In this document: one piece after another, positions 1-64,000 of the stretch
Numbering within the stretch: position 1 is the first letter of the stretch
Layout of the letters: each line of letters begins with the position of its first letter
Origin: Bacteroidia bacterium
GTDB taxonomy: Bacteria > Bacteroidota > Bacteroidia > Chitinophagales > JAUHXS01
DNA length: 64,000 nt
NCBI GenBank assembly: GCA_030426955.1
Contig: JAUHXS010000001.1
Coordinates: forward strand, 499,339-563,338
Direction of reading: 5' to 3'
Program-made: the position numbers and the translations under genes
The notes under the pieces: model-generated
Told to the model about the DNA's origin: nothing
Databases searched by the model: none
What the model saw: only the letters and a program-made list of their open reading frames with translations

Positions 1-80
1 AGCAAACCACAAAGCTTTGAGCAGGCCTGGATTAGTTGTTTGATGTTGAATTAAATAGTTTAAGCATCACGACATACGCA

Positions 81-107
81 TTAAAAATGCGTGCTAGTTC
101 AGCACGC
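81..107 (-). terminator. Rho-independent terminator of the higBA operon
   Basis: Read on the minus strand, GCGTGCT, a 5-nt loop and AGCACGC form a perfect 7-bp hairpin followed by A and then five T residues. It lies about 25 bp beyond the higA stop codon and faces the right way to end that transcript. Confidence 0.7.
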
Positions 108-131
108 TAACGCATTGCATATCAATAGATT

Positions 132-485
132 TTATGCCATTAAAACTTCATAGGGTATTCCTAAATTCTCATGTAAAATCTTAATCACTTTTTTGGTCAT
201 TTCTCTTTTTCTATTCAAGATCTCTGATATTCTGCTTTTACTTCCTATCATTTTACCCAAATCTTTTTGCTTAAGCCCCCTCTCCTCCATCATATATTTA
301 ATCGCCTCGATAGGATCTGGTGCGGGAATGGGATAGTTTTCATCTTCGTATTTCTCGACTAAAGTAGATAAAACATCTAACTCGTCGTATTCTTCAGTTC
401 CTTTTCGAGGGTCAATTACTAACAATTCATCAATCCTTGAAATTACGATGTCATAATCTTTTTCTGTTCTTATTGGACGTATCAT
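132..485 (-). CDS. higA: HigA-type antitoxin, XRE helix-turn-helix protein
   Basis: This 117-residue protein is the likely antitoxin of a type II toxin-antitoxin pair. Residues about 60-110 form an XRE-type helix-turn-helix (GLKQKDLGKMIGSKSRISEIL), which should bind the operon promoter. The N-terminal 55 residues are acidic and would contact the toxin, as in the COG5499 HigA group. The gene starts 2 bp after the toxin stop, so toxin-first order (typical of higBA) is kept and translation is probably coupled. A terminator follows at 81-107. HigA is known to repress its own promoter and neutralise HigB; here that is inferred from family and context. Confidence 0.85.
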   Translation of the reverse strand: MIRPIRTEKDYDIVISRIDELLVIDPRKGTEEYDELDVLSTLVEKYEDENYPIPAPDPIEAIKYMMEERGLKQKDLGKMIGSKSRISEILNRKREMTKKVIKILHENLGIPYEVLMA

Positions 486-487
486 AG

Positions 488-808
488 CTAAATCGTTTTT
501 ACATCTATTTTATCATAATCCTTATGCCTTCCTACAAATCTTATATATATGATTTCTAAGTCAAATTTTATATATATGATTTCTAAGTCAAATTTTATAT
601 GTACTACCAACCGAAATGTATTTCCTTTTATATTAAACACAATTCTATTTGCTGTAATAATACTAGCTGTAGCATATATCTTCTTTATATCTTGGGCATT
701 TTTCCATTTTGCTTTTTTGGCTATTTCATACCAAACTTCTAATGGTATCTCTGCCAATCTATCTTTTTCCCAAAATTCTCTTAGCTTTCGCTTGGCAACA
801 ATCCTCAT
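488..808 (-). CDS. higB: HigB-type toxin (RelE-like mRNA interferase) with a 9-residue internal duplication
   Basis: This matches the HigB_toxin family of ribosome-dependent mRNA interferases: the N-terminus is MRIVAKRKLREFW and the C-terminus FVGRHKDYDKIDVKTI. The ATG at 808 is chosen because family members begin at this sequence; a TTG eight codons upstream only adds MLFLSFNT. Residues 72-80 and 81-89 are the same nonapeptide KFDLEIIYI, encoded by a perfect 27-bp tandem duplication at 541-594. Family members carry one copy in the beta-strand before IRFVG, so this protein is 106 residues rather than about 97. The extra strand segment may inactivate the toxin; the reading frame is intact. It pairs with higA immediately downstream. 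Confidence 0.82.
   Translation of the reverse strand: MRIVAKRKLREFWEKDRLAEIPLEVWYEIAKKAKWKNAQDIKKIYATASIITANRIVFNIKGNTFRLVVHIKFDLEIIYIKFDLEIIYIRFVGRHKDYDKIDVKTI
541..594. repeat. Perfect 27-bp tandem duplication inside higB
   Basis: Bases 541-567 and 568-594 are identical 27-mers. The length is a multiple of three, so the frame is preserved. Lack of divergence between copies points to a recent event, probably replication slippage. Confidence 0.95.
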
Positions 809-1044
809 TGTATTAAACGATAAAAATAACAAAAAGTTCCCAAAGGTGGAATATCATTTATAGCGATTCTTATTTAAAACGATCTTGGTTTTGTCGAGCG
901 CCAGAAAGTTGATTTAAGCCAGCAATATATTATAGTATCGCTATGAAAGCTCCTAACGAACGCTTAAAACAGACTTGTAATGTACTTGGGACAGAGAGAC
1001 ACATTTTAGACAAGCTTTATAAACGCGCGCTGGTTAGCTCCTTA

Positions 1045-1608
1045 TTATTCTCCCTCCTTGGTAAAGGTAAATAAGTGACTTATATCTAATTCGAAGTACT
1101 CAATATCAAATTCATCATATATTTTCTCTGCTACTACACTTTGCCTGTAAGACAGCTGCAAACTATCTTTGGTCAGCATAACGATATTAAATTCATCTCC
1201 ATTAAAATGATTGATAAGTGGGAACTCACTAAGCTTTATCGCTTCATGCTTTTTGCCTTTTGATGACCACCACCAGTCTGTTTGTGAGGCCCATATCTCA
1301 AATGGTGTATCTACTTCAAAGTTGATGTTTAGTACTCCTTCTTCCTCTATTGACATCTCAAATGTTAAATCACTACTAAATAAGGTATCCTGATCGACAT
1401 ATTGGCGCTCTGCAATACCGCCTTTATAGCGATATAAAGTAATTTGTGGCAGAGACAAGCTATCGTTATCGTAATATTCATTGCCATACCATTCAGTCAA
1501 TTTCCAATTACCTATAACGTCCTTTGCCTTTATCTTGCTATTCTCTTTTTTGCACGATAATATGCAAAGAATACCTATGGTGGCTAATATGTACGTTGCT
1601 GCTTTCAT
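1045..1608 (-). CDS. Lipocalin-like lipoprotein, paralogue of the gene at 2441-3031
   Basis: A 187-residue protein with a lipoprotein signal peptide (MKAATYILATIGILCILSC, then KKE), so it should be lipidated on Cys19. After the linker comes GNWKLTEWYGNEYY, a lipocalin-like opening seen in many Bacteroidota DUF-type lipoproteins. The middle and end (WASQTDWWWSS, LSEFPLI, LTKDSLQLSYRQS, HLFTFTKE) align with the 202-residue protein two genes upstream, so the two are paralogues. It is the last gene of a three-gene lipoprotein operon, 3 bp after its neighbour. The substrate or role is unknown. Confidence 0.75.
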   Translation of the reverse strand: MKAATYILATIGILCILSCKKENSKIKAKDVIGNWKLTEWYGNEYYDNDSLSLPQITLYRYKGGIAERQYVDQDTLFSSDLTFEMSIEEEGVLNINFEVDTPFEIWASQTDWWWSSKGKKHEAIKLSEFPLINHFNGDEFNIVMLTKDSLQLSYRQSVVAEKIYDEFDIEYFELDISHLFTFTKEGE

Positions 1609-1611
1609 CTA

Positions 1612-2448
1612 TTATCTGTAATACATACTATAGTTTAGATTATCATCGTCTAAGATTGTATATTTAATTCTATATAATGGAATACCCTTTATGGGGATCT
1701 GTATTTTTATATAATTAATATTATTATTACCTACGTCAACCACAGTAGTAGTTTGCTGTTTAGGAGCAATGGAAGTTCCTTCATAGAGCACCTCATTATC
1801 AGTTGTATCTATAGCAGTATATTTTACGGTCATATCATAGGTTCCCGTATTTTCAATTTTAACTATTCTTCTTCCATCTACATACGTAAAGTATGAAGCC
1901 CAATTATCTTCTATGCTAGGTGGGTCATTCAGTTCGATCTCAAAGCCTTGAAAGGACATGGCAAAATCTATAAACGCAGTATTGATAATATACTCAAAAC
2001 CAAAGTCAACTTTTTCACCTGTATTTTCCTCCGTGCCAGAGATACTAATGATAAATTTGTTTTTGCCTATTGCTAAGAACTTTGCACTACCTGTATCTTC
2101 TTCTGGATAGCCATATTCATAGTAAATAATTATATCTATCCCATTACTTTCTTCTACACTGGGCATAAATATAAGGGAGGCGGGGGTTATGGATATATTG
2201 GTATCACTGATAGCTATTTTCACATCTTCTAAGTTGGTTTCTCCTAAGTATTGTAGTTTTAGTCGATGCGTTCCTGATGCAATTACGTTATCATGAATGA
2301 TTGAAATATTATCTCCTTTGTAAACTTGTTTAGTTTCAGAATCTGTTATCTGAATGGTAGATTCAGACAGACCTGCCTCTTCTTTCTTGCAAGAAAATAG
2401 CAAAAGTAGCATTACAACTGTAATGAAAGGTAGCTTATTATTAATCAT
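1612..2448 (-). CDS. Hypothetical lipoprotein with beta-sandwich-like domains
   Basis: The 278-residue product starts MINNKLPFITVVMLLLLFSCKKEE, a clear lipobox with Cys20. The rest is rich in short beta-strand-like stretches, with an N-terminal segment resembling a choice-of-anchor/Ig-like domain (ITDSETKQVYKGDNISI). No family is recognised with confidence. The start overlaps the stop of the upstream lipoprotein gene by 8 bp and the stop is 3 bp from the next gene, so the three form one transcription unit. It is flanked by two paralogues of each other but does not resemble them. Confidence 0.7.
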   Translation of the reverse strand: MINNKLPFITVVMLLLLFSCKKEEAGLSESTIQITDSETKQVYKGDNISIIHDNVIASGTHRLKLQYLGETNLEDVKIAISDTNISITPASLIFMPSVEESNGIDIIIYYEYGYPEEDTGSAKFLAIGKNKFIISISGTEENTGEKVDFGFEYIINTAFIDFAMSFQGFEIELNDPPSIEDNWASYFTYVDGRRIVKIENTGTYDMTVKYTAIDTTDNEVLYEGTSIAPKQQTTTVVDVGNNNINYIKIQIPIKGIPLYRIKYTILDDDNLNYSMYYR

Positions 2449-3031
2449 CTTCTTTTGGCGCTAACTTCTCAAATGTAAAGGTATAGTCCATTTCTATGTC
2501 AGCAAAACCTGTATTGGTTTGACTAAGAATTGATTGTTTTACCGTTAAGATAAGTTCTTTATTGGTTAATTTTTGGACAGTATAAATGCTTCCTGTTGGT
2601 TCTATACCAAGTGGAAAATCATTTAATATCAGCTTTGATTTCTTTTCTGTATCATTTACCCAATTCCAACTAGATATAGACTCCCAAGCCTCTATTGGAT
2701 TGGTAAAGGATTGATCAATGACGAGAATCCCACTTTTCTCAATCGCCATTGTAAAGTCTAAGCTTCTATTTTCAGGTAAATAACCAATTGGAGCAATGGT
2801 ATATATAGTTCCATCGTAACTTAGGTTAATTCTTAATGCTTCTGCATATGTACCATTTCCAATACCATAGGCTTCTTTACCTTTAAATTTTATTAAGTTC
2901 CATTCTCCTTCTAATCGATTGTCTTTAGAACGAAAGGAAATTAACGGTCCTTCATCTTCTTCTTTTTTACAATTACTCAGTACTATACTAAGCAACGATA
3001 ACAGTAATACATTTAATATTATTTTCTTCAT
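2441..3031 (-). CDS. Lipocalin-like lipoprotein, paralogue of the gene at 1045-1608
   Basis: First gene of the lipoprotein operon. The ATG at 3031 gives MKKIILNVLLLSLLSIVLSNCKKEED, a standard lipoprotein signal peptide; a TTG six codons earlier is less likely. The body (GEWNLIKFKGKEAYG, WESISSWNWVNDTEKKSKLILNDFPL, LTNKELILTVKQS, MDYTFTFEKL) is collinear with the 187-residue protein at the end of the operon, indicating duplication around the unrelated middle gene. It probably sits in the inner leaflet of the outer membrane or on the cell surface. The function is unknown. Confidence 0.75.
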   Translation of the reverse strand: MKKIILNVLLLSLLSIVLSNCKKEEDEGPLISFRSKDNRLEGEWNLIKFKGKEAYGIGNGTYAEALRINLSYDGTIYTIAPIGYLPENRSLDFTMAIEKSGILVIDQSFTNPIEAWESISSWNWVNDTEKKSKLILNDFPLGIEPTGSIYTVQKLTNKELILTVKQSILSQTNTGFADIEMDYTFTFEKLAPKEDD

Positions 3032-3322
3032 ATTTTTCGTTTCTATCAACTACCCACCTTCTCACTCACCTGATATTCTGATACACTATCCCCTTCAAAG
3101 ATATTGAATAATTATAGGTTTTCTTATCGTATAAAAGACAAAATTTTTATATTGAATTGATACATACAGGGTAATTATTTAATTTTGCTATACTTTTGTA
3201 CTAACACACCTCCCATGCCTCTCTTTGATGCACACTCTGGGGATTTTTTGTTTTATGGCACCTAGGTATTTGAAACTTTTCAGATAGGCTTTACGTATAT
3301 TTAGAGTATATATTTACAAAGT

Positions 3323-3538
3323 ATGAGCAATACACAAATAAGAGAAGAACTTCACAATTATATTAATAGGATTGACGATCAATCTCTAAGTGTTTTTTAT
3401 AGTATGATGAAGCAACATGAAGGAGAAGAACTCAGTGCAAGTGAGAAGCAGATGATTGATGAAAGATTATCCTTTTTAGAAAAGAATCCTGATAGTGTAG
3501 TAAGCTGGTCTGAATTTAAGGCTAGATTGACAAAGTAA
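3323..3538 (+). CDS. Addiction-module antitoxin-like protein
   Basis: This small acidic protein (71 residues) has the length and layout of the addiction-module/RelB-like antitoxins that pair with ParE/RelE toxins: an N-terminal helical part (IREELHNYINRIDDQSLSVFYSMM) and a C-terminal toxin-wrapping segment (IDERLSFLEKNPDSVVSWSEFKARL). The closing SWSEFKARLTK motif is typical of these antitoxins. The toxin gene begins at the base after its stop codon, the tight coupling usual for such pairs. The exact family is inferred from length, composition and neighbour. Confidence 0.72.
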   Translation: MSNTQIREELHNYINRIDDQSLSVFYSMMKQHEGEELSASEKQMIDERLSFLEKNPDSVVSWSEFKARLTK

Positions 3539-3841
3539 ATGGGATACCAACTTAATATCCTATCTCCAGTAACTAAAGAAGTTCAAGAGTCATATGATTG
3601 GTATGAAGAACAGCAACAGGGCCTGGGTAAGGGTTTTGCCAATGAAGTGGATATATTTTTACAGAAAATTGAGATTAATCCTTTTTTATTCCAAGCAAAG
3701 TATAAGCAAGTAAGAAAAGCGTCCTTAATTAGGTTCCCTTTTAATATCTATTACCTTTTAAGAGATAAAGACATTATAACAGTTATTGGCATCCAACATT
3801 CTAGCAGGCATGAAGTGCATTGGAAAAATAGAATTAAGTAA
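3539..3841 (+). CDS. ParE/RelE-family toxin
   Basis: The 100-residue protein fits the ParE_toxin/RelE fold: an N-terminal helix pair with YDWYEEQQQGLGKGFANEVD, then INPFLFQAKYKQVRKASLIRFPFNIYYLL and a C-terminal VIGIQHSSRHEVHW. The R-x-x-P-F-x-I-Y-Y strand and the IxHxxR ending are hallmarks of the family. The ATG directly abuts the antitoxin stop codon, so the two are translationally coupled. Whether it attacks gyrase (ParE type) or mRNA (RelE type) cannot be told from sequence alone. Confidence 0.82.
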   Translation: MGYQLNILSPVTKEVQESYDWYEEQQQGLGKGFANEVDIFLQKIEINPFLFQAKYKQVRKASLIRFPFNIYYLLRDKDIITVIGIQHSSRHEVHWKNRIK

Positions 3842-4069
3842 CTATATCGGGAAACTGACAGCGGAAGTCGCTTATAAAGGAACGCTTGCCCGACTTCTGG
3901 CAGGAATCTTTCTGACTACCTCTTGAGAAAGGGGTGGCGGAAATGATTGATAGCTAATCTTCAATCCTCAGAGTCCTCTGCGAGTGACTCTTATCTTATC
4001 GGGAACTACTTCGCCAAGGCTTCCGCCTCCGTTGCACTACGAGCGGACAAGTCGTAGTACAAGGGATGT
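3842..4069. repeat. Intergenic block of palindromic repeat fragments
   Basis: No gene is seen here. The stretch looks more GC-rich than its surroundings and holds several short dyads. AGAGTC / GACTCT (3970-3991) flank the core CTCTGCGAG, which recurs at 48522-48549. ACTACG / CGTAGT lie near 4037-4059. GAAGTCG / CGACTTC lie near 3862-3898. It resembles decayed REP-like sequence between a toxin-antitoxin pair and the Fic gene. Confidence 0.5.
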
Positions 4070-5128
4070 TTATTCTTCATAATGATATCTTGTTCCTTTC
4101 CGCTCTCCGGTTTTCATTAGCAATCCTTCTTTTACAAGATAAGTCATGTCCTTTTTTAAAGTGTTTCTAGAGTATTTTGCAAAAGTCTCTTCTATTTCAC
4201 TCATTCGTACCTTCTTGTTCTTTCTAACAAACTCTAAAACAGATTTCTGCCTTTCGTTTAAGTCTTTTTTTAGCTTGCTATAAATTTCATATTTTGCTTC
4301 TAGTCGCTTGATTAGTGTGGTTAGGCAATCTAAAAAGAACAATATCCATTTATCTATTTTCTCAGTCTTACCGTAACGATTTTTCTGTCCCTCCATCAAT
4401 GCTCGATAGTAATCTTCTTTTCTTTCTTCGATAATATATTCAAAGGATATATACTGAACAAAACCATACCCCTGCTGCATCAGCAGTAAAGTTGTCAGCA
4501 ATCTTGACAGTCTTCCGTTTCCGTCTTGATAAGGATGTATAGATAAAAATTCATAGACAAAAGCTGCTGTAACTAGTACAGGGTGCATATCATTCTTTGC
4601 AAAACGCTCATTACTCCAATGGATTAGGGCCTGCATTTCAGAAGCAGTAAGATGAGGTTCTGTTGTTCTAAAGATGATTTGCTGTGTGCCATCAGGATAA
4701 TTGGCTACTACTTGATTGGATAATGTTTTGTATTTGCCCTTGTGACTTTGATCTTTTCCGCTATGCTTTAACAAGATTCCGTGCAGTTGATGGATATACC
4801 TTTCTGTTAGTTCGAGATCGGTATAATTATCTAATATGACTTTTAAAGTATCATAATAACCGACTACTTCTTGTTGCTCTCGGGTAGTTAGCTTGGTGAT
4901 TTTTACTGATTTTAATAGCTTTTCTACTTCTTCATCGGTTAAGGTAGCTCCTTCTATCCGAGTAGAAGAGCCAATACTTTCTATGGTAGCAATCTTTTGT
5001 AATTCTTTCAGGTGTTTGCTGTCTTTCAAAGCAATAACTTCCCAGTTGCCTTTAAAGCTGTCTATAATGCTTAGTTGTTGTATGACCTTCTGATATACGG
5101 TGTCGGTAAATGATAATTTTTGTTCCAT
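4070..5128 (-). CDS. Fic-family AMP-transferase with self-inhibitory helix and C-terminal winged helix
   Basis: Fic-domain protein that likely transfers AMP from ATP to a target hydroxyl. The catalytic loop HPYQDGNGRLSR fits HPFx(D/E)GNGRxxR, with the catalytic His and the phosphate-binding GNGR. Near the N-terminus, STRIEG fits the (S/T)xxxE(G/N) inhibitory helix, so this is a class II Fic that autoinhibits in cis and needs no separate antitoxin. The last 70 residues (VLEFVRKNKKVRMSEIEETFAKYSRNTLKKDMTYLVKEGLL) form a winged helix, suggesting DNA binding or autoregulation. ATGs at 5161 and 5128 are possible; 5128 is preferred because it places the dyad at 5141-5158 upstream. Its target is unknown. 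Confidence 0.85.
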   Translation of the reverse strand: MEQKLSFTDTVYQKVIQQLSIIDSFKGNWEVIALKDSKHLKELQKIATIESIGSSTRIEGATLTDEEVEKLLKSVKITKLTTREQQEVVGYYDTLKVILDNYTDLELTERYIHQLHGILLKHSGKDQSHKGKYKTLSNQVVANYPDGTQQIIFRTTEPHLTASEMQALIHWSNERFAKNDMHPVLVTAAFVYEFLSIHPYQDGNGRLSRLLTTLLLMQQGYGFVQYISFEYIIEERKEDYYRALMEGQKNRYGKTEKIDKWILFFLDCLTTLIKRLEAKYEIYSKLKKDLNERQKSVLEFVRKNKKVRMSEIEETFAKYSRNTLKKDMTYLVKEGLLMKTGERKGTRYHYEE

Positions 5129-5140
5129 TTGCTTGTCATT

Positions 5141-5158
5141 TTTTGGACATATCCAAAA
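5141..5158. promoter_or_regulatory. Operator-like dyad upstream of the Fic gene
   Basis: TTTTGGA-CATA-TCCAAAA is a perfect 7-bp inverted repeat 13 bp before the preferred Fic start, and ATCCAAAT half-sites follow at about 5161-5169. Spacing and symmetry suggest a repressor site, possibly for the protein's own winged helix. If translation starts at the ATG at 5161 the dyad lies inside the gene. Confidence 0.4.
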
Positions 5159-5198
5159 CATATCCAAATGTATCCATAAATTGATTGTTATCTAAATT

Positions 5199-5223
5199 TG
5201 GAGATCATAAAATGAGATCTCCA
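5199..5223. promoter_or_regulatory. Inverted repeat between the Fic and ribBA genes
   Basis: TGGAGATC and GATCTCCA form perfect 8-bp arms around a 9-nt loop. It lies about 70 bp upstream of the Fic start and about 70 bp beyond the ribBA stop. It could be a second operator or a weak hairpin; no T-run marks it as a terminator. Confidence 0.3.
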
Positions 5224-5293
5224 TTTAAAGGTAGCAAGTCCATTCGTTCATTAACAACATACTAGAACATGACAAGTATTGAATAGATAAAGG

Positions 5294-6508
5294 TTACCCC
5301 TTCAATATCTCGTGTCCCATTTTATCTCGTTTCGTTTGGAGATAAAACTCATTGTGCTCGTTTGGCTTTACTTCTATGGGCACATTATCTACAATTTCTA
5401 GCCCATAGCCTTTTAAGCCTGCACGTTTCTTAGGATTATTTGTAATTAGCTTGATCTTGCTTACTCCTAGGTCTCTTAAAATCTGTGCTCCAACGCCGTA
5501 ATCTCTTTGATCCATTGAAAAACCAAGTTCCAGATTAGCTTCGACTGTATCTTTTCCTTGCTCTTGTAGTTTATATGCTTTGAGCTTATTCAAAAGTCCT
5601 ATTCCCCGCCCTTCTTGGTTCATATACAACACAATGCCCTTCCCTGCTTCATCGACCATTTGCATGGCTTCGTGTAATTGATTTCCACAATCACATCGTA
5701 AAGAACCTAATACATCACCTGTCAAACAAGAGGAATGCACTCTAACTAAAACAGGCTCGTCTTCTTCCCACTCCCCTTTCACCAAAGCAATATGATCTTC
5801 GTCTGTACTGGTTTGCTTATAAGCAACTAAGTTGAAATCACCCCACCTTGTAGGCATTTTAACTTCTACTTGTCGCTGAATTAGCGTTTCTTTTTCCAAT
5901 CGATAAGCAATCAGGTCTTTAATAGAAATCAGCTTAAGATTAAATTTTTTCGCAATCTCAACTAAATCTGGCAGTCTAGCCATCGTACCATCTTCATTCA
6001 TGATTTCAATCAGCACACCTGCTGGTTCAAAGCCTGCCATTCTTGCTAAATCAATCGTTGCTTCCGTATGCCCTGAACGTCTTAATACACCGCCTCTTTT
6101 CGCTATTAAAGGAAAAATATGCCCAGGTCTCGCAAAATCCTTTGAGCCCTTTTCAGGATTAATCAATGCCTGTACTGTTTTTGCTCTATCTGAAGCCGAA
6201 ATACCAGTGGTACATCCTTCCCCAATCAAATCAACAGAAACAGTAAAAGCTGTCTCATGTAATGCTGTATTATCAGACACCATTAGGTCTAGACCTAATT
6301 CGACGCACCGATCTTCTATGATGGGGGCACAGATCAACCCACGACCATGGGTTGCCATAAAATTGATAATCTCAGGTGTTACATTTCTGGCTGCGGTGAT
6401 AAAGTCGCCTTCATTTTCACGATCTTCATCATCTACTACAATCACTAATTCTCCTGCTTTGATTGCTTCTATCGCACTTTCGACACTATCTAACTTGTAA
6501 TTTTCCAT
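5294..6508 (-). CDS. ribBA: Bifunctional 3,4-dihydroxy-2-butanone 4-phosphate synthase / GTP cyclohydrolase II
   Basis: This enzyme starts both arms of riboflavin synthesis. The N-terminal RibB half (residues 1-205) makes the four-carbon unit from ribulose 5-phosphate: it has [12 protein letters not shown] (25-36), [11 protein letters not shown] (101-111) and the catalytic RRSGHTEA (143-150). The C-terminal RibA half opens the GTP ring: it has the zinc cysteines in [15 protein letters not shown] (C261, C272, C274) and [12 protein letters not shown]. The full length of 404 residues and all key residues are present. It is the third gene of a unit with two glycosyltransferases and starts 6 bp after the second. 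No FMN riboswitch is seen nearby. Confidence 0.96.
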
Positions 6509-6514
6509 AGTCTA

Positions 6515-7684
6515 TTATTGATCTCTTTTTGTCGGCTTCCAAACGCTTGTTTTAATTCCAAACAAAAATTTAAAAAAGCCGAAAAACAAAGCAACATTCA
6601 TGGTATAAAAGTGACTTACTAAACGAACTATATATATATGCCAATTCAGTTGCTTCAATAAAACATCTACAAATATCAGAGAAATAAAGCAATTCTGCAC
6701 TATGAAAAGCCAATAATATAGCTGATTTTCATTTATCAAGTACAAATTAGCTACGTATATACCAATCAAAAGAAATGGCCCTATCCACCTAATCACTTTG
6801 TGCGAAAAGAAAGCAAAACTGACAAACAGTCGCTTGTAAAAAAGCATCCCAATAAAATGAAACAAGTTTTGATAATTTCCCGATGAAATCCTTCGCTTTC
6901 TCCTAAACTCTTCTGCAGGCTCGTTAGACACATCTTCGTAAGCGATGGCTTTCTGCTCCAGAATCGCTTCTTTGCCTTGCTTCAAGACATTCATAGCAAT
7001 ATAAAAGTCGTCTACAACGATATTATCTCTCATGGGTTGAAAACAATCTCTTCTTAACGCATAACACGCTCCTAATGCTCCTATCATTGATCCTGCAATC
7101 AACCCTTCGGCATGTTTTTGTTGTATATCAAAAGTGATGTAGCTATTTTCTTGATATGAAATACCGTCTTGCTTTAACCCTTTATTAATAATATTTGCTC
7201 CTACAATGCCAATACGGCTGTCTTTAAAGAACTTAATTAACTCTTTTAGCATATCAGGCTCAAAAAAAACATTGGCATCCGTCATGACAAGTATATCATT
7301 CTCTGCCTTGGCTATAAGGCTATTAACAAGATGTGTCTTACCAGATCTATTTTTAAACCTTGTTAAGTCAATGTTGTTATATTTTGCTTGAAATGAAGCA
7401 ATTATTTCTTCTGAACTATCGTCTGAAGCATCGGATCCTATTAAAATGTTTATTTTTTCATTTGGATAGTTGCTGGCATAAATACTTTCTAGCTTTTGTT
7501 GAATGACCTTTTCTTCATTATAAACCGCCATGATAATATCAATCATAGGCAATTCACCGTCTGAAAACAACTGGTATTGAAACTTTTTTCCTCGCTTTAG
7601 GAACATCAACAAGAGTGGATAAAAAACATAAGTATGCAATAATAGTAGTATAGATATGATTAATATCAACTTCCAGGTCAACAT
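6515..7684 (-). CDS. Membrane-bound family 2 glycosyltransferase
   Basis: A family 2 glycosyltransferase with an N-terminal transmembrane helix (KLILIISILLLLHTYVFYPLLLM), a cytoplasmic GT-A domain and three or four C-terminal transmembrane helices. Visible motifs are the nucleotide-binding MAVYNEEKVIQ, the acidic MTDANVFF, the acceptor-side VVDDFYIAMNVLKQG and RRKRRISSGNYQNL, which corresponds to the QxxRW region. This is the layout of processive or lipid-linked sugar transferases in polysaccharide synthesis. The ATG at 7684 is chosen; the longer TTG start at 7711 would overlap the upstream gene by 26 bp. It sits between a GT4 enzyme and ribBA in one operon. Confidence 0.85.
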   Translation of the reverse strand: MLTWKLILIISILLLLHTYVFYPLLLMFLKRGKKFQYQLFSDGELPMIDIIMAVYNEEKVIQQKLESIYASNYPNEKINILIGSDASDDSSEEIIASFQAKYNNIDLTRFKNRSGKTHLVNSLIAKAENDILVMTDANVFFEPDMLKELIKFFKDSRIGIVGANIINKGLKQDGISYQENSYITFDIQQKHAEGLIAGSMIGALGACYALRRDCFQPMRDNIVVDDFYIAMNVLKQGKEAILEQKAIAYEDVSNEPAEEFRRKRRISSGNYQNLFHFIGMLFYKRLFVSFAFFSHKVIRWIGPFLLIGIYVANLYLINENQLYYWLFIVQNCFISLIFVDVLLKQLNWHIYIVRLVSHFYTMNVALFFGFFKFLFGIKTSVWKPTKRDQ

Positions 7685-7685
7685 C

Positions 7686-8873
7686 CTAGTTATTACTTTG
7701 ATAAAAGTCAATCAATCCCTCTACTAGCTTGTTGTTGAGGTAATATTTCTCTACTGTTTTAATTGCATTATCTCCGATTTGTTTTATCATATCTTCGTTT
7801 CCCAAACAACGTATAATTTGGTTTGCAAAGTGCGTTGCATCATCTGCAATTAGAATATCTTTCCCATTTTCATAAGTAATCCCTTCTGCCCCAACTTTTG
7901 TAGTAATCACAACTTTACCCTTACTCATGGCTTCTATTATTTTTATACGCATTCCACTTCCAGAAAGCAAAGGAACGATCATAATGGCTTTATCACTCAT
8001 GTATGCGTCTGCACTTTTTACTTCACCTATTACTTTGATACCTTTTTCTTTATGATCAAAAGCAGCCTTTTCAAAATTCCGACCAGCTATAAATAATTCT
8101 GCTTGCTCTGCTTTGGCTATTACCTTCGGCCAAATCTCTTTCATTAACCAGTTGACCCCTTCTTGATTAGGCATCCAATCCATAGAACCCAGAAAAAAGC
8201 ACTTAAAAGCACCCCCATTAGTACCTGAATCTCCTACATGACCTACCCCTCCTGGTAACACATAGTGTTTGCCTTTATAACCAAGTATATGAAAACAATC
8301 TAAATCTTTTTGAGTGATTGGAACCAATAAATCTATTTTGCTCAATTGTTTTAATTCATAGCTTTTTAGCCTTTTAGTCAATAGTTTTAGGTAAGCCTTC
8401 TTTATAAAACTCTTCTCATTCTGCGCCAAACGCTCCCATATTTCATGCTCCACATTATGGCCCCTCAAACTCACTTTAGCTTTAGTATATTTTCTAATCG
8501 TATCTAGGTACAAACACAGGTAAAGGCCTTCTAGGTGAATAAAGTCAAATGATTCGTTTTGCAATAACTCGATAAGTTTAGCGCGATAGGTTGCGGAGTC
8601 AAATCGTTGTATATTATAAGATTGAGCAGAAAAGAGATTTAAAAAGGCATCCATTGCATTTATGCTAGTATCTACATTCACATGATGGAAGGCAAATTTA
8701 TCATTCTCGGGAAGCGTTGCCTCTTTATCCAGCGAATGCTTTGATGTACTCATCGTCAACAATGTGACGTGATGTCCTTTTTCTAATAGATTTTGAGTAA
8801 TGCTACTTATGGCAATTGATTCCCCATCTTTGGACGGCCAAGGTACTTTCTTACAAAGCTGAAGGATTTTCAA
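7686..8873 (-). CDS. Family 4 glycosyltransferase (GT-B fold), TTG start
   Basis: A soluble GT-B glycosyltransferase of about 395 residues. The N-terminal half begins MKILQLCKKVPWPSKDGESIAI, the conserved donor/acceptor loop of this Bacteroidota subgroup. The C-terminal half has FLGSMDWMPNQEGVNWL, ELFIAGRN and the nucleotide-sugar motif VPLLSGSGMRIKIIEAMSKGKVVITTKVGAEGI, with the conserved E in IIEAM. The only in-frame start that keeps the N-terminal motif is TTG at 8873; the upstream frame closes four codons earlier. It probably adds a sugar in exopolysaccharide or lipopolysaccharide synthesis with the GT2 enzyme 1 bp downstream. Confidence 0.85.
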   Translation of the reverse strand: MKILQLCKKVPWPSKDGESIAISSITQNLLEKGHHVTLLTMSTSKHSLDKEATLPENDKFAFHHVNVDTSINAMDAFLNLFSAQSYNIQRFDSATYRAKLIELLQNESFDFIHLEGLYLCLYLDTIRKYTKAKVSLRGHNVEHEIWERLAQNEKSFIKKAYLKLLTKRLKSYELKQLSKIDLLVPITQKDLDCFHILGYKGKHYVLPGGVGHVGDSGTNGGAFKCFFLGSMDWMPNQEGVNWLMKEIWPKVIAKAEQAELFIAGRNFEKAAFDHKEKGIKVIGEVKSADAYMSDKAIMIVPLLSGSGMRIKIIEAMSKGKVVITTKVGAEGITYENGKDILIADDATHFANQIIRCLGNEDMIKQIGDNAIKTVEKYYLNNKLVEGLIDFYQSNN

Positions 8874-9003
8874 ATCAGAGTATTAAAGATGCTAAAATAG
8901 CACTTTTAACCTAAAGCAGTTGCTAGTTTCTAATTTGTAATTCAGAACCACATTGTTGAGTGAGAATAGCAAAGAGTCAAAATTTCAAATCAAAAACTAT
9001 AAA

Positions 9004-11280
9004 TTATCTAAGTAACATCAAGCTGCCTTTCTCTTTAAATTCCTCTCCATTATTAAACCTACCCTCAAGCGCATATAAATATACCCCTTCGCTGACATTT
9101 TTATTTCTATAAGTACCATCCCAGATATTATTCCCTTCATTTAACTGGATAACCTTCTTATTCCACCGATCGTAAATACTTAGTTCAAAAGTCTCGACAC
9201 CTTGACCAAGGAGCTTATAAGTATGATTAACCCCATTTAAACTTGGGCTAAAAGCATTTGGTAAATAATAAGTGTAGGCACAGTCTTCATCCATCAAAGC
9301 ATTTATATCAATAAAATCTGATGTAGAGCAACCATCACGAGTAACCTGAACAGAATATATTCCCGCATTTTGCACTACAATACTCGCCGTATTTTCACCA
9401 GTTGACCAAAGATAGCTATCATATACATCGTTTAATTCTATAATAATCGGTGATGCTTCACAATCTGGGTCGCTATTGGTCATATTTGTAGATATACTTA
9501 CTAATGATATAGCAATAGAGTCTGAAACTTCACAGTCATTTGAATCAGTTACTTCTACCCAGTATAAACCAGCCTGTGTAATTGTAAAGGAAGAGGTAGT
9601 CGAAGCATCACTCCACAAGTAACTCGCCTCGGGGTAATAAGCATCTACGAATAAAGTATCTCCATCACAAATGGTGTCTAAATCAGACCCTAGGTTTACG
9701 AAAAGGTCGGAATACTGGACATTAATAGAGTCTCTATCTTCTCCGCAGACGTTTGTCTTTATTACCCAATAAAGCCCTGCTTGTGAAATATTGTAGCTTG
9801 ACTGCATAGAGCTATCTTGCCAAAGGTATTGGCACCCATTTTGCATTACATCCACTGACAATATTGTATTATGGCAAAAAGTAGTATCATCAGGTAATAT
9901 AACCTCAGGTTCTTCTGACGTAATCGTAATGAATGTGGTATAAGTATCTGGAGAACAATTGAAGTAATACACCAATTGAACGTCAAAAGTACCAGTATCG
10001 CTAAATTCATGCTTAGGGCAAAAGCTATTAGACACATTATTTACAGTACTTCCTAAATCTCCAAAATTCCAAACTACGGAATCTATAAACAATGTATCAT
10101 TAATAAAAAATGATACAGTATCAGCAAAGCATAACTGACTATCTGTATGAAAAACAATTGGGCTTAAAAGAGACTGCGGAAGTCCATATGTACTTTTATT
10201 TGCCCCTAATAAGTCAAGTCCATTCATATCAAAGTTGCATGATCCCCCTAGCTCTTCAGGACAATTAATTACTCCCAAAAAATCAGATTGATTATTGGCA
10301 CAGTATATTTTTCTGTCATGCCCCAAGGACAATCCTCCAGCATATTGAAAAAAACCTGGATAAGTACCCAACAATGTTGAGGAACTCCATATACTTGCCG
10401 AATCCCAAGTACTCACATCCCATTGAGATACTTGCTTCCCCCAATAACTAGTAGTATACAGTCTGTTTCCACTATATGAAAACTCAACACCATAGGGCTC
10501 ATCGTTATTAGCAGGAGATGTAATAGGGTCGGACAAAGCACCTGTAGCATTATTAAACTTAAACAACTCAAAAACATTTTCATCCCAAATAGCACAAGCT
10601 AACTTATCTCCTTTTTGAGAAACCCTCATACAACCCAATGCATTATATGTACCACCTCCATGCACTTTCCCAATAGAGCTTACAACAGGATTGAGCACAA
10701 CCCCTGTATCTGATACCAAGTATGACAAAAAGTCCCTTGAGCCCCACTTATGAACGATTACCCAAAAATCTATGCCATTGGCATGTCTTGCAAAAGTCAT
10801 TCTTTCCGTCACGTGTGGCTCTATAATTATATTCTTTACTATTACTTCTCCATTGCCACCTTGTAACGACATATCAATAATATTGTAAGAGAGTCCGCTC
10901 ACAAAGTTATTTTCACTAGCATCAACAGTAAATAAAAAATATAAGCTATCAGACCCAGGGCAAGGCAAAGCTAAGGTCCCTTGAGAACTTGAAGTATGGC
11001 TATTTAGGCCAGTACCATTAACCATTGTTCCATGCATTTTATTAAAAACACGATTGCCACATGCATAAAATTGCAAATTACCTTCTTTATCAGACATTGT
11101 TGTCACTCCTTCTGAGCCACTACCAAAACCAAATCCGCTATTATACTGAGATATTGGATTATCATTAAAGCTCATTCCCCCTCTCACTCCAAAACACCAG
11201 TTTTGCCAGTGCCGATCTTGAGAAAACAAACTCAATGAAATAAATAGATAGAAAAAGAAAAAGATTGTTCTTATTGACAT
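9004..11280 (-). CDS. T9SS type B secreted protein: beta-propeller-like, PKD and repeat domains
   Basis: A 758-residue surface or secreted protein. It has a signal peptide (FFFFYLFISLSLFSQ, cleaved before DRHWQNW), then about 370 residues of propeller-like repeats starting WCFGVRGGMSFNDNP. A PKD domain follows (VWNFGDLGS... FSDTGTFDVQLVYYF). Three SWxD/YLWS repeats come next (YLWQDSSMQSSYNISQAGLYWV and two copies). The type B sorting domain closes it (YYLPNAFSPSLNGVNHTY... IYDRWNKKV... WDGTYRNKNVSEGVYLYAL). The propeller part is shared with the proteins at 25673 and 31261. The sorting motif has SLNGVNH where NGDGxND is usual. Ligand unknown. Confidence 0.82.
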   Translation of the reverse strand: MSIRTIFFFFYLFISLSLFSQDRHWQNWCFGVRGGMSFNDNPISQYNSGFGFGSGSEGVTTMSDKEGNLQFYACGNRVFNKMHGTMVNGTGLNSHTSSSQGTLALPCPGSDSLYFLFTVDASENNFVSGLSYNIIDMSLQGGNGEVIVKNIIIEPHVTERMTFARHANGIDFWVIVHKWGSRDFLSYLVSDTGVVLNPVVSSIGKVHGGGTYNALGCMRVSQKGDKLACAIWDENVFELFKFNNATGALSDPITSPANNDEPYGVEFSYSGNRLYTTSYWGKQVSQWDVSTWDSASIWSSSTLLGTYPGFFQYAGGLSLGHDRKIYCANNQSDFLGVINCPEELGGSCNFDMNGLDLLGANKSTYGLPQSLLSPIVFHTDSQLCFADTVSFFINDTLFIDSVVWNFGDLGSTVNNVSNSFCPKHEFSDTGTFDVQLVYYFNCSPDTYTTFITITSEEPEVILPDDTTFCHNTILSVDVMQNGCQYLWQDSSMQSSYNISQAGLYWVIKTNVCGEDRDSINVQYSDLFVNLGSDLDTICDGDTLFVDAYYPEASYLWSDASTTSSFTITQAGLYWVEVTDSNDCEVSDSIAISLVSISTNMTNSDPDCEASPIIIELNDVYDSYLWSTGENTASIVVQNAGIYSVQVTRDGCSTSDFIDINALMDEDCAYTYYLPNAFSPSLNGVNHTYKLLGQGVETFELSIYDRWNKKVIQLNEGNNIWDGTYRNKNVSEGVYLYALEGRFNNGEEFKEKGSLMLLR

Positions 11281-11455
11281 GATAGTAAAGTAGTACTAAA
11301 AAGAAAAAAATAACAGCCAACTTTTTCATAAAATTTAATTTCAAAGCACTTAGGATAAAAGCTTAAGCTGCTTAACTTAAATCAACAAAACATCTTAAAA
11401 ACAAGCTTCTTTAACAATAAGTCTTATTTTTATATTTTTATATAATTAGCTTCTG

Positions 11456-12367
11456 ATGAGAATCATATTCATGGGTACGCCAGATTTTGCGGTAAAAAGT
11501 CTGGATATACTAATTCAAAACAATTTTGACATCGTTGCTGTAATCACAGCTCCTGACAGACCTGCTGGCAGGGGTTTAAAAGTACATCAGTCAGCCATAA
11601 AAAAGTATGCTTTAGACAAAGGGCTAAATATTTTACAACCGACCAACCTAAAGCATCAAGACTTCATTACAGCATTAAAAGAGCTAAATGCCGACCTACA
11701 AATTGTAGTCGCTTTTCGAATGCTCCCAGAAGTGGTTTGGTCCATGCCTCCCCTAGGCACATTTAATCTTCATGCCTCACTTCTACCCCAATATAGAGGT
11801 GCTGCTCCCATTAATTGGGCTGTTATTAATGGGGAGAAAGAGACAGGCGTAACCACTTTTTTTCTAAAGCATGAAATCGATACTGGAAACATTATTGGCC
11901 AAAAACAAGTAAAGATTGAAGACAATGAGACTGCTGGCAACCTCCACGACAAGCTAATGGATATCGGAGCAGAACTAGTTTTACAAACAGTCAAAAAAAT
12001 AGATAACAACACTGTTACAACCTTACCACAAAATGAAGATCAAGAGCTAAAGCACGCACCTAAAATCTTTCGAGAAGATTGTAAAATTGACTGGAATAAG
12101 CAAACAGATCATGTTTATAATTTAATACGAGGCCTAAGCCCATACCCTGTTGCATGGACAAAGCTAGACAATAAAGTGTTTAAGATATTTTCATGTATAA
12201 AAGAAAACGGTAAGCACAATCAAACTCCTGGAGATATCAATAGTGATAACAAGACATTTTTAAAGTTTGTTACTACAGATGGGTTTATTAATGTAAAGGA
12301 GGTACAACTTGAGGGAAAGCGTAAAATGAAAATCCAAGAATTTTTATCGGGATTCAAAGTTACCTGA
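11456..12367 (+). CDS. fmt: Methionyl-tRNA formyltransferase
   Basis: Formylates the amino group of initiator Met-tRNA using 10-formyl-tetrahydrofolate. It opens with MRIIFMGTPDFAVKSLDIL, then ITAPDRPAGRGLKV. The active-site block is FNLHASLLPQYRGAAPINWA, where N104, H106 and D142 (HEIDTGNI) correspond to the catalytic Asn, His and Asp of the family. The C-terminal tRNA-binding domain (YNLIRGLSPYPVAW) is present and length (303) is normal. It stands alone between two divergently or convergently placed T9SS protein genes, a housekeeping gene inside an adhesin-rich stretch. Confidence 0.96.
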   Translation: MRIIFMGTPDFAVKSLDILIQNNFDIVAVITAPDRPAGRGLKVHQSAIKKYALDKGLNILQPTNLKHQDFITALKELNADLQIVVAFRMLPEVVWSMPPLGTFNLHASLLPQYRGAAPINWAVINGEKETGVTTFFLKHEIDTGNIIGQKQVKIEDNETAGNLHDKLMDIGAELVLQTVKKIDNNTVTTLPQNEDQELKHAPKIFREDCKIDWNKQTDHVYNLIRGLSPYPVAWTKLDNKVFKIFSCIKENGKHNQTPGDINSDNKTFLKFVTTDGFINVKEVQLEGKRKMKIQEFLSGFKVT

Positions 12368-12453
12368 CCATTTAACTTCAAAGCTTTAATATGTAGAGAA
12401 ATAGTCTTTAGTGCTATTAAAAGTTGCATAAAACTATATTGACGTAGCTATAT

Positions 12454-14304
12454 CTAGTCCATCTCTAACAAAACATTACCAAACACTTGCTCTGTATATC
12501 CATTATCATACATCAGATGTGCACGGTATGTGTAAACACCTTGCTCAGATACTTTCCCTTTATAGCTGCCATCCCAGAAAAATTCTGAACGCTCATTAGT
12601 GTTGAATATTACATTTCCTAGCCTATCAAATATCGTCATATCTACATGGGCATATTTTTCTTGATTGTAAATATAAAAGCGATCATTTATTCCATCTCCA
12701 TTAGGAGAAAACACATTCGGTATAAAAATATCACAATTAGTATAATCCACTAAAACCGTATCATAAACATTACAAGTTAGATATGATGCAGTTAAGGTAA
12801 TAATACCCTCTTCTGTAACTAAAAAGCTATCTCCAGCAACTTCTCCATTCCATATTAAGTTTGCGGTCTTCACATTAATATCACCAGTCAACCATAGACC
12901 ACCTCCTGAACATATGGTAGTATCTCCAGTGCTGATTTTTGTAGTGAGCGTAATATCTCTAATAGCTATCGAATGTTGTTGCTCACATCCATTGGTATCC
13001 TCAACAAAAAAAGACAATGATATTACCGTATCATCGTTTATAGAAGATGGATTAAAATTCAAGTTAGAAGTTTCTATTGTTGTATCCCCTATGGTCCAAT
13101 ATTTTGTTTTAATTACATTGGTATCTATAAGCGTAACAACCTCGATTTTGTCATCGTTGCAAACAATAGGATCATATTGGAAGCTTACTTCTATGATGCT
13201 ATCACCGATGATCAATTCGTATTGCAAAGTATCTGAATTGAGTGGGATACAGGTTTCTAGATCGTTTTTAACGATAAGTGTAATGGTATATCTTCCCATG
13301 CTACTATATTGATGTATCGGATTTCTAATGGTATCAAAGCTTCCATCTCCAAAATCCCAATACCAGTTGTTAATTAGCCCTGAACTTGAATCAGAAAACT
13401 GGACGGATACGGGGGCAAAACACTGTTCTGTGATTGAAGTATCAATTTCTAAAGAAAAGTCTGCTATATTTTCGGTACAGACAAAAGATGTCATGTCAAA
13501 TCCTCTGGAGCCCGATCTCTGTCCTGGAGTAATGGTATCTATAATTGCAGAAGTATTGCTAAAAGGATCATAATAAACTAAATAAGACTCATCATAAGAC
13601 CCTCTTAAGGTATATATTTTTTGATCTACCCCTATTGCAAAGCCCCCATAAGCCTCTGGTGTAAATGTATTATAAAAACCAGGTATAATTGTTGGCAATC
13701 TATTGCCATTGGTATCCATAGATAAGATACTGTCATGATTTCCCCAATAAAAATTACAGTCTCTAAAGCTATAAACAATATCTTCGCCAACATTCACATT
13801 AATCGGGTATGGACCTTTTAGCGTATCCATTGTCTGGATATCATATGCAACGAGAGTTGCAGGATTGGTATTTTTATGAATGACCCAATATCGTCCAACA
13901 TGATCAAAAGTTCCCCATATGGTGTATAATATACGCCCTACTGAATCCACATTGCACTTGTCATCTAATCGATACACAATACCAGTATCGTATGGTGTCA
14001 AATCCCCTCCAAATCCCAAAAATCTGGAAAAATATAAATATCCATCGACTGGATTGGCTCCTAGTGCATTGAGGTATTTCCCAAAAGGCATCTTACAAAC
14101 GTCAACAATTTCAGATTTATCCCAATAATTATCAATATATGCTAATTTGGCACTTCCCGACGCATGTGCCCCAGTAGCATCTCGAAAGAAATAAAGCCGA
14201 CCGTCACACTTAAATCCTCCTTGTGCATTTACACTTTGATAGCAATATATCAATAAAAATAATGCTATACCTAACTGCCATATTCTTTTGTATAGAGTGC
14301 TCAT
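12454..14304 (-). CDS. T9SS type B secreted protein with PKD domain
   Basis: A 616-residue exported protein. It has a signal peptide (IWQLGIALFLLIYCYQSVNAQ), then about 240 residues of propeller-like sequence (LYFFRDATGAHASG, YLYFSRFLG, IYTLRGSYDESYLVYYD). A PKD domain follows with the WxWDFGDGS motif and HQYSSMGRYTITLIV. The type B sorting domain ends it (IFIPNVFSPNGDGINDRFYIYNQ... IFDRLGNVIF... WDGSYKGKVSEQGVYTYRA). The C-terminal block directs export through the T9SS outer-membrane channel. It converges on fmt with 86 bp between stops. The binding partner is not known. Confidence 0.83.
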   Translation of the reverse strand: MSTLYKRIWQLGIALFLLIYCYQSVNAQGGFKCDGRLYFFRDATGAHASGSAKLAYIDNYWDKSEIVDVCKMPFGKYLNALGANPVDGYLYFSRFLGFGGDLTPYDTGIVYRLDDKCNVDSVGRILYTIWGTFDHVGRYWVIHKNTNPATLVAYDIQTMDTLKGPYPINVNVGEDIVYSFRDCNFYWGNHDSILSMDTNGNRLPTIIPGFYNTFTPEAYGGFAIGVDQKIYTLRGSYDESYLVYYDPFSNTSAIIDTITPGQRSGSRGFDMTSFVCTENIADFSLEIDTSITEQCFAPVSVQFSDSSSGLINNWYWDFGDGSFDTIRNPIHQYSSMGRYTITLIVKNDLETCIPLNSDTLQYELIIGDSIIEVSFQYDPIVCNDDKIEVVTLIDTNVIKTKYWTIGDTTIETSNLNFNPSSINDDTVISLSFFVEDTNGCEQQHSIAIRDITLTTKISTGDTTICSGGGLWLTGDINVKTANLIWNGEVAGDSFLVTEEGIITLTASYLTCNVYDTVLVDYTNCDIFIPNVFSPNGDGINDRFYIYNQEKYAHVDMTIFDRLGNVIFNTNERSEFFWDGSYKGKVSEQGVYTYRAHLMYDNGYTEQVFGNVLLEMD

Positions 14305-14433
14305 AACAATTTTTTAAGTTGAATAGTTAAATATTATCTGTCCAATTCGCATTAGATTGTTTACAAATTATTTAATCCAATAAGAAAGAACTACGCAATA
14401 ATTTACTATTATTACAATTTCAAAATAAAAGCA

Positions 14434-15948
14434 ATGACACCTTCTTTAGAATTGTTTAACCTCATAAGAAGTCTTACAAAAGCAGAAAAAAGAAGCTTTA
14501 AGCTTTCTTCGCAATTATATAATTACACCAAGGATTATATACAACTCTTTGACCTAATAGAACAACAAGGTGAGTATGATGAGACATTTATAAAGTCTCA
14601 GCTTAAAAATACCCCTTTAGCAAAACGCTTTCCCGTAGCAAAAAACTACTTATTCAACCAAATAATAAAGTCTTTAGAATCAAATATTAGCAAAAATAAT
14701 CACATTACTATTCTAAAGAAAGAGCTAATACGCGCGACATTGCTTAAAGAAAGAGGACTTTTAAAATCGTCAGAAAAGCTTTTTAAAACAATTAAGGAAA
14801 AAGCAAAGCAATACGAGGCATTTGAGCTACTCCTTGAAATTATTGACCATCAATACTTTTTTCTCCCAACTAATCATAAAAACATCAATCACTATATCGA
14901 TACTTTACAGGCAGAAGCTGTACAAGTACAAAAAAGGCTAAACAGCTATTATGATATATATAGCATACATCAAAAGGTTGTTGCCTTTGTCAAAAAGAAT
15001 GAGCAAGCTAGAAGCAAAGACCTAGACAAGCTAAAGGGCATATTTGATCCTAAGCATCATAATACTGATAAATACAGTAATTCCTTTAAGTCTAGTATGT
15101 TTTGCAACCTAACTCACAATATGTATTATTACTTAACGAGACAATACAACGACCTCAATGCAAGCAACAAATCCCTCATTACGCTACTAGAGTCAAAGAA
15201 ATACGTCTTACAGATCTATAACAAGAGATACATCCACGCAATTGCCAACCAACTACTTATCTGTATTCGGATTAAAGACTTTAGCGGGTTTAAATATTAT
15301 CTAAAAAAAGCTCATAATATTAACCCTAGCAACAATATTGAAGCTTATGAACGATTTATTGCAATTTACCAAAACCAATTGCTTTTTTATTGCAACCAAG
15401 GTCTATTCAAAGATGCAACCACTTTATGCCATACTATTAAAGCAGACAAATCGTTTATCGCTTTGCACAACTATGATCGCTTAATATTCGAGTATATGTT
15501 TGCATATAGCTTCTTTGGTAACAACCAATTTCATAACTGTGTTGAACATATTAATCACATCAATAATTTTCTACAAACATCAGGTAATAAGAGGTTTACA
15601 AGCTACACCAAGCTCCTTGAAGTCATAGCTCACTGGGAACTAAACAATCATGAATTACTAGAAAATATAATCGCCTCGATCAAAAGGCAACTAAACAAGA
15701 ATGATGAGCTTTATGATATAGAAAAGCTATTGATAAAAATGATCCAAAAATTACTCATAGCTCCAGAAAGTACTAGAATCAAAATTTTCAAAGATTATCA
15801 TCAAAAGTTAAGTGATATTATAGCTTTAAATGACAATGCTCTTTTACTAGACTTCATACAAATTTTATGCTGGATAGAATCTAAGACAACAAAAAAACCA
15901 TTTGCGATATGTGTAAAAAACATAAAAGCTATCAACGAAGCAACGTAA
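14434..15948 (+). CDS. Hypothetical cytoplasmic helical (TPR-like) protein
   Basis: A 504-residue protein with no signal peptide or membrane segment. It is almost wholly helical and rich in Asn, Lys and Leu. The start, LFNLIRSLTKAEKRSFKLSSQLY...KDYIQLFDLIEQQGEYDETFIKSQL, is a signature of an uncharacterised Bacteroidota family; later helical pairs (KYYLKKAHNINPSNNIEAYERFIAIYQNQLLFYCNQGLFKDATTL) look like tetratricopeptide repeats. Such proteins usually scaffold other proteins. Its 3' end overlaps the convergent T9SS gene by 17 bp, so the two stops lie inside each other's coding strand. Function unknown. Confidence 0.75.
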   Translation: MTPSLELFNLIRSLTKAEKRSFKLSSQLYNYTKDYIQLFDLIEQQGEYDETFIKSQLKNTPLAKRFPVAKNYLFNQIIKSLESNISKNNHITILKKELIRATLLKERGLLKSSEKLFKTIKEKAKQYEAFELLLEIIDHQYFFLPTNHKNINHYIDTLQAEAVQVQKRLNSYYDIYSIHQKVVAFVKKNEQARSKDLDKLKGIFDPKHHNTDKYSNSFKSSMFCNLTHNMYYYLTRQYNDLNASNKSLITLLESKKYVLQIYNKRYIHAIANQLLICIRIKDFSGFKYYLKKAHNINPSNNIEAYERFIAIYQNQLLFYCNQGLFKDATTLCHTIKADKSFIALHNYDRLIFEYMFAYSFFGNNQFHNCVEHINHINNFLQTSGNKRFTSYTKLLEVIAHWELNNHELLENIIASIKRQLNKNDELYDIEKLLIKMIQKLLIAPESTRIKIFKDYHQKLSDIIALNDNALLLDFIQILCWIESKTTKKPFAICVKNIKAINEAT

Positions 15949-18900
15949 CAGTTCCCTCCCCCTCATGTTCATTGTACTGATGATCACGAATATGATACTT
16001 GTAGTTATAGACGCCAATTTCTTGTTGCTCTGACTCACTCCTCCCATCCCAACCAATACCATTTCCTCTTTCGAAATAAATGACATTTCCCCAACGATCA
16101 TAAATCCAAATAGCAACCTCTAATCCCTCTGGAGATAATACCTCAAAAATGTCATTAACGCCGTCCCCATTAGGACTAAATGCACTAGGCAAATTCAATT
16201 CAAAATGATAATCAACACCAACGAATACAGAGTCTCTACTATAGCACCCATTAGAGTCATAAACAACAACATAATAGTGTTCACCTTCTAGAGGACTAAC
16301 GAATAATACGCTACAGGTATCACACAGTAAGTCATCTTGGCTTTGCCAGCTAATATTAACACTCCCTGCATCCACGCCTATCCCTGCCTCTCCTCCGTAT
16401 TGAATGATAGTATCTCCCCAAGCACGAACACCTGGTAAGCCCAATACCACTATTTCAAAATCAGTATGATTTTCACAGCCATTGTCATAGCCTAAAATCT
16501 CAAACCGCTCCGTTTCGTTAGGCATTAAAACAAGTGTTGTATCATTTAAGTATAACCCCTCTAAATCATTTAACCAGCTAAAACTATCTACACCTGAGAT
16601 AGAGACCATTATGGAATCACCCAAACAAATATGATCATTATCTATATTAAGGTTCAATATTGGACGAATCACATCAAAACCGACACTATCTATTATTTGA
16701 CAACCAAATGTATCTTCGATATTAATAAAAAAACGAACTGTTGTATCTGCAGTCCATACCAAGCCTGTTGTATTATTACCGACTAAGGTATCTTCAATGT
16801 ACCACTTAATATCTTCATATAACATGGTTGTATCTAGCTGAATCAAAGCTGTATCTCCTTGACAAAGGCCAACCATCATACCGTCTTTCGGACTATATAA
16901 ATCTGGATAATACCGAATGTCAAATACTTTATGCGCAACACAGTTATTTCCAAAAGTGATTTCTAGTGTATATTCTCCACTATCCACAACTGGCATGAAT
17001 GAATTATTTGACGAGATAGCATCCCCGTTGACAGACCAATTATAGTCAACGCCCGAAGAATCGCCTACTACAAGGGTATCCCCTTGGCATATCAAACTAT
17101 CAATGTATGAATCATGACTTGAAGGAGCAACTACATAGACCTGTTTTATTACCGTATCAAACTCACATTCTTGCATCACGATAAGTCTCACATTATACCA
17201 TCCTGTATCCACATAGTAATGATATGGATCTTGTAAAGCAGATTGTCCACCATCTCCAAAATTCCAGCTCCATGTCTCTGCTGCTGCTGACATATCATGA
17301 AAAAGAGTGGTATCTCCGATACAAACATTATTGAAATTAAAATCAGCAAGTAAGTCTATTTTCAGAACCCACTGACCTATTCCTACTATATCTTTATCTC
17401 CCTTAATTGCTTCATTTTCAGCTTCACCTAAAAGGAGATATCCATTTTGTGTTTTGTATGCTTTAAAGTCTTCATCGTGTGCTCCTGAGCTATATGTACG
17501 ATCCCAAACAGTGCCCCCCAAACTATCAATCTTTACAAGCCAAAGCGCCTCGATAGTTCCTCCAGGAGCAGACCATGTAACCTCTCCATTAGGTAACAAG
17601 GTATATGTATCGCCAGACAAAAGATATCCTCCATCACATAGTGATGCTATATTATACAACTCTTCTTTTTTATTACCCCCTAGCGCAGTATTCCAGAGCA
17701 TCTCTCCATTTGCACCAGCTACTTTAACCACCCAAAAGTCATCATTAAGACTCCCAACATCTTGTGTAGCACCATATACATCGCCATCATCTGATTGAGT
17801 AACTCCTGCAAAACAAATATTATCATTTGCATCGACCAAAATAGGGTCTAAATGAGACCCGGGAGAGAACACGCCCTCAGCTTCCGAACCACCATAAGTT
17901 TTACTCCAGGTGATATCCCCATTACTTCCATTTAACTTGACACAAAGAAAATCCTCTTTGCCTTTTATATCTGTTATAATCCCACCATCTCGATCTGATA
18001 GTCCAAGTAAAATAATATCCATCATATTATCTATAGCAACACCTTGGAAGATATCTTTGCCTGGTCCACCTAATGACTGATCCCATAGAACGTCTGAGGT
18101 ATTTGCATCTATTTTTGCAATCCAAATGTCTTCTTTAGGAATATAAAATGTGTCACCCAACACAATCGAAGTATCATACCCTATATTCCATGTAGCAACA
18201 TCGCCTCCACTTTCATAAATATGTGTTCCTACTAAAAAGCTATTGTCAGGCAATGGTACAACTTTTCGAGGCACTTCGTTCCCCGCACTGCCTAGGATAT
18301 CTGTCCAGATGGTATCACCAGTATTGGAGCTGATTTTCACCAACCAAATGTCATTATTAGGGATGGAATCCCCTAGAACAGTGACGGTATATCCTTCATA
18401 CCATCCCTTAATATCACCTCCATTATAATTGTTTTTGGCATATACTACTATATTAGAATCACTCAAAAGGTCAAAACCTCCTATGAAATCTGACGTCTGT
18501 GTAAAGCCTGGCGTAACTCCATCCGTCTGAGTTCCTCCTATTGTGTTCAACCATATAATATTGCCATTAGTAGGATTGATATGACACACGAAAATATCAC
18601 TAGTCCTTCTAGTGGTGATATTGCCAAAGTTGTTTTCAACATCATATCCAGCATTCCATTTTAAGATATCTCCACCAGATGAATCGGTGATACCCAGAAG
18701 ATATACTTGATTTTTGCCTAATATTAAGTCGTATGCCAAATCGATTCCAGGTCCACCAACACATCTTTGCCATATGATATTTCCTGTTACCCCGTCTATT
18801 TTCACCAACCACGCATCACTACTAGGCACATAAGGAGATAAGCCTCCTGATGATTCATAGTCGGGTCCAACATGGAATCCAACGACATCTTTTGAATTGT

Positions 18901-19240
18901 CTGTTGTATTACTAAGAATGTATAAATTGCCTTCATGATCTTCTTTAATATTGACATAGGAATCATCTTCATTACTTCCTAATTCTCTATGCCATATTAT
19001 ATTTCCATTTTCAGCAAAACGCTTTTCAATAAAGACATCAACGGAACTATCGGATTGTTGGCTTACGACCTCTCCAGCAAAAATATATTCACCACCACTT
19101 GATTCGAGAAAAGTGTGTTCAGAGATATATCTTGAGGTTGTGATGTCCTGCCATACTATTGAAGGCTGACTGTATGATTGACTGATTTTAAGCACAAAGA
19201 AAATAGCAACCATAAAAACATTTGGCAAAATCTGCTTCAT
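15932..19240 (-). CDS. Large T9SS type B secreted protein with beta-propeller repeats and PKD domain
   Basis: A 1102-residue exported protein. The signal peptide (VFMVAIFFVLKISQSYSQ) precedes about ten repeats of roughly 60 residues across residues 30-640. Each carries DxWLVKIDxxTGxIIWxxxxGGxGxD, a pattern close to SBBP/PQQ-like propeller blades. A PKD domain follows (WSWNFGDGGQSALQDPYHYYVDTGWYNVRLIV), then Ig-like segments (DYNWSVNGD, FSWLNDLEG) and the sorting domain (LPSAFSPNGDGVNDIFEVL... IYDRWGNVIYF... WDGRSE). It faces away from the giant gene at 19529, with 288 bp between their starts. The repeat form suggests a surface display or adhesive protein. Confidence 0.84.
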   Translation of the reverse strand: MKQILPNVFMVAIFFVLKISQSYSQPSIVWQDITTSRYISEHTFLESSGGEYIFAGEVVSQQSDSSVDVFIEKRFAENGNIIWHRELGSNEDDSYVNIKEDHEGNLYILSNTTDNSKDVVGFHVGPDYESSGGLSPYVPSSDAWLVKIDGVTGNIIWQRCVGGPGIDLAYDLILGKNQVYLLGITDSSGGDILKWNAGYDVENNFGNITTRRTSDIFVCHINPTNGNIIWLNTIGGTQTDGVTPGFTQTSDFIGGFDLLSDSNIVVYAKNNYNGGDIKGWYEGYTVTVLGDSIPNNDIWLVKISSNTGDTIWTDILGSAGNEVPRKVVPLPDNSFLVGTHIYESGGDVATWNIGYDTSIVLGDTFYIPKEDIWIAKIDANTSDVLWDQSLGGPGKDIFQGVAIDNMMDIILLGLSDRDGGIITDIKGKEDFLCVKLNGSNGDITWSKTYGGSEAEGVFSPGSHLDPILVDANDNICFAGVTQSDDGDVYGATQDVGSLNDDFWVVKVAGANGEMLWNTALGGNKKEELYNIASLCDGGYLLSGDTYTLLPNGEVTWSAPGGTIEALWLVKIDSLGGTVWDRTYSSGAHDEDFKAYKTQNGYLLLGEAENEAIKGDKDIVGIGQWVLKIDLLADFNFNNVCIGDTTLFHDMSAAAETWSWNFGDGGQSALQDPYHYYVDTGWYNVRLIVMQECEFDTVIKQVYVVAPSSHDSYIDSLICQGDTLVVGDSSGVDYNWSVNGDAISSNNSFMPVVDSGEYTLEITFGNNCVAHKVFDIRYYPDLYSPKDGMMVGLCQGDTALIQLDTTMLYEDIKWYIEDTLVGNNTTGLVWTADTTVRFFINIEDTFGCQIIDSVGFDVIRPILNLNIDNDHICLGDSIMVSISGVDSFSWLNDLEGLYLNDTTLVLMPNETERFEILGYDNGCENHTDFEIVVLGLPGVRAWGDTIIQYGGEAGIGVDAGSVNISWQSQDDLLCDTCSVLFVSPLEGEHYYVVVYDSNGCYSRDSVFVGVDYHFELNLPSAFSPNGDGVNDIFEVLSPEGLEVAIWIYDRWGNVIYFERGNGIGWDGRSESEQQEIGVYNYKYHIRDHQYNEHEGEGTVTLLR

Positions 19241-19528
19241 GATGTTTTTATGGTTAAGATATCAAACAATCATACTTATAACTGGCATTATTTCTTTTAT
19301 TATTACATATTCAAAAAATATCAAAATAGTCTTAATTTATAATCCCGTTTTAAATGTTAAGATTTATAATTTAATACAGGTAGCTTAATTAACAAGGCAA
19401 ATGTGTCCATAAATAATACTATTTCTAAGCACCCAACCAAAAGATCAACCTCATAATGCAACCCTTTATAGTTTTTTACGTATTTTAAGTATCAACCATT
19501 TCCCTATAAAAATAAGACAGATTGATAT
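19241..19528. promoter_or_regulatory. Divergent intergenic region between two T9SS protein genes
   Basis: These 288 bp lie between the start codons of two large divergent secreted-protein genes and must hold both promoters. The sequence is very AT-rich. I can see no clear TTTG/TAnnTTTG pair; near 19335-19380 the words TTAATTTATAAT and TTAAGATTTATAATTT occur as an imperfect direct repeat. No gene is visible. Confidence 0.35.
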
Positions 19529-22500
19529 ATGAGCCTAAAAAGAATACTAGCACTATCTATATTTCATATTAGTATCTTATTTACCAATGCACAGACAGGT
19601 ACAGATTTCTGGCTGGCCCCTCCTGAAGTAACAGATCTCCATGGAAGTCCTGGTGGGGAACCCATATATGTACTAGTCACTTCACAAGGCGATACCTCAA
19701 CTGTAATTATTGAACAACCCGCAAATCCTGGATTTAATGGCGGAAGCCCCATTACGATTACTCTATCAGCCAATGAATCAAGGAGGATTAACATGACGCC
19801 TTTTAAGGCGGACTTAGAAACAGATTCAACAGACTATGTTATGAACACTGGTCTACATATATATTCCTCAAACACTATTACCGCATACTACGAAGTGAGC
19901 AGATCAAACAATCCTGATATTTGGGCACTCAAAGGTGAAAATAGTCTTGGTACTGAGTTTTACATACCATTACATAAACATATAGAGTTTGACAACCATG
20001 TCTTTTCAGCTCCCCATGAGGCATATGCTTCTTTTGATATAGTCGCTACCGAAGACAATACGACGATCACCATATATTCAACTGTACAGGTTGATGGTCA
20101 CGCTGCAGGAGTTCCATTTAATATTACCTTAAACAGAGGTCAAACCTATTCTTGTGCTTGGACTGGGGCTAACTATAACATTCCTACAACACATCCAGGT
20201 GGAGCATCATTAATTTCAGATAAACCTATAGCAGTAAGCATAAAGGATGACTCTAACCATAACCCTTCAGGAGGTTGTTATGATTTAATGGGAGACCAGA
20301 TTGTGCCTCTAGATGTCGTAAGCACCGACTACATTGTTGTAAAAGGTTCTTTAAATTCCAATGGAGATGAGAGCGTTTTCTTAACTGGAACAGATATTAA
20401 CACGAACATATACATTAATGGAAGCACTACACCCATCGCAACAATCTTTGCAGGACAAGTTTACCGAATAGATATTGACTCTTTGGACGCTTCTCCTAAT
20501 AACGCAATGTATATAACCACTTCTAAACCTGTATATGCTACACACGTTACTGGCTTTGGGTGCGAACAAGGCATTGCACAACTTCCCCCTTTAAACTGTG
20601 CAGGCTCATCACAAGTAAGCTTTGTACGATCTACTTCAGAAGGATTCTTTTTAACTATTCTTGTAAGAAGCACAGCTGTAAACGCCTTTTCGATTACTGG
20701 TAATGGAACTGCGACTATCGACCCAGGAGATTTTATTACCGTTCCAGGGACTGGAGGAGAATGGGTTGCAGCAAGAATTCAGTTTAACACAACAGAAATA
20801 CCAGTCGATTCTACTTTTTTGATTACAAATACGACTGATGTCTTTGCCTTGGGCATTATTAATGGTGGCGGATCTAGCGGCTGCAGATATGGTTATTTCT
20901 CTGAGTTTCAAGCTAAAACATTTGTAGATGCAGGTCCAAACAAACTGGTTTGTGCCAATACAAATGTTGAGCTAAGCGGTTCTGTAACTGGAAGTACGCT
21001 GAAAGGTGAATGGACAACAAATGGAACAGGTACTTTTGTAGATAGTAGCGATGTTGATAGTTTGATATATATACCCTCATCTCTAGATATTACAATTGGG
21101 ACAATCAACTTCACATTAAACTCTGTTGGCCCATGTTTCCCTGAAAGCGATACAATGACAGTAACTTTTACTCCTGCTCCTACCGCAGAAGCCGGCGATG
21201 ATATTAATGTCTGTGCAGCTAGTCCGATAGCTTCGCTAAATGGCGCAATAACGGTATCTGCAGGTGGGGAGTGGTCAGGTGGCAATGGCTCTTTTACTCC
21301 AAATATTAATGATTTAAATGCAACTTATACTCCTACAGGATCAGAGATAACATCAGGCTCGGTAACCTTAACACTAACTTCTATAGGTAATGGCGACTGT
21401 AATCCTGTTTTTGATTCTGTAACTATCTTCTATAACCCTGGACCAATTGTCGATGCAGGAGAAGATGAGACGACTTGTTTCAATGACCTCGATATTAATT
21501 TATCAGGCTCAGTAATAGGTGGAACAACTACTGGAAGATGGTCGACACTAGGTAGTGGCAACTTTAGCCCCCATGACTCCACTTTAAATGTCACCTATAC
21601 AGCAAGTTCTGCTGATTCGATAAATGGTGGTGCAGATATTATTTTGACCTCAACAAATAACGGAGCATGCCAAGTCGCGCGTGATACTATGCGAATTAAT
21701 ATTTTTGGTGTTGGGACATCAGATGCAGGAACTGACGCAACAGTGTGTGCTAACAATGCTTCTGTCGCTCTCAATGGCAATGTATTTGGGGCTGCAACAG
21801 GAGGTGTATGGAGTACAAATGGCACAGGAGACTTTACTCCAAACGTAAATAATTTAAATGCCACCTATGAGCCTTCAGCAAGTGATATTACACAAGACTC
21901 TATATTTATAATATTAACAGCAAATAGCTGTGATCTTTTTGCTGATAGCTTAACACTAAAGTTTTCTCCTGCTCCAGTAGTTAATGCAGGAAATAATGTA
22001 CTCACTTGTGTTGATGATTTAACTATTAATCTTAATGGAAGTATCAGCGGTGCAACGAATACAGGTAAATGGTCTACCTCAGGAACAGGTACTTTTACAC
22101 CTAATGACTCCACATTAAACGCTGTTTACAATGCAAGTTCTGCTGATTCAATAAATGGTGGTGCAACTCTAGTTCTTACTTCAACGAATGTTGGGAACTG
22201 TATTGTCGTAACAGATACACTTTTACTAGAAATACTAGAAGAAGGTATTGTAAATGTGAATGCCGATGACTCTGTTTGTGCAAACTCTTCTTTTATGATG
22301 ACTGGCAATGTTACAGGTGGAGCGTCTAAAGGCATTTGGACAACAACTGGTACAGGAACGTTCTTGCCAAGCGATACAACATTAAATGCCACCTACGTTC
22401 CTTCTGCAAGCGATGTAATATTAATTAACCTGAACATTAAACTTACGGCTACCAATAGCTGCAATGAAGCTAAAGATAGCTTCAACCTAAAAGTAACTCC

Positions 22501-24598
22501 AGGACCAACAGTAAATGCAGGTGTAAACAGAACCGTTTGTGCTAACAATGCAGATGTAGCACTAAATGGTAATATTACTGTTTCATCAGGAGGAATTTGG
22601 TCTGGTGGTTCAGGATCATTTAACCCAGACAACACTACTCTCAATGCTACCTATAGTCCAACTCAATCTGAGATCAACTCAGGACAGGTAAAATTATACT
22701 TAACCACAACAGGAAACATGGATTGTAATCCAGAAGTTGATAGCATGGAAATAACTTTTTCCCCAGCACCAAACGTTAGTGCTGGAATAGATCAAGATGT
22801 TTGTATTACTGGTGGATTTGCCCAATTAAATGGATCTGTTTCTGGAGGAGCTTCAACAGGAGTATGGTCTACTTTAGGAGACGGAAACTTCTCTAACGAC
22901 TCAGTTACAGCCCCAGCTTATAGCTTTGGCGATGCTGATACTACAGCAGGATCAGTTGACTTAATCTTTACCTCTACTTTTAATGCAGGTTGTAATGCTG
23001 AATCGGATACGATGACAATCACGTTTGGACCAACTGTATTCGTTTATGCAGGCGAAGATCAGTTTATTTGTGATAACAATCTACAAGCTAATATTTCAGG
23101 ATTGGTATCTGGAGGTGCTACGAAAGGGATATGGTCTAGCAATGGAACAGGTAGTTTCAGTCCAAATGACTCCACTTTAAATGCTTCTTATATATTAAGT
23201 GATCAAGACTCTGCTAATGGCTCTATAAGCATTACCTTAATATCAACTGATCATGGACTTTGCAATGCCAATGAGGATAGTATGGAGATCGTTCTAGAGC
23301 AATCTCCAAGTGTGAATGCTGGTAGTGACCAAACGATTTGCCCTGGAGCGACCATTCAACTGACAGGAACATTCACAAATACCTCAGGGGTAAGATGGTC
23401 TACAGATGGGGATGGAACATTTATTCCAAATGACTCTACGGCAAATGCAGTATATTCCCCTGGTGAACTAGATAGCATATCGGGCAATGCGACATTAACA
23501 ATAACTTCTCTAGGGCAAGAAACTTGTGTTGCAGCAACTGACCAAGTTAATATCAATATAGATATTCCTCTAATTGCTGATTTTAATTTTGGTACTTTTT
23601 GTGAAAATCAGGCTGGACAATTTACAGATAACACATTAGTTGTAACTGGAATCATTACCGATTGGGACTGGGATTTTGGCGACAACAGCAACGTATTCCA
23701 AGAAAACCCTACTCATGTTTATGACTCAACTGGTTCTTACAATGTAAGACTTACTGTTACATCCAGTCAAGGTTGTGATGATTCAAAAACAAAGACAATA
23801 TTTGTCAATCCATCACCTGATGCCAACTTTACAACCACAATAGGGTGTTTTGAAGATTCTGTATTATTCGAAGATAGCTCAAGTATTGTTTCAGGTACTA
23901 TTAATTCTTGGAGATGGAGCTTTTTTGACGGAGACACCATTGGAAAATCAGGCGAATTAGTTAGATACAAATATGATGAGGCCCAAGACTACGATATTAC
24001 GTTAACGGTTGGTACACCTCAAGGCTGTAGCAATAACACAACCAAAAGCATTACTATATTACCACAAGTGGTTGCTAACTTTGAATACGACTCTACGATT
24101 GACCTAAGAGCTCAAGAATTGATATCATTTACTAGTACTTCAAATGGCGCCACTTCATGGGATTGGGATTTTGGAGATAACTCTGTTGGCTCCAATAACG
24201 AAGACCCTAACTATCTATATGAAGAAGAAGGGACATATACTGTCAACCTAAAAGTTGAAAACAATATTGGCTGTGAGGATGAAATAGAGGTAGATATTAC
24301 CATACTGGAAGCAATTGTAATTTTACCTCCTGCAGTACCCGATGCTTTCTCCCCAAATGGCGATGGGCAAAATGATACACTATTTGTAAGGGGAGGTCCA
24401 TTCAAAGCATTAGAGTTTAAAATATACAACCAGTGGGGAGAGTTATTGTTTGAAACAATAGATGCAAACAGTGGGTGGACAGGATTATACGAAAGCGTTT
24501 TACAACCAATGGGTGTTTATGCTTATACATTGACTGCGATTACTGAAGAAGATGAGGAAACATTTAATATGTCTGGAAGTGTGTCTATTATCAAGTGA
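19529..24598 (+). CDS. Giant T9SS type B adhesin-like protein: IgGFc-binding-like N-terminus, ten Ig-like repeats, three PKD domains
   Basis: A 1689-residue surface protein. The signal peptide (ILALSIFHISILFTNAQ) is followed by a roughly 440-residue IgGFc_binding-like domain (GTDFWLAPPE, YYEVSRSNNPDIWALKG, DNTTITIYS, PIAVSIKDDS). Residues 466-1349 are ten tandem repeats of about 88 residues, each VxAGxxxxVCxxxxxLxGxVxGxxxxGxWSTxGxGxFxPxDxxLNATY. Three PKD domains follow (WDWDFGDNS, WRWSFFDGD, WDWDFGDNS), then the sorting domain (VPDAFSPNGDGQNDTLFV... IYNQWGELLF... GWTGLY). A PorP/SprF gene begins 33 bp downstream, matching the SprB-SprF arrangement in Flavobacterium gliding. Likely a secreted filamentous adhesin; the ligand is not visible. 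Confidence 0.87.
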   Translation: MSLKRILALSIFHISILFTNAQTGTDFWLAPPEVTDLHGSPGGEPIYVLVTSQGDTSTVIIEQPANPGFNGGSPITITLSANESRRINMTPFKADLETDSTDYVMNTGLHIYSSNTITAYYEVSRSNNPDIWALKGENSLGTEFYIPLHKHIEFDNHVFSAPHEAYASFDIVATEDNTTITIYSTVQVDGHAAGVPFNITLNRGQTYSCAWTGANYNIPTTHPGGASLISDKPIAVSIKDDSNHNPSGGCYDLMGDQIVPLDVVSTDYIVVKGSLNSNGDESVFLTGTDINTNIYINGSTTPIATIFAGQVYRIDIDSLDASPNNAMYITTSKPVYATHVTGFGCEQGIAQLPPLNCAGSSQVSFVRSTSEGFFLTILVRSTAVNAFSITGNGTATIDPGDFITVPGTGGEWVAARIQFNTTEIPVDSTFLITNTTDVFALGIINGGGSSGCRYGYFSEFQAKTFVDAGPNKLVCANTNVELSGSVTGSTLKGEWTTNGTGTFVDSSDVDSLIYIPSSLDITIGTINFTLNSVGPCFPESDTMTVTFTPAPTAEAGDDINVCAASPIASLNGAITVSAGGEWSGGNGSFTPNINDLNATYTPTGSEITSGSVTLTLTSIGNGDCNPVFDSVTIFYNPGPIVDAGEDETTCFNDLDINLSGSVIGGTTTGRWSTLGSGNFSPHDSTLNVTYTASSADSINGGADIILTSTNNGACQVARDTMRINIFGVGTSDAGTDATVCANNASVALNGNVFGAATGGVWSTNGTGDFTPNVNNLNATYEPSASDITQDSIFIILTANSCDLFADSLTLKFSPAPVVNAGNNVLTCVDDLTINLNGSISGATNTGKWSTSGTGTFTPNDSTLNAVYNASSADSINGGATLVLTSTNVGNCIVVTDTLLLEILEEGIVNVNADDSVCANSSFMMTGNVTGGASKGIWTTTGTGTFLPSDTTLNATYVPSASDVILINLNIKLTATNSCNEAKDSFNLKVTPGPTVNAGVNRTVCANNADVALNGNITVSSGGIWSGGSGSFNPDNTTLNATYSPTQSEINSGQVKLYLTTTGNMDCNPEVDSMEITFSPAPNVSAGIDQDVCITGGFAQLNGSVSGGASTGVWSTLGDGNFSNDSVTAPAYSFGDADTTAGSVDLIFTSTFNAGCNAESDTMTITFGPTVFVYAGEDQFICDNNLQANISGLVSGGATKGIWSSNGTGSFSPNDSTLNASYILSDQDSANGSISITLISTDHGLCNANEDSMEIVLEQSPSVNAGSDQTICPGATIQLTGTFTNTSGVRWSTDGDGTFIPNDSTANAVYSPGELDSISGNATLTITSLGQETCVAATDQVNINIDIPLIADFNFGTFCENQAGQFTDNTLVVTGIITDWDWDFGDNSNVFQENPTHVYDSTGSYNVRLTVTSSQGCDDSKTKTIFVNPSPDANFTTTIGCFEDSVLFEDSSSIVSGTINSWRWSFFDGDTIGKSGELVRYKYDEAQDYDITLTVGTPQGCSNNTTKSITILPQVVANFEYDSTIDLRAQELISFTSTSNGATSWDWDFGDNSVGSNNEDPNYLYEEEGTYTVNLKVENNIGCEDEIEVDITILEAIVILPPAVPDAFSPNGDGQNDTLFVRGGPFKALEFKIYNQWGELLFETIDANSGWTGLYESVLQPMGVYAYTLTAITEEDEETFNMSGSVSIIK
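20924..23575 (+). repeat. Ten tandem 88-residue Ig-like repeats in the giant adhesin
   Basis: Ten units of about 265 bp encode residues 466-1349. By their internal words, units 2-7 fall into types in the order A B C B C A: SSADSINGGA marks B (units 3, 5), PSASD with LTANSC or LTATNSC marks C (4, 6), and ITVSxGGxWSGGxGSF marks A (2, 7). The B words start at 21602 and 22133, 531 bp apart, exactly two units, and differ at one of 33 bases. Confidence 0.85.
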
Positions 24599-24631
24599 TT
24601 TAAAATTAAAAAATTGTAAGATTTAAAGGTT

Positions 24632-25585
24632 ATGAGTTACTATAAAAAACAAATATTACATTTTCTTTTTCTGTTCACGATAGGTACTATGCTATTTGCT
24701 CAGGATCCACTTTTATCAGAGTACGATGCTTCGGAAGTATTATTAAATCCAGCACTGACTGGTGTTTTCAAAGAGAGTGAACGTACGGCATTTAACTTTA
24801 GAAGCCAGTGGGCATCGCTTGGAAGCAAAATCACAACGACTGCTATGGCTTATGATCTTCCATTGAATGAAAGGTGGGGTTTTGGCGGATATATGTTATA
24901 CAGTGATGGTACAGGCATATTCAATAATGTCAACTTTGTACTTTCTGGAGCTGCTGATATCTCAAAAGAAGGCCAGGATGTGCACAATATGTCAGTTGGA
25001 ATGCAGCTCGGATTTATTTATAAGAGTGTTGGCACTTTGTTATTTGACAATCAGTATAACGAAAAGCTTGGTTATTTTAATGCAAATGCGATAAGTGGTG
25101 AAAACATTACTCAATTTAACCGCTGGATGCACGATGTCAATATAGGGTTTAATTATCATTATGATGATGATACACGTTTACTCAACCCTTATTTTGGCTT
25201 CTCCTTATTTCACGTCACATCGCCAAAGGAATATTTTCTAGTTGACGGCACTGATGCCAATCTACCTAGAAGATGGGTATTTTACGGTGGTACTTTCATT
25301 CACGAAAGCGAACACTTTGATATTAAACCCAACGTTTTGTATATGCTGCAAGGACAAGCCTCTCAATTACTTTTTGGTCTTGACTTAGTAGCTCATTACA
25401 AAAACAATTTAATGTTTTTAGGAGGAGTCTCTTATCGTTTAAACGATGCAATTATTCCTAAAATTGGATTTCATTATAAGAAGTTTGAATACACTCTAAG
25501 TTACGACATAACAGTTTCCAAGTTGAGCAACTTTACAAACGGTCGTGGTGCATTAGAGATGACAGTTGTGCTTTTAAACAAGTAA
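24632..25585 (+). CDS. PorP/SprF-family type IX secretion outer-membrane protein
   Basis: A 317-residue outer-membrane barrel. Its signal peptide ends at MLFAQ and the mature protein starts DPLLSEYDASEVLLNPALTGVF, the signature of PorP/SprF proteins. Alternating strands follow (FNFRSQWASLG, WGFGGYMLYSD, YGGTFIHESEHFDIKPNVLYM, LMFLGGVSYRLNDAIIPKIGFHYKKFEYTLSYD). In Flavobacterium, SprF is needed for export of the adhesin SprB encoded beside it. Here the giant type B protein ends 33 bp upstream, so this protein most likely serves as its dedicated export or surface-retention partner. Confidence 0.9.
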   Translation: MSYYKKQILHFLFLFTIGTMLFAQDPLLSEYDASEVLLNPALTGVFKESERTAFNFRSQWASLGSKITTTAMAYDLPLNERWGFGGYMLYSDGTGIFNNVNFVLSGAADISKEGQDVHNMSVGMQLGFIYKSVGTLLFDNQYNEKLGYFNANAISGENITQFNRWMHDVNIGFNYHYDDDTRLLNPYFGFSLFHVTSPKEYFLVDGTDANLPRRWVFYGGTFIHESEHFDIKPNVLYMLQGQASQLLFGLDLVAHYKNNLMFLGGVSYRLNDAIIPKIGFHYKKFEYTLSYDITVSKLSNFTNGRGALEMTVVLLNK

Positions 25586-25649
25586 GTCAAAATCATTTTC
25601 ACACTAACTAGGATCCTAATATTTTAATAACTAGTCATTGATTCTTATA

Positions 25650-25670
25650 TACCAATTATAGATATTGGTA
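25650..25670. promoter_or_regulatory. Inverted repeat just before the start of the gene at 25673
   Basis: TACCAAT and ATTGGTA form perfect 7-bp arms around TATAGAT and end 3 bases before the ATG. It could be an operator or a leader hairpin that controls translation. There is no independent support for either. Confidence 0.35.
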
Positions 25671-25672
25671 AT

Positions 25673-27373
25673 ATGAATTCATTACAACTTTACTTTCTTG
25701 CTTTAGGACTTTTAACCTTTTCAAATACAATCGCCCAAAACGATATTTGGTACTTTGGTAATAAAGCTGGGCTATCTTTTAATGGAGGAGGAGTCACTAG
25801 TTTATCCAATAGTAATATGAGTGCATCTGAAGCCTGTGCTACATTAACGGACTCTAACTCATCTTTGCTGTGCTATACCAATGGAGATAATATATACGAT
25901 GCATCTCATCTTATCATGCAGAACGGAGATAACATTGCTGATGGACTTGGATATAGTGCCTCTATGGGTCCCATTCTTGCTCCCATCATTGGAAAAAAAA
26001 GCCAATACTATATATTTTCAGTCGGATCAGCTTCATTTGGAGCTTTATTGTCTGCAGAGAGTGAACTAAGATATAGTATAATCGATTTTTCATTACCTGG
26101 TAATGGCACCCCACTCAATCCTCTTGGAGAAGTCTTACCTAGTAAAAAAGGAATTATCATTCAAGATTCAGTTTCGGAAATGGTTACTGCAATCCCTCAT
26201 GCCACCTGCCCAGCTTACTGGGTCATAACAAGAGTGATTAATAAACCTAGGTATCTAGCTTACCTTATTGATAGTACTGGTATAGATACCATACCAGTAA
26301 TCAGTGATGTTGGAACACATAATATTCCCTCCAGCGGAAATATGGGAACAGGGTGGTTAGAACCATCTTTCGACGGAAAAACGATTATTGGTTGTCAATC
26401 CAATAATGTTCCGCAAATATTTGACTTTGATGCACAATCTGGATTATTAAGCAATGCTCGAAATATGTCAAACATTTCAGGTAATTGGTACGGAGCTGCT
26501 TTCTCCCCTAACGATTCTATCATATACTTAACCAGAAGAGGTCCTGGAAACGCACAGCTTTTTGCCTTCGAACGCTTTGCATCAAACATAGCTAGTTCTT
26601 CAGTAACCGTTGCCTCAAACTCAGCTTCTTTTGCTCCATACACAGGGTTACAAACTGGAGTTGATGGTAAAATTTATATTGCTACAGCTCGTGATAGCAT
26701 GCATATTATTGAAAACCCAAATGATATTAGCAACCCTCAATTATCTCTATTTAAGATCAAGCTTGGAACATATAAAAATAGTGGATTGGCACTTCCTAAT
26801 ACCTTTAAATCTAAACATCTCATTAAACAAGACTACAGCCAATGTAACGTTATTGATAGCTTTGACTGTGATTCTATAAAGTGGTCCATATCATTAGATC
26901 AAGAAATATCTATTTGTTTAAATGACACGATTAGCATTAAACCTGAGCTTAGCTTCCCTCAAAATACTTACCGTTTTTCATGGTCAACAAATGATACCTC
27001 AAGCCAAATCAATATTTACAGCAGTGGGGCATATTGGTTGACATTGACAGATATTAATGGCTGCTCACAAAGTGATACGGTGCAAATCTTTACTAATGAT
27101 TGTTCAACAACAGACGATTTATTTTGGCCAAATGCTTTTTCACCGAATAGTGATGGTGCTAACGATTATTGGCAGCCTAATCAACCTTATTGTAATTATG
27201 AGATTTATAACCGTCTAGGAAAACTAGTTTTCAAATCAAAAACAAATGAAAAGTGGGATGGAAAAGATCTTAATGGACAAAAGTTAACTGGTAATTATAT
27301 TGCCAAAATATATTGTATAGAAGCCGAGCCAAATAATTCTAAAAGCTATATTCAGCCTCTTGCTATATTTTAG
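25673..27373 (+). CDS. T9SS type B secreted beta-propeller-like protein
   Basis: A 566-residue exported protein. The signal peptide (LYFLALGLLTFSNTIAQ) precedes a propeller-like domain (DIWYFGNKAGLSFNGGGVTSL to about residue 390) of the same type as those at 9004 and 31261. Next come an Ig-like repeat (YRFSWSTNDTSSQINIYSSGAYWLTLTD) and a sorting domain (FWPNAFSPNSDGANDYWQPN... IYNRLGKLVF... KWDGKDLNGQKLTGNYIAKIY). The usual NGDG is NSDG here. It lies 87 bp after the PorP/SprF gene on the same strand, so that protein may serve it too. It converges with a metal-receptor-like gene with 15 bp between stops. Confidence 0.83.
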   Translation: MNSLQLYFLALGLLTFSNTIAQNDIWYFGNKAGLSFNGGGVTSLSNSNMSASEACATLTDSNSSLLCYTNGDNIYDASHLIMQNGDNIADGLGYSASMGPILAPIIGKKSQYYIFSVGSASFGALLSAESELRYSIIDFSLPGNGTPLNPLGEVLPSKKGIIIQDSVSEMVTAIPHATCPAYWVITRVINKPRYLAYLIDSTGIDTIPVISDVGTHNIPSSGNMGTGWLEPSFDGKTIIGCQSNNVPQIFDFDAQSGLLSNARNMSNISGNWYGAAFSPNDSIIYLTRRGPGNAQLFAFERFASNIASSSVTVASNSASFAPYTGLQTGVDGKIYIATARDSMHIIENPNDISNPQLSLFKIKLGTYKNSGLALPNTFKSKHLIKQDYSQCNVIDSFDCDSIKWSISLDQEISICLNDTISIKPELSFPQNTYRFSWSTNDTSSQINIYSSGAYWLTLTDINGCSQSDTVQIFTNDCSTTDDLFWPNAFSPNSDGANDYWQPNQPYCNYEIYNRLGKLVFKSKTNEKWDGKDLNGQKLTGNYIAKIYCIEAEPNNSKSYIQPLAIF

Positions 27374-27388
27374 ACTAAACAACTGCCA

Positions 27389-28183
27389 TCACATACTGCC
27401 TTCAAGTATTTTGCTAAAGTATTTAGGTGATTGGAGCAATCGACTACCATACCATGAAAACAACTCTCCGTCTACTAACATTACCTTACTAGCAGGTAAA
27501 AGTTGCCTTATCTCATCAATATGATTTTGCTTAAAAGGATATGGCTCGGAAGATAGAAAGATCAGATCAGGCTTGGCTTTTTTTATTTTCTCAACAGTTA
27601 CCTCTGGATATCTCAAATCATCAGAAAAAACATTCTTCAAACCACAAATCTCCTCTAGAATATAATTGATAAATGTATTCCCTCCTGCTACCATGTAGGG
27701 CTTTCGCCAAATAAAATAGCCTACAAAAGAGTTTTTGAATTTTGAGTTGTTAATTTTTAGTTGCTTAAATTCATTCTTGATGCCTCCAATCAATTTATAG
27801 CCTTCTTTCTCCTTATTTGTGATTTTACTAACCAAGGTGATCATTTCATAGGCATCCTGTATGTTGTAAATATCACTCATCCATACGGGATAGTCTTCCA
27901 TTAACTGTTTGACTTGCCCTTCCTCATTTTCTTCTTTATTTCCAATAATAAGATCAGGCTTTAACTCGGCAATAAGGTCCATATTAAGTTGCTTTGTGCC
28001 TCCTACCCTCTTTTTATTTCGATGCCACTCTTCTGGATGAATGCAGAATTTGGTAATCCCAACGACCTCCTCTGCAAGTCCCAAATCATACAGTAACTCT
28101 GTTTGAGATGGAACGATTGAAATAATTCTTTTGGGCTTATTCTTTAACTCTATTAATCTTCCTAATTGATCTTGAATCTTCAT
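27389..28183 (-). CDS. Helical-backbone metal-receptor protein (BtuF-like)
   Basis: The 264-residue protein matches the periplasmic-binding-protein-2 family (BtuF/FhuD-like): PKRIISIVPSQTELLYDLGL, VVGITKFCIHPEEWHRNKKRVGGTKQLNMDLIAELKPDLIIGNKEENEE and KIKKAKPDLIFLSSEPYPFKQNH. These receptors bind cobalamin, haem or siderophores for ABC import. It has no signal peptide, so it may be cytosolic or act outside a classical importer; cytosolic forms of this type are common in Bacteroidota and their role is unclear. The ATG at 28183 is chosen over a TTG two codons upstream. No permease or ATPase gene is nearby. Confidence 0.78.
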   Translation of the reverse strand: MKIQDQLGRLIELKNKPKRIISIVPSQTELLYDLGLAEEVVGITKFCIHPEEWHRNKKRVGGTKQLNMDLIAELKPDLIIGNKEENEEGQVKQLMEDYPVWMSDIYNIQDAYEMITLVSKITNKEKEGYKLIGGIKNEFKQLKINNSKFKNSFVGYFIWRKPYMVAGGNTFINYILEEICGLKNVFSDDLRYPEVTVEKIKKAKPDLIFLSSEPYPFKQNHIDEIRQLLPASKVMLVDGELFSWYGSRLLQSPKYFSKILEGSM

Positions 28184-28243
28184 CAGCAATAATCTTCCTA
28201 CAAAGTAAGCATTTTATTATTTTTGAATAAAGCCGTCCACATT

Positions 28244-28705
28244 ATGCAAATCAAAGCAGCAAACCCAGAGGGATATATACAAAAAATACCCAAAGACCGA
28301 GTAGAAGTCTTCACAAAGCTGAGACAAGCTATTCTTGATAACTTACCCACAGGATTTGAAGAGACGATGAATTACGGAATGATTGGTTATGTAGTGCCTC
28401 ATTCAGTTTATCCAGACGGATATCACTGCAAACCATCAGATCCTCTACCATTTGCTAATATTGCTTCTCAAAAGAACTTTGTTGCATTTTACCATATGGG
28501 GCTTTATGCCAAAGAAGACTTGATGCAATGGTTTGTTAGCGAATATCAAAAGCAATGCAAGTACAAGTTAGACATGGGCAAAAGTTGTGTACGATTTAAG
28601 AAAATGGATGATATTCCATTTGAACTTATTGGGCAATTGATTAGTAAAATGTCTTCAGGAGATTGGATAAAACTTTATGAAGAGCAAATAAAGAAATCTA
28701 AGTAA
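28244..28705 (+). CDS. DUF1801 domain-containing protein
   Basis: A 153-residue cytosolic protein. The pattern DRVEVFTKLRQAILDNLPTGFEETMNYGMIGYVVP, then LPFANIASQKNFVAFYHMGLYA, KYKLDMGKSCVRFKKMDDIPFELIGQLI, fits the DUF1801 (YdhG-like) fold; its biochemical role is not known. The ATG at 28244 is preferred to a TTG at 28223 because the family begins near MQIKAANPEG. It is divergent from the metal-receptor gene and one base from the helicase gene that follows, so the two are probably co-transcribed. Confidence 0.8.
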   Translation: MQIKAANPEGYIQKIPKDRVEVFTKLRQAILDNLPTGFEETMNYGMIGYVVPHSVYPDGYHCKPSDPLPFANIASQKNFVAFYHMGLYAKEDLMQWFVSEYQKQCKYKLDMGKSCVRFKKMDDIPFELIGQLISKMSSGDWIKLYEEQIKKSK

Positions 28706-28706
28706 A

Positions 28707-30410
28707 TTGAATCAAGCTACCGCACTTGCCATATTAAAATCTGGGAATAATGTCTTTCTGACAGGTTCTGCAGGAGCTGGCAAAACCTATGTGCTTAATC
28801 AATACATTCAATATTTAAAGGAACGAAAGATTCCTGTTGCTATTACAGCTTCAACAGGTATTGCGGCAACACATATGAATGGCATGACCATTCATTCATG
28901 GTCTGGAATTGGCATCAAAGATCACCTTACTGGTAATGATCTAAGAAACTTAAAGGGCAAAAAGTACTTACAGAAAAACCTAGAAGATGTCAAGGTTTTA
29001 ATTATTGATGAAATTTCCATGTTGCACAAAAATCAGCTGGAAATGGTCAACATCATATTACAAGCCTTCAAGGAAAACGAACAAGCTTTTGGAGGCACAC
29101 AGGTGGTATTTTCAGGAGATTTCTTTCAATTACCCCCTGTAGGAAGTTCAAGTGAACGTAATCGGGATAAGTTTGCTTTCATGTCACAAGCTTGGGTAGC
29201 AGCTCAACTCGCCATTTGTTATATAACAGAGCAGCACAGACAAGAAGACCAAACCTTAAATCAAGTCTTAAATGAAGTGCGATCCGGAAATGCCATTTCT
29301 AATCAAACGATTGATGTACTGAAAAATGCCCGATTCACCCAACTCGATAAAAACTTCACCCTCCTATTTACGCACAACGAAGATGTAGACCGAATTAACA
29401 ATGAAGAGTTGGGCAAACTGGAAGATGAAGGTGAATACTTCCTAGCACAAACTAAAGGAAATGAGAAGCTCATTGAGGTTTTAAAAAAATCGGTACTAAC
29501 AGAAGAAAGACTTAGGCTTAAAAGAGGCGCCAAGGTTATGTTTATCAAAAACAATTATGAAAAAGGCTACATGAACGGCACGCTTGGGGAAGTAATTGAC
29601 TTTAATAACGAGGAGTGGCCAATTGTTCAACTCAATAACGAAAAGAAAATTACTGCCGAGCCTGAAGTATGGTCTATGGAAGATGAAAAGGGCAAAACTT
29701 TAGCTTCCTTCACACAGGTACCACTCAGGTTGGCATGGGCGATTACAGTACATAAAAGCCAGGGAATGACTTTAGATGCTGCTGAGATAGATTTAAGCAA
29801 AACTTTTGAGAAAGGACAAGGGTATGTTGCTCTTTCCAGATTGAGAGATATTGAAGGGTTGCACTTATCGGGGTTTAATCAAACTGCCTTAGAAATTGAT
29901 CCATTGGTAAGAAAGGCCGATCATCGCTTTAGAGAACTCTCCGAGCAACTCAATCAAAACGTTGATATTAAAAATTTAGAAAAGGTGGCTATTCAGTTTA
30001 TAAAGCACTGTGGTGGGCTAACCAATCCAGAAGAAATTGAGCGTAACAAGAAAAAGCAAAAAGAAAAGAAGCGCCCTAAACGACCAACGCATGAAATCAC
30101 GAAAGAATATGTAGAAAAAGGACTTTCCATTGAAAAGATTGCTCATGAACGAGGCGTCGTTACTGGAACTATAGCAGGACATATTATCAAGCTACACCAA
30201 CTTTATCCAGAATTAGATCTTTCCAACTACAAACCAGAGCAAAATGTTCTAGAAAAGCTCAAAGAAGCCTATGATGAAGTTGTTTTTCAGAAAGACAAGC
30301 AACACTTTCACGAAGACGGCAATCCGAAATCTAAGGCTTTGTATGATCAGCTAAAGGGCGCATTAGATTACAATCAGATTAAGCTAGGGTTGCTTTTTAT
30401 AGAAAAATGA
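28707..30410 (+). CDS. Pif1/RecD2-like superfamily 1 helicase with C-terminal helix-turn-helix, TTG start
   Basis: A 567-residue ATP-dependent DNA helicase, 5'-3' by analogy with Pif1/RecD. Motifs in order: Walker A GSAGAGKT (20-27), Ia ASTGIAAT, II VLIIDEISML, III QVVFSGDFFQLPPV, IV ITEQHRQ, V LAWAITVHKSQGMTLD and VI GQGYVALSRL. The C-terminus (HEITKEYVEKGLSIEKIAHERGVVTGTIAGHI) is a helix-turn-helix of the kind that follows helicase HRDC regions. The start must be TTG at 28707: the first in-frame Met lies after Walker A. It probably unwinds DNA in repair or at replication blocks. It is adjacent to the DUF1801 gene. Confidence 0.88.
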   Translation: MNQATALAILKSGNNVFLTGSAGAGKTYVLNQYIQYLKERKIPVAITASTGIAATHMNGMTIHSWSGIGIKDHLTGNDLRNLKGKKYLQKNLEDVKVLIIDEISMLHKNQLEMVNIILQAFKENEQAFGGTQVVFSGDFFQLPPVGSSSERNRDKFAFMSQAWVAAQLAICYITEQHRQEDQTLNQVLNEVRSGNAISNQTIDVLKNARFTQLDKNFTLLFTHNEDVDRINNEELGKLEDEGEYFLAQTKGNEKLIEVLKKSVLTEERLRLKRGAKVMFIKNNYEKGYMNGTLGEVIDFNNEEWPIVQLNNEKKITAEPEVWSMEDEKGKTLASFTQVPLRLAWAITVHKSQGMTLDAAEIDLSKTFEKGQGYVALSRLRDIEGLHLSGFNQTALEIDPLVRKADHRFRELSEQLNQNVDIKNLEKVAIQFIKHCGGLTNPEEIERNKKKQKEKKRPKRPTHEITKEYVEKGLSIEKIAHERGVVTGTIAGHIIKLHQLYPELDLSNYKPEQNVLEKLKEAYDEVVFQKDKQHFHEDGNPKSKALYDQLKGALDYNQIKLGLLFIEK

Positions 30411-30427
30411 TTTTCATACCTAACGAC

Positions 30428-30564
30428 GTCATTCTGAAGTTCTGCCACAATATAGTCAAAGACTATTGAAGTGCAGAGCGAAGAATCTCACATCAACTAC
30501 AATAGATTCTTCGTTTCACTCTATAAAGATATCTTATCTTTATAGGACGAAACATCAGAATGAC
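30428..30564. repeat. Compound inverted-repeat element (MITE- or REP-like)
   Basis: Outer 10-bp arms GTCATTCTGA (30428-30437) and TCAGAATGAC (30555-30564) enclose three further dyads: an imperfect stem around GTC-AAA-GAC near 30440-30478, CGAAGAATCT / AGATTCTTCG (30479-30513), and CTATAAAGATA / TATCTTTATAG (30521-30545, 3-nt loop). This layout fits a small non-autonomous mobile element. No target duplication was identified. Confidence 0.7.
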
Positions 30565-30574
30565 AAAATCGCAG

Positions 30575-30582
30575 TATATTTG
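30575..30582 (+). promoter_or_regulatory. Possible Bacteroidota -7 element before the barrel gene at 30605
   Basis: TATATTTG fits TAnnTTTG, the Bacteroidota -7 consensus, and ends 22 bp before the ATG. No TTTG stands at the proper -33 distance, so support is weak. Confidence 0.3.
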
Positions 30583-30604
30583 TATAATCTAAATCTAAAC
30601 TAAA

Positions 30605-31099
30605 ATGAAAAAAGCCTTTTTATCTATTGTTTGTATAATTGTTTTTTTATTGGACTCTTATAGCCAAGTAAACTCAAGAACCATAGGAGCAAGATTAGGT
30701 GGTGATGGACAAACCAATGGTGCAGAGGTATCTTATCAGCATGGTTTGGGAGATGCTAACCGCCTAGAGCTAGATTTTGGATTAAGATCACGAAGATACT
30801 ATAACAATCTCTTTGCAGCAGGCATTTACCATTGGGTCTGGAATATTACGGAAGGACTAAATTGGTATGCTGGTCCTGGTGCTATTGCAGGGTTTTATAA
30901 TTGGAACGACAACGTGTTGCCAGCTAGTAGTGGGTTGAATATAGGAGTTGGAGGTCAAATTGGCATTGAATATGACTTTCAAGAACTCGATGTGCCGTTA
31001 CTAGTAAGTCTTGATGCTCGTCCAATGTTTAACGTAACTGGATACACCAATGGTTTTGGCTGGGGTGCTGCTCTAGGAATAAGATACATTTGGAAATAA
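30605..31099 (+). CDS. Small outer-membrane beta-barrel protein
   Basis: A 164-residue protein with a signal peptide (MKKAFLSIVCIIVFLLDSYSQ). The mature part alternates amphipathic strands and Gly-rich turns (ARLGGDGQTNGAEVSYQHGL, RLELDFGLRSRRYYNNLFAAGIYHW, GLNIGVGGQIGIEYDF, GWGAALGIRYIWK) and ends in an aromatic/basic residue pair. This is typical of 8-strand outer-membrane barrels. No family is clear and no ligand can be assigned. It is alone between the mobile-element-like repeat and the T9SS protein gene at 31261. Confidence 0.72.
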   Translation: MKKAFLSIVCIIVFLLDSYSQVNSRTIGARLGGDGQTNGAEVSYQHGLGDANRLELDFGLRSRRYYNNLFAAGIYHWVWNITEGLNWYAGPGAIAGFYNWNDNVLPASSGLNIGVGGQIGIEYDFQELDVPLLVSLDARPMFNVTGYTNGFGWGAALGIRYIWK

Positions 31100-31260
31100 C
31101 ACAACTCATTTAAAGCTTATTTACATCCCCTGCACAACTTACAAGAATAACGCATAATGTGCTTATATTCAAAATAGTAAATTAAACAATACTGCTTTAA
31201 AAGTAAATTTTAGACTTTTTTGTATATTGACTGTTACGCATAGTTTTTTATATTTAATTC

Positions 31261-33390
31261 ATGAGTTTAAAGTCAATATTAACTCACGTACTAGCATTAT
31301 ATACCGTTGTAACGTTCTGCCAAAAAGAGAACAGTAATTGGCATTTTGGAGGCAGTACAGGAATTAGTTTCGAAGATGGCACGCCTCAAACGATTACAGT
31401 CAGCTCCAGTTATGTTATAGAGGGAACAGCATCTATATCAGATCAGTTTACAGGAGAGATTTTATTTTATACAGATGCAGACTCAGTATGGAATCGTAAT
31501 AATGTAGGAATGGCTAATAGCGGGAAGATAAATGGTATGCCAGCAACAGCTGGTTCATCAACTCAAGCTGCATTAATATTGAAAAAGCCATCGAGTGATT
31601 CTTTATACTATATTTTTACCGCTGCTGAAAATGCCCATAATGCAGGATTACAGCTAGCAACAGTTGATATGTCATTAAATGGAGGACTAGGAGACGTGAT
31701 TGCTAAAAATGTAAGTTTATATGATGGCCCTGTGACAGAAAAGCTTACTGCTGTTTATAAGTGCAATGGAATTGACATTTGGATAATCGCACACGATTAC
31801 CAAACAGATTCATTCATCATAATAGAAGCAACATCAGCAGGCGTATCATATCATTCATCTATAGCGGTAGGAAGTGTACATAGTAATGTAAGAGGATACA
31901 TGAAAGCCTTCTGTGATCCTAATATTGGTTGTAAAATCGCAACGATTAAACAGGATGGTAGTGGGGCCGAGCTATTTAACTTCAACTCATCCACAGGCAA
32001 CATTACTTCTTGGGGATCATTAAATCCACCAGGCTTCAGTGGCTATGGACTTGCATTTTCACCTGACCACAGCAAACTATATCTATCTGGAACAAATGCG
32101 ACAAATATGACAGTGCTTCAGTATGATTTAACGGCTGGCTTTGGCAATATCGACTCTGTAAAAAACTCCGTCTATACTGCTGATTCAAGACCTAAAATTG
32201 TTGGAGGATATGCATCAATGTCAGTTGCTTATGATAGCATGATATATGTTGGAAGACACAGTAAAGATACACTTGCAAGAATTGAAGCACCTAATTCCCC
32301 AAAAGCATCTTGCAACTTCAATTTCAATGGATACGCTTTGAACGCAGGATTACCGCCTGGTTATGGACAAGCATTTTATGGTCTAACAAATAATTTTGAT
32401 GGCTATAATTATTTTGACCTTAGTCTAGATATAAATCACAGCTGTGACTTGACTGATAGTATAACGATAGAGCTGACATCTCCACCCTATTATGATAATT
32501 ATGACGTAATGTATAGTGACGGTGGTAATGCAAACCTAAACTTTTCTAACAGTTTTATAGACAGCCATTTGTTTACAGATACTTCGGATTCATATGTTAC
32601 AATAATAGCAATTGATCAATTTGGTTGTAATAGGATACTAAAGCAAAAACTGCTACATAATCCTCTTGATACGATTCCTTCTACATACCAAATCTGCGAA
32701 GATAGTTCTATTAATATTACAGGACCTGACGCTGATAATTATCTATGGCTTTCAACCAATGACACTCAACAAACAATAGCCATTAACGAATCAGGACAGT
32801 ATTCCCTTGTCATCTCAAATACATGCTATGCAGATACCTTAACGATTCGTGTCGACAAAATGGATAATACATTAGAATTGCAAAACTGGACAGATTCTAT
32901 TATTTGTTTAGATTCAACAATCGATATCATATCTAACAATCATGGAAACAACATAAGTTACCTATGGTCAAATGGTAGTACATCTACCTCAATATCAGTC
33001 TCATCCGAAGGGACTTATAGTTTAATCACCAGACTTGATACATCTGGATGTACTTATACACTCAATGAAACCTACAATGTGAATACCATTGATTGTAATA
33101 GCGAACAAATAGAAGATTCGTTTTACATCTATATTCCTAATATTTTTTCCGCATCTAGTAAAGACAATAATACCTTTAGACCAAGGTTTACAGGGGTAAA
33201 AAAGCTAATGATAAGTATCTACTCCCAATCTGGGCAAAAGATATATGTATCAAATGATCTTGATCGTTACTGGAATGGAACTTATAGGGATCAGTATGTC
33301 AACAACGGTGTTTACACATATGTTATTGACATCTTAGACAATCAGCAATCAGCTCTACAGTATATAGGTAATGTTACGTTTTTTAGATAG
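31261..33390 (+). CDS. T9SS type B-like secreted beta-propeller protein with degenerate sorting domain
   Basis: A 709-residue exported protein. After the signal peptide comes a propeller-like region (NWHFGGSTGISFEDGTP... ADSVWNRNNVGM... YGLAFSPDHSKLYLSGTNA) homologous to the proteins at 9004 and 25673. Two Ig-like repeats follow (YLWLSTNDTQQTIAINESGQYSLVIS; YLWSNGSTSTSISVSSEGTYSLI). The C-terminal block (YIPNIFSASSKDNNTFRPRF... ISIYSQSGQKIYVS... YWNGTYRDQYVNNGVYTYVI) is clearly the sorting domain, but NGDG is replaced by SASSKDN. It may sort less well or use a different variant. Ligand unknown. Confidence 0.8.
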   Translation: MSLKSILTHVLALYTVVTFCQKENSNWHFGGSTGISFEDGTPQTITVSSSYVIEGTASISDQFTGEILFYTDADSVWNRNNVGMANSGKINGMPATAGSSTQAALILKKPSSDSLYYIFTAAENAHNAGLQLATVDMSLNGGLGDVIAKNVSLYDGPVTEKLTAVYKCNGIDIWIIAHDYQTDSFIIIEATSAGVSYHSSIAVGSVHSNVRGYMKAFCDPNIGCKIATIKQDGSGAELFNFNSSTGNITSWGSLNPPGFSGYGLAFSPDHSKLYLSGTNATNMTVLQYDLTAGFGNIDSVKNSVYTADSRPKIVGGYASMSVAYDSMIYVGRHSKDTLARIEAPNSPKASCNFNFNGYALNAGLPPGYGQAFYGLTNNFDGYNYFDLSLDINHSCDLTDSITIELTSPPYYDNYDVMYSDGGNANLNFSNSFIDSHLFTDTSDSYVTIIAIDQFGCNRILKQKLLHNPLDTIPSTYQICEDSSINITGPDADNYLWLSTNDTQQTIAINESGQYSLVISNTCYADTLTIRVDKMDNTLELQNWTDSIICLDSTIDIISNNHGNNISYLWSNGSTSTSISVSSEGTYSLITRLDTSGCTYTLNETYNVNTIDCNSEQIEDSFYIYIPNIFSASSKDNNTFRPRFTGVKKLMISIYSQSGQKIYVSNDLDRYWNGTYRDQYVNNGVYTYVIDILDNQQSALQYIGNVTFFR

Positions 33391-33395
33391 AGAGA

Positions 33396-33416
33396 TATCT
33401 TAATAATATTAAGATA
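33396..33416. terminator. Candidate bidirectional terminator hairpin between convergent genes
   Basis: TATCTTAAT and ATTAAGATA are perfect 9-bp arms with a 3-nt loop, located in the 70-bp gap between the convergent genes at 31261-33390 and 33461-34978. No strong T-run follows, and the stem is AT-rich, so the terminator call is tentative. Confidence 0.4.
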
Positions 33417-33460
33417 GTTAAACTAGAGAGGTAAAAGTCATTTTAGGTAAAAGAGGTGAA

Positions 33461-34978
33461 TCAAGGCTTAAAACCTATCATTAAGACATCATCCGTCTGT
33501 TCTGTATCAGCTTGCCAAGCCAAAAAGGCTTCATCTAATAATTTTTCTTGATCATCCATAGACTTATCGTATACTTCATGTAGCACCTCTCTCAATCTTC
33601 TATTGGTAAACTTTTTATCATTATCCCCACCAAATTGATCAGGGAAACCATCAGAGAATATGTAGAAAGCATCTCCCTCATTGTATTCAATGGTATGTTT
33701 TGTAAATATGAGATCAGACTCATATTGATTACCACCTATAGGATATTTATCTGCCTTAATCGACAAAAACTCTCCTTTTGAGTAATAATATATTTCCCTA
33801 TTAGCACCTGCATAATCTACCTTTTTATTCTTTTTGTCAATTCTACAAATTGCTAAATCCATTCCATCTTGCGACTCTGAACCTTCCTTGTTTTGCCCAA
33901 GCGCTCTTTTTACTCGCACGTTTAACTTGCTTAAAACTAGATCGACATCAATAGCCCCATCTTCATTAATTACACCATTCAAACTATTACTACCAATCAT
34001 GGACATCAAAGACCCTGGAACACCGTGTCCAGTGCAATCTACAGCTGCTATATAAATGTATCCATCTTTTTCTCTCGACCAGTAAAAATCTCCGCTTACA
34101 ATATCCTTGGGTTTGAAGATTATAAATAGTTCTGTCAGCTTACTTTTAAGAGTATCAATATTAGGTAAAATTGCATCTTGAATTCTCTTCGCATAGTTAA
34201 TACTATCTGTTATTTGAGTATTCGTTTCCGTGATCATTCTTAACTGCTCGTCTAACGTAACATTCTGCTTTTCGATCTCTTTTAACATCTCATTAAAACT
34301 CTCAATCAAACCTCCCACCTCATCATTTGTATATTTTTTGATTCTTATCGAGTAATCTTTATTTACCGATATCTCTTCTGCTTTTCGAGTTAAAAACAAT
34401 AAGGGTTTTGAAATAAGTCGCTGAAATCTAGAAGATAATAAGAACGCTACTAACAACGATATACCTAAAACCCCTCCAATGATTAACATATAATTATATA
34501 GCCTATTAGTATAGACACTTAAATCTGAACAAACGTAGAGTTTGGCAATAGCCTTGCTGTAATCATCCTGATCATGAATTGTAGTATAGAGATGTAGGCT
34601 ATTATCTCCAAAAGTATAGCCATCTTCTTCTAACTTTGGAATTTCAAAGCCTTCTATCCACTCTTCACTAATGTATGTAGCAAATATATCTCCTTCTGGT
34701 GTATAGATAACGGCACCAATTATTTGCTCATCATCTTTTAAAGACCGAAGTACTTCTTCAGCGCTTTGTTTCAGGTTAAACCCTACAGCAGCATTACTAT
34801 TATTGGCAACAATTGTAGCTTTAAGCAACAGGTTATTGGCCATTAATTTTTTAAACTGAACTGTATCAAGTATTAGAAAAAGAGCACAAGCTAAGATCAA
34901 AGAAATACTACTTATTATCATGATAATAAGCATGATTTTCTTCTTTATTGAGGCGTCTCTGAAATTGAGTAAACTCAT
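33461..34978 (-). CDS. CHASE8-HAMP sensor with SpoIIE/PP2C phosphatase output
   Basis: A membrane sensor phosphatase of 505 residues. Order: transmembrane helix 14-37; periplasmic CHASE8-like domain 40-155 (IVANNSNAAVGFNLKQSAEEVLRSL, IIGAVIYTPEGDIFATY); transmembrane helix 163-183; HAMP 184-237; coiled coil 225-265; SpoIIE domain from 290 (IVSGDFYW, AAVDCTGHGVPGSLMSMIG, GMDLAICRI, FSDGFPDQFGG). The metal-binding acids of PP2C are kept (D297, D314, D in FSDG). YfiN of Pseudomonas shares the first parts but has GGDEF. It is the last gene of an operon with yfiR and an OmpA protein, spaced 6 bp. It likely dephosphorylates a Ser/Thr-phosphorylated antagonist; the substrate is not in the window. 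Confidence 0.87.
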   Translation of the reverse strand: MSLLNFRDASIKKKIMLIIMIISSISLILACALFLILDTVQFKKLMANNLLLKATIVANNSNAAVGFNLKQSAEEVLRSLKDDEQIIGAVIYTPEGDIFATYISEEWIEGFEIPKLEEDGYTFGDNSLHLYTTIHDQDDYSKAIAKLYVCSDLSVYTNRLYNYMLIIGGVLGISLLVAFLLSSRFQRLISKPLLFLTRKAEEISVNKDYSIRIKKYTNDEVGGLIESFNEMLKEIEKQNVTLDEQLRMITETNTQITDSINYAKRIQDAILPNIDTLKSKLTELFIIFKPKDIVSGDFYWSREKDGYIYIAAVDCTGHGVPGSLMSMIGSNSLNGVINEDGAIDVDLVLSKLNVRVKRALGQNKEGSESQDGMDLAICRIDKKNKKVDYAGANREIYYYSKGEFLSIKADKYPIGGNQYESDLIFTKHTIEYNEGDAFYIFSDGFPDQFGGDNDKKFTNRRLREVLHEVYDKSMDDQEKLLDEAFLAWQADTEQTDDVLMIGFKP

Positions 34979-34984
34979 ATAATC

Positions 34985-35551
34985 TTACTTGTTAGAATCG
35001 TATTCTTTAACCAATTGTGCTAAAGATAATAATTTAGCACTAATTATTAAATTAGAACGCTCTACTCCAGCTTGATTTATTTCAAACCCATATTTACTGA
35101 CCCTACTCGAAAAGTTAATCATTCCTCCTAATTGACAAAACTCCTCTATATCATTTCCTATTAGCAAAATAGGCTTAGTCTTTAACTGAGATATGATTGC
35201 ACGTGAATTTCCTTTTTGCTCCACTCCAACTAACAAGATTTCTACTTTAGGTACTTCTTTTAGGTTTTCTACTTTTAATACTACTGTTTCTCTTCCCTTT
35301 ATTTGCCTTCCATTCATCACTTTCTCTAATGCTTGGTACATTACATCATCGCCAATTACACCAATTGCGAACGGAGTTGTCTCATTATGAAAGACACCTG
35401 CTGGCCAATCAACAAATTTTGCAAAGTTGTATACAAAACCTGACTTTACCTCCGCTTCAGAAAAATCTGTTTGAGCACTAACACTAAACATAAAACTTCC
35501 TATCACTATAAGTGTTATGATAATATTTTTTATGTATTTAAATATCAGCAT
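34985..35551 (-). CDS. yfiR: YfiR-like periplasmic repressor protein
   Basis: A 188-residue protein with a signal peptide (IIITLIVIGSFMFSVSAQ) and the YfiR/DUF4154 fold: VKSGFVYNFAKFVDWP, FAIGVIGDDVMYQALEKVMNGRQIKGR, ILLVGVEQKGNSRAII, PILLIGNDIEEFCQLGGMINF, FEINQAGVERSNLIISAKLLSLAQLV. YfiR binds and inhibits the periplasmic part of a membrane sensor in Pseudomonas. Only one Cys (C139) is present, so the structural disulfides known there cannot form. It is 4 bp downstream of the OmpA gene and 6 bp upstream of the CHASE8-HAMP-SpoIIE gene, strongly suggesting it controls that sensor. Confidence 0.9.
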   Translation of the reverse strand: MLIFKYIKNIIITLIVIGSFMFSVSAQTDFSEAEVKSGFVYNFAKFVDWPAGVFHNETTPFAIGVIGDDVMYQALEKVMNGRQIKGRETVVLKVENLKEVPKVEILLVGVEQKGNSRAIISQLKTKPILLIGNDIEEFCQLGGMINFSSRVSKYGFEINQAGVERSNLIISAKLLSLAQLVKEYDSNK

Positions 35552-35555
35552 CTAA

Positions 35556-38072
35556 TTATTTCTCTTGCGTTTCTACATCAACTAATATTAACTCTACTCT
35601 TCTATTCAATCTTCTTCCTTCTTCTGTTTTATTGTTTGCAATAGGATTTAACTCTCCTACCGCCTCTATTAAAAGCCTATTGCTACCCATCCCCTTTTTT
35701 TCTACAAGGTATTTTGCGATTTCCTGTACTCTACTTTTTGCCAATTGCTGATTAAACAACTCATCTCCCTGCGCATCAGTATATCCATAAAGCTCTATAC
35801 CCAGTGTTGCTTTCTTAGACGCTAGTTGTGCAATATTATCAATAATACTATATTCCTCTTCTTTTATCTTAAAACTATTCACATCAAAAGTCAAATTAAC
35901 TTTCACTACTTGCTTTCGCTCATTTTTTGGTATCTTATAATTAATTTCCTTAGTCCCATCTTTCTTTTCTTTTCTTTTAATCAAAGAAGTATCCTGTGCG
36001 CTAAAAGAAGGTAATACTAACATTGTATCTCCATCTATTACTACCTTTTCCATTTCTGTGCTGTTATAAAAATATGATTTTCCTACAGAAACGGCAGGGA
36101 CCGTCTTTTCTTTTATTCCGATCGAATCAGACCTATTAATCACATCTAAAACCAACTCAAGAAGCTGATCATCCTCCACTCCAAATGGAGGAATCTCTTT
36201 GATTCGTTTATCTAAGCTATCTCTCAATAAAACACTATCCGTTGTCATAATTAACTCCTTAATTATGTTGAGCAGTGCTTCGTAGTTTTTATCGCTTTGG
36301 GTTTCATCCATCTTATCTTTATGCAAACCTATAATATCTGATGTTATTTCATCCTGAGGTTTTCTAATATCATAAAAAACATTTTTAACAGTAATTTCTT
36401 GTCCTAGTTTTTCTCCAAATCCATTTATAGGCTGTAGAATAATTTCTTGGTACAACTCAAAAAAATAAGATTGATTGGGCACGTAAATATTTACCATACT
36501 AGGCTTATAACCTTCTGCATCTATTATCATATCGTAATTTCTTCCTGGAGGAAATATCATTAAATATTTCCCTGTTTTAGGATTGGGATTGTATATATAT
36601 TTTACCTTTTCACCAATTAGCCTATCCACAACACTAATCTTTGCAGGAACAGGTTTTAAGTTATCTCCGCCCAAAATGACGCCTTTTACCATCGTAATCC
36701 TTACATTACTTAAAGGCATTTTAACCTTATAAATATCTTGGTCTCCATACCCATTTGGTCGAATTGATGCATAATAACCGTTTTGCCCGTCGGCAGATAA
36801 CACAAAGTTCATATCATCATTTACCGTATTGATTGGATGTCCTAAGTTGACAGGAGTTGTCCATTCACCATCTTCGAATTTAGACATGAAAATATCATAT
36901 CCCCCCATACTATTATGTGCGGTAGAGCTAAAATAGAGAATTTTACCACTTGGGTGAATGAATGGCGCACTCTCATTAGAACTACTATTGATCACTTTTC
37001 CCAAATTGATAGGCTTACTCCATATATCGTTGGCTATTAGCTTTACTTTGTAAATATCCATACCACCCCGTCCCTCTGGCCTGTTACTAGAAAAGTAAAT
37101 TTCTGTACCATCAGCGGTAATGCTTGCTCGCTCTTCTACATATTTTGAATTGATATTTCTGCCAGCAGGAACTGGAGTAGTCCATAAATCGCCATCATGT
37201 CGACTAGAATATATGCTACCTGGGTCTTCTAGGTTTTTTCTGTATATAAAGAGTTCTTGACCATCAGGAGATAAGCCTACACTAGCATCATGACCAATAG
37301 TATTTATATTATCGCCAATGCTTTCTGGTTTAGACCATGAACTATCTGGGGTTTTATGACTTATAAAAATATCCTCATTGTAATGCCCTTTGGTTTTATC
37401 TGCTTTATACTTTTCGTTCAGCAATCCACCCTTATTGCCTGGCCTTTCAGAAGTAAATACGATGAGACTTTCATCAGTCGTAATTAAAGGATCATAGTCT
37501 GGGTAAGGGCTATTAACATTAGGCCCTAGGTTTTCTATGGTAACATCTACTGGATTATTAACTAATTCTTTTGCAAATTTTGATGCCTTTATCTTTGACA
37601 AAATAATATCATCATCTATTTTATGCCCTTTTTCTCCTAAAAACTTTGTAAACGCTTTTATCGCTGCATCAAACTGATAATTTAAATGATAAGCTTCCCC
37701 TAAATAAAAATAAAACTCATCAGGCAAATTTTTATGAGGCATCATGGCTTGAGCCCTTTGAAGGTAGGAAAGACTGCTTGCCTTATCGGCCCTAAACTTG
37801 AGGATACAAACCCCTAAGTGATAAGAGACATGACCATCTTTATTGTCGTTGTCATAAAGCGTTTGATACTTCTTCAATGCCATTTCATATTCTTCAGCAT
37901 TAAAGTGCTTGTCAGCCTTTTTCAGTAATGATTTTTCTTCATTAGCATAAGATACAGAAATCCCAGTCACAAAGTAACAAAAGAGCAAAAGCACAAGATA
38001 ACCTACTCCCCTCTTGCATTTTGAGTTAAAGCAACTAAACAATGAGCCTAATACATTATAGCTTCTCAGCAA
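35556..38072 (-). CDS. TPR-PD40-CRD-OmpA protein (PorE-like architecture), non-ATG start
   Basis: An 838-residue exported protein that should bind peptidoglycan. After a signal peptide (GVGYLVLLLFCYFVTGISVSYA) come TPR helices (about 50-165), a PD40 propeller (about 190-440; DPLITTDESLIVFTSERPG, ASITADGTEIYFSSNRPEG, APFIHPSGKILYFSS, YASIRPNGYGDQDIYKV), a carboxypeptidase-regulatory-like domain (about 455-545) and a C-terminal OmpA domain (GYTDAQGDELFNQQLAKSRVQEI, EGRRLNRRVEL). This order is that of PorE, a T9SS accessory protein, and the OmpA part could act like YfiB toward YfiR. No ATG exists before residue 64, so TTG at 38072 (or 38042) is used. First gene of the yfiR-SpoIIE operon. Confidence 0.85.
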   Translation of the reverse strand: MLRSYNVLGSLFSCFNSKCKRGVGYLVLLLFCYFVTGISVSYANEEKSLLKKADKHFNAEEYEMALKKYQTLYDNDNKDGHVSYHLGVCILKFRADKASSLSYLQRAQAMMPHKNLPDEFYFYLGEAYHLNYQFDAAIKAFTKFLGEKGHKIDDDIILSKIKASKFAKELVNNPVDVTIENLGPNVNSPYPDYDPLITTDESLIVFTSERPGNKGGLLNEKYKADKTKGHYNEDIFISHKTPDSSWSKPESIGDNINTIGHDASVGLSPDGQELFIYRKNLEDPGSIYSSRHDGDLWTTPVPAGRNINSKYVEERASITADGTEIYFSSNRPEGRGGMDIYKVKLIANDIWSKPINLGKVINSSSNESAPFIHPSGKILYFSSTAHNSMGGYDIFMSKFEDGEWTTPVNLGHPINTVNDDMNFVLSADGQNGYYASIRPNGYGDQDIYKVKMPLSNVRITMVKGVILGGDNLKPVPAKISVVDRLIGEKVKYIYNPNPKTGKYLMIFPPGRNYDMIIDAEGYKPSMVNIYVPNQSYFFELYQEIILQPINGFGEKLGQEITVKNVFYDIRKPQDEITSDIIGLHKDKMDETQSDKNYEALLNIIKELIMTTDSVLLRDSLDKRIKEIPPFGVEDDQLLELVLDVINRSDSIGIKEKTVPAVSVGKSYFYNSTEMEKVVIDGDTMLVLPSFSAQDTSLIKRKEKKDGTKEINYKIPKNERKQVVKVNLTFDVNSFKIKEEEYSIIDNIAQLASKKATLGIELYGYTDAQGDELFNQQLAKSRVQEIAKYLVEKKGMGSNRLLIEAVGELNPIANNKTEEGRRLNRRVELILVDVETQEK

Positions 38073-38149
38073 GGTTACTTTTTAAAGGTCAAAATCATAT
38101 CCACCAATTTTTGATTGATATATATTTTACGTAGCAATTGTAAAAAGGT

Positions 38150-39646
38150 TTAATTTTTTAGATACTTTTTTCTCTTAAGTTTCCAAGAGCTAATAGTATC
38201 AGCATTTTCAACTTTTTCCCTATCTACTCTCCTGCTTCCTAAGTATTGAGCTAAAAATACAGAAGCAATGTACGCTTCATCACTAACTGTCAACTGGTTA
38301 TCCAATTTTCCCGAGTAATGTTCTTTTATAAAATTGGTATCAAAGTTACCACTAATGAATGCGGTGTGCGACATCACATAATCTCCAAAACCTAACGTTG
38401 TCTTTACACCGACCACCTGATAATCTTCAATGGCAGATTTCATCTTTGCAATTGCTTCTTCTCTACTTCCTGCATGAACAATAAGTTTTGCAATCATTGG
38501 GTCATAATAGACTGGAATGGTCATTCCCTCTTTAAAAGCTGTATCTACTCTGACTCCTGGACCTACAGGCAACTCATATTTCTCTAGCTTTCCAATGTCA
38601 GGCAAAAAGTTATTTTCGGGATCTTCAGCATAAACCCTAAGCTGGAGCGCATGGCCATAAATACCAACATCAGATTGAGTAAATGATAACCTTTCTCCCA
38701 TCGCCACTTTCACTTGCTCTTTGACAAGATCTAGTCCAGTAATCAATTCCGTTACTGGATGTTCTACCTGAAGCCTTGTATTCATCTCCAGAAAATAGTA
38801 ATTGTGCTGATCATCAATCAAAAATTCAACCGTTCCAGCTCCTATGTAATCACAAGCTTTGGCAACGTCAATTGCGCTCTGCCCCATAGCTGACCTCAAC
38901 TCTTCTGTTAAAACTGCCGAAGGTGCTTCTTCAATGACTTTTTGATGTCGACGCTGTATCGAACACTCTCGTTCGTTCAAGTAAACTATATTGCCATGTT
39001 TATCCGCTAATACTTGAATCTCGATGTGTCTTGGGCACGATACAAACTTCTCGATAAAAACTGCTCCATTCCCAAATGCAGAAATAGCCTCACTCACGGC
39101 TCTCTCCATCTGCTCTTCAAAGTCTTTTGCAGCCTCTACGATTCTCATGCCTTTTCCACCACCACCTGCAGCGGCCTTAATAAGTATTGGATATCCTATT
39201 TCACTAGCTATTTCTTTTGCCTTCTTTACATCGGTAATAGCTTCATCTACGCCAGGCACCATTGGGATTTCATATTCCTTAACAGCCTGCTTTGCAGCTA
39301 GTTTATCCCCCATTACCTCTATGGCCTCTGGAGAGGGACCAATAAAGTTCAATCCAGCATCTGTAACTTTCTTTGCAAATTCTGCATTTTCAGATAAAAA
39401 TCCGTATCCAGGATGAATGCCATCTACATCAAGCGACTTCGCAACCTCGATAATTTTATCACCTAATAAATAAGAATCTTTGGATGGCGGAGGACCGATA
39501 CATACTGCTTCATCAGCAAACTGCGTGTGCAATGATTGTCGATCAGCTTCTGAATAGATAGCCACCGTTTGGATACCCATTTCCTTAATAGACTGCATCA
39601 CCCTCAATGCGATCTCCCCCCTGTTGGCTACTAAAATCTTCTTCAT
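38150..39646 (-). CDS. accC: Biotin carboxylase subunit of acyl-CoA carboxylase
   Basis: Carboxylates the biotin prosthetic group with ATP and bicarbonate, feeding acetyl- or propionyl-CoA carboxylase. Motifs: KILVANRGEIALRVMQS, GYGFLSENAEFA, glycine-rich ATP loop KAAAGGGGKGMR, ERECSIQRRHQKVIEEAPS, FLEMNTRLQVEHPVTE and the C-terminal RVYAEDPENNFLPDIG. The length of 498 residues has no fused biotinyl domain, so a separate BCCP and a carboxyltransferase are needed; none is adjacent. The ATG at 39646 is preferred over the TTG one codon upstream. It is divergent from the ccm genes. Confidence 0.93.
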   Translation of the reverse strand: MKKILVANRGEIALRVMQSIKEMGIQTVAIYSEADRQSLHTQFADEAVCIGPPPSKDSYLLGDKIIEVAKSLDVDGIHPGYGFLSENAEFAKKVTDAGLNFIGPSPEAIEVMGDKLAAKQAVKEYEIPMVPGVDEAITDVKKAKEIASEIGYPILIKAAAGGGGKGMRIVEAAKDFEEQMERAVSEAISAFGNGAVFIEKFVSCPRHIEIQVLADKHGNIVYLNERECSIQRRHQKVIEEAPSAVLTEELRSAMGQSAIDVAKACDYIGAGTVEFLIDDQHNYYFLEMNTRLQVEHPVTELITGLDLVKEQVKVAMGERLSFTQSDVGIYGHALQLRVYAEDPENNFLPDIGKLEKYELPVGPGVRVDTAFKEGMTIPVYYDPMIAKLIVHAGSREEAIAKMKSAIEDYQVVGVKTTLGFGDYVMSHTAFISGNFDTNFIKEHYSGKLDNQLTVSDEAYIASVFLAQYLGSRRVDREKVENADTISSWKLKRKKYLKN

Positions 39647-39732
39647 CAACCGACTTCTAGTTCAAAATTAGTATTTTAGACAAGAAATTTACATTAATAT
39701 AAGCAAAATTTGAACTTCGAGTTAGTTAAATA

Positions 39733-40386
39733 ATGTTAAACCAAATAACATCCTTACTATATAAAGACTTTGTTCTAGAACGGCGACTAAAACACACTAT
39801 TAATGGACTTGTTATTTATACACTTTCGACTAGCTTCATTATTTATTTTGCCTATAATCAACCCGAACCTACTACTTGGATTGCTAACTTTTGGATCATT
39901 CTCCTGTTTGTTTCTATTAATGCAATTGCCAAAGGTTTTTCTCAAGAAAAAATCAATAGGCTAGCCTATTACTACACGATAGCTTCTCCTATTGCTGTAC
40001 TTATCTCAAAAGTTATTTACAATACTTTACTACTCCTATTATTAAGTATTGTTTTTCTAATTATTTATTCACTAACCTCAGGCTACCCAATATTTAATAA
40101 TGCTTTATTTATGACCATTGTTTTACTGGGATCAATAAGCTTTGCAATTACACTAACGTGCCTATCTCTTATTGCCGCAAAAACATCAAATAGCAACACG
40201 CTGATGGCCGTCTTAAGTTTTCCAGTAATTATTCCCATCATATTATTACTCATTAAACTGTCTAAAGCTTCTTTATTAGACATCTCTATTTTGGATGTAA
40301 GTCCAGATATAGGCATTGTAGCATCTATAGATACCGTAACGCTGGCTGTTTCGTATATTTTATTTCCTTATCTTTGGACTGATTAA
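39733..40386 (+). CDS. ccmB: CcmB, haem exporter membrane subunit
   Basis: A 217-residue polytopic membrane protein with about six helices. The start LLYKDFVLERRLKHTINGLVIYTLSTSFIIYFAY and NFWIILLFVSINAIAKGFSQE, together with the central ALFMTIVLLGSISFAITLTCLSLIAAKTSNSNTLMAVLSFPVIIPIILLLIKL, mark CcmB of system I cytochrome c maturation. CcmB is known to act with the CcmA ATPase and CcmC to load haem onto CcmE. ccmC follows 9 bp downstream and ccmD overlaps that, forming ccmBCD; no ccmA or ccmE is in the window. Confidence 0.88.
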   Translation: MLNQITSLLYKDFVLERRLKHTINGLVIYTLSTSFIIYFAYNQPEPTTWIANFWIILLFVSINAIAKGFSQEKINRLAYYYTIASPIAVLISKVIYNTLLLLLLSIVFLIIYSLTSGYPIFNNALFMTIVLLGSISFAITLTCLSLIAAKTSNSNTLMAVLSFPVIIPIILLLIKLSKASLLDISILDVSPDIGIVASIDTVTLAVSYILFPYLWTD

Positions 40387-40395
40387 GAAAACTTA

Positions 40396-41076
40396 ATGGG
40401 CGAAAAGTTTGCAAGGCAATGGTGGTGGAAAGTATTAAGCATTTTATGCGTTGCATATGCTATAACTGGAGGTTTTTTAATCGAAGTGCCACAACGGTTT
40501 ATTCTAAATGAAAGCATAAGGAACTTATACTTCCACGTTCCCATGTGGTTTACTATGATTGTATTACTAGCCACATCTGCTGTAAATGCTATTCAATTTT
40601 TAGCCAGTAATAATATCAAATACGACATCATATCTATTGAAGCTGCTAATACAGGGACTTTGTTTGGCATAATGGGTATTTCAACTGGAATGTTATGGGG
40701 GAAATTTACCTGGGGAGCATGGTGGGTAAATGATCCCAAATTAAATGGCGTAGCAATAGCTTTATTGATATATATGGCATATTTTGTATTACGCTCTGCT
40801 CTAGATGATCAAGATAAAAAGGCAAAGATTTCTTCTGTTTACAATATCTTTTCATTTGCCATTTTAATCCCTTTAATTTATGTACTGCCAAGATTAACAG
40901 ACTCACTCCATCCTGGAAGCGGTGGTAATCCTGCGTTTAACCAATATGATTTGGACAATACAATGCGACTGGTTTTTTACCCTGCATGTATTGGATGGAT
41001 TTTACTTGGTGTATGGATATTTTCTTTAAAGACGAGGATTAGTTTACTTAAACAGAAAAAGATATTTTCAGAATGA
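40396..41076 (+). CDS. ccmC: CcmC, haem-handling protein of cytochrome c biogenesis
   Basis: A 226-residue membrane protein of the CcmC/CcsA family that binds haem on the outer face and passes it to CcmE. The WWD-type loop is WGKFTWGAWWVNDPKLNG. Flanking haem-ligand histidines lie in LYFHVPMWFTM and DSLHPGSGGNP. About six transmembrane helices are visible. The final residues overlap the start of ccmD by 4 bp (ATGA). It is short (226 residues), as expected for CcmC rather than the longer CcsA or CcmF forms. Confidence 0.9.
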   Translation: MGEKFARQWWWKVLSILCVAYAITGGFLIEVPQRFILNESIRNLYFHVPMWFTMIVLLATSAVNAIQFLASNNIKYDIISIEAANTGTLFGIMGISTGMLWGKFTWGAWWVNDPKLNGVAIALLIYMAYFVLRSALDDQDKKAKISSVYNIFSFAILIPLIYVLPRLTDSLHPGSGGNPAFNQYDLDNTMRLVFYPACIGWILLGVWIFSLKTRISLLKQKKIFSE

Positions 41077-41261
41077 CTTATATTACAATTATTCTAAATT
41101 ATATTGCATTGCTTATCATTTCAGAAGCACCTGAAATGGCATTAGAGCTTAGATCCTCTGGAAAAATATATGTTGTTGTAGGTGTACTAGTCATTATATT
41201 TATTGGTATCTTGACTTATCTAATTCATATTGATAAAAAGATTAGTAAACTGGAAAAGTAA
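41073..41261 (+). CDS. ccmD: CcmD-like small membrane protein
   Basis: Sixty-two residues with one strong helix (GKIYVVVGVLVIIFIGILTYLIHI) preceded by a short hydrophobic stretch and followed by a basic tail (DKKISKLEK). It overlaps ccmC by 4 bp. Size, topology and position match the CcmD proteins that help release haem-loaded CcmE. Sequence identity in this family is always low, so the call rests mainly on context. Confidence 0.75.
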   Translation: MTYITIILNYIALLIISEAPEMALELRSSGKIYVVVGVLVIIFIGILTYLIHIDKKISKLEK

Positions 41262-41269
41262 AAGTGAGC

Positions 41270-42682
41270 ATGAAAGAATTATCCTTTTTAGAAAGTGTTG
41301 TAAGCTATTTTGATAGAGCGGCAGCGTGCACAGATCATCCAGATGGTCTATTAAAGGCAATACGAGGAAATAACAGCGTTTACAAAATGAAATTCCCTAT
41401 TAAGGTAAAGGGCGAATATCAGGTTATCGAAGCATATAGAGCACAGCATAGCCATCATAAGCTACCTACCAAAGGAGGAATAAGGTTTAGTGAGCACGTA
41501 AACCAAGAAGAAGTAATGGCACTAGCAGCTTTGATGACTTATAAATGTGCTGTTGTAAATGTGCCTTTTGGCGGCGCAAAAGGTGGGGTTAAAATCAATC
41601 CACATGATTTAGATGAAGAAATGGCAGAAAAAATAACTCGTCGATACACACATGAGTTGGTAAAGAAAAACTTTATTGGTCCAGCATCGGACGTTCCTGC
41701 TCCAGATATGGGAACGGGTGAAAGAGAAATGGCATGGATTATGGATACTTACCAAGCGTTGAACAATGACAAAATTGATAGCTATGGTTGTGTAACTGGG
41801 AAACCCGTTAGTCAAGGTGGTATTCGAGGAAGAACAGAAGCAACAGGACTAGGTGTTTACTATGGTATCAGAGAGGCATTGAAGCAAGAAGATGATATGA
41901 AGGCAATTGGTTTAACAACAGGAATAGAAGGCAAAACAATTGCTATTCAAGGCTTGGGGAATGTTGGCTATCATGCGGCAATGTTTTTTCAAGAAGCAGG
42001 CGCTAAGATTGTTGGCATAGGGGAATTCAATAGTGCTATATACAATAAAAAAGGGTTTGATGTCAAAGCCGTCAAGGCATATTTCACAGAGCATATGACA
42101 TTAGGAGGCTTTCCAGAATCAACCTCCTTGAAGGATAAAAATGATGTTTTAGAATTGGAGTGTGATATCTTAATTCCTGCAGCACTAGAAGGGCAAATTA
42201 ATTTAAAAAATGCCGATAAGATAAAAGCTAAAATAATTGGCGAGGCAGCTAATGGACCTATTACTGCTTCTGCAGAACAAATTTTACTTAAAAAGAACTG
42301 CTACATTTTGCCTGATCTTTATCTTAACGCTGGAGGTGTTACTGTATCTTACTTCGAATGGTTAAAAAACCTTTCAAGAGTGAGATTTGGTAAAATCTTT
42401 AAAAGATATGATGAAATGTCTTACAGCAACCTGGTAAACTCAATGGAAGGCTTGACGGGAAAAACTCTATCTCGTGAAGAAAGACTATTAGTCACTAGGG
42501 GTGCTGAAGAAATCGACTTAGTAAGATCAGGGTTAGAAGAAGTAATGATTCTAGCTTTTAATCAAATAAGAGAGATATGGAAGTCTGATAAAAGAGTTCC
42601 AGACTTAAGAACAGCTGCTTTTAAGAGTTCTATCGACAAAATAGCAGAAGCGTATCAATTTCTAGGCGTATTCCCGGGGTAG
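41270..42682 (+). CDS. gdh: Glutamate dehydrogenase (Glu/Leu/Phe/Val dehydrogenase family)
   Basis: Interconverts glutamate and 2-oxoglutarate plus ammonium using NAD(P). Catalytic and substrate motifs: YRAQHSHHKLPTKGGIRFS, LMTYKCAVVNVPFGGAKGGVKINP with the catalytic Lys, and PAPDMGTGEREMAWIMDTY. Rossmann loop: IAIQGLGNVGYHAAMFF. The sequence closely follows the animal mitochondrial enzyme's motifs (ITRRYTHELVKKNFIGPASDVPAPDM; ACVTGKP-like CVTGKPVSQGGI), placing it in the 50-kDa hexameric group. The ATG at 41270 is chosen; GTG at 41264 is possible. An Lrp-type regulator lies 132 bp downstream and may control it. Confidence 0.93.
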   Translation: MKELSFLESVVSYFDRAAACTDHPDGLLKAIRGNNSVYKMKFPIKVKGEYQVIEAYRAQHSHHKLPTKGGIRFSEHVNQEEVMALAALMTYKCAVVNVPFGGAKGGVKINPHDLDEEMAEKITRRYTHELVKKNFIGPASDVPAPDMGTGEREMAWIMDTYQALNNDKIDSYGCVTGKPVSQGGIRGRTEATGLGVYYGIREALKQEDDMKAIGLTTGIEGKTIAIQGLGNVGYHAAMFFQEAGAKIVGIGEFNSAIYNKKGFDVKAVKAYFTEHMTLGGFPESTSLKDKNDVLELECDILIPAALEGQINLKNADKIKAKIIGEAANGPITASAEQILLKKNCYILPDLYLNAGGVTVSYFEWLKNLSRVRFGKIFKRYDEMSYSNLVNSMEGLTGKTLSREERLLVTRGAEEIDLVRSGLEEVMILAFNQIREIWKSDKRVPDLRTAAFKSSIDKIAEAYQFLGVFPG

Positions 42683-42714
42683 TTAGGGGTTAGGAAATAG
42701 GAGTTAGGAGTTAG
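42682..42714. repeat. Short GTTAGG-type direct repeats
   Basis: GTTAGG, GGTTAGG, TAGGA, GTTAGGA and GTTAG follow each other just past the dehydrogenase stop. GG runs at four points could form a weak two-tetrad quadruplex on the plus strand. Its role is unknown. Confidence 0.45.
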
Positions 42715-42814
42715 ATAACAAGCAGGTGAGAATGTAGGTTTGGGTATTGTTTCTAAAATAATTGCAAGATAGAAAAGCCTTAAGCTTTATACTTGTAGCT
42801 AACTGAATAAAATT

Positions 42815-43273
42815 TTGCCAGACGAAACAGATAAGGAAATTTTAAAAATTCTTCAAGAAGAAGGGAGAATTTCTAATCTCAACTTATCACAAAAAATAGC
42901 ACTTTCAACGGCATCTACGCATGACAGGGTTAAAAGATTAGAACGCACTGGGGTTATTGAAGCGTATCACGCAAAACTCTCTCCAGAGCAACTTGGCATT
43001 CACTTTCAGGCATATATACTAATAAGATTAAATAGCACTAAGCCAGATGCTATTAATCATTTTATTCATAGAGTTCAAAGGATAAATGAGGTCTCTGAGG
43101 CACATAAGGTTAGCGGAAATTACAATTGGATTTTAAAGATCATGTGTAAAAGCAATCAGCACTTTGATGAGATTTTAACTAATAAACTGGGGGCGTTAGA
43201 ACATATTGAGGATATGCTCACTTTACCACTTTTCTCAACTACAAAAGATAAATATAACGTTCCAATTGACTAA
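42815..43273 (+). CDS. Lrp/AsnC-family transcriptional regulator, TTG start
   Basis: A 152-residue feast/famine regulator. Residues 4-48 form the helix-turn-helix (DETDKEILKILQEEGRISNLNLSQKIALSTASTHDRVKRLERTGVI) and the rest the RAM ligand/assembly domain (YILIRLNS, VSEAHKVSGNYNWILKIMC, LTLPLFSTTKDKYNV). The family's start motif, xDETDxxIL, follows a TTG and there is no ATG in this part, so TTG at 42815 must be used. Its position just after glutamate dehydrogenase suggests amino-acid- or nitrogen-responsive control of that gene. The next gene starts 2 bp after the stop. Confidence 0.88.
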   Translation: MPDETDKEILKILQEEGRISNLNLSQKIALSTASTHDRVKRLERTGVIEAYHAKLSPEQLGIHFQAYILIRLNSTKPDAINHFIHRVQRINEVSEAHKVSGNYNWILKIMCKSNQHFDEILTNKLGALEHIEDMLTLPLFSTTKDKYNVPID

Positions 43274-43275
43274 CC

Positions 43276-43773
43276 ATGACTTCAATTGGCCTACTTTCTG
43301 ATACCCATAGTTTTTTAGACGATCAAATTTTTAAGTACTTCGAAAATTGTGACGAAATATGGCATGCGGGAGATATCGGAAATCCTCAGATTGTTAGTAA
43401 ACTAGAATCTTTCAAGCCTCTTAGAGCCGTCTATGGCAACATAGACGGCTCTCCTATCAGAAAGGCGTTCCCCCTAAACAATCGTTTTAAACTGGAAGGG
43501 CTAGACATATGGATCACTCATATTGGAGGTTATCCAGGAAAATACAGTCCGCTAATACGTGATCAAATAAAACAAAAACCTCCTGATCTTTTTATTTGTG
43601 GGCATTCCCATATTTTAAAAGTAATGCGTGATAAAAGCTTAAGCAATTTGCTACACCTCAATCCAGGTGCTTGTGGCAAAGAAGGTTTTCATAAGATCAG
43701 AACAATATTGAGATTTAAACTAAATGAAGGTCAAGTCTCAGATTTAGAAGCTATTGAACTAGGTAAGCGTTGA
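43276..43773 (+). CDS. YfcE/MJ0936-family metallophosphodiesterase
   Basis: A 165-residue calcineurin-like phosphodiesterase. Metal-binding motifs in order: GLLSDTHSF (DxH), WHAGDIGN (GDxxx), VYGNIDGS (GNxD), WITHIGGYP (H) and CGHSHILK (GHxH). Family members hydrolyse phosphodiester bonds with Mn or Ni; the natural substrate is uncertain. It lies in a compact run: 2 bp after the Lrp gene and 50 bp before the glycosyltransferase. Confidence 0.92.
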   Translation: MTSIGLLSDTHSFLDDQIFKYFENCDEIWHAGDIGNPQIVSKLESFKPLRAVYGNIDGSPIRKAFPLNNRFKLEGLDIWITHIGGYPGKYSPLIRDQIKQKPPDLFICGHSHILKVMRDKSLSNLLHLNPGACGKEGFHKIRTILRFKLNEGQVSDLEAIELGKR

Positions 43774-43823
43774 CACTGTTATAATTAGCAGAATCACTTT
43801 TTTATCCTTAATTTTACCAAATC

Positions 43824-45317
43824 ATGAAGCTACTCATCTTCATAGTCGCTTATAATGCTGAAAAACATATCAGCAAGGTATTACAAAGAATCCCTAAAAC
43901 TATTCTGGATACTTATGACTATGAAATTCTGATTATTGATGACTCTTCTAAAGACAAGACATTTGATGTCGCCAAAAATTTCCAAAGTACGCATAGCGAT
44001 ATCAACTTAAAAGTACTATACAACCCAATTAATCAAGGGTACGGTGGAAATCAGAAATTAGGATATCACTACGCTATTAAAAATGGCTTTGATGCTGTTG
44101 TTTTGCTTCATGGTGACGGACAGTATGCACCTGAAATCATGCAGGACATGGTTTCCCCAATAGAAAAGGGAGAGGCTGAACTTGTAATGGGCTCAAGAAT
44201 GATTATCAAGGGCGGTGCCTTAAAAGGCGGTATGCCTCTCTATAAGTTTGTTGGCAACAAAGTCCTGACAACCATTCAAAATAAGATTTTAAAAACCAAC
44301 TTGACAGAGTTTCATTCTGGATATCGGGCATTTTCTGTAAAAGCTTTAGCGGATATCCCTTTTGAGAGGAATACAAATGGATTTGACTTTGATACCTTAA
44401 TTATTATTCAATTTATCTTAAAGCAGTTTAACATCAAAGAAATTCCTATCCCGACACATTATGGAGACGAAATATGTCATGTTAATGGCTTTGAGTATGC
44501 CTGGCAAGTTTCTATATTCTCGCTTAAAAGCAGACTGCACAAAATGGGCATCTTTTACCAACGCTCCTTTGACGTGCACAATGAGCCCAAATACGACTTA
44601 AAAATGGGTTATACCTCTTCCCATACCCTAGCCATTAATCACATTAAACCAGAAAGTAAAGTATTGGACATCGGCTGCGGTAACGGCAGTGTATTGAAAG
44701 CATTACAAGAAAAAAGCTGCAAGATATCTGGCATTGATTTACTTCCAGAGGAACAACTTATCACAACCCTTGACAAATACCACTTATGCAACTTAGATGA
44801 ATTAAACTTACCCAAAGATGCTTTTGAAGTGGATTATATATTGTTTTTAGATGTGCTGGAAAAACTTAAAGAACCCGAAAAGTTTATGGATCATTTGAGG
44901 GAACGCTGTCAACTGAATCAACCATCGGTGATTATCACGACACCAAATATTGGCTTTTTTATATCTAGACTGCAACTGTTACTAGGCAACTTTAATTACA
45001 ACAAGCGCGGGATTTTAGACTTTACACATCGACGACTATTTACGTTTAATTCACTTAAAAAACTTTGCAAACAGTCGGGCTATATTATTAAAAAAAGCAA
45101 GGGTATTCCAGCTCCATTTCCTAAAGCAATCAAGAACAACTTCTTCAGTCGATTATTACTAGGAATTAATAAACTGCTCATCAACATAAGCAAAAGGCTT
45201 TTTGCGTACCAGATATATATAGAGGTATCTCCTACCCCTGTTGTCACACATTTGATGGAACACTCCATTGACAAAAGCGCCAAAAGAAAGGTAGAAAAGG
45301 TAGCTGAAACAAGTTAA
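43824..45317 (+). CDS. Bifunctional family 2 glycosyltransferase / SAM-dependent methyltransferase
   Basis: A 497-residue fusion. Residues 1-240 are a DPM1-like GT2 (LLIFIVAYNAEKHISKVLQRIP, IIDDSSKD, VLLHGDGQYAPE, GSRMIIKGGALKGGMPLYK, SGYRAFS). Residues 260-420 are a class I methyltransferase with motif I VLDIGCGNGSVLKAL (280-294), IDLLPEE and LFLDVLEKLKEP. Both domains keep the essential motifs. The arrangement implies transfer of a sugar to a polyprenyl or glycan acceptor followed by methylation, as in surface polysaccharide synthesis. It is followed 4 bp later by the DUF2200 gene. Confidence 0.87.
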   Translation: MKLLIFIVAYNAEKHISKVLQRIPKTILDTYDYEILIIDDSSKDKTFDVAKNFQSTHSDINLKVLYNPINQGYGGNQKLGYHYAIKNGFDAVVLLHGDGQYAPEIMQDMVSPIEKGEAELVMGSRMIIKGGALKGGMPLYKFVGNKVLTTIQNKILKTNLTEFHSGYRAFSVKALADIPFERNTNGFDFDTLIIIQFILKQFNIKEIPIPTHYGDEICHVNGFEYAWQVSIFSLKSRLHKMGIFYQRSFDVHNEPKYDLKMGYTSSHTLAINHIKPESKVLDIGCGNGSVLKALQEKSCKISGIDLLPEEQLITTLDKYHLCNLDELNLPKDAFEVDYILFLDVLEKLKEPEKFMDHLRERCQLNQPSVIITTPNIGFFISRLQLLLGNFNYNKRGILDFTHRRLFTFNSLKKLCKQSGYIIKKSKGIPAPFPKAIKNNFFSRLLLGINKLLINISKRLFAYQIYIEVSPTPVVTHLMEHSIDKSAKRKVEKVAETS

Positions 45318-45321
45318 TCCC

Positions 45322-45687
45322 ATGACAGACACTATTCACCATGATGAGCGTATTGCAAACATGACATTTGCATCAGTTTACCCTCATTATGTTACTAAAG
45401 TAGAAAGAAAAGGAAGAACGAAAGAAGAATTACACCAAGTCATTGAATGGCTGACTGGATACAATAAAGATAAATTAGATGGGCTTATTGATGAGAAGGT
45501 GACCTTTGAGTCATTCTTCAATAATGCTAGGCTACATCCAAATGCTAAACTTATTACTGGTGTTATATGCGGATATCGAGTTGAAGAAATCACAAACTCC
45601 ATTACTCAGCAAGTAAGATATCTAGACAAACTAGTGGATGAACTAGCAAAAGGTCGTAAGATGGAAAAGATATTGAGGAGTAAGTAA
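45322..45687 (+). CDS. DUF2200 family protein
   Basis: A 121-residue soluble protein whose whole length matches the conserved DUF2200 pattern: HHDERIANMTFASVYPHYVTKVERKGRTKEELHQVIEWLTGY, FFNNARLHPNAKLITGVICGYRVEEI, IRYLDKLVDELAKGRKMEKILR-like end. The family is annotated only as a domain of unknown function. It begins 4 bp after the glycosyltransferase fusion, but this is probably a shared transcript rather than a shared pathway. Confidence 0.87.
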   Translation: MTDTIHHDERIANMTFASVYPHYVTKVERKGRTKEELHQVIEWLTGYNKDKLDGLIDEKVTFESFFNNARLHPNAKLITGVICGYRVEEITNSITQQVRYLDKLVDELAKGRKMEKILRSK

Positions 45688-45710
45688 CTTCACCTACTTG
45701 CATCATGTTT

Positions 45711-45740
45711 TCTCAGAATCTCCTTCAAGGAACTCTGAGA
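45711..45740. repeat. Member of the dispersed REP-like palindrome family
   Basis: TCTCAGA and TCTGAGA form 7-bp arms with a CCTT-c-AAGG dyad in the loop. The arms match those of the 48522-48549 copy but the core has diverged. Confidence 0.5.
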
Positions 45741-45818
45741 GTAAGAGGCATCGTTCTTGCCTGGCTTTTCACTTCCACCTTTACTATTTTATTCGTACAT
45801 AATAAATAACCATTGGCT

Positions 45819-46121
45819 TTAAAGCTTCTCCCCTTTTACTAATAATACCGACTTAACCGATTCCTCTTTCAAATGCATAAAAGCTAAACGACGATCGTCT
45901 TGCATAAACTCAGCAAAGCTTTGCTCAGAGTCAAACGAGATAAAGTGAATTTCATAGGGTAATTCTTTGTCTTCATCAACAAAGCTGTCCTCTGAAGGTC
46001 TAATTCTGTAAATGATCTTGCCATTATACTCTTCCATAAGCGGAATGGCATGTGCTTCAAAGTCTAGAAAAGCTTGTTCTTTTCCGGACTTAATGAAAAC
46101 GAGTTGAGTAAGATATATCAT
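45819..46121 (-). CDS. DUF1330-like protein
   Basis: The 100-residue protein has the ferredoxin-like pattern of the DUF1330/ABM-type dimeric alpha-beta barrel family: IYLTQLVFIKSGKEQAFLDFEAHAIPLMEEYNGKIIYRIRPSE, then PYEIHFISFDSEQSFAEFMQDDRRLAFMHLK. These are small dimers of unknown role. It stands alone between repeats, convergent with the DUF2200 gene. Confidence 0.7.
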   Translation of the reverse strand: MIYLTQLVFIKSGKEQAFLDFEAHAIPLMEEYNGKIIYRIRPSEDSFVDEDKELPYEIHFISFDSEQSFAEFMQDDRRLAFMHLKEESVKSVLLVKGEKL

Positions 46122-46199
46122 ACTTTTAGTTATATGATATAAAGATATGCTTAAACTATTGTCATTATAATATTTTATAGAATAATGATCTCAGGTCAC

Positions 46200-46259
46200 G
46201 ATTTCCGACGAATTGCTCGTACCTCATAATTCTCGGAAATGACGTTAGGGCTGTTTTAT
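46200..46259. repeat. 60-bp dispersed repeat, copy 1
   Basis: This 60-bp block matches 48054-48113 at 57 of 60 bases in the same orientation. It folds as an imperfect hairpin: TTTCCGACGAATT pairs with AATTCTCGGAAA apart from a one-base bulge. The two copies flank the T9SS type A gene. Confidence 0.85.
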
Positions 46260-46326
46260 AGTAAGCTTAAGTACACTTAAACAAAAACTCAAGCTAGTAA
46301 GGGAAAACAATATTAAACAAGTTTGT

Positions 46327-47733
46327 TTATTTCTTGATCATTTTTATTAATTCTTGACCATTATAATACCTCAGAAAGTATACTCCACTTGGTTGCTTTT
46401 TCAAATCTATTTTAAATTTTGAACTTCCATCTCCGCTTGCTTGAACAATTACTTTTCCTAGAGAATTTAAAATTTGAATGGCTTGGTTATGCACAGAAGT
46501 AGATATTACTACTTCGTCATTAAAAGGGTTTGGATAAACAAAGAAAAAATCAGAAGAAGCTCCTGATTCATATAGTGAAGTTTCACAACTAATAATCTCA
46601 ATATTTATTGAATCGCTTGAGGTACATTTTACATTATTTTTAACTTGTACGTCGTATGATCCAGATTCAAATGCCCAAAAAGAAGAATCTTCACTATTAT
46701 CACTCCATAGATACGACCAGTAAGTTCCTTTAGGATTAAGCAGCAGACTATCTCCTTCACAGATAGAAGTGTCATTCCCTAAAAATGGCTTCTCTATACC
46801 AATAGAAGTAAGCATTATTTCATTTGAAGTCTTAATGGGATGTGTAGACTTTAAGACTACCTTATAATGTTCTCCAAAGACAACACCCTTTGGAATTAAC
46901 CCTACGATGGTATCACTAGAAGTATTATGCACAGAACCTATAATGCTACCAGAATCTATAATACCTGTGGCATCAGATAAAATTAAATTAAAATCGTTAT
47001 CAGATTCAAATGAGTCTGCAGTAAAATAAGCAAGGATCGTATCCATTGCACATAACGAGAATTGCGAAACAGAATCAATATTTATATCACTTGCATTCGA
47101 AGTAGTTGAACTATTTATGTTTTTCAAATCAACGGTAATAAAAGTATCATCGGGCATATAATCATACAGCTCGTTATCTGGAAATCCTCCATGATTTTGA
47201 CTTGTAGATGCTAATACTAAGTCAAAAACCCCATCATTATCGACATGATCCAGATCTGAAGTAGCAATAGAAAAGTATAAGGTACTATCACCTTCAAATG
47301 AAAAGTTAAGGCTACCGACATCAGCCCCTGAGCCAGGAGCCCATTCTTGAATTACAACAGTTGGAATAGATGTTCTAACAAGTACTGTAAAACTATCAAA
47401 TTTCATGGATTGGTTGGGGCTAGGATCTGTTGGAAAAAACAGCGCATCAGAAAGCATAAGTCCATTAGTTATGTCATTATCGCTATTTATCCAAATAACG
47501 ATTTCGTAATTAGAGCTTAAAGCAGAATTATGCAATTCAAGCTTAAATGTTACTGAATCTTCCGTTGCGTTTTTTGCAATTGAAATACTCTTAAAATCAG
47601 GACCACCAGCAAAATTAATATCCCCAGCTGAATCACTTCCAATCTCAATGAAAGATTGCCCGCTTATTAAAAATGAATACAGCATCAAATAAAATAGGAT
47701 GAAACTCTTTTTTACCAATAATTTGTTATTCAA
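46327..47733 (-). CDS. T9SS type A secreted protein, TTG start
   Basis: A 468-residue exported protein. The N-terminus MNNKLLVKKSFILFYLMLYSFLISGQ is a signal peptide that needs a TTG start, since the first ATG is at residue 17 and no ATG precedes. The body contains beta-rich segments (FIEIGSDSAGDINFAGGPDFKSISI) resembling cadherin/choice-of-anchor-type domains, then an Ig-like repeat (WSYLWSDNSEDSSFWAFESGSYDVQVKN). The C-terminus (FFFVYPNPFNDEVVIS... IQILNSLGKVIVQ... IDLKKQPSGVYFLRYYNGQELIKMIKK) is the Por_Secre_tail type A signal, unlike the type B proteins elsewhere in the window. Ligand unknown. Confidence 0.83.
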   Translation of the reverse strand: MNNKLLVKKSFILFYLMLYSFLISGQSFIEIGSDSAGDINFAGGPDFKSISIAKNATEDSVTFKLELHNSALSSNYEIVIWINSDNDITNGLMLSDALFFPTDPSPNQSMKFDSFTVLVRTSIPTVVIQEWAPGSGADVGSLNFSFEGDSTLYFSIATSDLDHVDNDGVFDLVLASTSQNHGGFPDNELYDYMPDDTFITVDLKNINSSTTSNASDINIDSVSQFSLCAMDTILAYFTADSFESDNDFNLILSDATGIIDSGSIIGSVHNTSSDTIVGLIPKGVVFGEHYKVVLKSTHPIKTSNEIMLTSIGIEKPFLGNDTSICEGDSLLLNPKGTYWSYLWSDNSEDSSFWAFESGSYDVQVKNNVKCTSSDSINIEIISCETSLYESGASSDFFFVYPNPFNDEVVISTSVHNQAIQILNSLGKVIVQASGDGSSKFKIDLKKQPSGVYFLRYYNGQELIKMIKK

Positions 47734-47949
47734 GGTTGTAAGTTTAAATAGTAAAGTTTAAATATAAATTGTTTTGTAATTGGAGTCACACCAAGTCATA
47801 ATATTAGTTAGACTTCTGATAGACGATCAACAATCCATAAAACACACATTATCAATTCAATAAAATACAAATCTGTTTATTTTTTAAGTATGTAGTTATA
47901 GATTAAACCTTCCAATATGTAAATCTTGATCATTTTGAGCCTAAATTCT

Positions 47950-47977
47950 CTTAGAGTCTCCTGCGAGAAACTTTAAG
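47950..47977. repeat. Divergent member of the REP-like palindrome family
   Basis: CTTAGAGT pairs with AACTTTAAG apart from one mismatch over 28 bp, and the loop contains CTCCTGCGAGA, close to CTCTGCGAGA of the copy at 48522. Confidence 0.5.
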
Positions 47978-48053
47978 TGAATCCAACACGTCATTTCATT
48001 GGTGAGTTCTGCTTTTAGCAGAACGAAACCTGAAATCCTGATGTTCAAATCAA

Positions 48054-48113
48054 GATTTCCGATGAATTGCTCGTACCTCACAATTCTCGGAAATGACGTT
48101 AGGGTTGTTTTAT
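48054..48113. repeat. 60-bp dispersed repeat, copy 2
   Basis: It matches the 46200-46259 block at 57 of 60 bases (three transitions). It lies in the repeat-rich region beyond the T9SS type A gene. Confidence 0.85.
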
Positions 48114-48357
48114 GTCATGTCAAAGCATTAGACATCATACTCACAAGCACCGCTCCGCTAATGCTTGCGAGAGAGAGTGCACGAGACATCTAACTTATTT
48201 ACAATACTAAAGGTGGATTTTTCTCCGCTAACTAGCGGATCAAAATGACAAGATGATAAATAAACCACCTACTAAAATGTCATGCCGAGGTACGAGGCAT
48301 CTATCTTTTGATGCTAAATTGATTAATAATTCCAAAACATTAATAGCTGTATTGTAA

Positions 48358-48492
48358 TACATTCATCACAATCCTGTACAGAAAAAATGGAACCTAGTTG
48401 ACGATTTTATATATTATCCTCATTCGAGTGCTAAGTTTTATGAAACAAATCAACAAGGAATCTATATGGTTGAGCACTTTGATGATCACTAA
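48358..48492 (+). pseudogene. C-terminal remnant of an IS200/REP-associated tyrosine transposase
   Basis: Translation gives YIHHNPVQKKWNLVDDFIYY, PHSSAKFYETN, then a short tail ending in DDH and TAA. YIHxNPV ... YxxSSAxxYE is the hallmark C-terminal block of Y1 transposase relatives (RAYT type) in Bacteroidota. A TAA lies directly before the Tyr and the catalytic HUH and Tyr regions are gone, so it is a 5'-truncated fragment. Confidence 0.75.
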
Positions 48493-48521
48493 ACTTAGAG
48501 AAGTTACATAATCAAGAACAA

Positions 48522-48549
48522 CTCAGAGTCCTCTGCGAGAGACTCTGAG
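48522..48549. repeat. 28-bp REP-like palindrome next to the transposase remnant
   Basis: CTCAGAGTC and GACTCTGAG are perfect 9-bp arms around the 10-nt loop CTCTGCGAGA. It ends 57 bp beyond the transposase stop; related copies occur at 3970, 45711 and 47950. Confidence 0.8.
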
Positions 48550-48614
48550 GGAAGGGAATGACAATAAACGCTTTATTTTATGACAGCCTAAGTTATGCTT
48601 TACTATGCTAAAAT

Positions 48615-49388
48615 CTAGTAAGGATAATTTCTACCGATTGTGTTGTATTCTAACGAGGCATGTGGAAATAGAATTTTATTAACTTTTGACATATTTATTA
48701 TTACTATTTTGTCCTTTTGCTGAAGAAATATATAGTCTTTTACTTTACCAATTAAATAGTCATTTTTCTGGAGAAGATATTTACTTGAATCAGTCTGTAT
48801 GGTATACCCAGAAAAATCTTTATTTCTTAGAATAGCGAAGTCTCTTTTAGCCAATAAGAAAGATACCGAAGAGAATACTATAACAATGGAAATTCCTAGA
48901 GAAAAGAAACCTCTCTTATCAATTAAATTTTCAAGTTGAACTAAGTCAAAAATTATAACTATTAATTGTAGAAAAAATAATACGAATAAGTACAAGCCAA
49001 TGGTAATTAACTTATACATGAATAAATAAAATCCTACAAACGATAAGGTCAGAGAGAGTAACAATGCAACTACTTGAAATCTTGTTTTAGCTTTGCTTAT
49101 CTTCCTTCCCAAAAGGCGACTAATAACATCAAAATCTTTTTTATTTTCTCTCTTAAAATTATAAGAACTTTTTAATAATAACAGTCCCAAGCCCATATGG
49201 GTCATTGCTATAAGAGATACTGCCATTACAATATTTAAGTCATTTAAAAAAGATGTTATTATCTCAGAAAAGTCAAGGTAGTCTATAATCTGAATGCCAA
49301 AATAATCATAATAAAACTTGAGTTTTAAATACCCAATGTAGATTAGAAAAGAAGTAATTACTGATGAATACTTAATTAACCTATGCAT
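48615..49388 (-). CDS. Hypothetical multipass membrane protein
   Basis: A 257-residue protein with about five hydrophobic helices (YSSVITSFLIYIGYL; LNIVMAVSLIAMTHMGLGLLLL; FQVVALLLSLTLSFVGFYLFMY; IGLYLFVLFFLQLIVIIFDLV; GFFSLGISIVIVFSSVSFLL) and a C-terminal soluble part (KRDFAILRNKDFSGYTIQTDSSKYLLQKNDYLIGKVKDYIFLQQKDKIVIINMSKV). No family is recognised. It follows dnaK on the same strand, but the dnaK terminator lies between them, so it is likely transcribed separately. Confidence 0.65.
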   Translation of the reverse strand: MHRLIKYSSVITSFLIYIGYLKLKFYYDYFGIQIIDYLDFSEIITSFLNDLNIVMAVSLIAMTHMGLGLLLLKSSYNFKRENKKDFDVISRLLGRKISKAKTRFQVVALLLSLTLSFVGFYLFMYKLITIGLYLFVLFFLQLIVIIFDLVQLENLIDKRGFFSLGISIVIVFSSVSFLLAKRDFAILRNKDFSGYTIQTDSSKYLLQKNDYLIGKVKDYIFLQQKDKIVIINMSKVNKILFPHASLEYNTIGRNYPY

Positions 49389-49441
49389 TGTGTAATTTTA
49401 AGATATCCTTTTCAAAAGAAAATAGCTTTACCTTGTTTCGC

Positions 49442-49473
49442 AAAAAAGCCCCACCAAAATTAGTGAGGCTTTT
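49442..49473 (-). terminator. Rho-independent terminator of dnaK
   Basis: On the minus strand AAAAGCCTCAC and GTGGGGCTTTT pair (one G-U), loop TAATTTTG, followed by a T-run. It begins 25 bp past the dnaK stop. Confidence 0.75.
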
Positions 49474-49498
49474 AAGGTAATACAATAGGTATAAATAC

Positions 49499-51439
49499 CT
49501 ATTTTTTATCTTTCTTATCGTCGTCGGTTACTTCCTCAAACTCCACTTCTTCGGCTTCTGCTTTGGTATCTCCTGCACCTGCATCTCCTCCAGGAGCAGC
49601 ACCTTCTGCACCTGCACCGCCAGCAGCTTGTGCTTCTTGCTGAGCTTTGTACATCTCCTCAGAAGCACCTTTCCAGGCTTCTTCTAGTCCTTTCAGACCT
49701 GCTTCAATCTTGTCTAAGTCTTCTGATTTGTGCGCTTCTTTCAGCTCATTCAAGGCACTTTCTACCTTGCTCTTATTGTCAGCAGATAGTTTATCGCCAT
49801 ACTCACTCAATTGCTTCTCTGTCTGAAAGATCATCGAGTCAGCAGAGTTGAGCTTGTCCACACGCTCTTTAGCTGCTTTGTCCGCATCAGCATTTGCCTC
49901 TGCTTCTTTTCTCATTTTTTCGATCTCCTCTTCAGACAATCCAGTAGATGCTTCAATACGAATACTTTGCTCTTTACCTGTGCCCTTATCTTTTGCACTT
50001 ACACTCAAGATGCCATTTGCATCAATATCAAAGGTTACTTCTATTTGAGGTACACCTCTAGGTGCTGGTGGAATACCATCTAAGTGGAAACGTCCAATAG
50101 ATCGGTTATCTGAAGCCATTGGTCTTTCTCCCTGCAATACGTGAATCTCAACCGAAGGTTGATTATCCGCAGCTGTAGAGAATGTCTCAGACTTTTTAGT
50201 CGGGATGGTTGAGTTAGACTCAATCAATCTTGTGGCTACACCACCCATTGTTTCAATACCTAGAGATAATGGCGTTACGTCTAGTAAAAGAACGTCTTTT
50301 ACATCACCACTTAACACACCTCCCTGAATAGATGCACCAATCGCAACCACTTCATCAGGGTTTACACCTTTTGAAGGTTTTTTACCGAAGAATTTCTCAA
50401 CTACTTCCTGAATCTTTGGTATTCTGGTAGAGCCTCCTACTAAGATTACCTCATCGATATCAGAGTTTGACATTCCTGCATCCTTCATTGCCGCCTCACA
50501 CGGTCTTAAACTTCTTTGAATTAAGTCGTCTGCTAATTGCTCAAACTTAGCTCTGGATAACTTTCTTACTAAGTGCTTTGGCACGCCGTCAACAGCCGTT
50601 ACATAAGGCAAGTTGATTTCTGTCTCTGTAGAACTAGATAACTCAATTTTAGCTTTCTCAGCAGCTTCTTTCAATCGCTGCAAAGACATAGGGTCTTTTC
50701 TCAAATCGATGCTCTCATCAGATTTAAACTCTTCTGCTAACCAGTCAATGATTACTTGATCAAAGTCATCACCACCTAAGTGTGTATCACCATTCGTAGA
50801 TTTTACTTCAAATACGCCATCTCCTAATTCTAAGATAGAAATATCGAAAGTACCTCCACCTAAGTCAAACACTGCAATCTTAAGGTCTTGGTTTTTCTTA
50901 TCCATACCATAAGCCAATGCTGCTGCTGTTGGTTCATTGATAATTCTTTGAACTTTTAGCCCCGCAACTTCTCCTGCTTCTTTAGTTGCTTGTCTTTGAG
51001 AGTCGTTGAAATAAGCTGGAACGGTAATTACCGCTTCTGTTACTTCTTGCCCCAAGTAATCTTCTGCCGTCTTTTTCATTTTTTGCAATACCATCGCAGA
51101 GATTTCCTGCGGTGTATATAGACGGTCATCTATTTTTACTCTAGGCGTATCGTTGTCGCCTTTTTCTACTTTATAAGATACTTTGCCAATCTCATCGCTC
51201 ACCTCACTAAACCTATTTCCCATAAATCTTTTGATAGACATGATGGTCTTCTCGGGATTGGTAATAGCTTGTCTTTTTGCAGGATCACCAATTTTTCTTT
51301 CTCCGTTTTCTAGGAAAGCTACAATAGATGGGGTGGTTCTTTTTCCCTCATCATTGGGGATTACGGTAGGCTCGTTCCCCTCCATCACAGCAACGCATGA
51401 GTTGGTAGTCCCTAAATCTATTCCAATAATTTTACCCAT
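49499..51439 (-). CDS. dnaK: Molecular chaperone DnaK (Hsp70)
   Basis: The ATP-dependent chaperone that refolds nascent and stressed proteins. Motifs: [21 protein letters not shown], the phosphate-1/2 loops [14 protein letters not shown] and [13 protein letters not shown], and the substrate domain [15 protein letters not shown] and [16 protein letters not shown]. The C-terminus is a Gly/Ala-rich linker ending in an acidic tail ([17 protein letters not shown]). The length of 646 is standard. No grpE or dnaJ is next to it. A sigma54-like promoter lies at 51478-51496 and a terminator at 49442. Confidence 0.97.
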
Positions 51440-51477
51440 TTGTTTCGTTTTTAGTTAATAATGTTTGACATACTTTC

Positions 51478-51496
51478 ATCAATAGTCGTGCCAAAG
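51478..51496 (-). promoter_or_regulatory. Candidate sigma54-type promoter of dnaK
   Basis: On the minus strand CTTTGGCACGACTATTGAT matches the sigma54 pattern TTGGCACG-N4-TTGCW except for GA instead of GC at -12. Its -12 end lies about 40 bp before the dnaK ATG, giving a short leader. No CIRCE element is seen. Confidence 0.5.
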
Positions 51497-51576
51497 CTAA
51501 ATTGGATGAAAAAGTTATGAATTTGTCAGTATTTATATGATTCAGCTACTAAAACTGCTGACAAAATGACACTTTG

Positions 51577-52581
51577 TCAGTTTTTGCTAAACTTGAGATG
51601 CCCTGTAATCGGACCAGAGATTAAACTATCTGTTGTTTGTGTATTATAAAGTACGCTGTCTACGGCGACATAGGATCTACTGGAAAATATTCCAAGTCCA
51701 TTTTCAACATTGGTGTATTCTGGCTGTATTTGTCCCTCAGTAAGTCCAGACTGGGCGTTTTGTACTTCGATAACATTTGACAGCTCTATACCTCCAGCGT
51801 AAAAAATAAACTGATATGGTTGTAAAATCCTTTTTGTAACATTGCTATTCTTTTCTATATTATGTGCAACATAGTTAAAGAAGCTGCTACCAGGAATATC
51901 AAACTCCAAAGAAGCACCCCCATCACTATCGTTGGACTTCAGATTTCTCATTGCTTTCCAGTCTAAGTACTTCTCCGTGGTATCGCTTCCGATAATTTCT
52001 TTATATCTAAACCGGATTATAAGATCATATCGTAAAGCATTTTTAGCTGATTTCCATCTTGTGGTAACTTTTTCAGAAAGCCAGCTTACTGCTATTCCCT
52101 TTCTTGGATACGTAACAGTAAAAGATTCTACGATACTTGCTATAGCGCTTACCTCTTCCCCTGTTTCACTACCTAAAATCCTTAGCTTATAGCTCGAAGT
52201 TTCATTTATAGGATTATTAAAGGCATAAAGATAATTGGGGGAATTGGCGAAAGTGCCTGAAGGTTTTTGCCCTAGAATAGCATTCGCATCAACACGAGAC
52301 AAGGCTGGATATTCAATCAGTGAGCCACTTTCTGTTGTTTCTTCAATAAATACGCCAATATTCTCATGATATAACTGATCACTTTGCTGTGCTAAGACGA
52401 GTGCATTAGTCTCTTCATCTAAAAAGGAACGATTGATTTTTATGTATTGAGTGCTATCATTAGGATCGAGCAACCCATAAACTACTGTATGTTCTTTGTA
52501 ATCTGTCGTAAGATCAAAATCATTAGAACAAGAGAATAAAGTAACAGTAAAAAGTATAGCGGTATAGACTCTTAAATTCAC
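51577..52581 (-). CDS. DUF4249-like lipoprotein, GTG start
   Basis: A 334-residue lipoprotein: MNLRVYTAILFTVTLFSCSNDFDL with a lipobox Cys18. The following block (EHTVVYGLLDPNDSTQYIKINRSFLDEETN, NYLYAFNNPINETSSYKLRIL) resembles the DUF4249 family found beside SusC-type receptors in Bacteroidota, but no receptor gene lies next to it here. The only start that keeps the signal peptide is GTG at 52581. It probably sits on the outer membrane; the role is not known. Confidence 0.68.
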   Translation of the reverse strand: MNLRVYTAILFTVTLFSCSNDFDLTTDYKEHTVVYGLLDPNDSTQYIKINRSFLDEETNALVLAQQSDQLYHENIGVFIEETTESGSLIEYPALSRVDANAILGQKPSGTFANSPNYLYAFNNPINETSSYKLRILGSETGEEVSAIASIVESFTVTYPRKGIAVSWLSEKVTTRWKSAKNALRYDLIIRFRYKEIIGSDTTEKYLDWKAMRNLKSNDSDGGASLEFDIPGSSFFNYVAHNIEKNSNVTKRILQPYQFIFYAGGIELSNVIEVQNAQSGLTEGQIQPEYTNVENGLGIFSSRSYVAVDSVLYNTQTTDSLISGPITGHLKFSKN

Positions 52582-52678
52582 AGCTTAAAGGTAATTATTA
52601 TTGGCATAAAAGCGGAGTATGAGTTCATACAAAAATATTAAATTGTGGAAGTATTTATGAATACTCAGTTCATTCCTC

Positions 52679-52686
52679 TAATTTTG
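52679..52686 (+). promoter_or_regulatory. Possible -7 element of panB
   Basis: TAATTTTG fits TAnnTTTG and ends 24 bp before the panB ATG. No TTTG is found at the matching -33 position. Confidence 0.35.
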
Positions 52687-52710
52687 CATTCCGCTTAAAA
52701 AGAAAGTACT

Positions 52711-53532
52711 ATGTCTGTACATAAAAAAGTAGATGCTAAGAAGGTAACCACTCATGTACTTCAATCTATGAAGGAGCACGGAGAAAAGATTGCCATGCTA
52801 ACGGCATATGATTATTCTACAGCACGTGTTCTAGACGACGCTGGGATAGACATTTTATTGGTAGGCGATTCCGCATCTAATGTAATGGCTGGTAATGAAA
52901 CTACTTTACCTATCACTCTTGATCACATGATCTACCATGCAACCTCCGTTGTAAGAGCGGTAGGCAGAGCCATGGTAGTTGTTGATTTACCCTTTGGCTC
53001 CTACCAAGGTAACTCAAAGGAAGCATTAAACTCTGCTATTCGTATCATGAAAGAGTCAGGTGCACATTCCATCAAATTAGAAGGAGGCGCAAATGTATCT
53101 GAATCTGTTCAAAGGATCATTTCAGCAGGAATCCCAGTAATGGGACACCTTGGATTAACACCGCAGTCTATCTATAAGTTTGGAACCTACACGGTAAGAG
53201 CAACAGAAGAAGAGGAAGCCAATCAACTCGTAGAAGATGCCAAATTATTAGAATCATTAGGCTGCTATGCTATTGTATTAGAGAAAATACCAGCCGACCT
53301 TGGTAAAAGAGTAGCAGAGGAAGTTAAAATTCCTATCATTGGAATTGGTGCTGGGCAATATGTGGATGGTCAAGTATTGGTCGTCCATGATATGCTTGGT
53401 ATTACGAAAGAGTTTAGTCCAAGATTTTTGAGGAGATACTTAAACCTTTATGATAATATCAAAGGAGCAGTAGAAAATTATATTGATGATGTGAAGTCGA
53501 AAGACTTTCCTAATGATGATGAACAGTATTAA
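52711..53532 (+). CDS. panB: 3-methyl-2-oxobutanoate hydroxymethyltransferase
   Basis: First step of pantothenate synthesis: transfers a hydroxymethyl group from methylene-tetrahydrofolate to 2-oxoisovalerate to make ketopantoate. Motifs: [82 protein letters not shown] and [25 protein letters not shown]. The length of 273 residues is standard. It stands alone, with palindromic repeats before the next gene and a likely -7 element at 52679. Confidence 0.96.
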
Positions 53533-53548
53533 GAGACTTTAACCACCC

Positions 53549-53620
53549 TCCAAAGGAGTCCTTTGGACCTAGCCCCTGCCTTGACGGCAGGCAGGCCTCC
53601 TATCCCGATAGCTATCGGGA
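53549..53620. repeat. Cluster of palindromes between panB and hbd
   Basis: TCCAAAGGA-g-TCCTTTGGA (53549-53567), CTGCC / GGCAG (53576-53590) and TCCCGATAG-CTATCGGGA (53603-53620, perfect) stand in a row. The CCCGATAGCTATCGGG core recurs at 55297-55326 in a longer perfect palindrome. These are extragenic dyads with no coding content. Confidence 0.7.
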
Positions 53621-53653
53621 GGAGGGGAATTAAGATAAATTAAACTCAAAAGA

Positions 53654-54541
53654 ATGAAAAACGTAACCGTAATTGGAGCAGGAACCATGGGAAATGGTAT
53701 CGCTCATGTGTTTGCACAGAATGGATATATCGTCAACCTAGTAGATGTTTCACAAGGTGCCTTGGATAAGGCATTGGCTACTATCGGCAAAAACCTTGAT
53801 CGATTGATCAAAAAAGAAGTGATTGATGAAGCGAAAAAGAATGCTACACTAGATGCAATAACTACTCATACACAATTGAAGGATGGTGTTACCAATTCAG
53901 ACATTGTTGTGGAAGCAGCTACAGAGAACATTGACTTAAAACTCAAAATCTTCAAAGAGTTAAGTGACTTGACTACAGACAAAACTATTCTGGCAACCAA
54001 TACGTCCTCTATCTCCATTACAAAAGTGGCTAGCGTGGTCAAAAATCCTGAAAATGTAATTGGTATGCACTTCATGAATCCAGTACCTATCATGAAATTA
54101 GTTGAGGTGATTAAAGGATATTCTACTTCGGCAGAAGTAACAAAAACAGTAATGGAGCTTTCTAAAAACTTAGGAAAAATACCAGTAGAAGTAAATGATT
54201 ATCCTGGATTTGTTGCTAATAGAATTTTAATGCCTATGATTAATGAAGCCATCTGCTCTTTATTTGAAGGCGTCGCTGGTGTTGCTGAAATTGATACTGT
54301 AATGAAACTAGGTATGGCACATCCAATGGGACCGCTACAATTAGCAGACTTTATTGGTCTTGATGTTTGTCTGGCTATTTTAGAAGTATTGCATGATGGA
54401 TTTGGTCAACCTAAATATGCTCCTTGCCCATTATTAGTAAATATGGTAACAGCAGGAAATCTAGGTATTAAATCTGGGAAAGGCTTTTATGACCATACAC
54501 ATGGCACAAAAGACCTGATTGTAGCTGATAATTTCAAATAG
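53654..54541 (+). CDS. hbd: 3-hydroxybutyryl-CoA / 3-hydroxyacyl-CoA dehydrogenase
   Basis: NAD-dependent oxidation of 3-hydroxyacyl-CoA to 3-oxoacyl-CoA. The N-terminal Rossmann loop VIGAGTMGNGIAHVFAQNGY, the active-site HFMNPVPIMKLVEVIKG with His139 and Glu151, and the C-terminal FVANRILMPMINEAICSLFEGVA, MGPLQLADFIGLDVCLAILEVLHD are all present. The 295-residue stand-alone form is the butyrate or fatty-acid type rather than the fused FadB. It precedes a lipoprotein gene 2 bp later, without an obvious functional link. Confidence 0.93.
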   Translation: MKNVTVIGAGTMGNGIAHVFAQNGYIVNLVDVSQGALDKALATIGKNLDRLIKKEVIDEAKKNATLDAITTHTQLKDGVTNSDIVVEAATENIDLKLKIFKELSDLTTDKTILATNTSSISITKVASVVKNPENVIGMHFMNPVPIMKLVEVIKGYSTSAEVTKTVMELSKNLGKIPVEVNDYPGFVANRILMPMINEAICSLFEGVAGVAEIDTVMKLGMAHPMGPLQLADFIGLDVCLAILEVLHDGFGQPKYAPCPLLVNMVTAGNLGIKSGKGFYDHTHGTKDLIVADNFK

Positions 54542-54543
54542 AC

Positions 54544-55239
54544 ATGATCGCAAAAAGCAGTTGCTTTTTACTTTTCACTACAATTGTAATTGGCTTAACA
54601 TCTTGTAAAGAAAATTTTGATAGAAGTTGCCATGAGCAAGCGGAACATTCACTAGGTCCTCACATTTTTAAGGACACGATGATGTCTGTTCGTTCTCTAA
54701 ACGTTGTTTCAGACTCGATAAGAGATACACTCATTTATATTCCGTGGGATTTCAAAACTTATTACTTTCCGGGAGATTCATCTAATTACCCTTCTGCTTC
54801 ATTGGATCTCTATGCAATGAAAGAGCCAATTTTATATAGAAAGTCCAGCAAAAATGAAATCTATCGTTTTTATTGGTGGCGACCTTTCCACCACCCCATT
54901 GCCATTCGCATTGAAAAGTCTGATGAAGAGATTCGACTTTTTGTTAAAATGTATCAATTCAAAAATAGAGGAAAACTGGTACTAAACACCTGCAGGAGGA
55001 TCACAACGAAAGAATGGGAACAGTTTAAGGGTTTATTAGAAGATGCACACTACTGGAGCATGATCCAGTTTGGTGCGGACTTTGATTATGACAAACCAGA
55101 TGCCTCTAATTGGATCTTAGAGGCATTGGATAAAAATAAGTACCGAATTGTTAAGCGTCCTAACGGAGGTACCGCAGAATTTAAAGCTTGCTGTAAATAC
55201 TTAGTACAGCTTAGTGGATACCAAGATCGAATTTTGTAG
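54544..55239 (+). CDS. Hypothetical lipoprotein
   Basis: A 231-residue protein whose start MIAKSSCFLLFTTIVIGLTSCKENFD gives a lipobox at Cys21. The rest is a soluble domain with aromatic and charged residues (YRKSSKNEIYRFYWWRPFHHPIAIRI, KEWEQFKGLLEDAHYWSMIQFGAD) and two further cysteines near the end. I recognise no family. It starts 2 bp after the dehydrogenase stop and is probably translated with it, though the two do not share an evident role. Confidence 0.72.
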   Translation: MIAKSSCFLLFTTIVIGLTSCKENFDRSCHEQAEHSLGPHIFKDTMMSVRSLNVVSDSIRDTLIYIPWDFKTYYFPGDSSNYPSASLDLYAMKEPILYRKSSKNEIYRFYWWRPFHHPIAIRIEKSDEEIRLFVKMYQFKNRGKLVLNTCRRITTKEWEQFKGLLEDAHYWSMIQFGADFDYDKPDASNWILEALDKNKYRIVKRPNGGTAEFKACCKYLVQLSGYQDRIL

Positions 55240-55296
55240 TATAATTAATCCCCAATTTACAGCTTTCAAAGCTTAAGTTATCCTACCATCTCTTGC

Positions 55297-55326
55297 CCTT
55301 CCTCCCGATAGCTATCGGGAGGAAGG
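55297..55326. repeat. 30-bp perfect palindrome upstream of the TonB receptor
   Basis: The 15-bp arms CCTTCCTCCCGATAG and CTATCGGGAGGAAGG abut with no loop. The central 16 bases match a dyad at 53604-53619. Confidence 0.9.
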
Positions 55327-55356
55327 AAATTTGATTTTCATTTGTCAAATATTATT

Positions 55357-55393
55357 TTTAGATTTGTCTAAAAATTAATTTAGACCAACTAAA
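55357..55393 (+). promoter_or_regulatory. DtxR/MntR-like operator overlapping a -7 promoter element
   Basis: TTTAGATTTGTCTAAA (55357-55372) has perfect 6-bp arms, and TTTAG-ACCAA-CTAAA (55379-55393) is a second dyad ending at the ATG of the receptor. TAGATTTG inside the first dyad fits the Bacteroidota TAnnTTTG -7 element, so a bound repressor would block transcription. DtxR/MntR-family regulators bind similar TTAG...CTAA sites in response to iron or manganese. Confidence 0.6.
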
Positions 55394-57682
55394 ATGCGTT
55401 TATTCATCCTATTCTTGTTTTTATTATCTACAACCCTTTTGGTAGCGCAAATTAGCATCTTAGGAAAAATCACCTCAGAAGGAGAGCCTGTAGAGTTTGC
55501 TAGCATCTATTTAAAAGGGACAAGGCTTGGTACAACATCTTCTATAAATGGAGCATATCAAATTGATAGCGTTCCTGAAGGCACCTACACTATTTTAGTA
55601 TCTGCATTAGGTTATGAAATAACTAAAAAAGATATCACGGTATCAGATAAAGCTCATACCACACTCTATTTTGAATTAATAAAAAAGGAGAGCACTTTAG
55701 ATGAGGTAGTAGTATCAGGTACAATGAAAGAGGTATCTAAGTTATCCAGCCCCGTTCCCGTAGAAGTTTTTTCACCAAAATTTTTCAAAGCAAACCCGAC
55801 TCCATCTATATACGAAGCCATGCAGAATGTGAATGGCGTTCGCCCACAAGTTAATTGTAATGTTTGCAATACAGGCGATATACACATCAATGGATTAGAA
55901 GGACCTTACACGATGATATTAATCGACGGTATGCCTATTGTAAGTGGCTTATCGACAGTATATGGCCTGAATGGAATTCCTCAATCATTAATTGAAAGAG
56001 TTGAAGTTGTAAAGGGACCTGCTTCCACGTTGTATGGTTCTGAGGCAGTAGGCGGATTGATCAACATTATCACAAAACAACCTAACAATGCACCTCTATT
56101 CTCTGTAGATATCTTTGGTACAACTTGGGGAGAGCTTAATACCGATTTATCTTCAAAATTTAATATTGGCAAAAACACCCAGTCTTTACTTGGTATTAAT
56201 TACTTCAACTATTCCAACCCAATTGACAATAATGAAGACAACTTTACAGATGTAACACTTCAAGATAGAATCTCTGTGTTTAACAAGTGGAACTTTAATA
56301 GAGAAAGTGGCAAAATATTTTCTTTGGCAGGAAGATATGTTTACGAAGATCGATGGGGCGGGGAAATGCAATGGAGCCCTGAGTTTAGGGGTGGAGATAG
56401 CGTTTACGGAGAGAGCATATATACCAGCAGATGGGAACTACTAGGAACCTATGAACTGCCAATAAGGGAAAAAGTGCGATTCTCTTTTAGTGCTAATGGT
56501 CATAATCAAAATTCGGTATATGGTAATACCGTATATCTAGCAGACCAGCGTATTGCATTCGGACAACTGATATATGATAAAAGTATAAACGATAGGCATA
56601 GCTTATTGCTTGGAACTGCTATGCGATATATTTATTATGATGATAATACACCTGCAACTGCATCTAATGACAGTATTGAGCAAAGGAATCTGCCCTCAAA
56701 AACATACCTTCCAGGAGTTTTCATTCAAGATGAAATCAATATTAATGACAATAACAAACTGCTATTGGGTATGAGATATGATTATAATTCTATTCATGGC
56801 AATATTTTCACACCGAGATTAAACTATAAATGGAACTCCGCTAATAAGGAAAATGTTCTAAGATTGAGTATTGGGAATGGATATCGAGTTGCAAATATAT
56901 TCACGGAAGATCATGCAGCATTGACAGGATCAAGAGAAGTTATATTCATATCAGAACTAAAGCCCGAAACATCATGGAATACCAATGTCAATTTTGTAAA
57001 AAAAGTATATGCAGACAAAGGGCTTTATATCAATATAGATGCTACTGCATTTTACACTTATTTTGACAACAAGATATTTGCAGATTATGATACAGATCCA
57101 AATAAAATTATCTATGATAATTTAGATGGTCATGCTATTTCAAATGGCATCTCTACCAACCTAGATTTTACTTTTCCCAATGGTCTAAAAACCTTAATCG
57201 GAGGAACAGTAATGGATGTTTACAGTATTAACAATGGCATTCGAGAACGACAGCCTTTCACAGAGCAGTTTACTGGAGTATGGAATATCAGTTATACCTT
57301 AAGAAAAGTTGCTCTTACGATAAATTATACAGGAAATCTATATGGACCAATGCGCTTACCTTTAATAAGCAACTTAGATCCTAGAAGTGATTTTTCTCCC
57401 TGGTGGAGCATCCAAAACATACAATTCACAAAAAAGATTAAAAAAGAAGTTGAAGTCTATATTGGTATTAAAAATTTACTTAACTGGACCCCCAATAAGG
57501 GAAATCCTTTTATCATTGCTCGATCTCACGATCCGTTCGATAAGAACGTCGTATTTGACCCAAACGGTCAAGCAGTAGCAAATGCAGCAAATCCCTATGG
57601 GCTAACATTTGATCCATCTTACGTTTATGGCCCAAACCAAGGGATAAGGGCATTTTTAGGGTTTCGGTATAATTTTAAATGA
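55394..57682 (+). CDS. TonB-dependent outer-membrane receptor with CarboxypepD_reg-like N-terminus
   Basis: A 762-residue outer-membrane importer. The signal peptide (LFLFLLSTTLLVAQ) is followed by a carboxypeptidase-regulatory domain (20-95), a TonB box DEVVVSG (103-109), a plug domain with NCNVCNTGDIHINGLEGPYTMILIDGMPIVSGLSTVYGL and VKGPASTLYGSEAVGGLINI, then a barrel ending FLGFRYNFK. C155 and C158 in the plug form a CxxC pair. It likely imports a metal or chelate; the DtxR/MntR-like operator at 55357 favours a metal. No partner lipoprotein of the SusD kind is adjacent. The barrel sequence is complete. Confidence 0.9.
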   Translation: MRLFILFLFLLSTTLLVAQISILGKITSEGEPVEFASIYLKGTRLGTTSSINGAYQIDSVPEGTYTILVSALGYEITKKDITVSDKAHTTLYFELIKKESTLDEVVVSGTMKEVSKLSSPVPVEVFSPKFFKANPTPSIYEAMQNVNGVRPQVNCNVCNTGDIHINGLEGPYTMILIDGMPIVSGLSTVYGLNGIPQSLIERVEVVKGPASTLYGSEAVGGLINIITKQPNNAPLFSVDIFGTTWGELNTDLSSKFNIGKNTQSLLGINYFNYSNPIDNNEDNFTDVTLQDRISVFNKWNFNRESGKIFSLAGRYVYEDRWGGEMQWSPEFRGGDSVYGESIYTSRWELLGTYELPIREKVRFSFSANGHNQNSVYGNTVYLADQRIAFGQLIYDKSINDRHSLLLGTAMRYIYYDDNTPATASNDSIEQRNLPSKTYLPGVFIQDEININDNNKLLLGMRYDYNSIHGNIFTPRLNYKWNSANKENVLRLSIGNGYRVANIFTEDHAALTGSREVIFISELKPETSWNTNVNFVKKVYADKGLYINIDATAFYTYFDNKIFADYDTDPNKIIYDNLDGHAISNGISTNLDFTFPNGLKTLIGGTVMDVYSINNGIRERQPFTEQFTGVWNISYTLRKVALTINYTGNLYGPMRLPLISNLDPRSDFSPWWSIQNIQFTKKIKKEVEVYIGIKNLLNWTPNKGNPFIIARSHDPFDKNVVFDPNGQAVANAANPYGLTFDPSYVYGPNQGIRAFLGFRYNFK

Positions 57683-57748
57683 TAACTTTACTCCAAACCT
57701 GTCTAGGCTTTTACCTACTAGAAAACTAAATAAGTTTTTATTCAAAGT

Positions 57749-58633
57749 TTGCCTAACTTTAAGTTAAGAACGCTAGTCTTGATAAAAAACGCCCTACCTC
57801 GTCACATCCCTCTCTACCTGCTTACATCCTTTTATCTCTTAATTACAACAGGTTGTAAAAAAGACATTTCATTATTCTCCATCCAAAACTTAAATAATGA
57901 TGAGATAAAAATATTTGGACATGGAGGCATGGGAATCAAAAGCCTATACCCAATTAATTCAAAAGAGTCTATTCATACGGCACTTAGCATAGGTGCTGAT
58001 GGAACCGAGCTGGATATTCAACTTACTAAAGACAATGTTTTAGTTGCCTTTCATGACTTTAAAATATCAAAACAAACAGACTGCTCAGGGCATATTAGGG
58101 ATTTTACTTGGAATGAACTGGCTGATTGCCAATACAATTCTCCCCCACTTAAAAAGCAAAAGATTACTTCAATCAATAAACTTTTCGAATCGATATCAGA
58201 TATCAAAAAGTATACGTTCACTTTTGATTGTAAACTTGACGTCTCTTATGCAAATGATCCTCAATATTTAGAGGATTTTTCCAGTGCTATTTTAAAAATA
58301 ATTAATAAAAATCCAGAAATTTCTGTATTTATAGAGTCCCAATCAACAGTATTTCTAAATTTACTCAAGAGTAAAGATGAAGAGCTTAAACTTTTTATCT
58401 ACCCAGCTTCTTTTGAAGAGGGCTTTAACATTGCAAAGGCCAATCATTTGTTTGGCATTACTATTAATAACGATCTCATTTCTCAAGACAATGTAGAATT
58501 AGCACACCTAGATAGTATTTATATTACACTATGGAATGTTTCATCTGAGAAAGAAAACATAGACGCTATCAAGAAAAGTCCTGATTATATTCAAAGTGAT
58601 GCGCTAAAACACATCATATCCGTTGTTGAGTAA
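57749..58633 (+). CDS. Glycerophosphodiester phosphodiesterase lipoprotein, non-ATG start
   Basis: An exported GDPD-family enzyme that hydrolyses glycerophosphodiesters such as glycerophosphocholine. Residues: FGHGGMGIKS, NSKESIHTALSIGADGTELDIQLTKDNVLVAFHDF, where the metal-binding E and D and the general-acid His of the family are visible. The signal peptide ending LITTGC gives a lipobox. No ATG is available before the domain; TTG at 57749 is listed, and TTG at 57779 would give a shorter, more typical signal peptide. It begins 67 bp after the receptor stop, so it may belong to the same transcription unit. Confidence 0.82.
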   Translation: MPNFKLRTLVLIKNALPRHIPLYLLTSFYLLITTGCKKDISLFSIQNLNNDEIKIFGHGGMGIKSLYPINSKESIHTALSIGADGTELDIQLTKDNVLVAFHDFKISKQTDCSGHIRDFTWNELADCQYNSPPLKKQKITSINKLFESISDIKKYTFTFDCKLDVSYANDPQYLEDFSSAILKIINKNPEISVFIESQSTVFLNLLKSKDEELKLFIYPASFEEGFNIAKANHLFGITINNDLISQDNVELAHLDSIYITLWNVSSEKENIDAIKKSPDYIQSDALKHIISVVE

Positions 58634-58741
58634 CTAATTCACGAGAGTTTATGGAAATCCTCTTAATTCAATCAAAATAGTTTAGGAAAAGGTATCCAAT
58701 ACACAATAGTGTAGTATCTTCATTATTGTAAATTTAGCTTA

Positions 58742-59986
58742 ATGCGTTTATTTAAAATTTCCTTATTAATTTTTGCTCTATTAACATGCTTAGCACTATC
58801 TGTCGTAACCTATCAAGACGAGCAAAGAGTTGCTCTTCTCAAAACTGACCTCGTAGAAATATCAAAGATCAAATATGGCATATTTAATGTTGATGAATGG
58901 AAAGAAATCGTTACTGATATTATCATCAATAAGGTTAAAGAATTTGAATTAGACGGTGATAACAAAGAAAAGCTTAGAGAACGCATTTCAATATTTCTCA
59001 AATCAACCATTCAAAGTTTAGAACAAACTTATTACGAAAGTCGGTCCAAATCAATCAAAGGACTCATACAGGGAAGTGTTGCTAATGTTACCAATATATT
59101 TGGTGCCATGGAGGAAAATATCCCTGAAATCACAGAACAAGTCATTCTTTTTATTGAGGATGAACGAAATAAGGACATTATATTGAACAAAATCGATTAC
59201 TATGCCGACAGCACCTTCTCTGAAATGGACTACACAGATTTTGATGTAATTATCGATCATTATAAGCAAAAAGACAAGTATGCTACGATTCAATACTTAA
59301 AGGAAGAAATTAATCGCTTAGATCGTATATCCTACCAAAACGCTTTAATCATACTAATGATTACAGTATCCCTAGCGATATATTTACTATTTTCTTACAA
59401 CATTAGCGCGCTAGAGTTTACCATTTTAACATTAGTAAGCTTGAACTTATTAGCTCTGGGCCTACTGTTACCCATGATTGATATTGATGCGAGAATATCA
59501 AGTATGAGCTTCACGCTCATGGGTAGTTATATCGACTTTAAAGATCAAGTCCTATACTTTAAAAGCAAAAGTATACTTCAAGTTGTACAGCTAATGCTAA
59601 CACAAAAAGAACTCAGCATGATTGGAGTAGGCATATTGGTACTTAGCTTTAGTGTGCTATTTCCTTTATCTAAGCTGATAGCGTCTATTGTATATTTGTA
59701 TAATAAAAAACTTCGCACTAACAGTTTTCTAAACTTCTTGGTATTTAAAACAGGAAAGTGGTCTATGGCAGATGTCATGGTTATTGCTATTTTTATGGCA
59801 TATATTGGATTCTCTGGAATCATTAGTGAGCAACTAAATCAAATAGAAGGCATTGCTCGAAATGTTGATATTGTGACAACTAACAAGTCTGATTTACAAG
59901 CTGGCTTTTATTTATTTACAGCCTTTGTGGTGCTTAGTTTACTGGTTTCACACAAACTTCTATATAGATTTTCGAAAGATAAATAA
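58742..59986 (+). CDS. PqiA-like membrane protein with large periplasmic domain
   Basis: A 414-residue membrane protein. An N-terminal helix (FKISLLIFALLTCLALSVVTY) is followed by a roughly 170-residue soluble segment. The membrane core (NALIILMITVSLAIYLLF, LLALGLLLPMIDIDARIS, ILVLSFSVLFPLSKLIASIVYLY) leads to the block KTGKWSMADVMVIAIFMAYIGFSGI. That last pattern, LPMxxxxA...GKWSMxDVxxVA, is the signature of paraquat-inducible protein A. PqiA proteins work in envelope lipid transport with MCE partners, none of which is visible here. The function is therefore only suggested. Confidence 0.75.
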   Translation: MRLFKISLLIFALLTCLALSVVTYQDEQRVALLKTDLVEISKIKYGIFNVDEWKEIVTDIIINKVKEFELDGDNKEKLRERISIFLKSTIQSLEQTYYESRSKSIKGLIQGSVANVTNIFGAMEENIPEITEQVILFIEDERNKDIILNKIDYYADSTFSEMDYTDFDVIIDHYKQKDKYATIQYLKEEINRLDRISYQNALIILMITVSLAIYLLFSYNISALEFTILTLVSLNLLALGLLLPMIDIDARISSMSFTLMGSYIDFKDQVLYFKSKSILQVVQLMLTQKELSMIGVGILVLSFSVLFPLSKLIASIVYLYNKKLRTNSFLNFLVFKTGKWSMADVMVIAIFMAYIGFSGIISEQLNQIEGIARNVDIVTTNKSDLQAGFYLFTAFVVLSLLVSHKLLYRFSKDK

Positions 59987-60109
59987 GGGAGGAAAAACAA
60001 CTTTCGACATATAAATTTTGCTTTTTTTCGTCTCAAACCAGACACCATTTTATTTGGAATCAATATCCTATTTTGATAAATTGTCGCTTTATCAATTTTT
60101 TAAAATAAG

Positions 60110-60523
60110 ATGACTAAGAAATTCATTTTAATATTACTTTTTTGGGGTACGGTAAAAATTGTATTCTGCCAATCTATTCATTACAATAGTAACAGCAATT
60201 TTATTCAAAATGAATCAATACCACTAATGTCTATTTCGGAAGATTGGCTAATACAAATACTGGAATCTAATAATCAACCAGCTTCGAATGCTTACCTAGT
60301 TGACATATCAGGCATACCCTTTAAAGAAAAAAGTGTTGCTAAACATTTTTTCAGTTCCATTGAAAGCAATCTGATATCTTTTGACTTACATTATGAGCAA
60401 TCATTGGTGGTCATCCGACTAAATGACATTTCAAAAAGTATTCAAGAATGGAATCGTATTCTTTCACAAGAATCTGCAAGGTATTTGGACTATTATCAAC
60501 GTTTTAAGCAAACCAAGGAATGA
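60110..60523 (+). CDS. Small secreted protein of unknown function
   Basis: A 137-residue protein with a signal peptide (MTKKFILILLFWGTVKIVFCQ), followed by a short globular-looking region (SISEDWLIQILESNNQPASNAYLVDISGIPFKEKSVAKHF, IQEWNRILSQESARYLDYYQRFKQTKE). I recognise no family. Its TGA overlaps the ATG of the next gene (ATGA, 4 bp), so the two are translationally coupled. A dedicated partner or chaperone of the large T9SS protein is possible, but only because of this coupling. Confidence 0.65.
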   Translation: MTKKFILILLFWGTVKIVFCQSIHYNSNSNFIQNESIPLMSISEDWLIQILESNNQPASNAYLVDISGIPFKEKSVAKHFFSSIESNLISFDLHYEQSLVVIRLNDISKSIQEWNRILSQESARYLDYYQRFKQTKE

Positions 60524-63500
60524 GACAAGGCTATTTTCACATAACTATATTCTTGCTCGTATTTTGGCTTCCAACTAAAGCACAGTTAGTTGGAGGAGAA
60601 GCATTTCTAAAGGGCAACTATATTGAAGTAGGTATTTCCACTTGTGGATCGTATGGCACCTCAGGGGATGTGCCAGCTAGTGGAGGATACCATTCTAGGA
60701 ATGGCTTCAACAATGGAATGGGATTTGTCGCAGACATTGGGAAAGATGGATTTAATGTGGGAAATCCTAATTTTTGTGGTGACTATTTTCTACCAGGAGC
60801 ACCCGTAGAAGGTTGGGGCATTGAAATAAATGGCCAAAACTATATTAATACAAATACCAGTATAATAACTGGTGGAATATGTAGTTCATTTGATATTCCT
60901 GGGACAATTATTAGCTATGATACTATCGATACCTTCACGCTATGTGCCATATGGATGGGCAGAGTTAATGGCATGGATATTACCCAACGGACTTGTTTTC
61001 ACATGGACTCTTTGTACTTTACAACCGAAGTAAGGTTTTGCAATGATACAACCATTAAGCTGAGAAATATTTATTATGCAAGAAATCTTGATCCAGATAA
61101 TGATCAAACCTTAAGCAGTAACTTTAGCACAGTAAATACTATTGTATCACAACCTAGTCTATCTTCACCAGATGCTCTAGTAACTGCTACAGGAACAGTC
61201 AATGCAGGATGCTACCTCGGTCTTGGGGCTCGTGATGGGCGCGCAAAAGTTACTTATGGAGGATTTAATATGTCCCTAAACATTAGCGACTATTTTTTGG
61301 GAAATCCGCCATATATGCAAAGTGGAACAAATACCGCTGATGAAGCCATATCCATAGGATTTAACATAGGCGATTTAGATACCAACCAATGTGTTTGCTT
61401 CTCATTTGCATATATACTAGACCCTAACCAATTAGATAATGCATTGAATGCGACTGCATCTGTACTTTTATTTGCAGACTCTGTAAACATCACAGGCAAT
61501 CCGCGTGCTGCTGTTTGCACAGGCTCAGATTCATTATTGCTAACCTTAAAAAGCCTAGTCGATGAAAATATCGACTGGCATTGGTCTCCAGCAACTGGAC
61601 TTAGCGATACAGTTGGAGACTCTATTAAAGCATATCCATCTACTACCACTACTTATACCATTACAGGCAATGGCAACTTTGGACTATGTGATGCATTGAC
61701 AAGACAAGTTACCATTTATTTCGATACGATTCCTCTAAAAGTAATAGACACGGTTGCCTGCAGAAACTCACCTTTTCAGCTCAACTTATCAAACTTAATT
61801 GAAGGTGCTAGTTACTTATGGTTACCAGGAACTGGATTAGACGACTCAACCATTTCCAATCCAACCATAACACTTGACTCGACAATAACCTACACGCTTA
61901 TAGGAACCACAACAAATGGTTGCATAGACTCTAACATTATAATAATTGAAGCGGATTCAACAATAAATATCGATGCAGGAGATGATATAATTGTTTGTGA
62001 GATGAGAGAACTTATTATTGGAGGCTCTCCTACCGCTGATAGCTTAGTCGAGGTACTTTGGACTCCCATAAATGATCAGAATAGATTATTAAATAGATCT
62101 ACTCACAACCCTACATTTAATGCTACGGTAGATACTTTTTGGTTTTTGGGAATTCCATTTTTTATTCCAATTCCAGATACGATATTTTATGAAGTTCAAG
62201 AACAAAAGTGTTTTGGTTCTGACACCATGATGATTGCGGTTTTACAACAAGATCCTGAAATAAATGGCCTACGAGATAATTACTGTCCAATAAGCGATAT
62301 AGATACGGCTCATCTTAGTCCTTTTGGAGGAACACTTTCTGGAATGGGCTTAATGGATAGCATATTTGATCCAGCCAGTATACCTGTTGGCGGTCCGTAT
62401 TATATTGAATATGCCATAACTGATACCGCCAGCTTTGACTCCGTCTGTATCACTATTGATACATTTATAATCAACATCATAGCTCTGGATACTCCTGAGA
62501 TATTGGGGCTTGATTCCGCCTACTGTGCAAATGCTCCAATAGACAACCTAACATTGAACCCTGCAGGAGGGTCATTATCTGGCCCAGGAATTAATGGCAA
62601 TTCCTTTAATCCTCAAACTGCAAATATTGGACTTGATACCATTTCCTACATTTATATAAATAATTTATCTGGATGCACCTCATTCGATACCGTTCAAACC
62701 ATCGTGATAGACATTCCAACAGGAAACATAGTCGTTGATTCTTTTACTTGCTCTGATAGTGCCAATATAGTATTTATAGGAGATACTGGAGCAATTGTGA
62801 CCTATAATTGGAATTTCGATTTTGGTTCATCTACAATTTCAGGATCAGAAGAAGGTCCCTATTGGATAAAATGGACTCCTAGAGGTATTAGAAACATACA
62901 ATTAAATGCATCCGATACTAATAATTGTAGTATATCAATATCTAAACCAATAAATGTAGTAGCACTTATTGGCAATACAATATCTGGCTTAGACTCAACA
63001 TATTGTGCTAATGGATTGGGAGACTCATTAATACTAGACCCAACTGGCGGAATAATAATAGGTGCTGGAATAGATAGTATATTCTTCAATCCAAGCCTCG
63101 CTAATATTGGAGAAAATGTCATTGTTTATCATTACACAGATAGCTCTACTAATTGTTCTTCTAGCGACACATTAAACACCTTTGTCTTCAATACTCCATC
63201 AGGTAATATCATTCTAGATTCCTTTACTTGCACAGACGAGTCTATCATCAGTTTTACAGGAGACACCAACTCCATCATTCAATACAATTGGAATTTTGAT
63301 ACGACCTCAAGCATTATCTCTGGCTCAAACCAAGGAGCATATATCATCCAATGGGGCTTGCGAGGAGAAAAGAAAATTCAACTTTTAATTACAGATTCTA
63401 ATAATTGCTCTATTTTAATATCAGATACTATTGATGTAGTAAATTTAATTGCCAATGCAACTACTATTGATTCATCTATTATTATTTCTGAGAATACGAC

Positions 63501-63969
63501 ACTCCATGTTTCTGCAATGCCAGAAGAAGATATTTATACTTATCAATGGGAGCCATCACAATCATTAGATTGTACAAATTGTAGTACTACAATTGCAAAT
63601 CCTACAGATAGTACAATGTATATCGTTAAAGTAACACATGATCAACATGGTTGTATTGTATATGATACTTTGCTAATTGCTGTTGACAACAGAGTCATTT
63701 TTGAAATCCCATCTGCGTTTACACCTAATGGCGACAATGAAAACGACGAATTTTTGATCATTGGACAAGGTCTAATTGATGACATTCAATTTAAGGTTTT
63801 AAATAGATGGGGTGATATTGTATTTGAAACAAATTCTTTAGAAAAAGGATGGGACGGCACTTTTCAAGGAAAGCAACAGCCCATAGGTAGTTACAACTAT
63901 ATTATCTCCGTAACTGATTATCTGGGAATGGCGTATGAAAAAGCTGGACAGTTTACCTTGATTAGGTAA
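60520..63969 (+). CDS. Large T9SS type B secreted protein with duplicated 160-residue repeats
   Basis: An 1149-residue exported protein. The signal peptide (ITIFLLVFWLPTKAQ) is followed by an N-terminal domain of about 300 residues (GGEAFLKGNYIEVGISTCGSYG... CGDYFLPG), Ig-like repeats, then two copies of a 160-residue block (residues 663-822 and 823-982, GLDSxYCANxxxDxLxLxPxGG). The sorting domain ends it (IPSAFTPNGDNENDEFLIIGQG... VLNRWGDIVF... GWDGTFQGKQQPIGSYNYII). It overlaps the upstream small gene by 4 bp. It appears complete and ends 31 bp before the window edge. The role is probably surface adhesion, unproven. Confidence 0.84.
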   Translation: MRQGYFHITIFLLVFWLPTKAQLVGGEAFLKGNYIEVGISTCGSYGTSGDVPASGGYHSRNGFNNGMGFVADIGKDGFNVGNPNFCGDYFLPGAPVEGWGIEINGQNYINTNTSIITGGICSSFDIPGTIISYDTIDTFTLCAIWMGRVNGMDITQRTCFHMDSLYFTTEVRFCNDTTIKLRNIYYARNLDPDNDQTLSSNFSTVNTIVSQPSLSSPDALVTATGTVNAGCYLGLGARDGRAKVTYGGFNMSLNISDYFLGNPPYMQSGTNTADEAISIGFNIGDLDTNQCVCFSFAYILDPNQLDNALNATASVLLFADSVNITGNPRAAVCTGSDSLLLTLKSLVDENIDWHWSPATGLSDTVGDSIKAYPSTTTTYTITGNGNFGLCDALTRQVTIYFDTIPLKVIDTVACRNSPFQLNLSNLIEGASYLWLPGTGLDDSTISNPTITLDSTITYTLIGTTTNGCIDSNIIIIEADSTINIDAGDDIIVCEMRELIIGGSPTADSLVEVLWTPINDQNRLLNRSTHNPTFNATVDTFWFLGIPFFIPIPDTIFYEVQEQKCFGSDTMMIAVLQQDPEINGLRDNYCPISDIDTAHLSPFGGTLSGMGLMDSIFDPASIPVGGPYYIEYAITDTASFDSVCITIDTFIINIIALDTPEILGLDSAYCANAPIDNLTLNPAGGSLSGPGINGNSFNPQTANIGLDTISYIYINNLSGCTSFDTVQTIVIDIPTGNIVVDSFTCSDSANIVFIGDTGAIVTYNWNFDFGSSTISGSEEGPYWIKWTPRGIRNIQLNASDTNNCSISISKPINVVALIGNTISGLDSTYCANGLGDSLILDPTGGIIIGAGIDSIFFNPSLANIGENVIVYHYTDSSTNCSSSDTLNTFVFNTPSGNIILDSFTCTDESIISFTGDTNSIIQYNWNFDTTSSIISGSNQGAYIIQWGLRGEKKIQLLITDSNNCSILISDTIDVVNLIANATTIDSSIIISENTTLHVSAMPEEDIYTYQWEPSQSLDCTNCSTTIANPTDSTMYIVKVTHDQHGCIVYDTLLIAVDNRVIFEIPSAFTPNGDNENDEFLIIGQGLIDDIQFKVLNRWGDIVFETNSLEKGWDGTFQGKQQPIGSYNYIISVTDYLGMAYEKAGQFTLIR
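62506..63465 (+). repeat. Tandem 480-bp duplication inside the 1149-residue protein
   Basis: Two units of about 160 residues begin GLDSAYCANAP (62506) and GNTISGLDSTYCANG (62986). Each pairs an Ig-like half with a SFTCxDxxxIxFxGDTxxIxxYNWNFD half. The order and most motifs are conserved, but the copies have diverged throughout. Confidence 0.8.
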
Positions 63970-64000
63970 GTCTGTACATTGAGTTTTCAACTAACTCTCC

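Follow-up and report, generated by a model that had tools for sequence, protein, structure and literature searches.

Pseudomonas aeruginosa has two distinct signalling modules, Yfi and Sia, each of which leads to c-di-GMP. In the first, the OmpA-like protein YfiB sequesters YfiR, which frees YfiN (CHASE8-HAMP-GGDEF) to make c-di-GMP; in the second, SiaD is the diguanylate cyclase of the siaABCD operon. We analysed a 64,000-nucleotide stretch of DNA from a Bacteroidia bacterium (the window), in which one tight operon (33461-38072, minus strand) encodes an 838-aa OmpA protein, a YfiR (DUF4154) protein and a 505-aa CHASE8-HAMP-SpoIIE/PP2C sensor (Table 1). The ORF calls, with intergenic gaps of 4 and 6 bp, and the Pfam domains bear out the three-gene arrangement read from the letters in an earlier note. 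Promoter and terminator scans gave background levels only. We found no GGDEF protein in the genome, which was searched by protein family and by stretch. We propose, with a probability of about 0.6, that the operon is a trans-envelope signalling unit that pairs an input module of the Bacteroidota Yfi type with a SiaA-type Ser/Thr phosphatase acting on a SiaC-family protein. Envelope signals should then act on a protein-phosphorylation switch, in a cell where no enzyme for c-di-GMP synthesis was detected.

Table 1. Genes and sites of the operon, in window coordinates.
Feature	Position	Strand	Content and basis
Membrane sensor phosphatase, 505 aa	33461..34978	-	TM - CHASE8 (PAS-like) - TM - HAMP - helical linker - SiaA-type SpoIIE/PP2C
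PP2C metal/catalytic residues D297, D314, G317, D374, D443, G444, D447, D496 (sensor numbering)	33491..34090	-	Alignment with SiaA and 15 own-genome paralogues
AAVGF motif, sensor residues 63-67	34778..34792	-	Equivalent of YfiN AAVVF (66-70); alignment of CHASE8 sensors
YfiR (DUF4154) periplasmic protein with signal peptide, 188 aa	34985..35551	-	Pfam, NCBIfam, AF2 and Foldseek
PorE-like periplasmic/outer-membrane protein, 838 aa	35556..38072	-	TPR, PD40 beta-propeller, probable carboxypeptidase-regulatory-like domain, C-terminal OmpA peptidoglycan-binding domain

The 838-aa protein carries PD40 propeller repeats (E 1.5e-25) and an OmpA domain (residues 728-824, E 6.6e-17), both over the Pfam cut-off, together with a weak TPR match. 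Against NCBIfam models it scored 242.7 bits for PorE (E 6.6e-72; cut-off 600) and 68.5 bits for YfiB (cut-off 128), below the cut-off in both cases, and its N-terminus holds no recognisable lipobox. Its length, the missing lipobox and the low YfiB score rule out a short YfiB-type lipoprotein. The OmpA partner had been described as YfiB-like, a label that we replace with that of a large PorE-like TPR-propeller-OmpA protein. It aligns at 37% identity over 840 columns with the OmpA protein of an OmpA-YfiR-CHASE8-histidine kinase operon (L117), and we presume that it is the sensor that sequesters YfiR.

The N-terminal half of the sensor is of the Yfi type. Pfam places CHASE8 at residues 44-105 (E 1.1e-10, over cut-off) and HAMP at 187-236 (E 8.9e-8), followed by SpoIIE at 305-501 (E 5.4e-17). 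In NCBIfam, residues 10-237 match 'sensor histidine kinase, YfiR-like protein-associated' (E 4.9e-57) and residues 10-249 match YfiN/DgcN (E 9e-23). An AF2 model of residues 1-245 (pLDDT 94.8) gives the CHASE8 half the periplasmic PAS fold of CitA, WalK and LapD; CitA was the template used for the YfiN model (PMC3375315). The Pfam match and the PAS-like predicted fold together confirm that the periplasmic part is CHASE8-like, as had been suggested. The Phe of the AAVGF motif is kept in 124 of 133 aligned CHASE8 sensors, and the corresponding YfiN motif has been implicated in YfiR binding (PMC3375315).

The 188-aa protein belongs to the DUF4154 'YfiR/HmsC-like' family (Pfam, E 3.3e-35). It scored above the cut-off for NF053591 (YfiR_like_TOL0243; 128.2 bits against 125) and below it for the equivalog NF053586, sequestration protein YfiR (33.4 bits against 85). 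The top 15 Foldseek matches of its AF2 model (pLDDT 95.1) were P. aeruginosa YfiR crystal structures. P. aeruginosa YfiR is stabilised by cysteines; the window protein has a single one, C139, aligned with C145, and the structural pair C145-C152 is incomplete, a point against our explanation. F156 is conserved and aligns with the YfiN-contact residue F162. Distances among YfiR proteins correlated with those among their linked sensors (r 0.80 over 101 pairs; shuffle maximum 0.22), a correlation that includes shared species history. With the contact motif retained and no GGDEF found in the genome, the earlier proposal of a conserved Yfi-type input with a PP2C output where GGDEF would be expected is supported.

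We presume that YfiR inhibits the sensor. YfiR could instead be an activating or ligand-binding adaptor, with the OmpA-propeller protein as its envelope scaffold and the phosphatase on when YfiR is bound. The cysteine pattern, unlike that of P. aeruginosa YfiR, would fit such a role, as would the linkage of YfiR outside Proteobacteria mostly to TonB receptors or large propeller proteins rather than to YfiB (among the matches listed). However, both partners keep the YfiN-contact residues, which were identified in P. aeruginosa through loss of repression (PMC3375315). We consider the adaptor role unlikely, although it is the most probable of the alternatives considered.

The C-terminal half points to Sia. 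The best solved match of residues 231-504 was 6k4e, P. aeruginosa SiaA (E 1.1e-35), and residues 164-504 scored 214.3 bits (E 3e-63) against the SiaA equivalog NF038263, below its full-length cut-off of 700. All catalytic residues are intact in the alignment; those of the SiaA active site have been described (PMC7647112). In the phosphatase tree, the window domain groups with SiaA, across a 100/100 split from the STAS-type paralogues, and on these sequence grounds it is a SiaA-type phosphatase. Within the SiaA-type set it has no well-supported sister, which counts against our explanation. In its SpoIIE domain, the window protein is most similar (49% identity) to a phosphatase of the genome's SpoIIE-SpoIIE-SiaB-SiaC operon.

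The genome encodes three SiaB-SiaC pairs and one lone SiaC (3 SiaB and 4 SiaC genes). All three SiaB proteins score over an NCBIfam subfamily cut-off, and the SiaC proteins keep the phospho-site motif (YFNTSSSK-like, T68 equivalent), with Ser in one copy. Two observations count against a link to SiaC: (i) the window operon contains no SiaB, SiaC or SiaD gene and no SiaB or SiaC gene adjoins it; and (ii) the genome has 13 further SiaA-type domains that could act with SiaB/SiaC. With the same input, the phosphatase might act on STAS anti-sigma-factor antagonists, as in classical RsbU/SpoIIE partner switching, and the genome does contain four STAS matches, and one SpoIIE gene (C9) has a STAS gene and an apparent switch kinase behind it. 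Yet the tree sets the window phosphatase apart from that of the STAS operon, and the STAS-linked paralogue was missing from the window protein's matches in the genome. Because of the tree, we rank STAS lower as the main target and regard it as improbable. The output had been expected to feed partner switching or another phosphorylation cascade; the SiaA match and the tree narrow it to the SiaA type and favour SiaB/SiaC over STAS/sigma switching.

We next considered where the input half came from, using a scan of contigs with the YfiR alignment, which gives a sample and not a census. Operons that combine OmpA-propeller, YfiR and CHASE8 genes are spread across Bacteroidota, and the matches listed include relatives of each of the three parts over their full length. 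Elsewhere a TonB receptor replaces the OmpA partner, and the output of YfiR/CHASE8 operons is nearly always a histidine kinase (again among the matches listed). A 16-row set (SH-aLRT 98) unites the window YfiR with every one of the 13 OmpA-linked YfiRs that drive kinases. Because the window YfiR sits inside this OmpA-linked clade, replacement of a kinase by a phosphatase is the likeliest history, and an OmpA-YfiR-CHASE8-histidine kinase operon is the most likely relevant ancestor. The earlier description of SpoIIE in place of GGDEF is thus right about the output, but not about the operon from which it most likely derives.

Among about 1,100 genomes we found no other CHASE8-phosphatase, and the observation of this fusion in a single genome speaks against our explanation. 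When the order was sampled a second time, many genomes were the same as in the first draw, and this adds little. Pfam found no SpoIIE among the sensors that our own HMMs left unclassified; these were EAL-GGDEF, HisKA_2, PAS-rich truncated or MCP proteins, and one guanylate cyclase without CHASE8. A separate YfiR-TPR-HAMP-SpoIIE operon occurs in the window's own genome (C10) and in two others (G006 and G010), from three families of the order. Two of these three operons include an OmpA-propeller protein, and their YfiR belongs to a clade separate from that of the window. As a candidate for SiaB/SiaC, the 132-aa ORF that follows the second YfiR operon was rejected, since it matches neither. Since this separate operon exists, YfiR has apparently been coupled to a SiaA-type phosphatase at least twice. 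Conservation beyond this genome, which the earlier note had made a test of its reading, is therefore divided: we found no second case of the exact architecture, but other genomes do have the input half and the YfiR-phosphatase coupling. Tentatively, and at slightly less than even odds, OmpA-propeller and YfiR may form a transferable envelope-sensing unit that Bacteroidota lacking detectable c-di-GMP synthesis have linked to SiaA-type phosphatases on two or more occasions, with SiaC proteins as the endpoint and a new target of SiaC that is not a cyclase. That the fusion is a one-off or in decay, with no working circuit, is very improbable: the CHASE8-SpoIIE pairing was found only in the window's genome, the one genome covered by the family-level search, but the sensor keeps every catalytic residue, its HAMP domain and the motif, the operon is still tight, and the coupling recurs in a separate YfiR clade across three families.

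For the joined Yfi-Sia unit we infer the following mechanism. The OmpA domain would anchor the propeller protein to peptidoglycan. Envelope disturbance, or a ligand on the TPR/propeller part, would cause the propeller protein to bind YfiR and remove it from CHASE8. Loss of YfiR would change the CHASE8-HAMP dimer, re-orient the helical linker and activate PP2C, which would dephosphorylate a SiaC-family protein previously phosphorylated by a SiaB-family kinase. Dephosphorylated SiaC may then engage a partner other than a diguanylate cyclase.

A literature search found no paper describing a YfiR-SpoIIE system, in line with the claim that none of this form was known. However, modular swapping of Yfi outputs (HK, HPT, GGDEF-EAL and MCP) was already described in 2012 (PMC3375315), and therefore the phosphatase output alone is new. 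A Yfi input fused to a Sia output, in a genome where the GGDEF search came up empty, makes two questions testable: (i) whether YfiR and CHASE8 together form a general envelope switch that does not depend on its output (GGDEF, histidine kinase or phosphatase); and (ii) what SiaC does in bacteria without SiaD. The operon also links a PorE-like peptidoglycan-binding protein to intracellular signalling. If the phosphatase was indeed joined at least twice and SiaC is the endpoint, this would be a trans-envelope Ser/Thr dephosphorylation pathway.

Plain YfiBNR or SiaA assignments were rejected, as defining features (a GGDEF output, a short YfiB lipoprotein, equivalog scores over the cut-off and a siaABCD operon) were looked for and not found. 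PorE of the T9SS has the same TPR-propeller-OmpA build as the 838-aa protein, which differs in its score (242.7 vs 600) and missing lipobox. YfiBNR (TpbB) of P. aeruginosa shares the YfiR fold, a CHASE8/PAS-HAMP sensor with an AAVVF-type motif, an OmpA/peptidoglycan-binding partner and a single operon, but has a GGDEF output in place of SiaA-type PP2C, the short lipoprotein YfiB in place of the 838-aa protein, and a YfiR unlike the single-cysteine one of the window. SiaA of P. aeruginosa SiaABCD shares the PP2C and helical linker (6k4e being the closest solved relative), the active-site residues and the presence of SiaB/SiaC families in the genome; the window differs in its CHASE8 and YfiR sensor half, the lack of a siaBCD operon, and a genome in which no SiaD/GGDEF was found. 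The YfiR/TPR/HAMP-SpoIIE operons also place YfiR beside a SiaA-type sensor phosphatase, but with no CHASE8 match in the sensor, an extra TPR protein and a YfiR of the other clade. The YfiR-associated CHASE8-HAMP histidine kinases (NF053592/NF053591) of Bacteroidota and other phyla share the YfiR clade, the CHASE8-HAMP half and the gene order, and in Bacteroidota also the upstream OmpA-propeller gene; their output is a histidine kinase, often with PAS or receiver parts, whereas that of the window is a phosphatase.

The three minus-strand reading frames proposed in the earlier note were recovered at the same positions, separated by gaps of 4 and 6 bp, and Pfam identifies the following domains in them: CHASE8, HAMP and SpoIIE in the sensor, DUF4154 (YfiR/HmsC-like) in the second protein, and OmpA plus PD40 repeats in the third. 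These matches exceed the curated cut-offs, the TPR part excepted. NCBIfam agrees independently on all three proteins. Sensor residues 10-249 match YfiN/DgcN and residues 164-504 match SiaA, while residues 10-237 reach 193.0 bits against a cut-off of 194 for a model of YfiR-associated histidine kinases; the 188-aa protein is above threshold for the TOL_0243 YfiR-like model; and the nearest models for the 838-aa protein, PorE and CHU_0125 OmpA-like, score far below their cut-offs. PorE follows the plan TPR, propeller, CRD, OmpA and binds peptidoglycan (PMC7192894). An accC-like gene lies on the same strand, 77 bp ahead of the operon, and a convergent plus-strand gene flanks the other side.

Coordinates of the window operon and of related loci in the same genome
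Feature	Location	Strand
OmpA protein (838 aa)	window 35556-38072	minus
YfiR (188 aa)	window 34985-35551	minus
CHASE8-HAMP-SpoIIE sensor (505 aa)	window 33461-34978	minus
Second YfiR operon	L035:10166-13420 (contig C10, about 40.2-43.4 kb)	
SiaABC operon without SiaD	L203:3220-10644 (contig C11)	
Lone SiaC	L204:6915-7316 (contig C19)	
SpoIIE protein in chemotaxis-type cluster	L037:126-4864 (contig C12)	
Split SpoIIE gene	C11:359596-360398	

We modelled sensor residues 1-245 with AlphaFold2 on an alignment of 78 related sequences (pLDDT 94.8). Foldseek matches were periplasmic PAS-type domains (WalK, CitA and a LapD orthologue); CitA served as template for the published model of the YfiN periplasmic domain (according to the text of PMC3375315). 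Sensor residues 63-67, AAVGF, are the counterpart of YfiN AAVVF (66-70), for which the same text gives genetic evidence of a role in YfiR control, and the motif Phe is present in 124 of 133 aligned CHASE8 sensors. The fifteen top PDB matches of the window YfiR model (pLDDT 95.1) are P. aeruginosa YfiR structures, and F156 occupies the aligned position of Phe162. In contrast to P. aeruginosa YfiR, which has a C145-C152 disulfide, window YfiR has one cysteine only, making this bond impossible.

We surveyed CHASE8 in 398 genomes of the order (present in 12) and 395 of the class (present in 23). In the phylum, we screened 395 genomes for proteins related to the N-terminal half of the sensor; together the three sets comprise about 1,100 distinct genomes. 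The window aside, every CHASE8 protein with a readable output carried a histidine kinase or, rarely, MCP; no second CHASE8-phosphatase was found among the readable outputs of these relatives across order, class and phylum. A YfiR alignment scan of species genomes found at least 80 loci in many phyla. Among the loci listed, the usual layout is TonB receptor, YfiR, CHASE8-HAMP-kinase; that of Bacteroidota is OmpA-propeller protein (about 800 aa), YfiR, CHASE8-HAMP-kinase. The window OmpA protein aligns with these OmpA-propeller proteins over nearly its full length (31-37% identity). In the YfiR tree the window falls in a 16-row set (SH-aLRT 98) made up of all 13 rows labelled OmpA-linked, two other rows with kinase output and the window itself; one of those two (L105) likewise has an upstream gene of OmpA type. 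The CHASE8 tree gives the same placement with weaker support (89). Over 101 pairs, the distances between YfiRs track those between sensors (correlation 0.80; every shuffle ≤0.23), an agreement due in part to common descent. The most economical account of these sequence relationships is that a phosphatase took the place of the kinase in an OmpA-YfiR-CHASE8-kinase operon.

A second TPR-propeller gene stands beside the OmpA-YfiR-CHASE8-kinase operon in many Bacteroidota; at L116, L123, L141, L144, L170 and L187 it encodes a shorter protein (634-686 aa) on the opposite strand.

The second YfiR of the window's genome precedes a 293-aa TPR protein and a 592-aa HAMP-SpoIIE sensor that shows no match to CHASE8. 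Genomes of two other families of the order (G006, at L077, and G010, at L078) carry OmpA-propeller, YfiR, TPR and HAMP-(PAS)-SpoIIE genes. In the tree, the YfiRs of these TPR-HAMP-SpoIIE operons form their own clade, apart from window YfiR; YfiR was therefore coupled to a phosphatase on at least two occasions, or the coupling was transferred and the sensor exchanged in the process.

The SpoIIE/PP2C output stands, and STAS-type partner-switching is a less likely target for it than SiaB/SiaC: the window's genome has 16 SpoIIE matches, two of which group with the type found in STAS operons and all others, the window phosphatase included, with SiaA (split 100/100). Its closest solved structure is P. 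aeruginosa SiaA (6k4e, E 1.1e-35, helical linker included), and all SiaA active-site residues listed in PMC7647112 are kept, as D297, D314, G317, D374, D443, G444, D447 and D496. The genome encodes four SiaC proteins, which retain the phospho-site motif (PMC7647112); SiaB-family kinase genes, all three above the NCBIfam cut-off, precede three of them. In one operon a SiaB-SiaC pair follows two sensor phosphatases, one of which is the most similar to that of the window (49%). No GGDEF domain was found in this genome (97% complete) by a search positive in 8 of 14 control genomes, so a SiaD-type cyclase can be the end point of the Sia pathway here only if its gene falls in the few per cent of the genome that the assembly lacks.

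In the cluster on C11, two large sensor phosphatases are followed by SiaB and SiaC and then by sugar-nucleotide/exopolysaccharide-like genes. The lone SiaC gene immediately follows ftsA- and ftsZ-like genes, which suggests that SiaC may be connected with cell division. Two further SpoIIE genes are of SiaA type: one in a cluster with CheB-like, CheA, CheC-like and CheR-like genes, the other interrupted, its two parts lying in different frames through either a frameshift or an error of assembly.

Homology to YfiBNR predicts that YfiR keeps the sensor in one state and that the OmpA protein competes for YfiR. Homology to SiaA predicts a switch formed by the PP2C dimer and its linker helices, with phospho-SiaC as putative substrate. 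The substrate is a main uncertainty because the window operon has no siaB or siaC gene; the sign of YfiR action, presumed from YfiBNR, is the other.

A literature search, drawing mainly on papers outside subscription journals, found no YfiR or DUF4154 combined with SpoIIE, in keeping with the earlier note, which knew of no described system of this form. The YfiR-YfiN core was called modular in 2012, with GGDEF-EAL, HPT, histidine kinase and MCP outputs; SpoIIE is absent from the main text of that paper (PMC3375315). For the window operon, the proposed connection with SiaC is clear and can be put to the test. We rate the modularity of Yfi systems as already known, and the phosphatase output and the combination as new.
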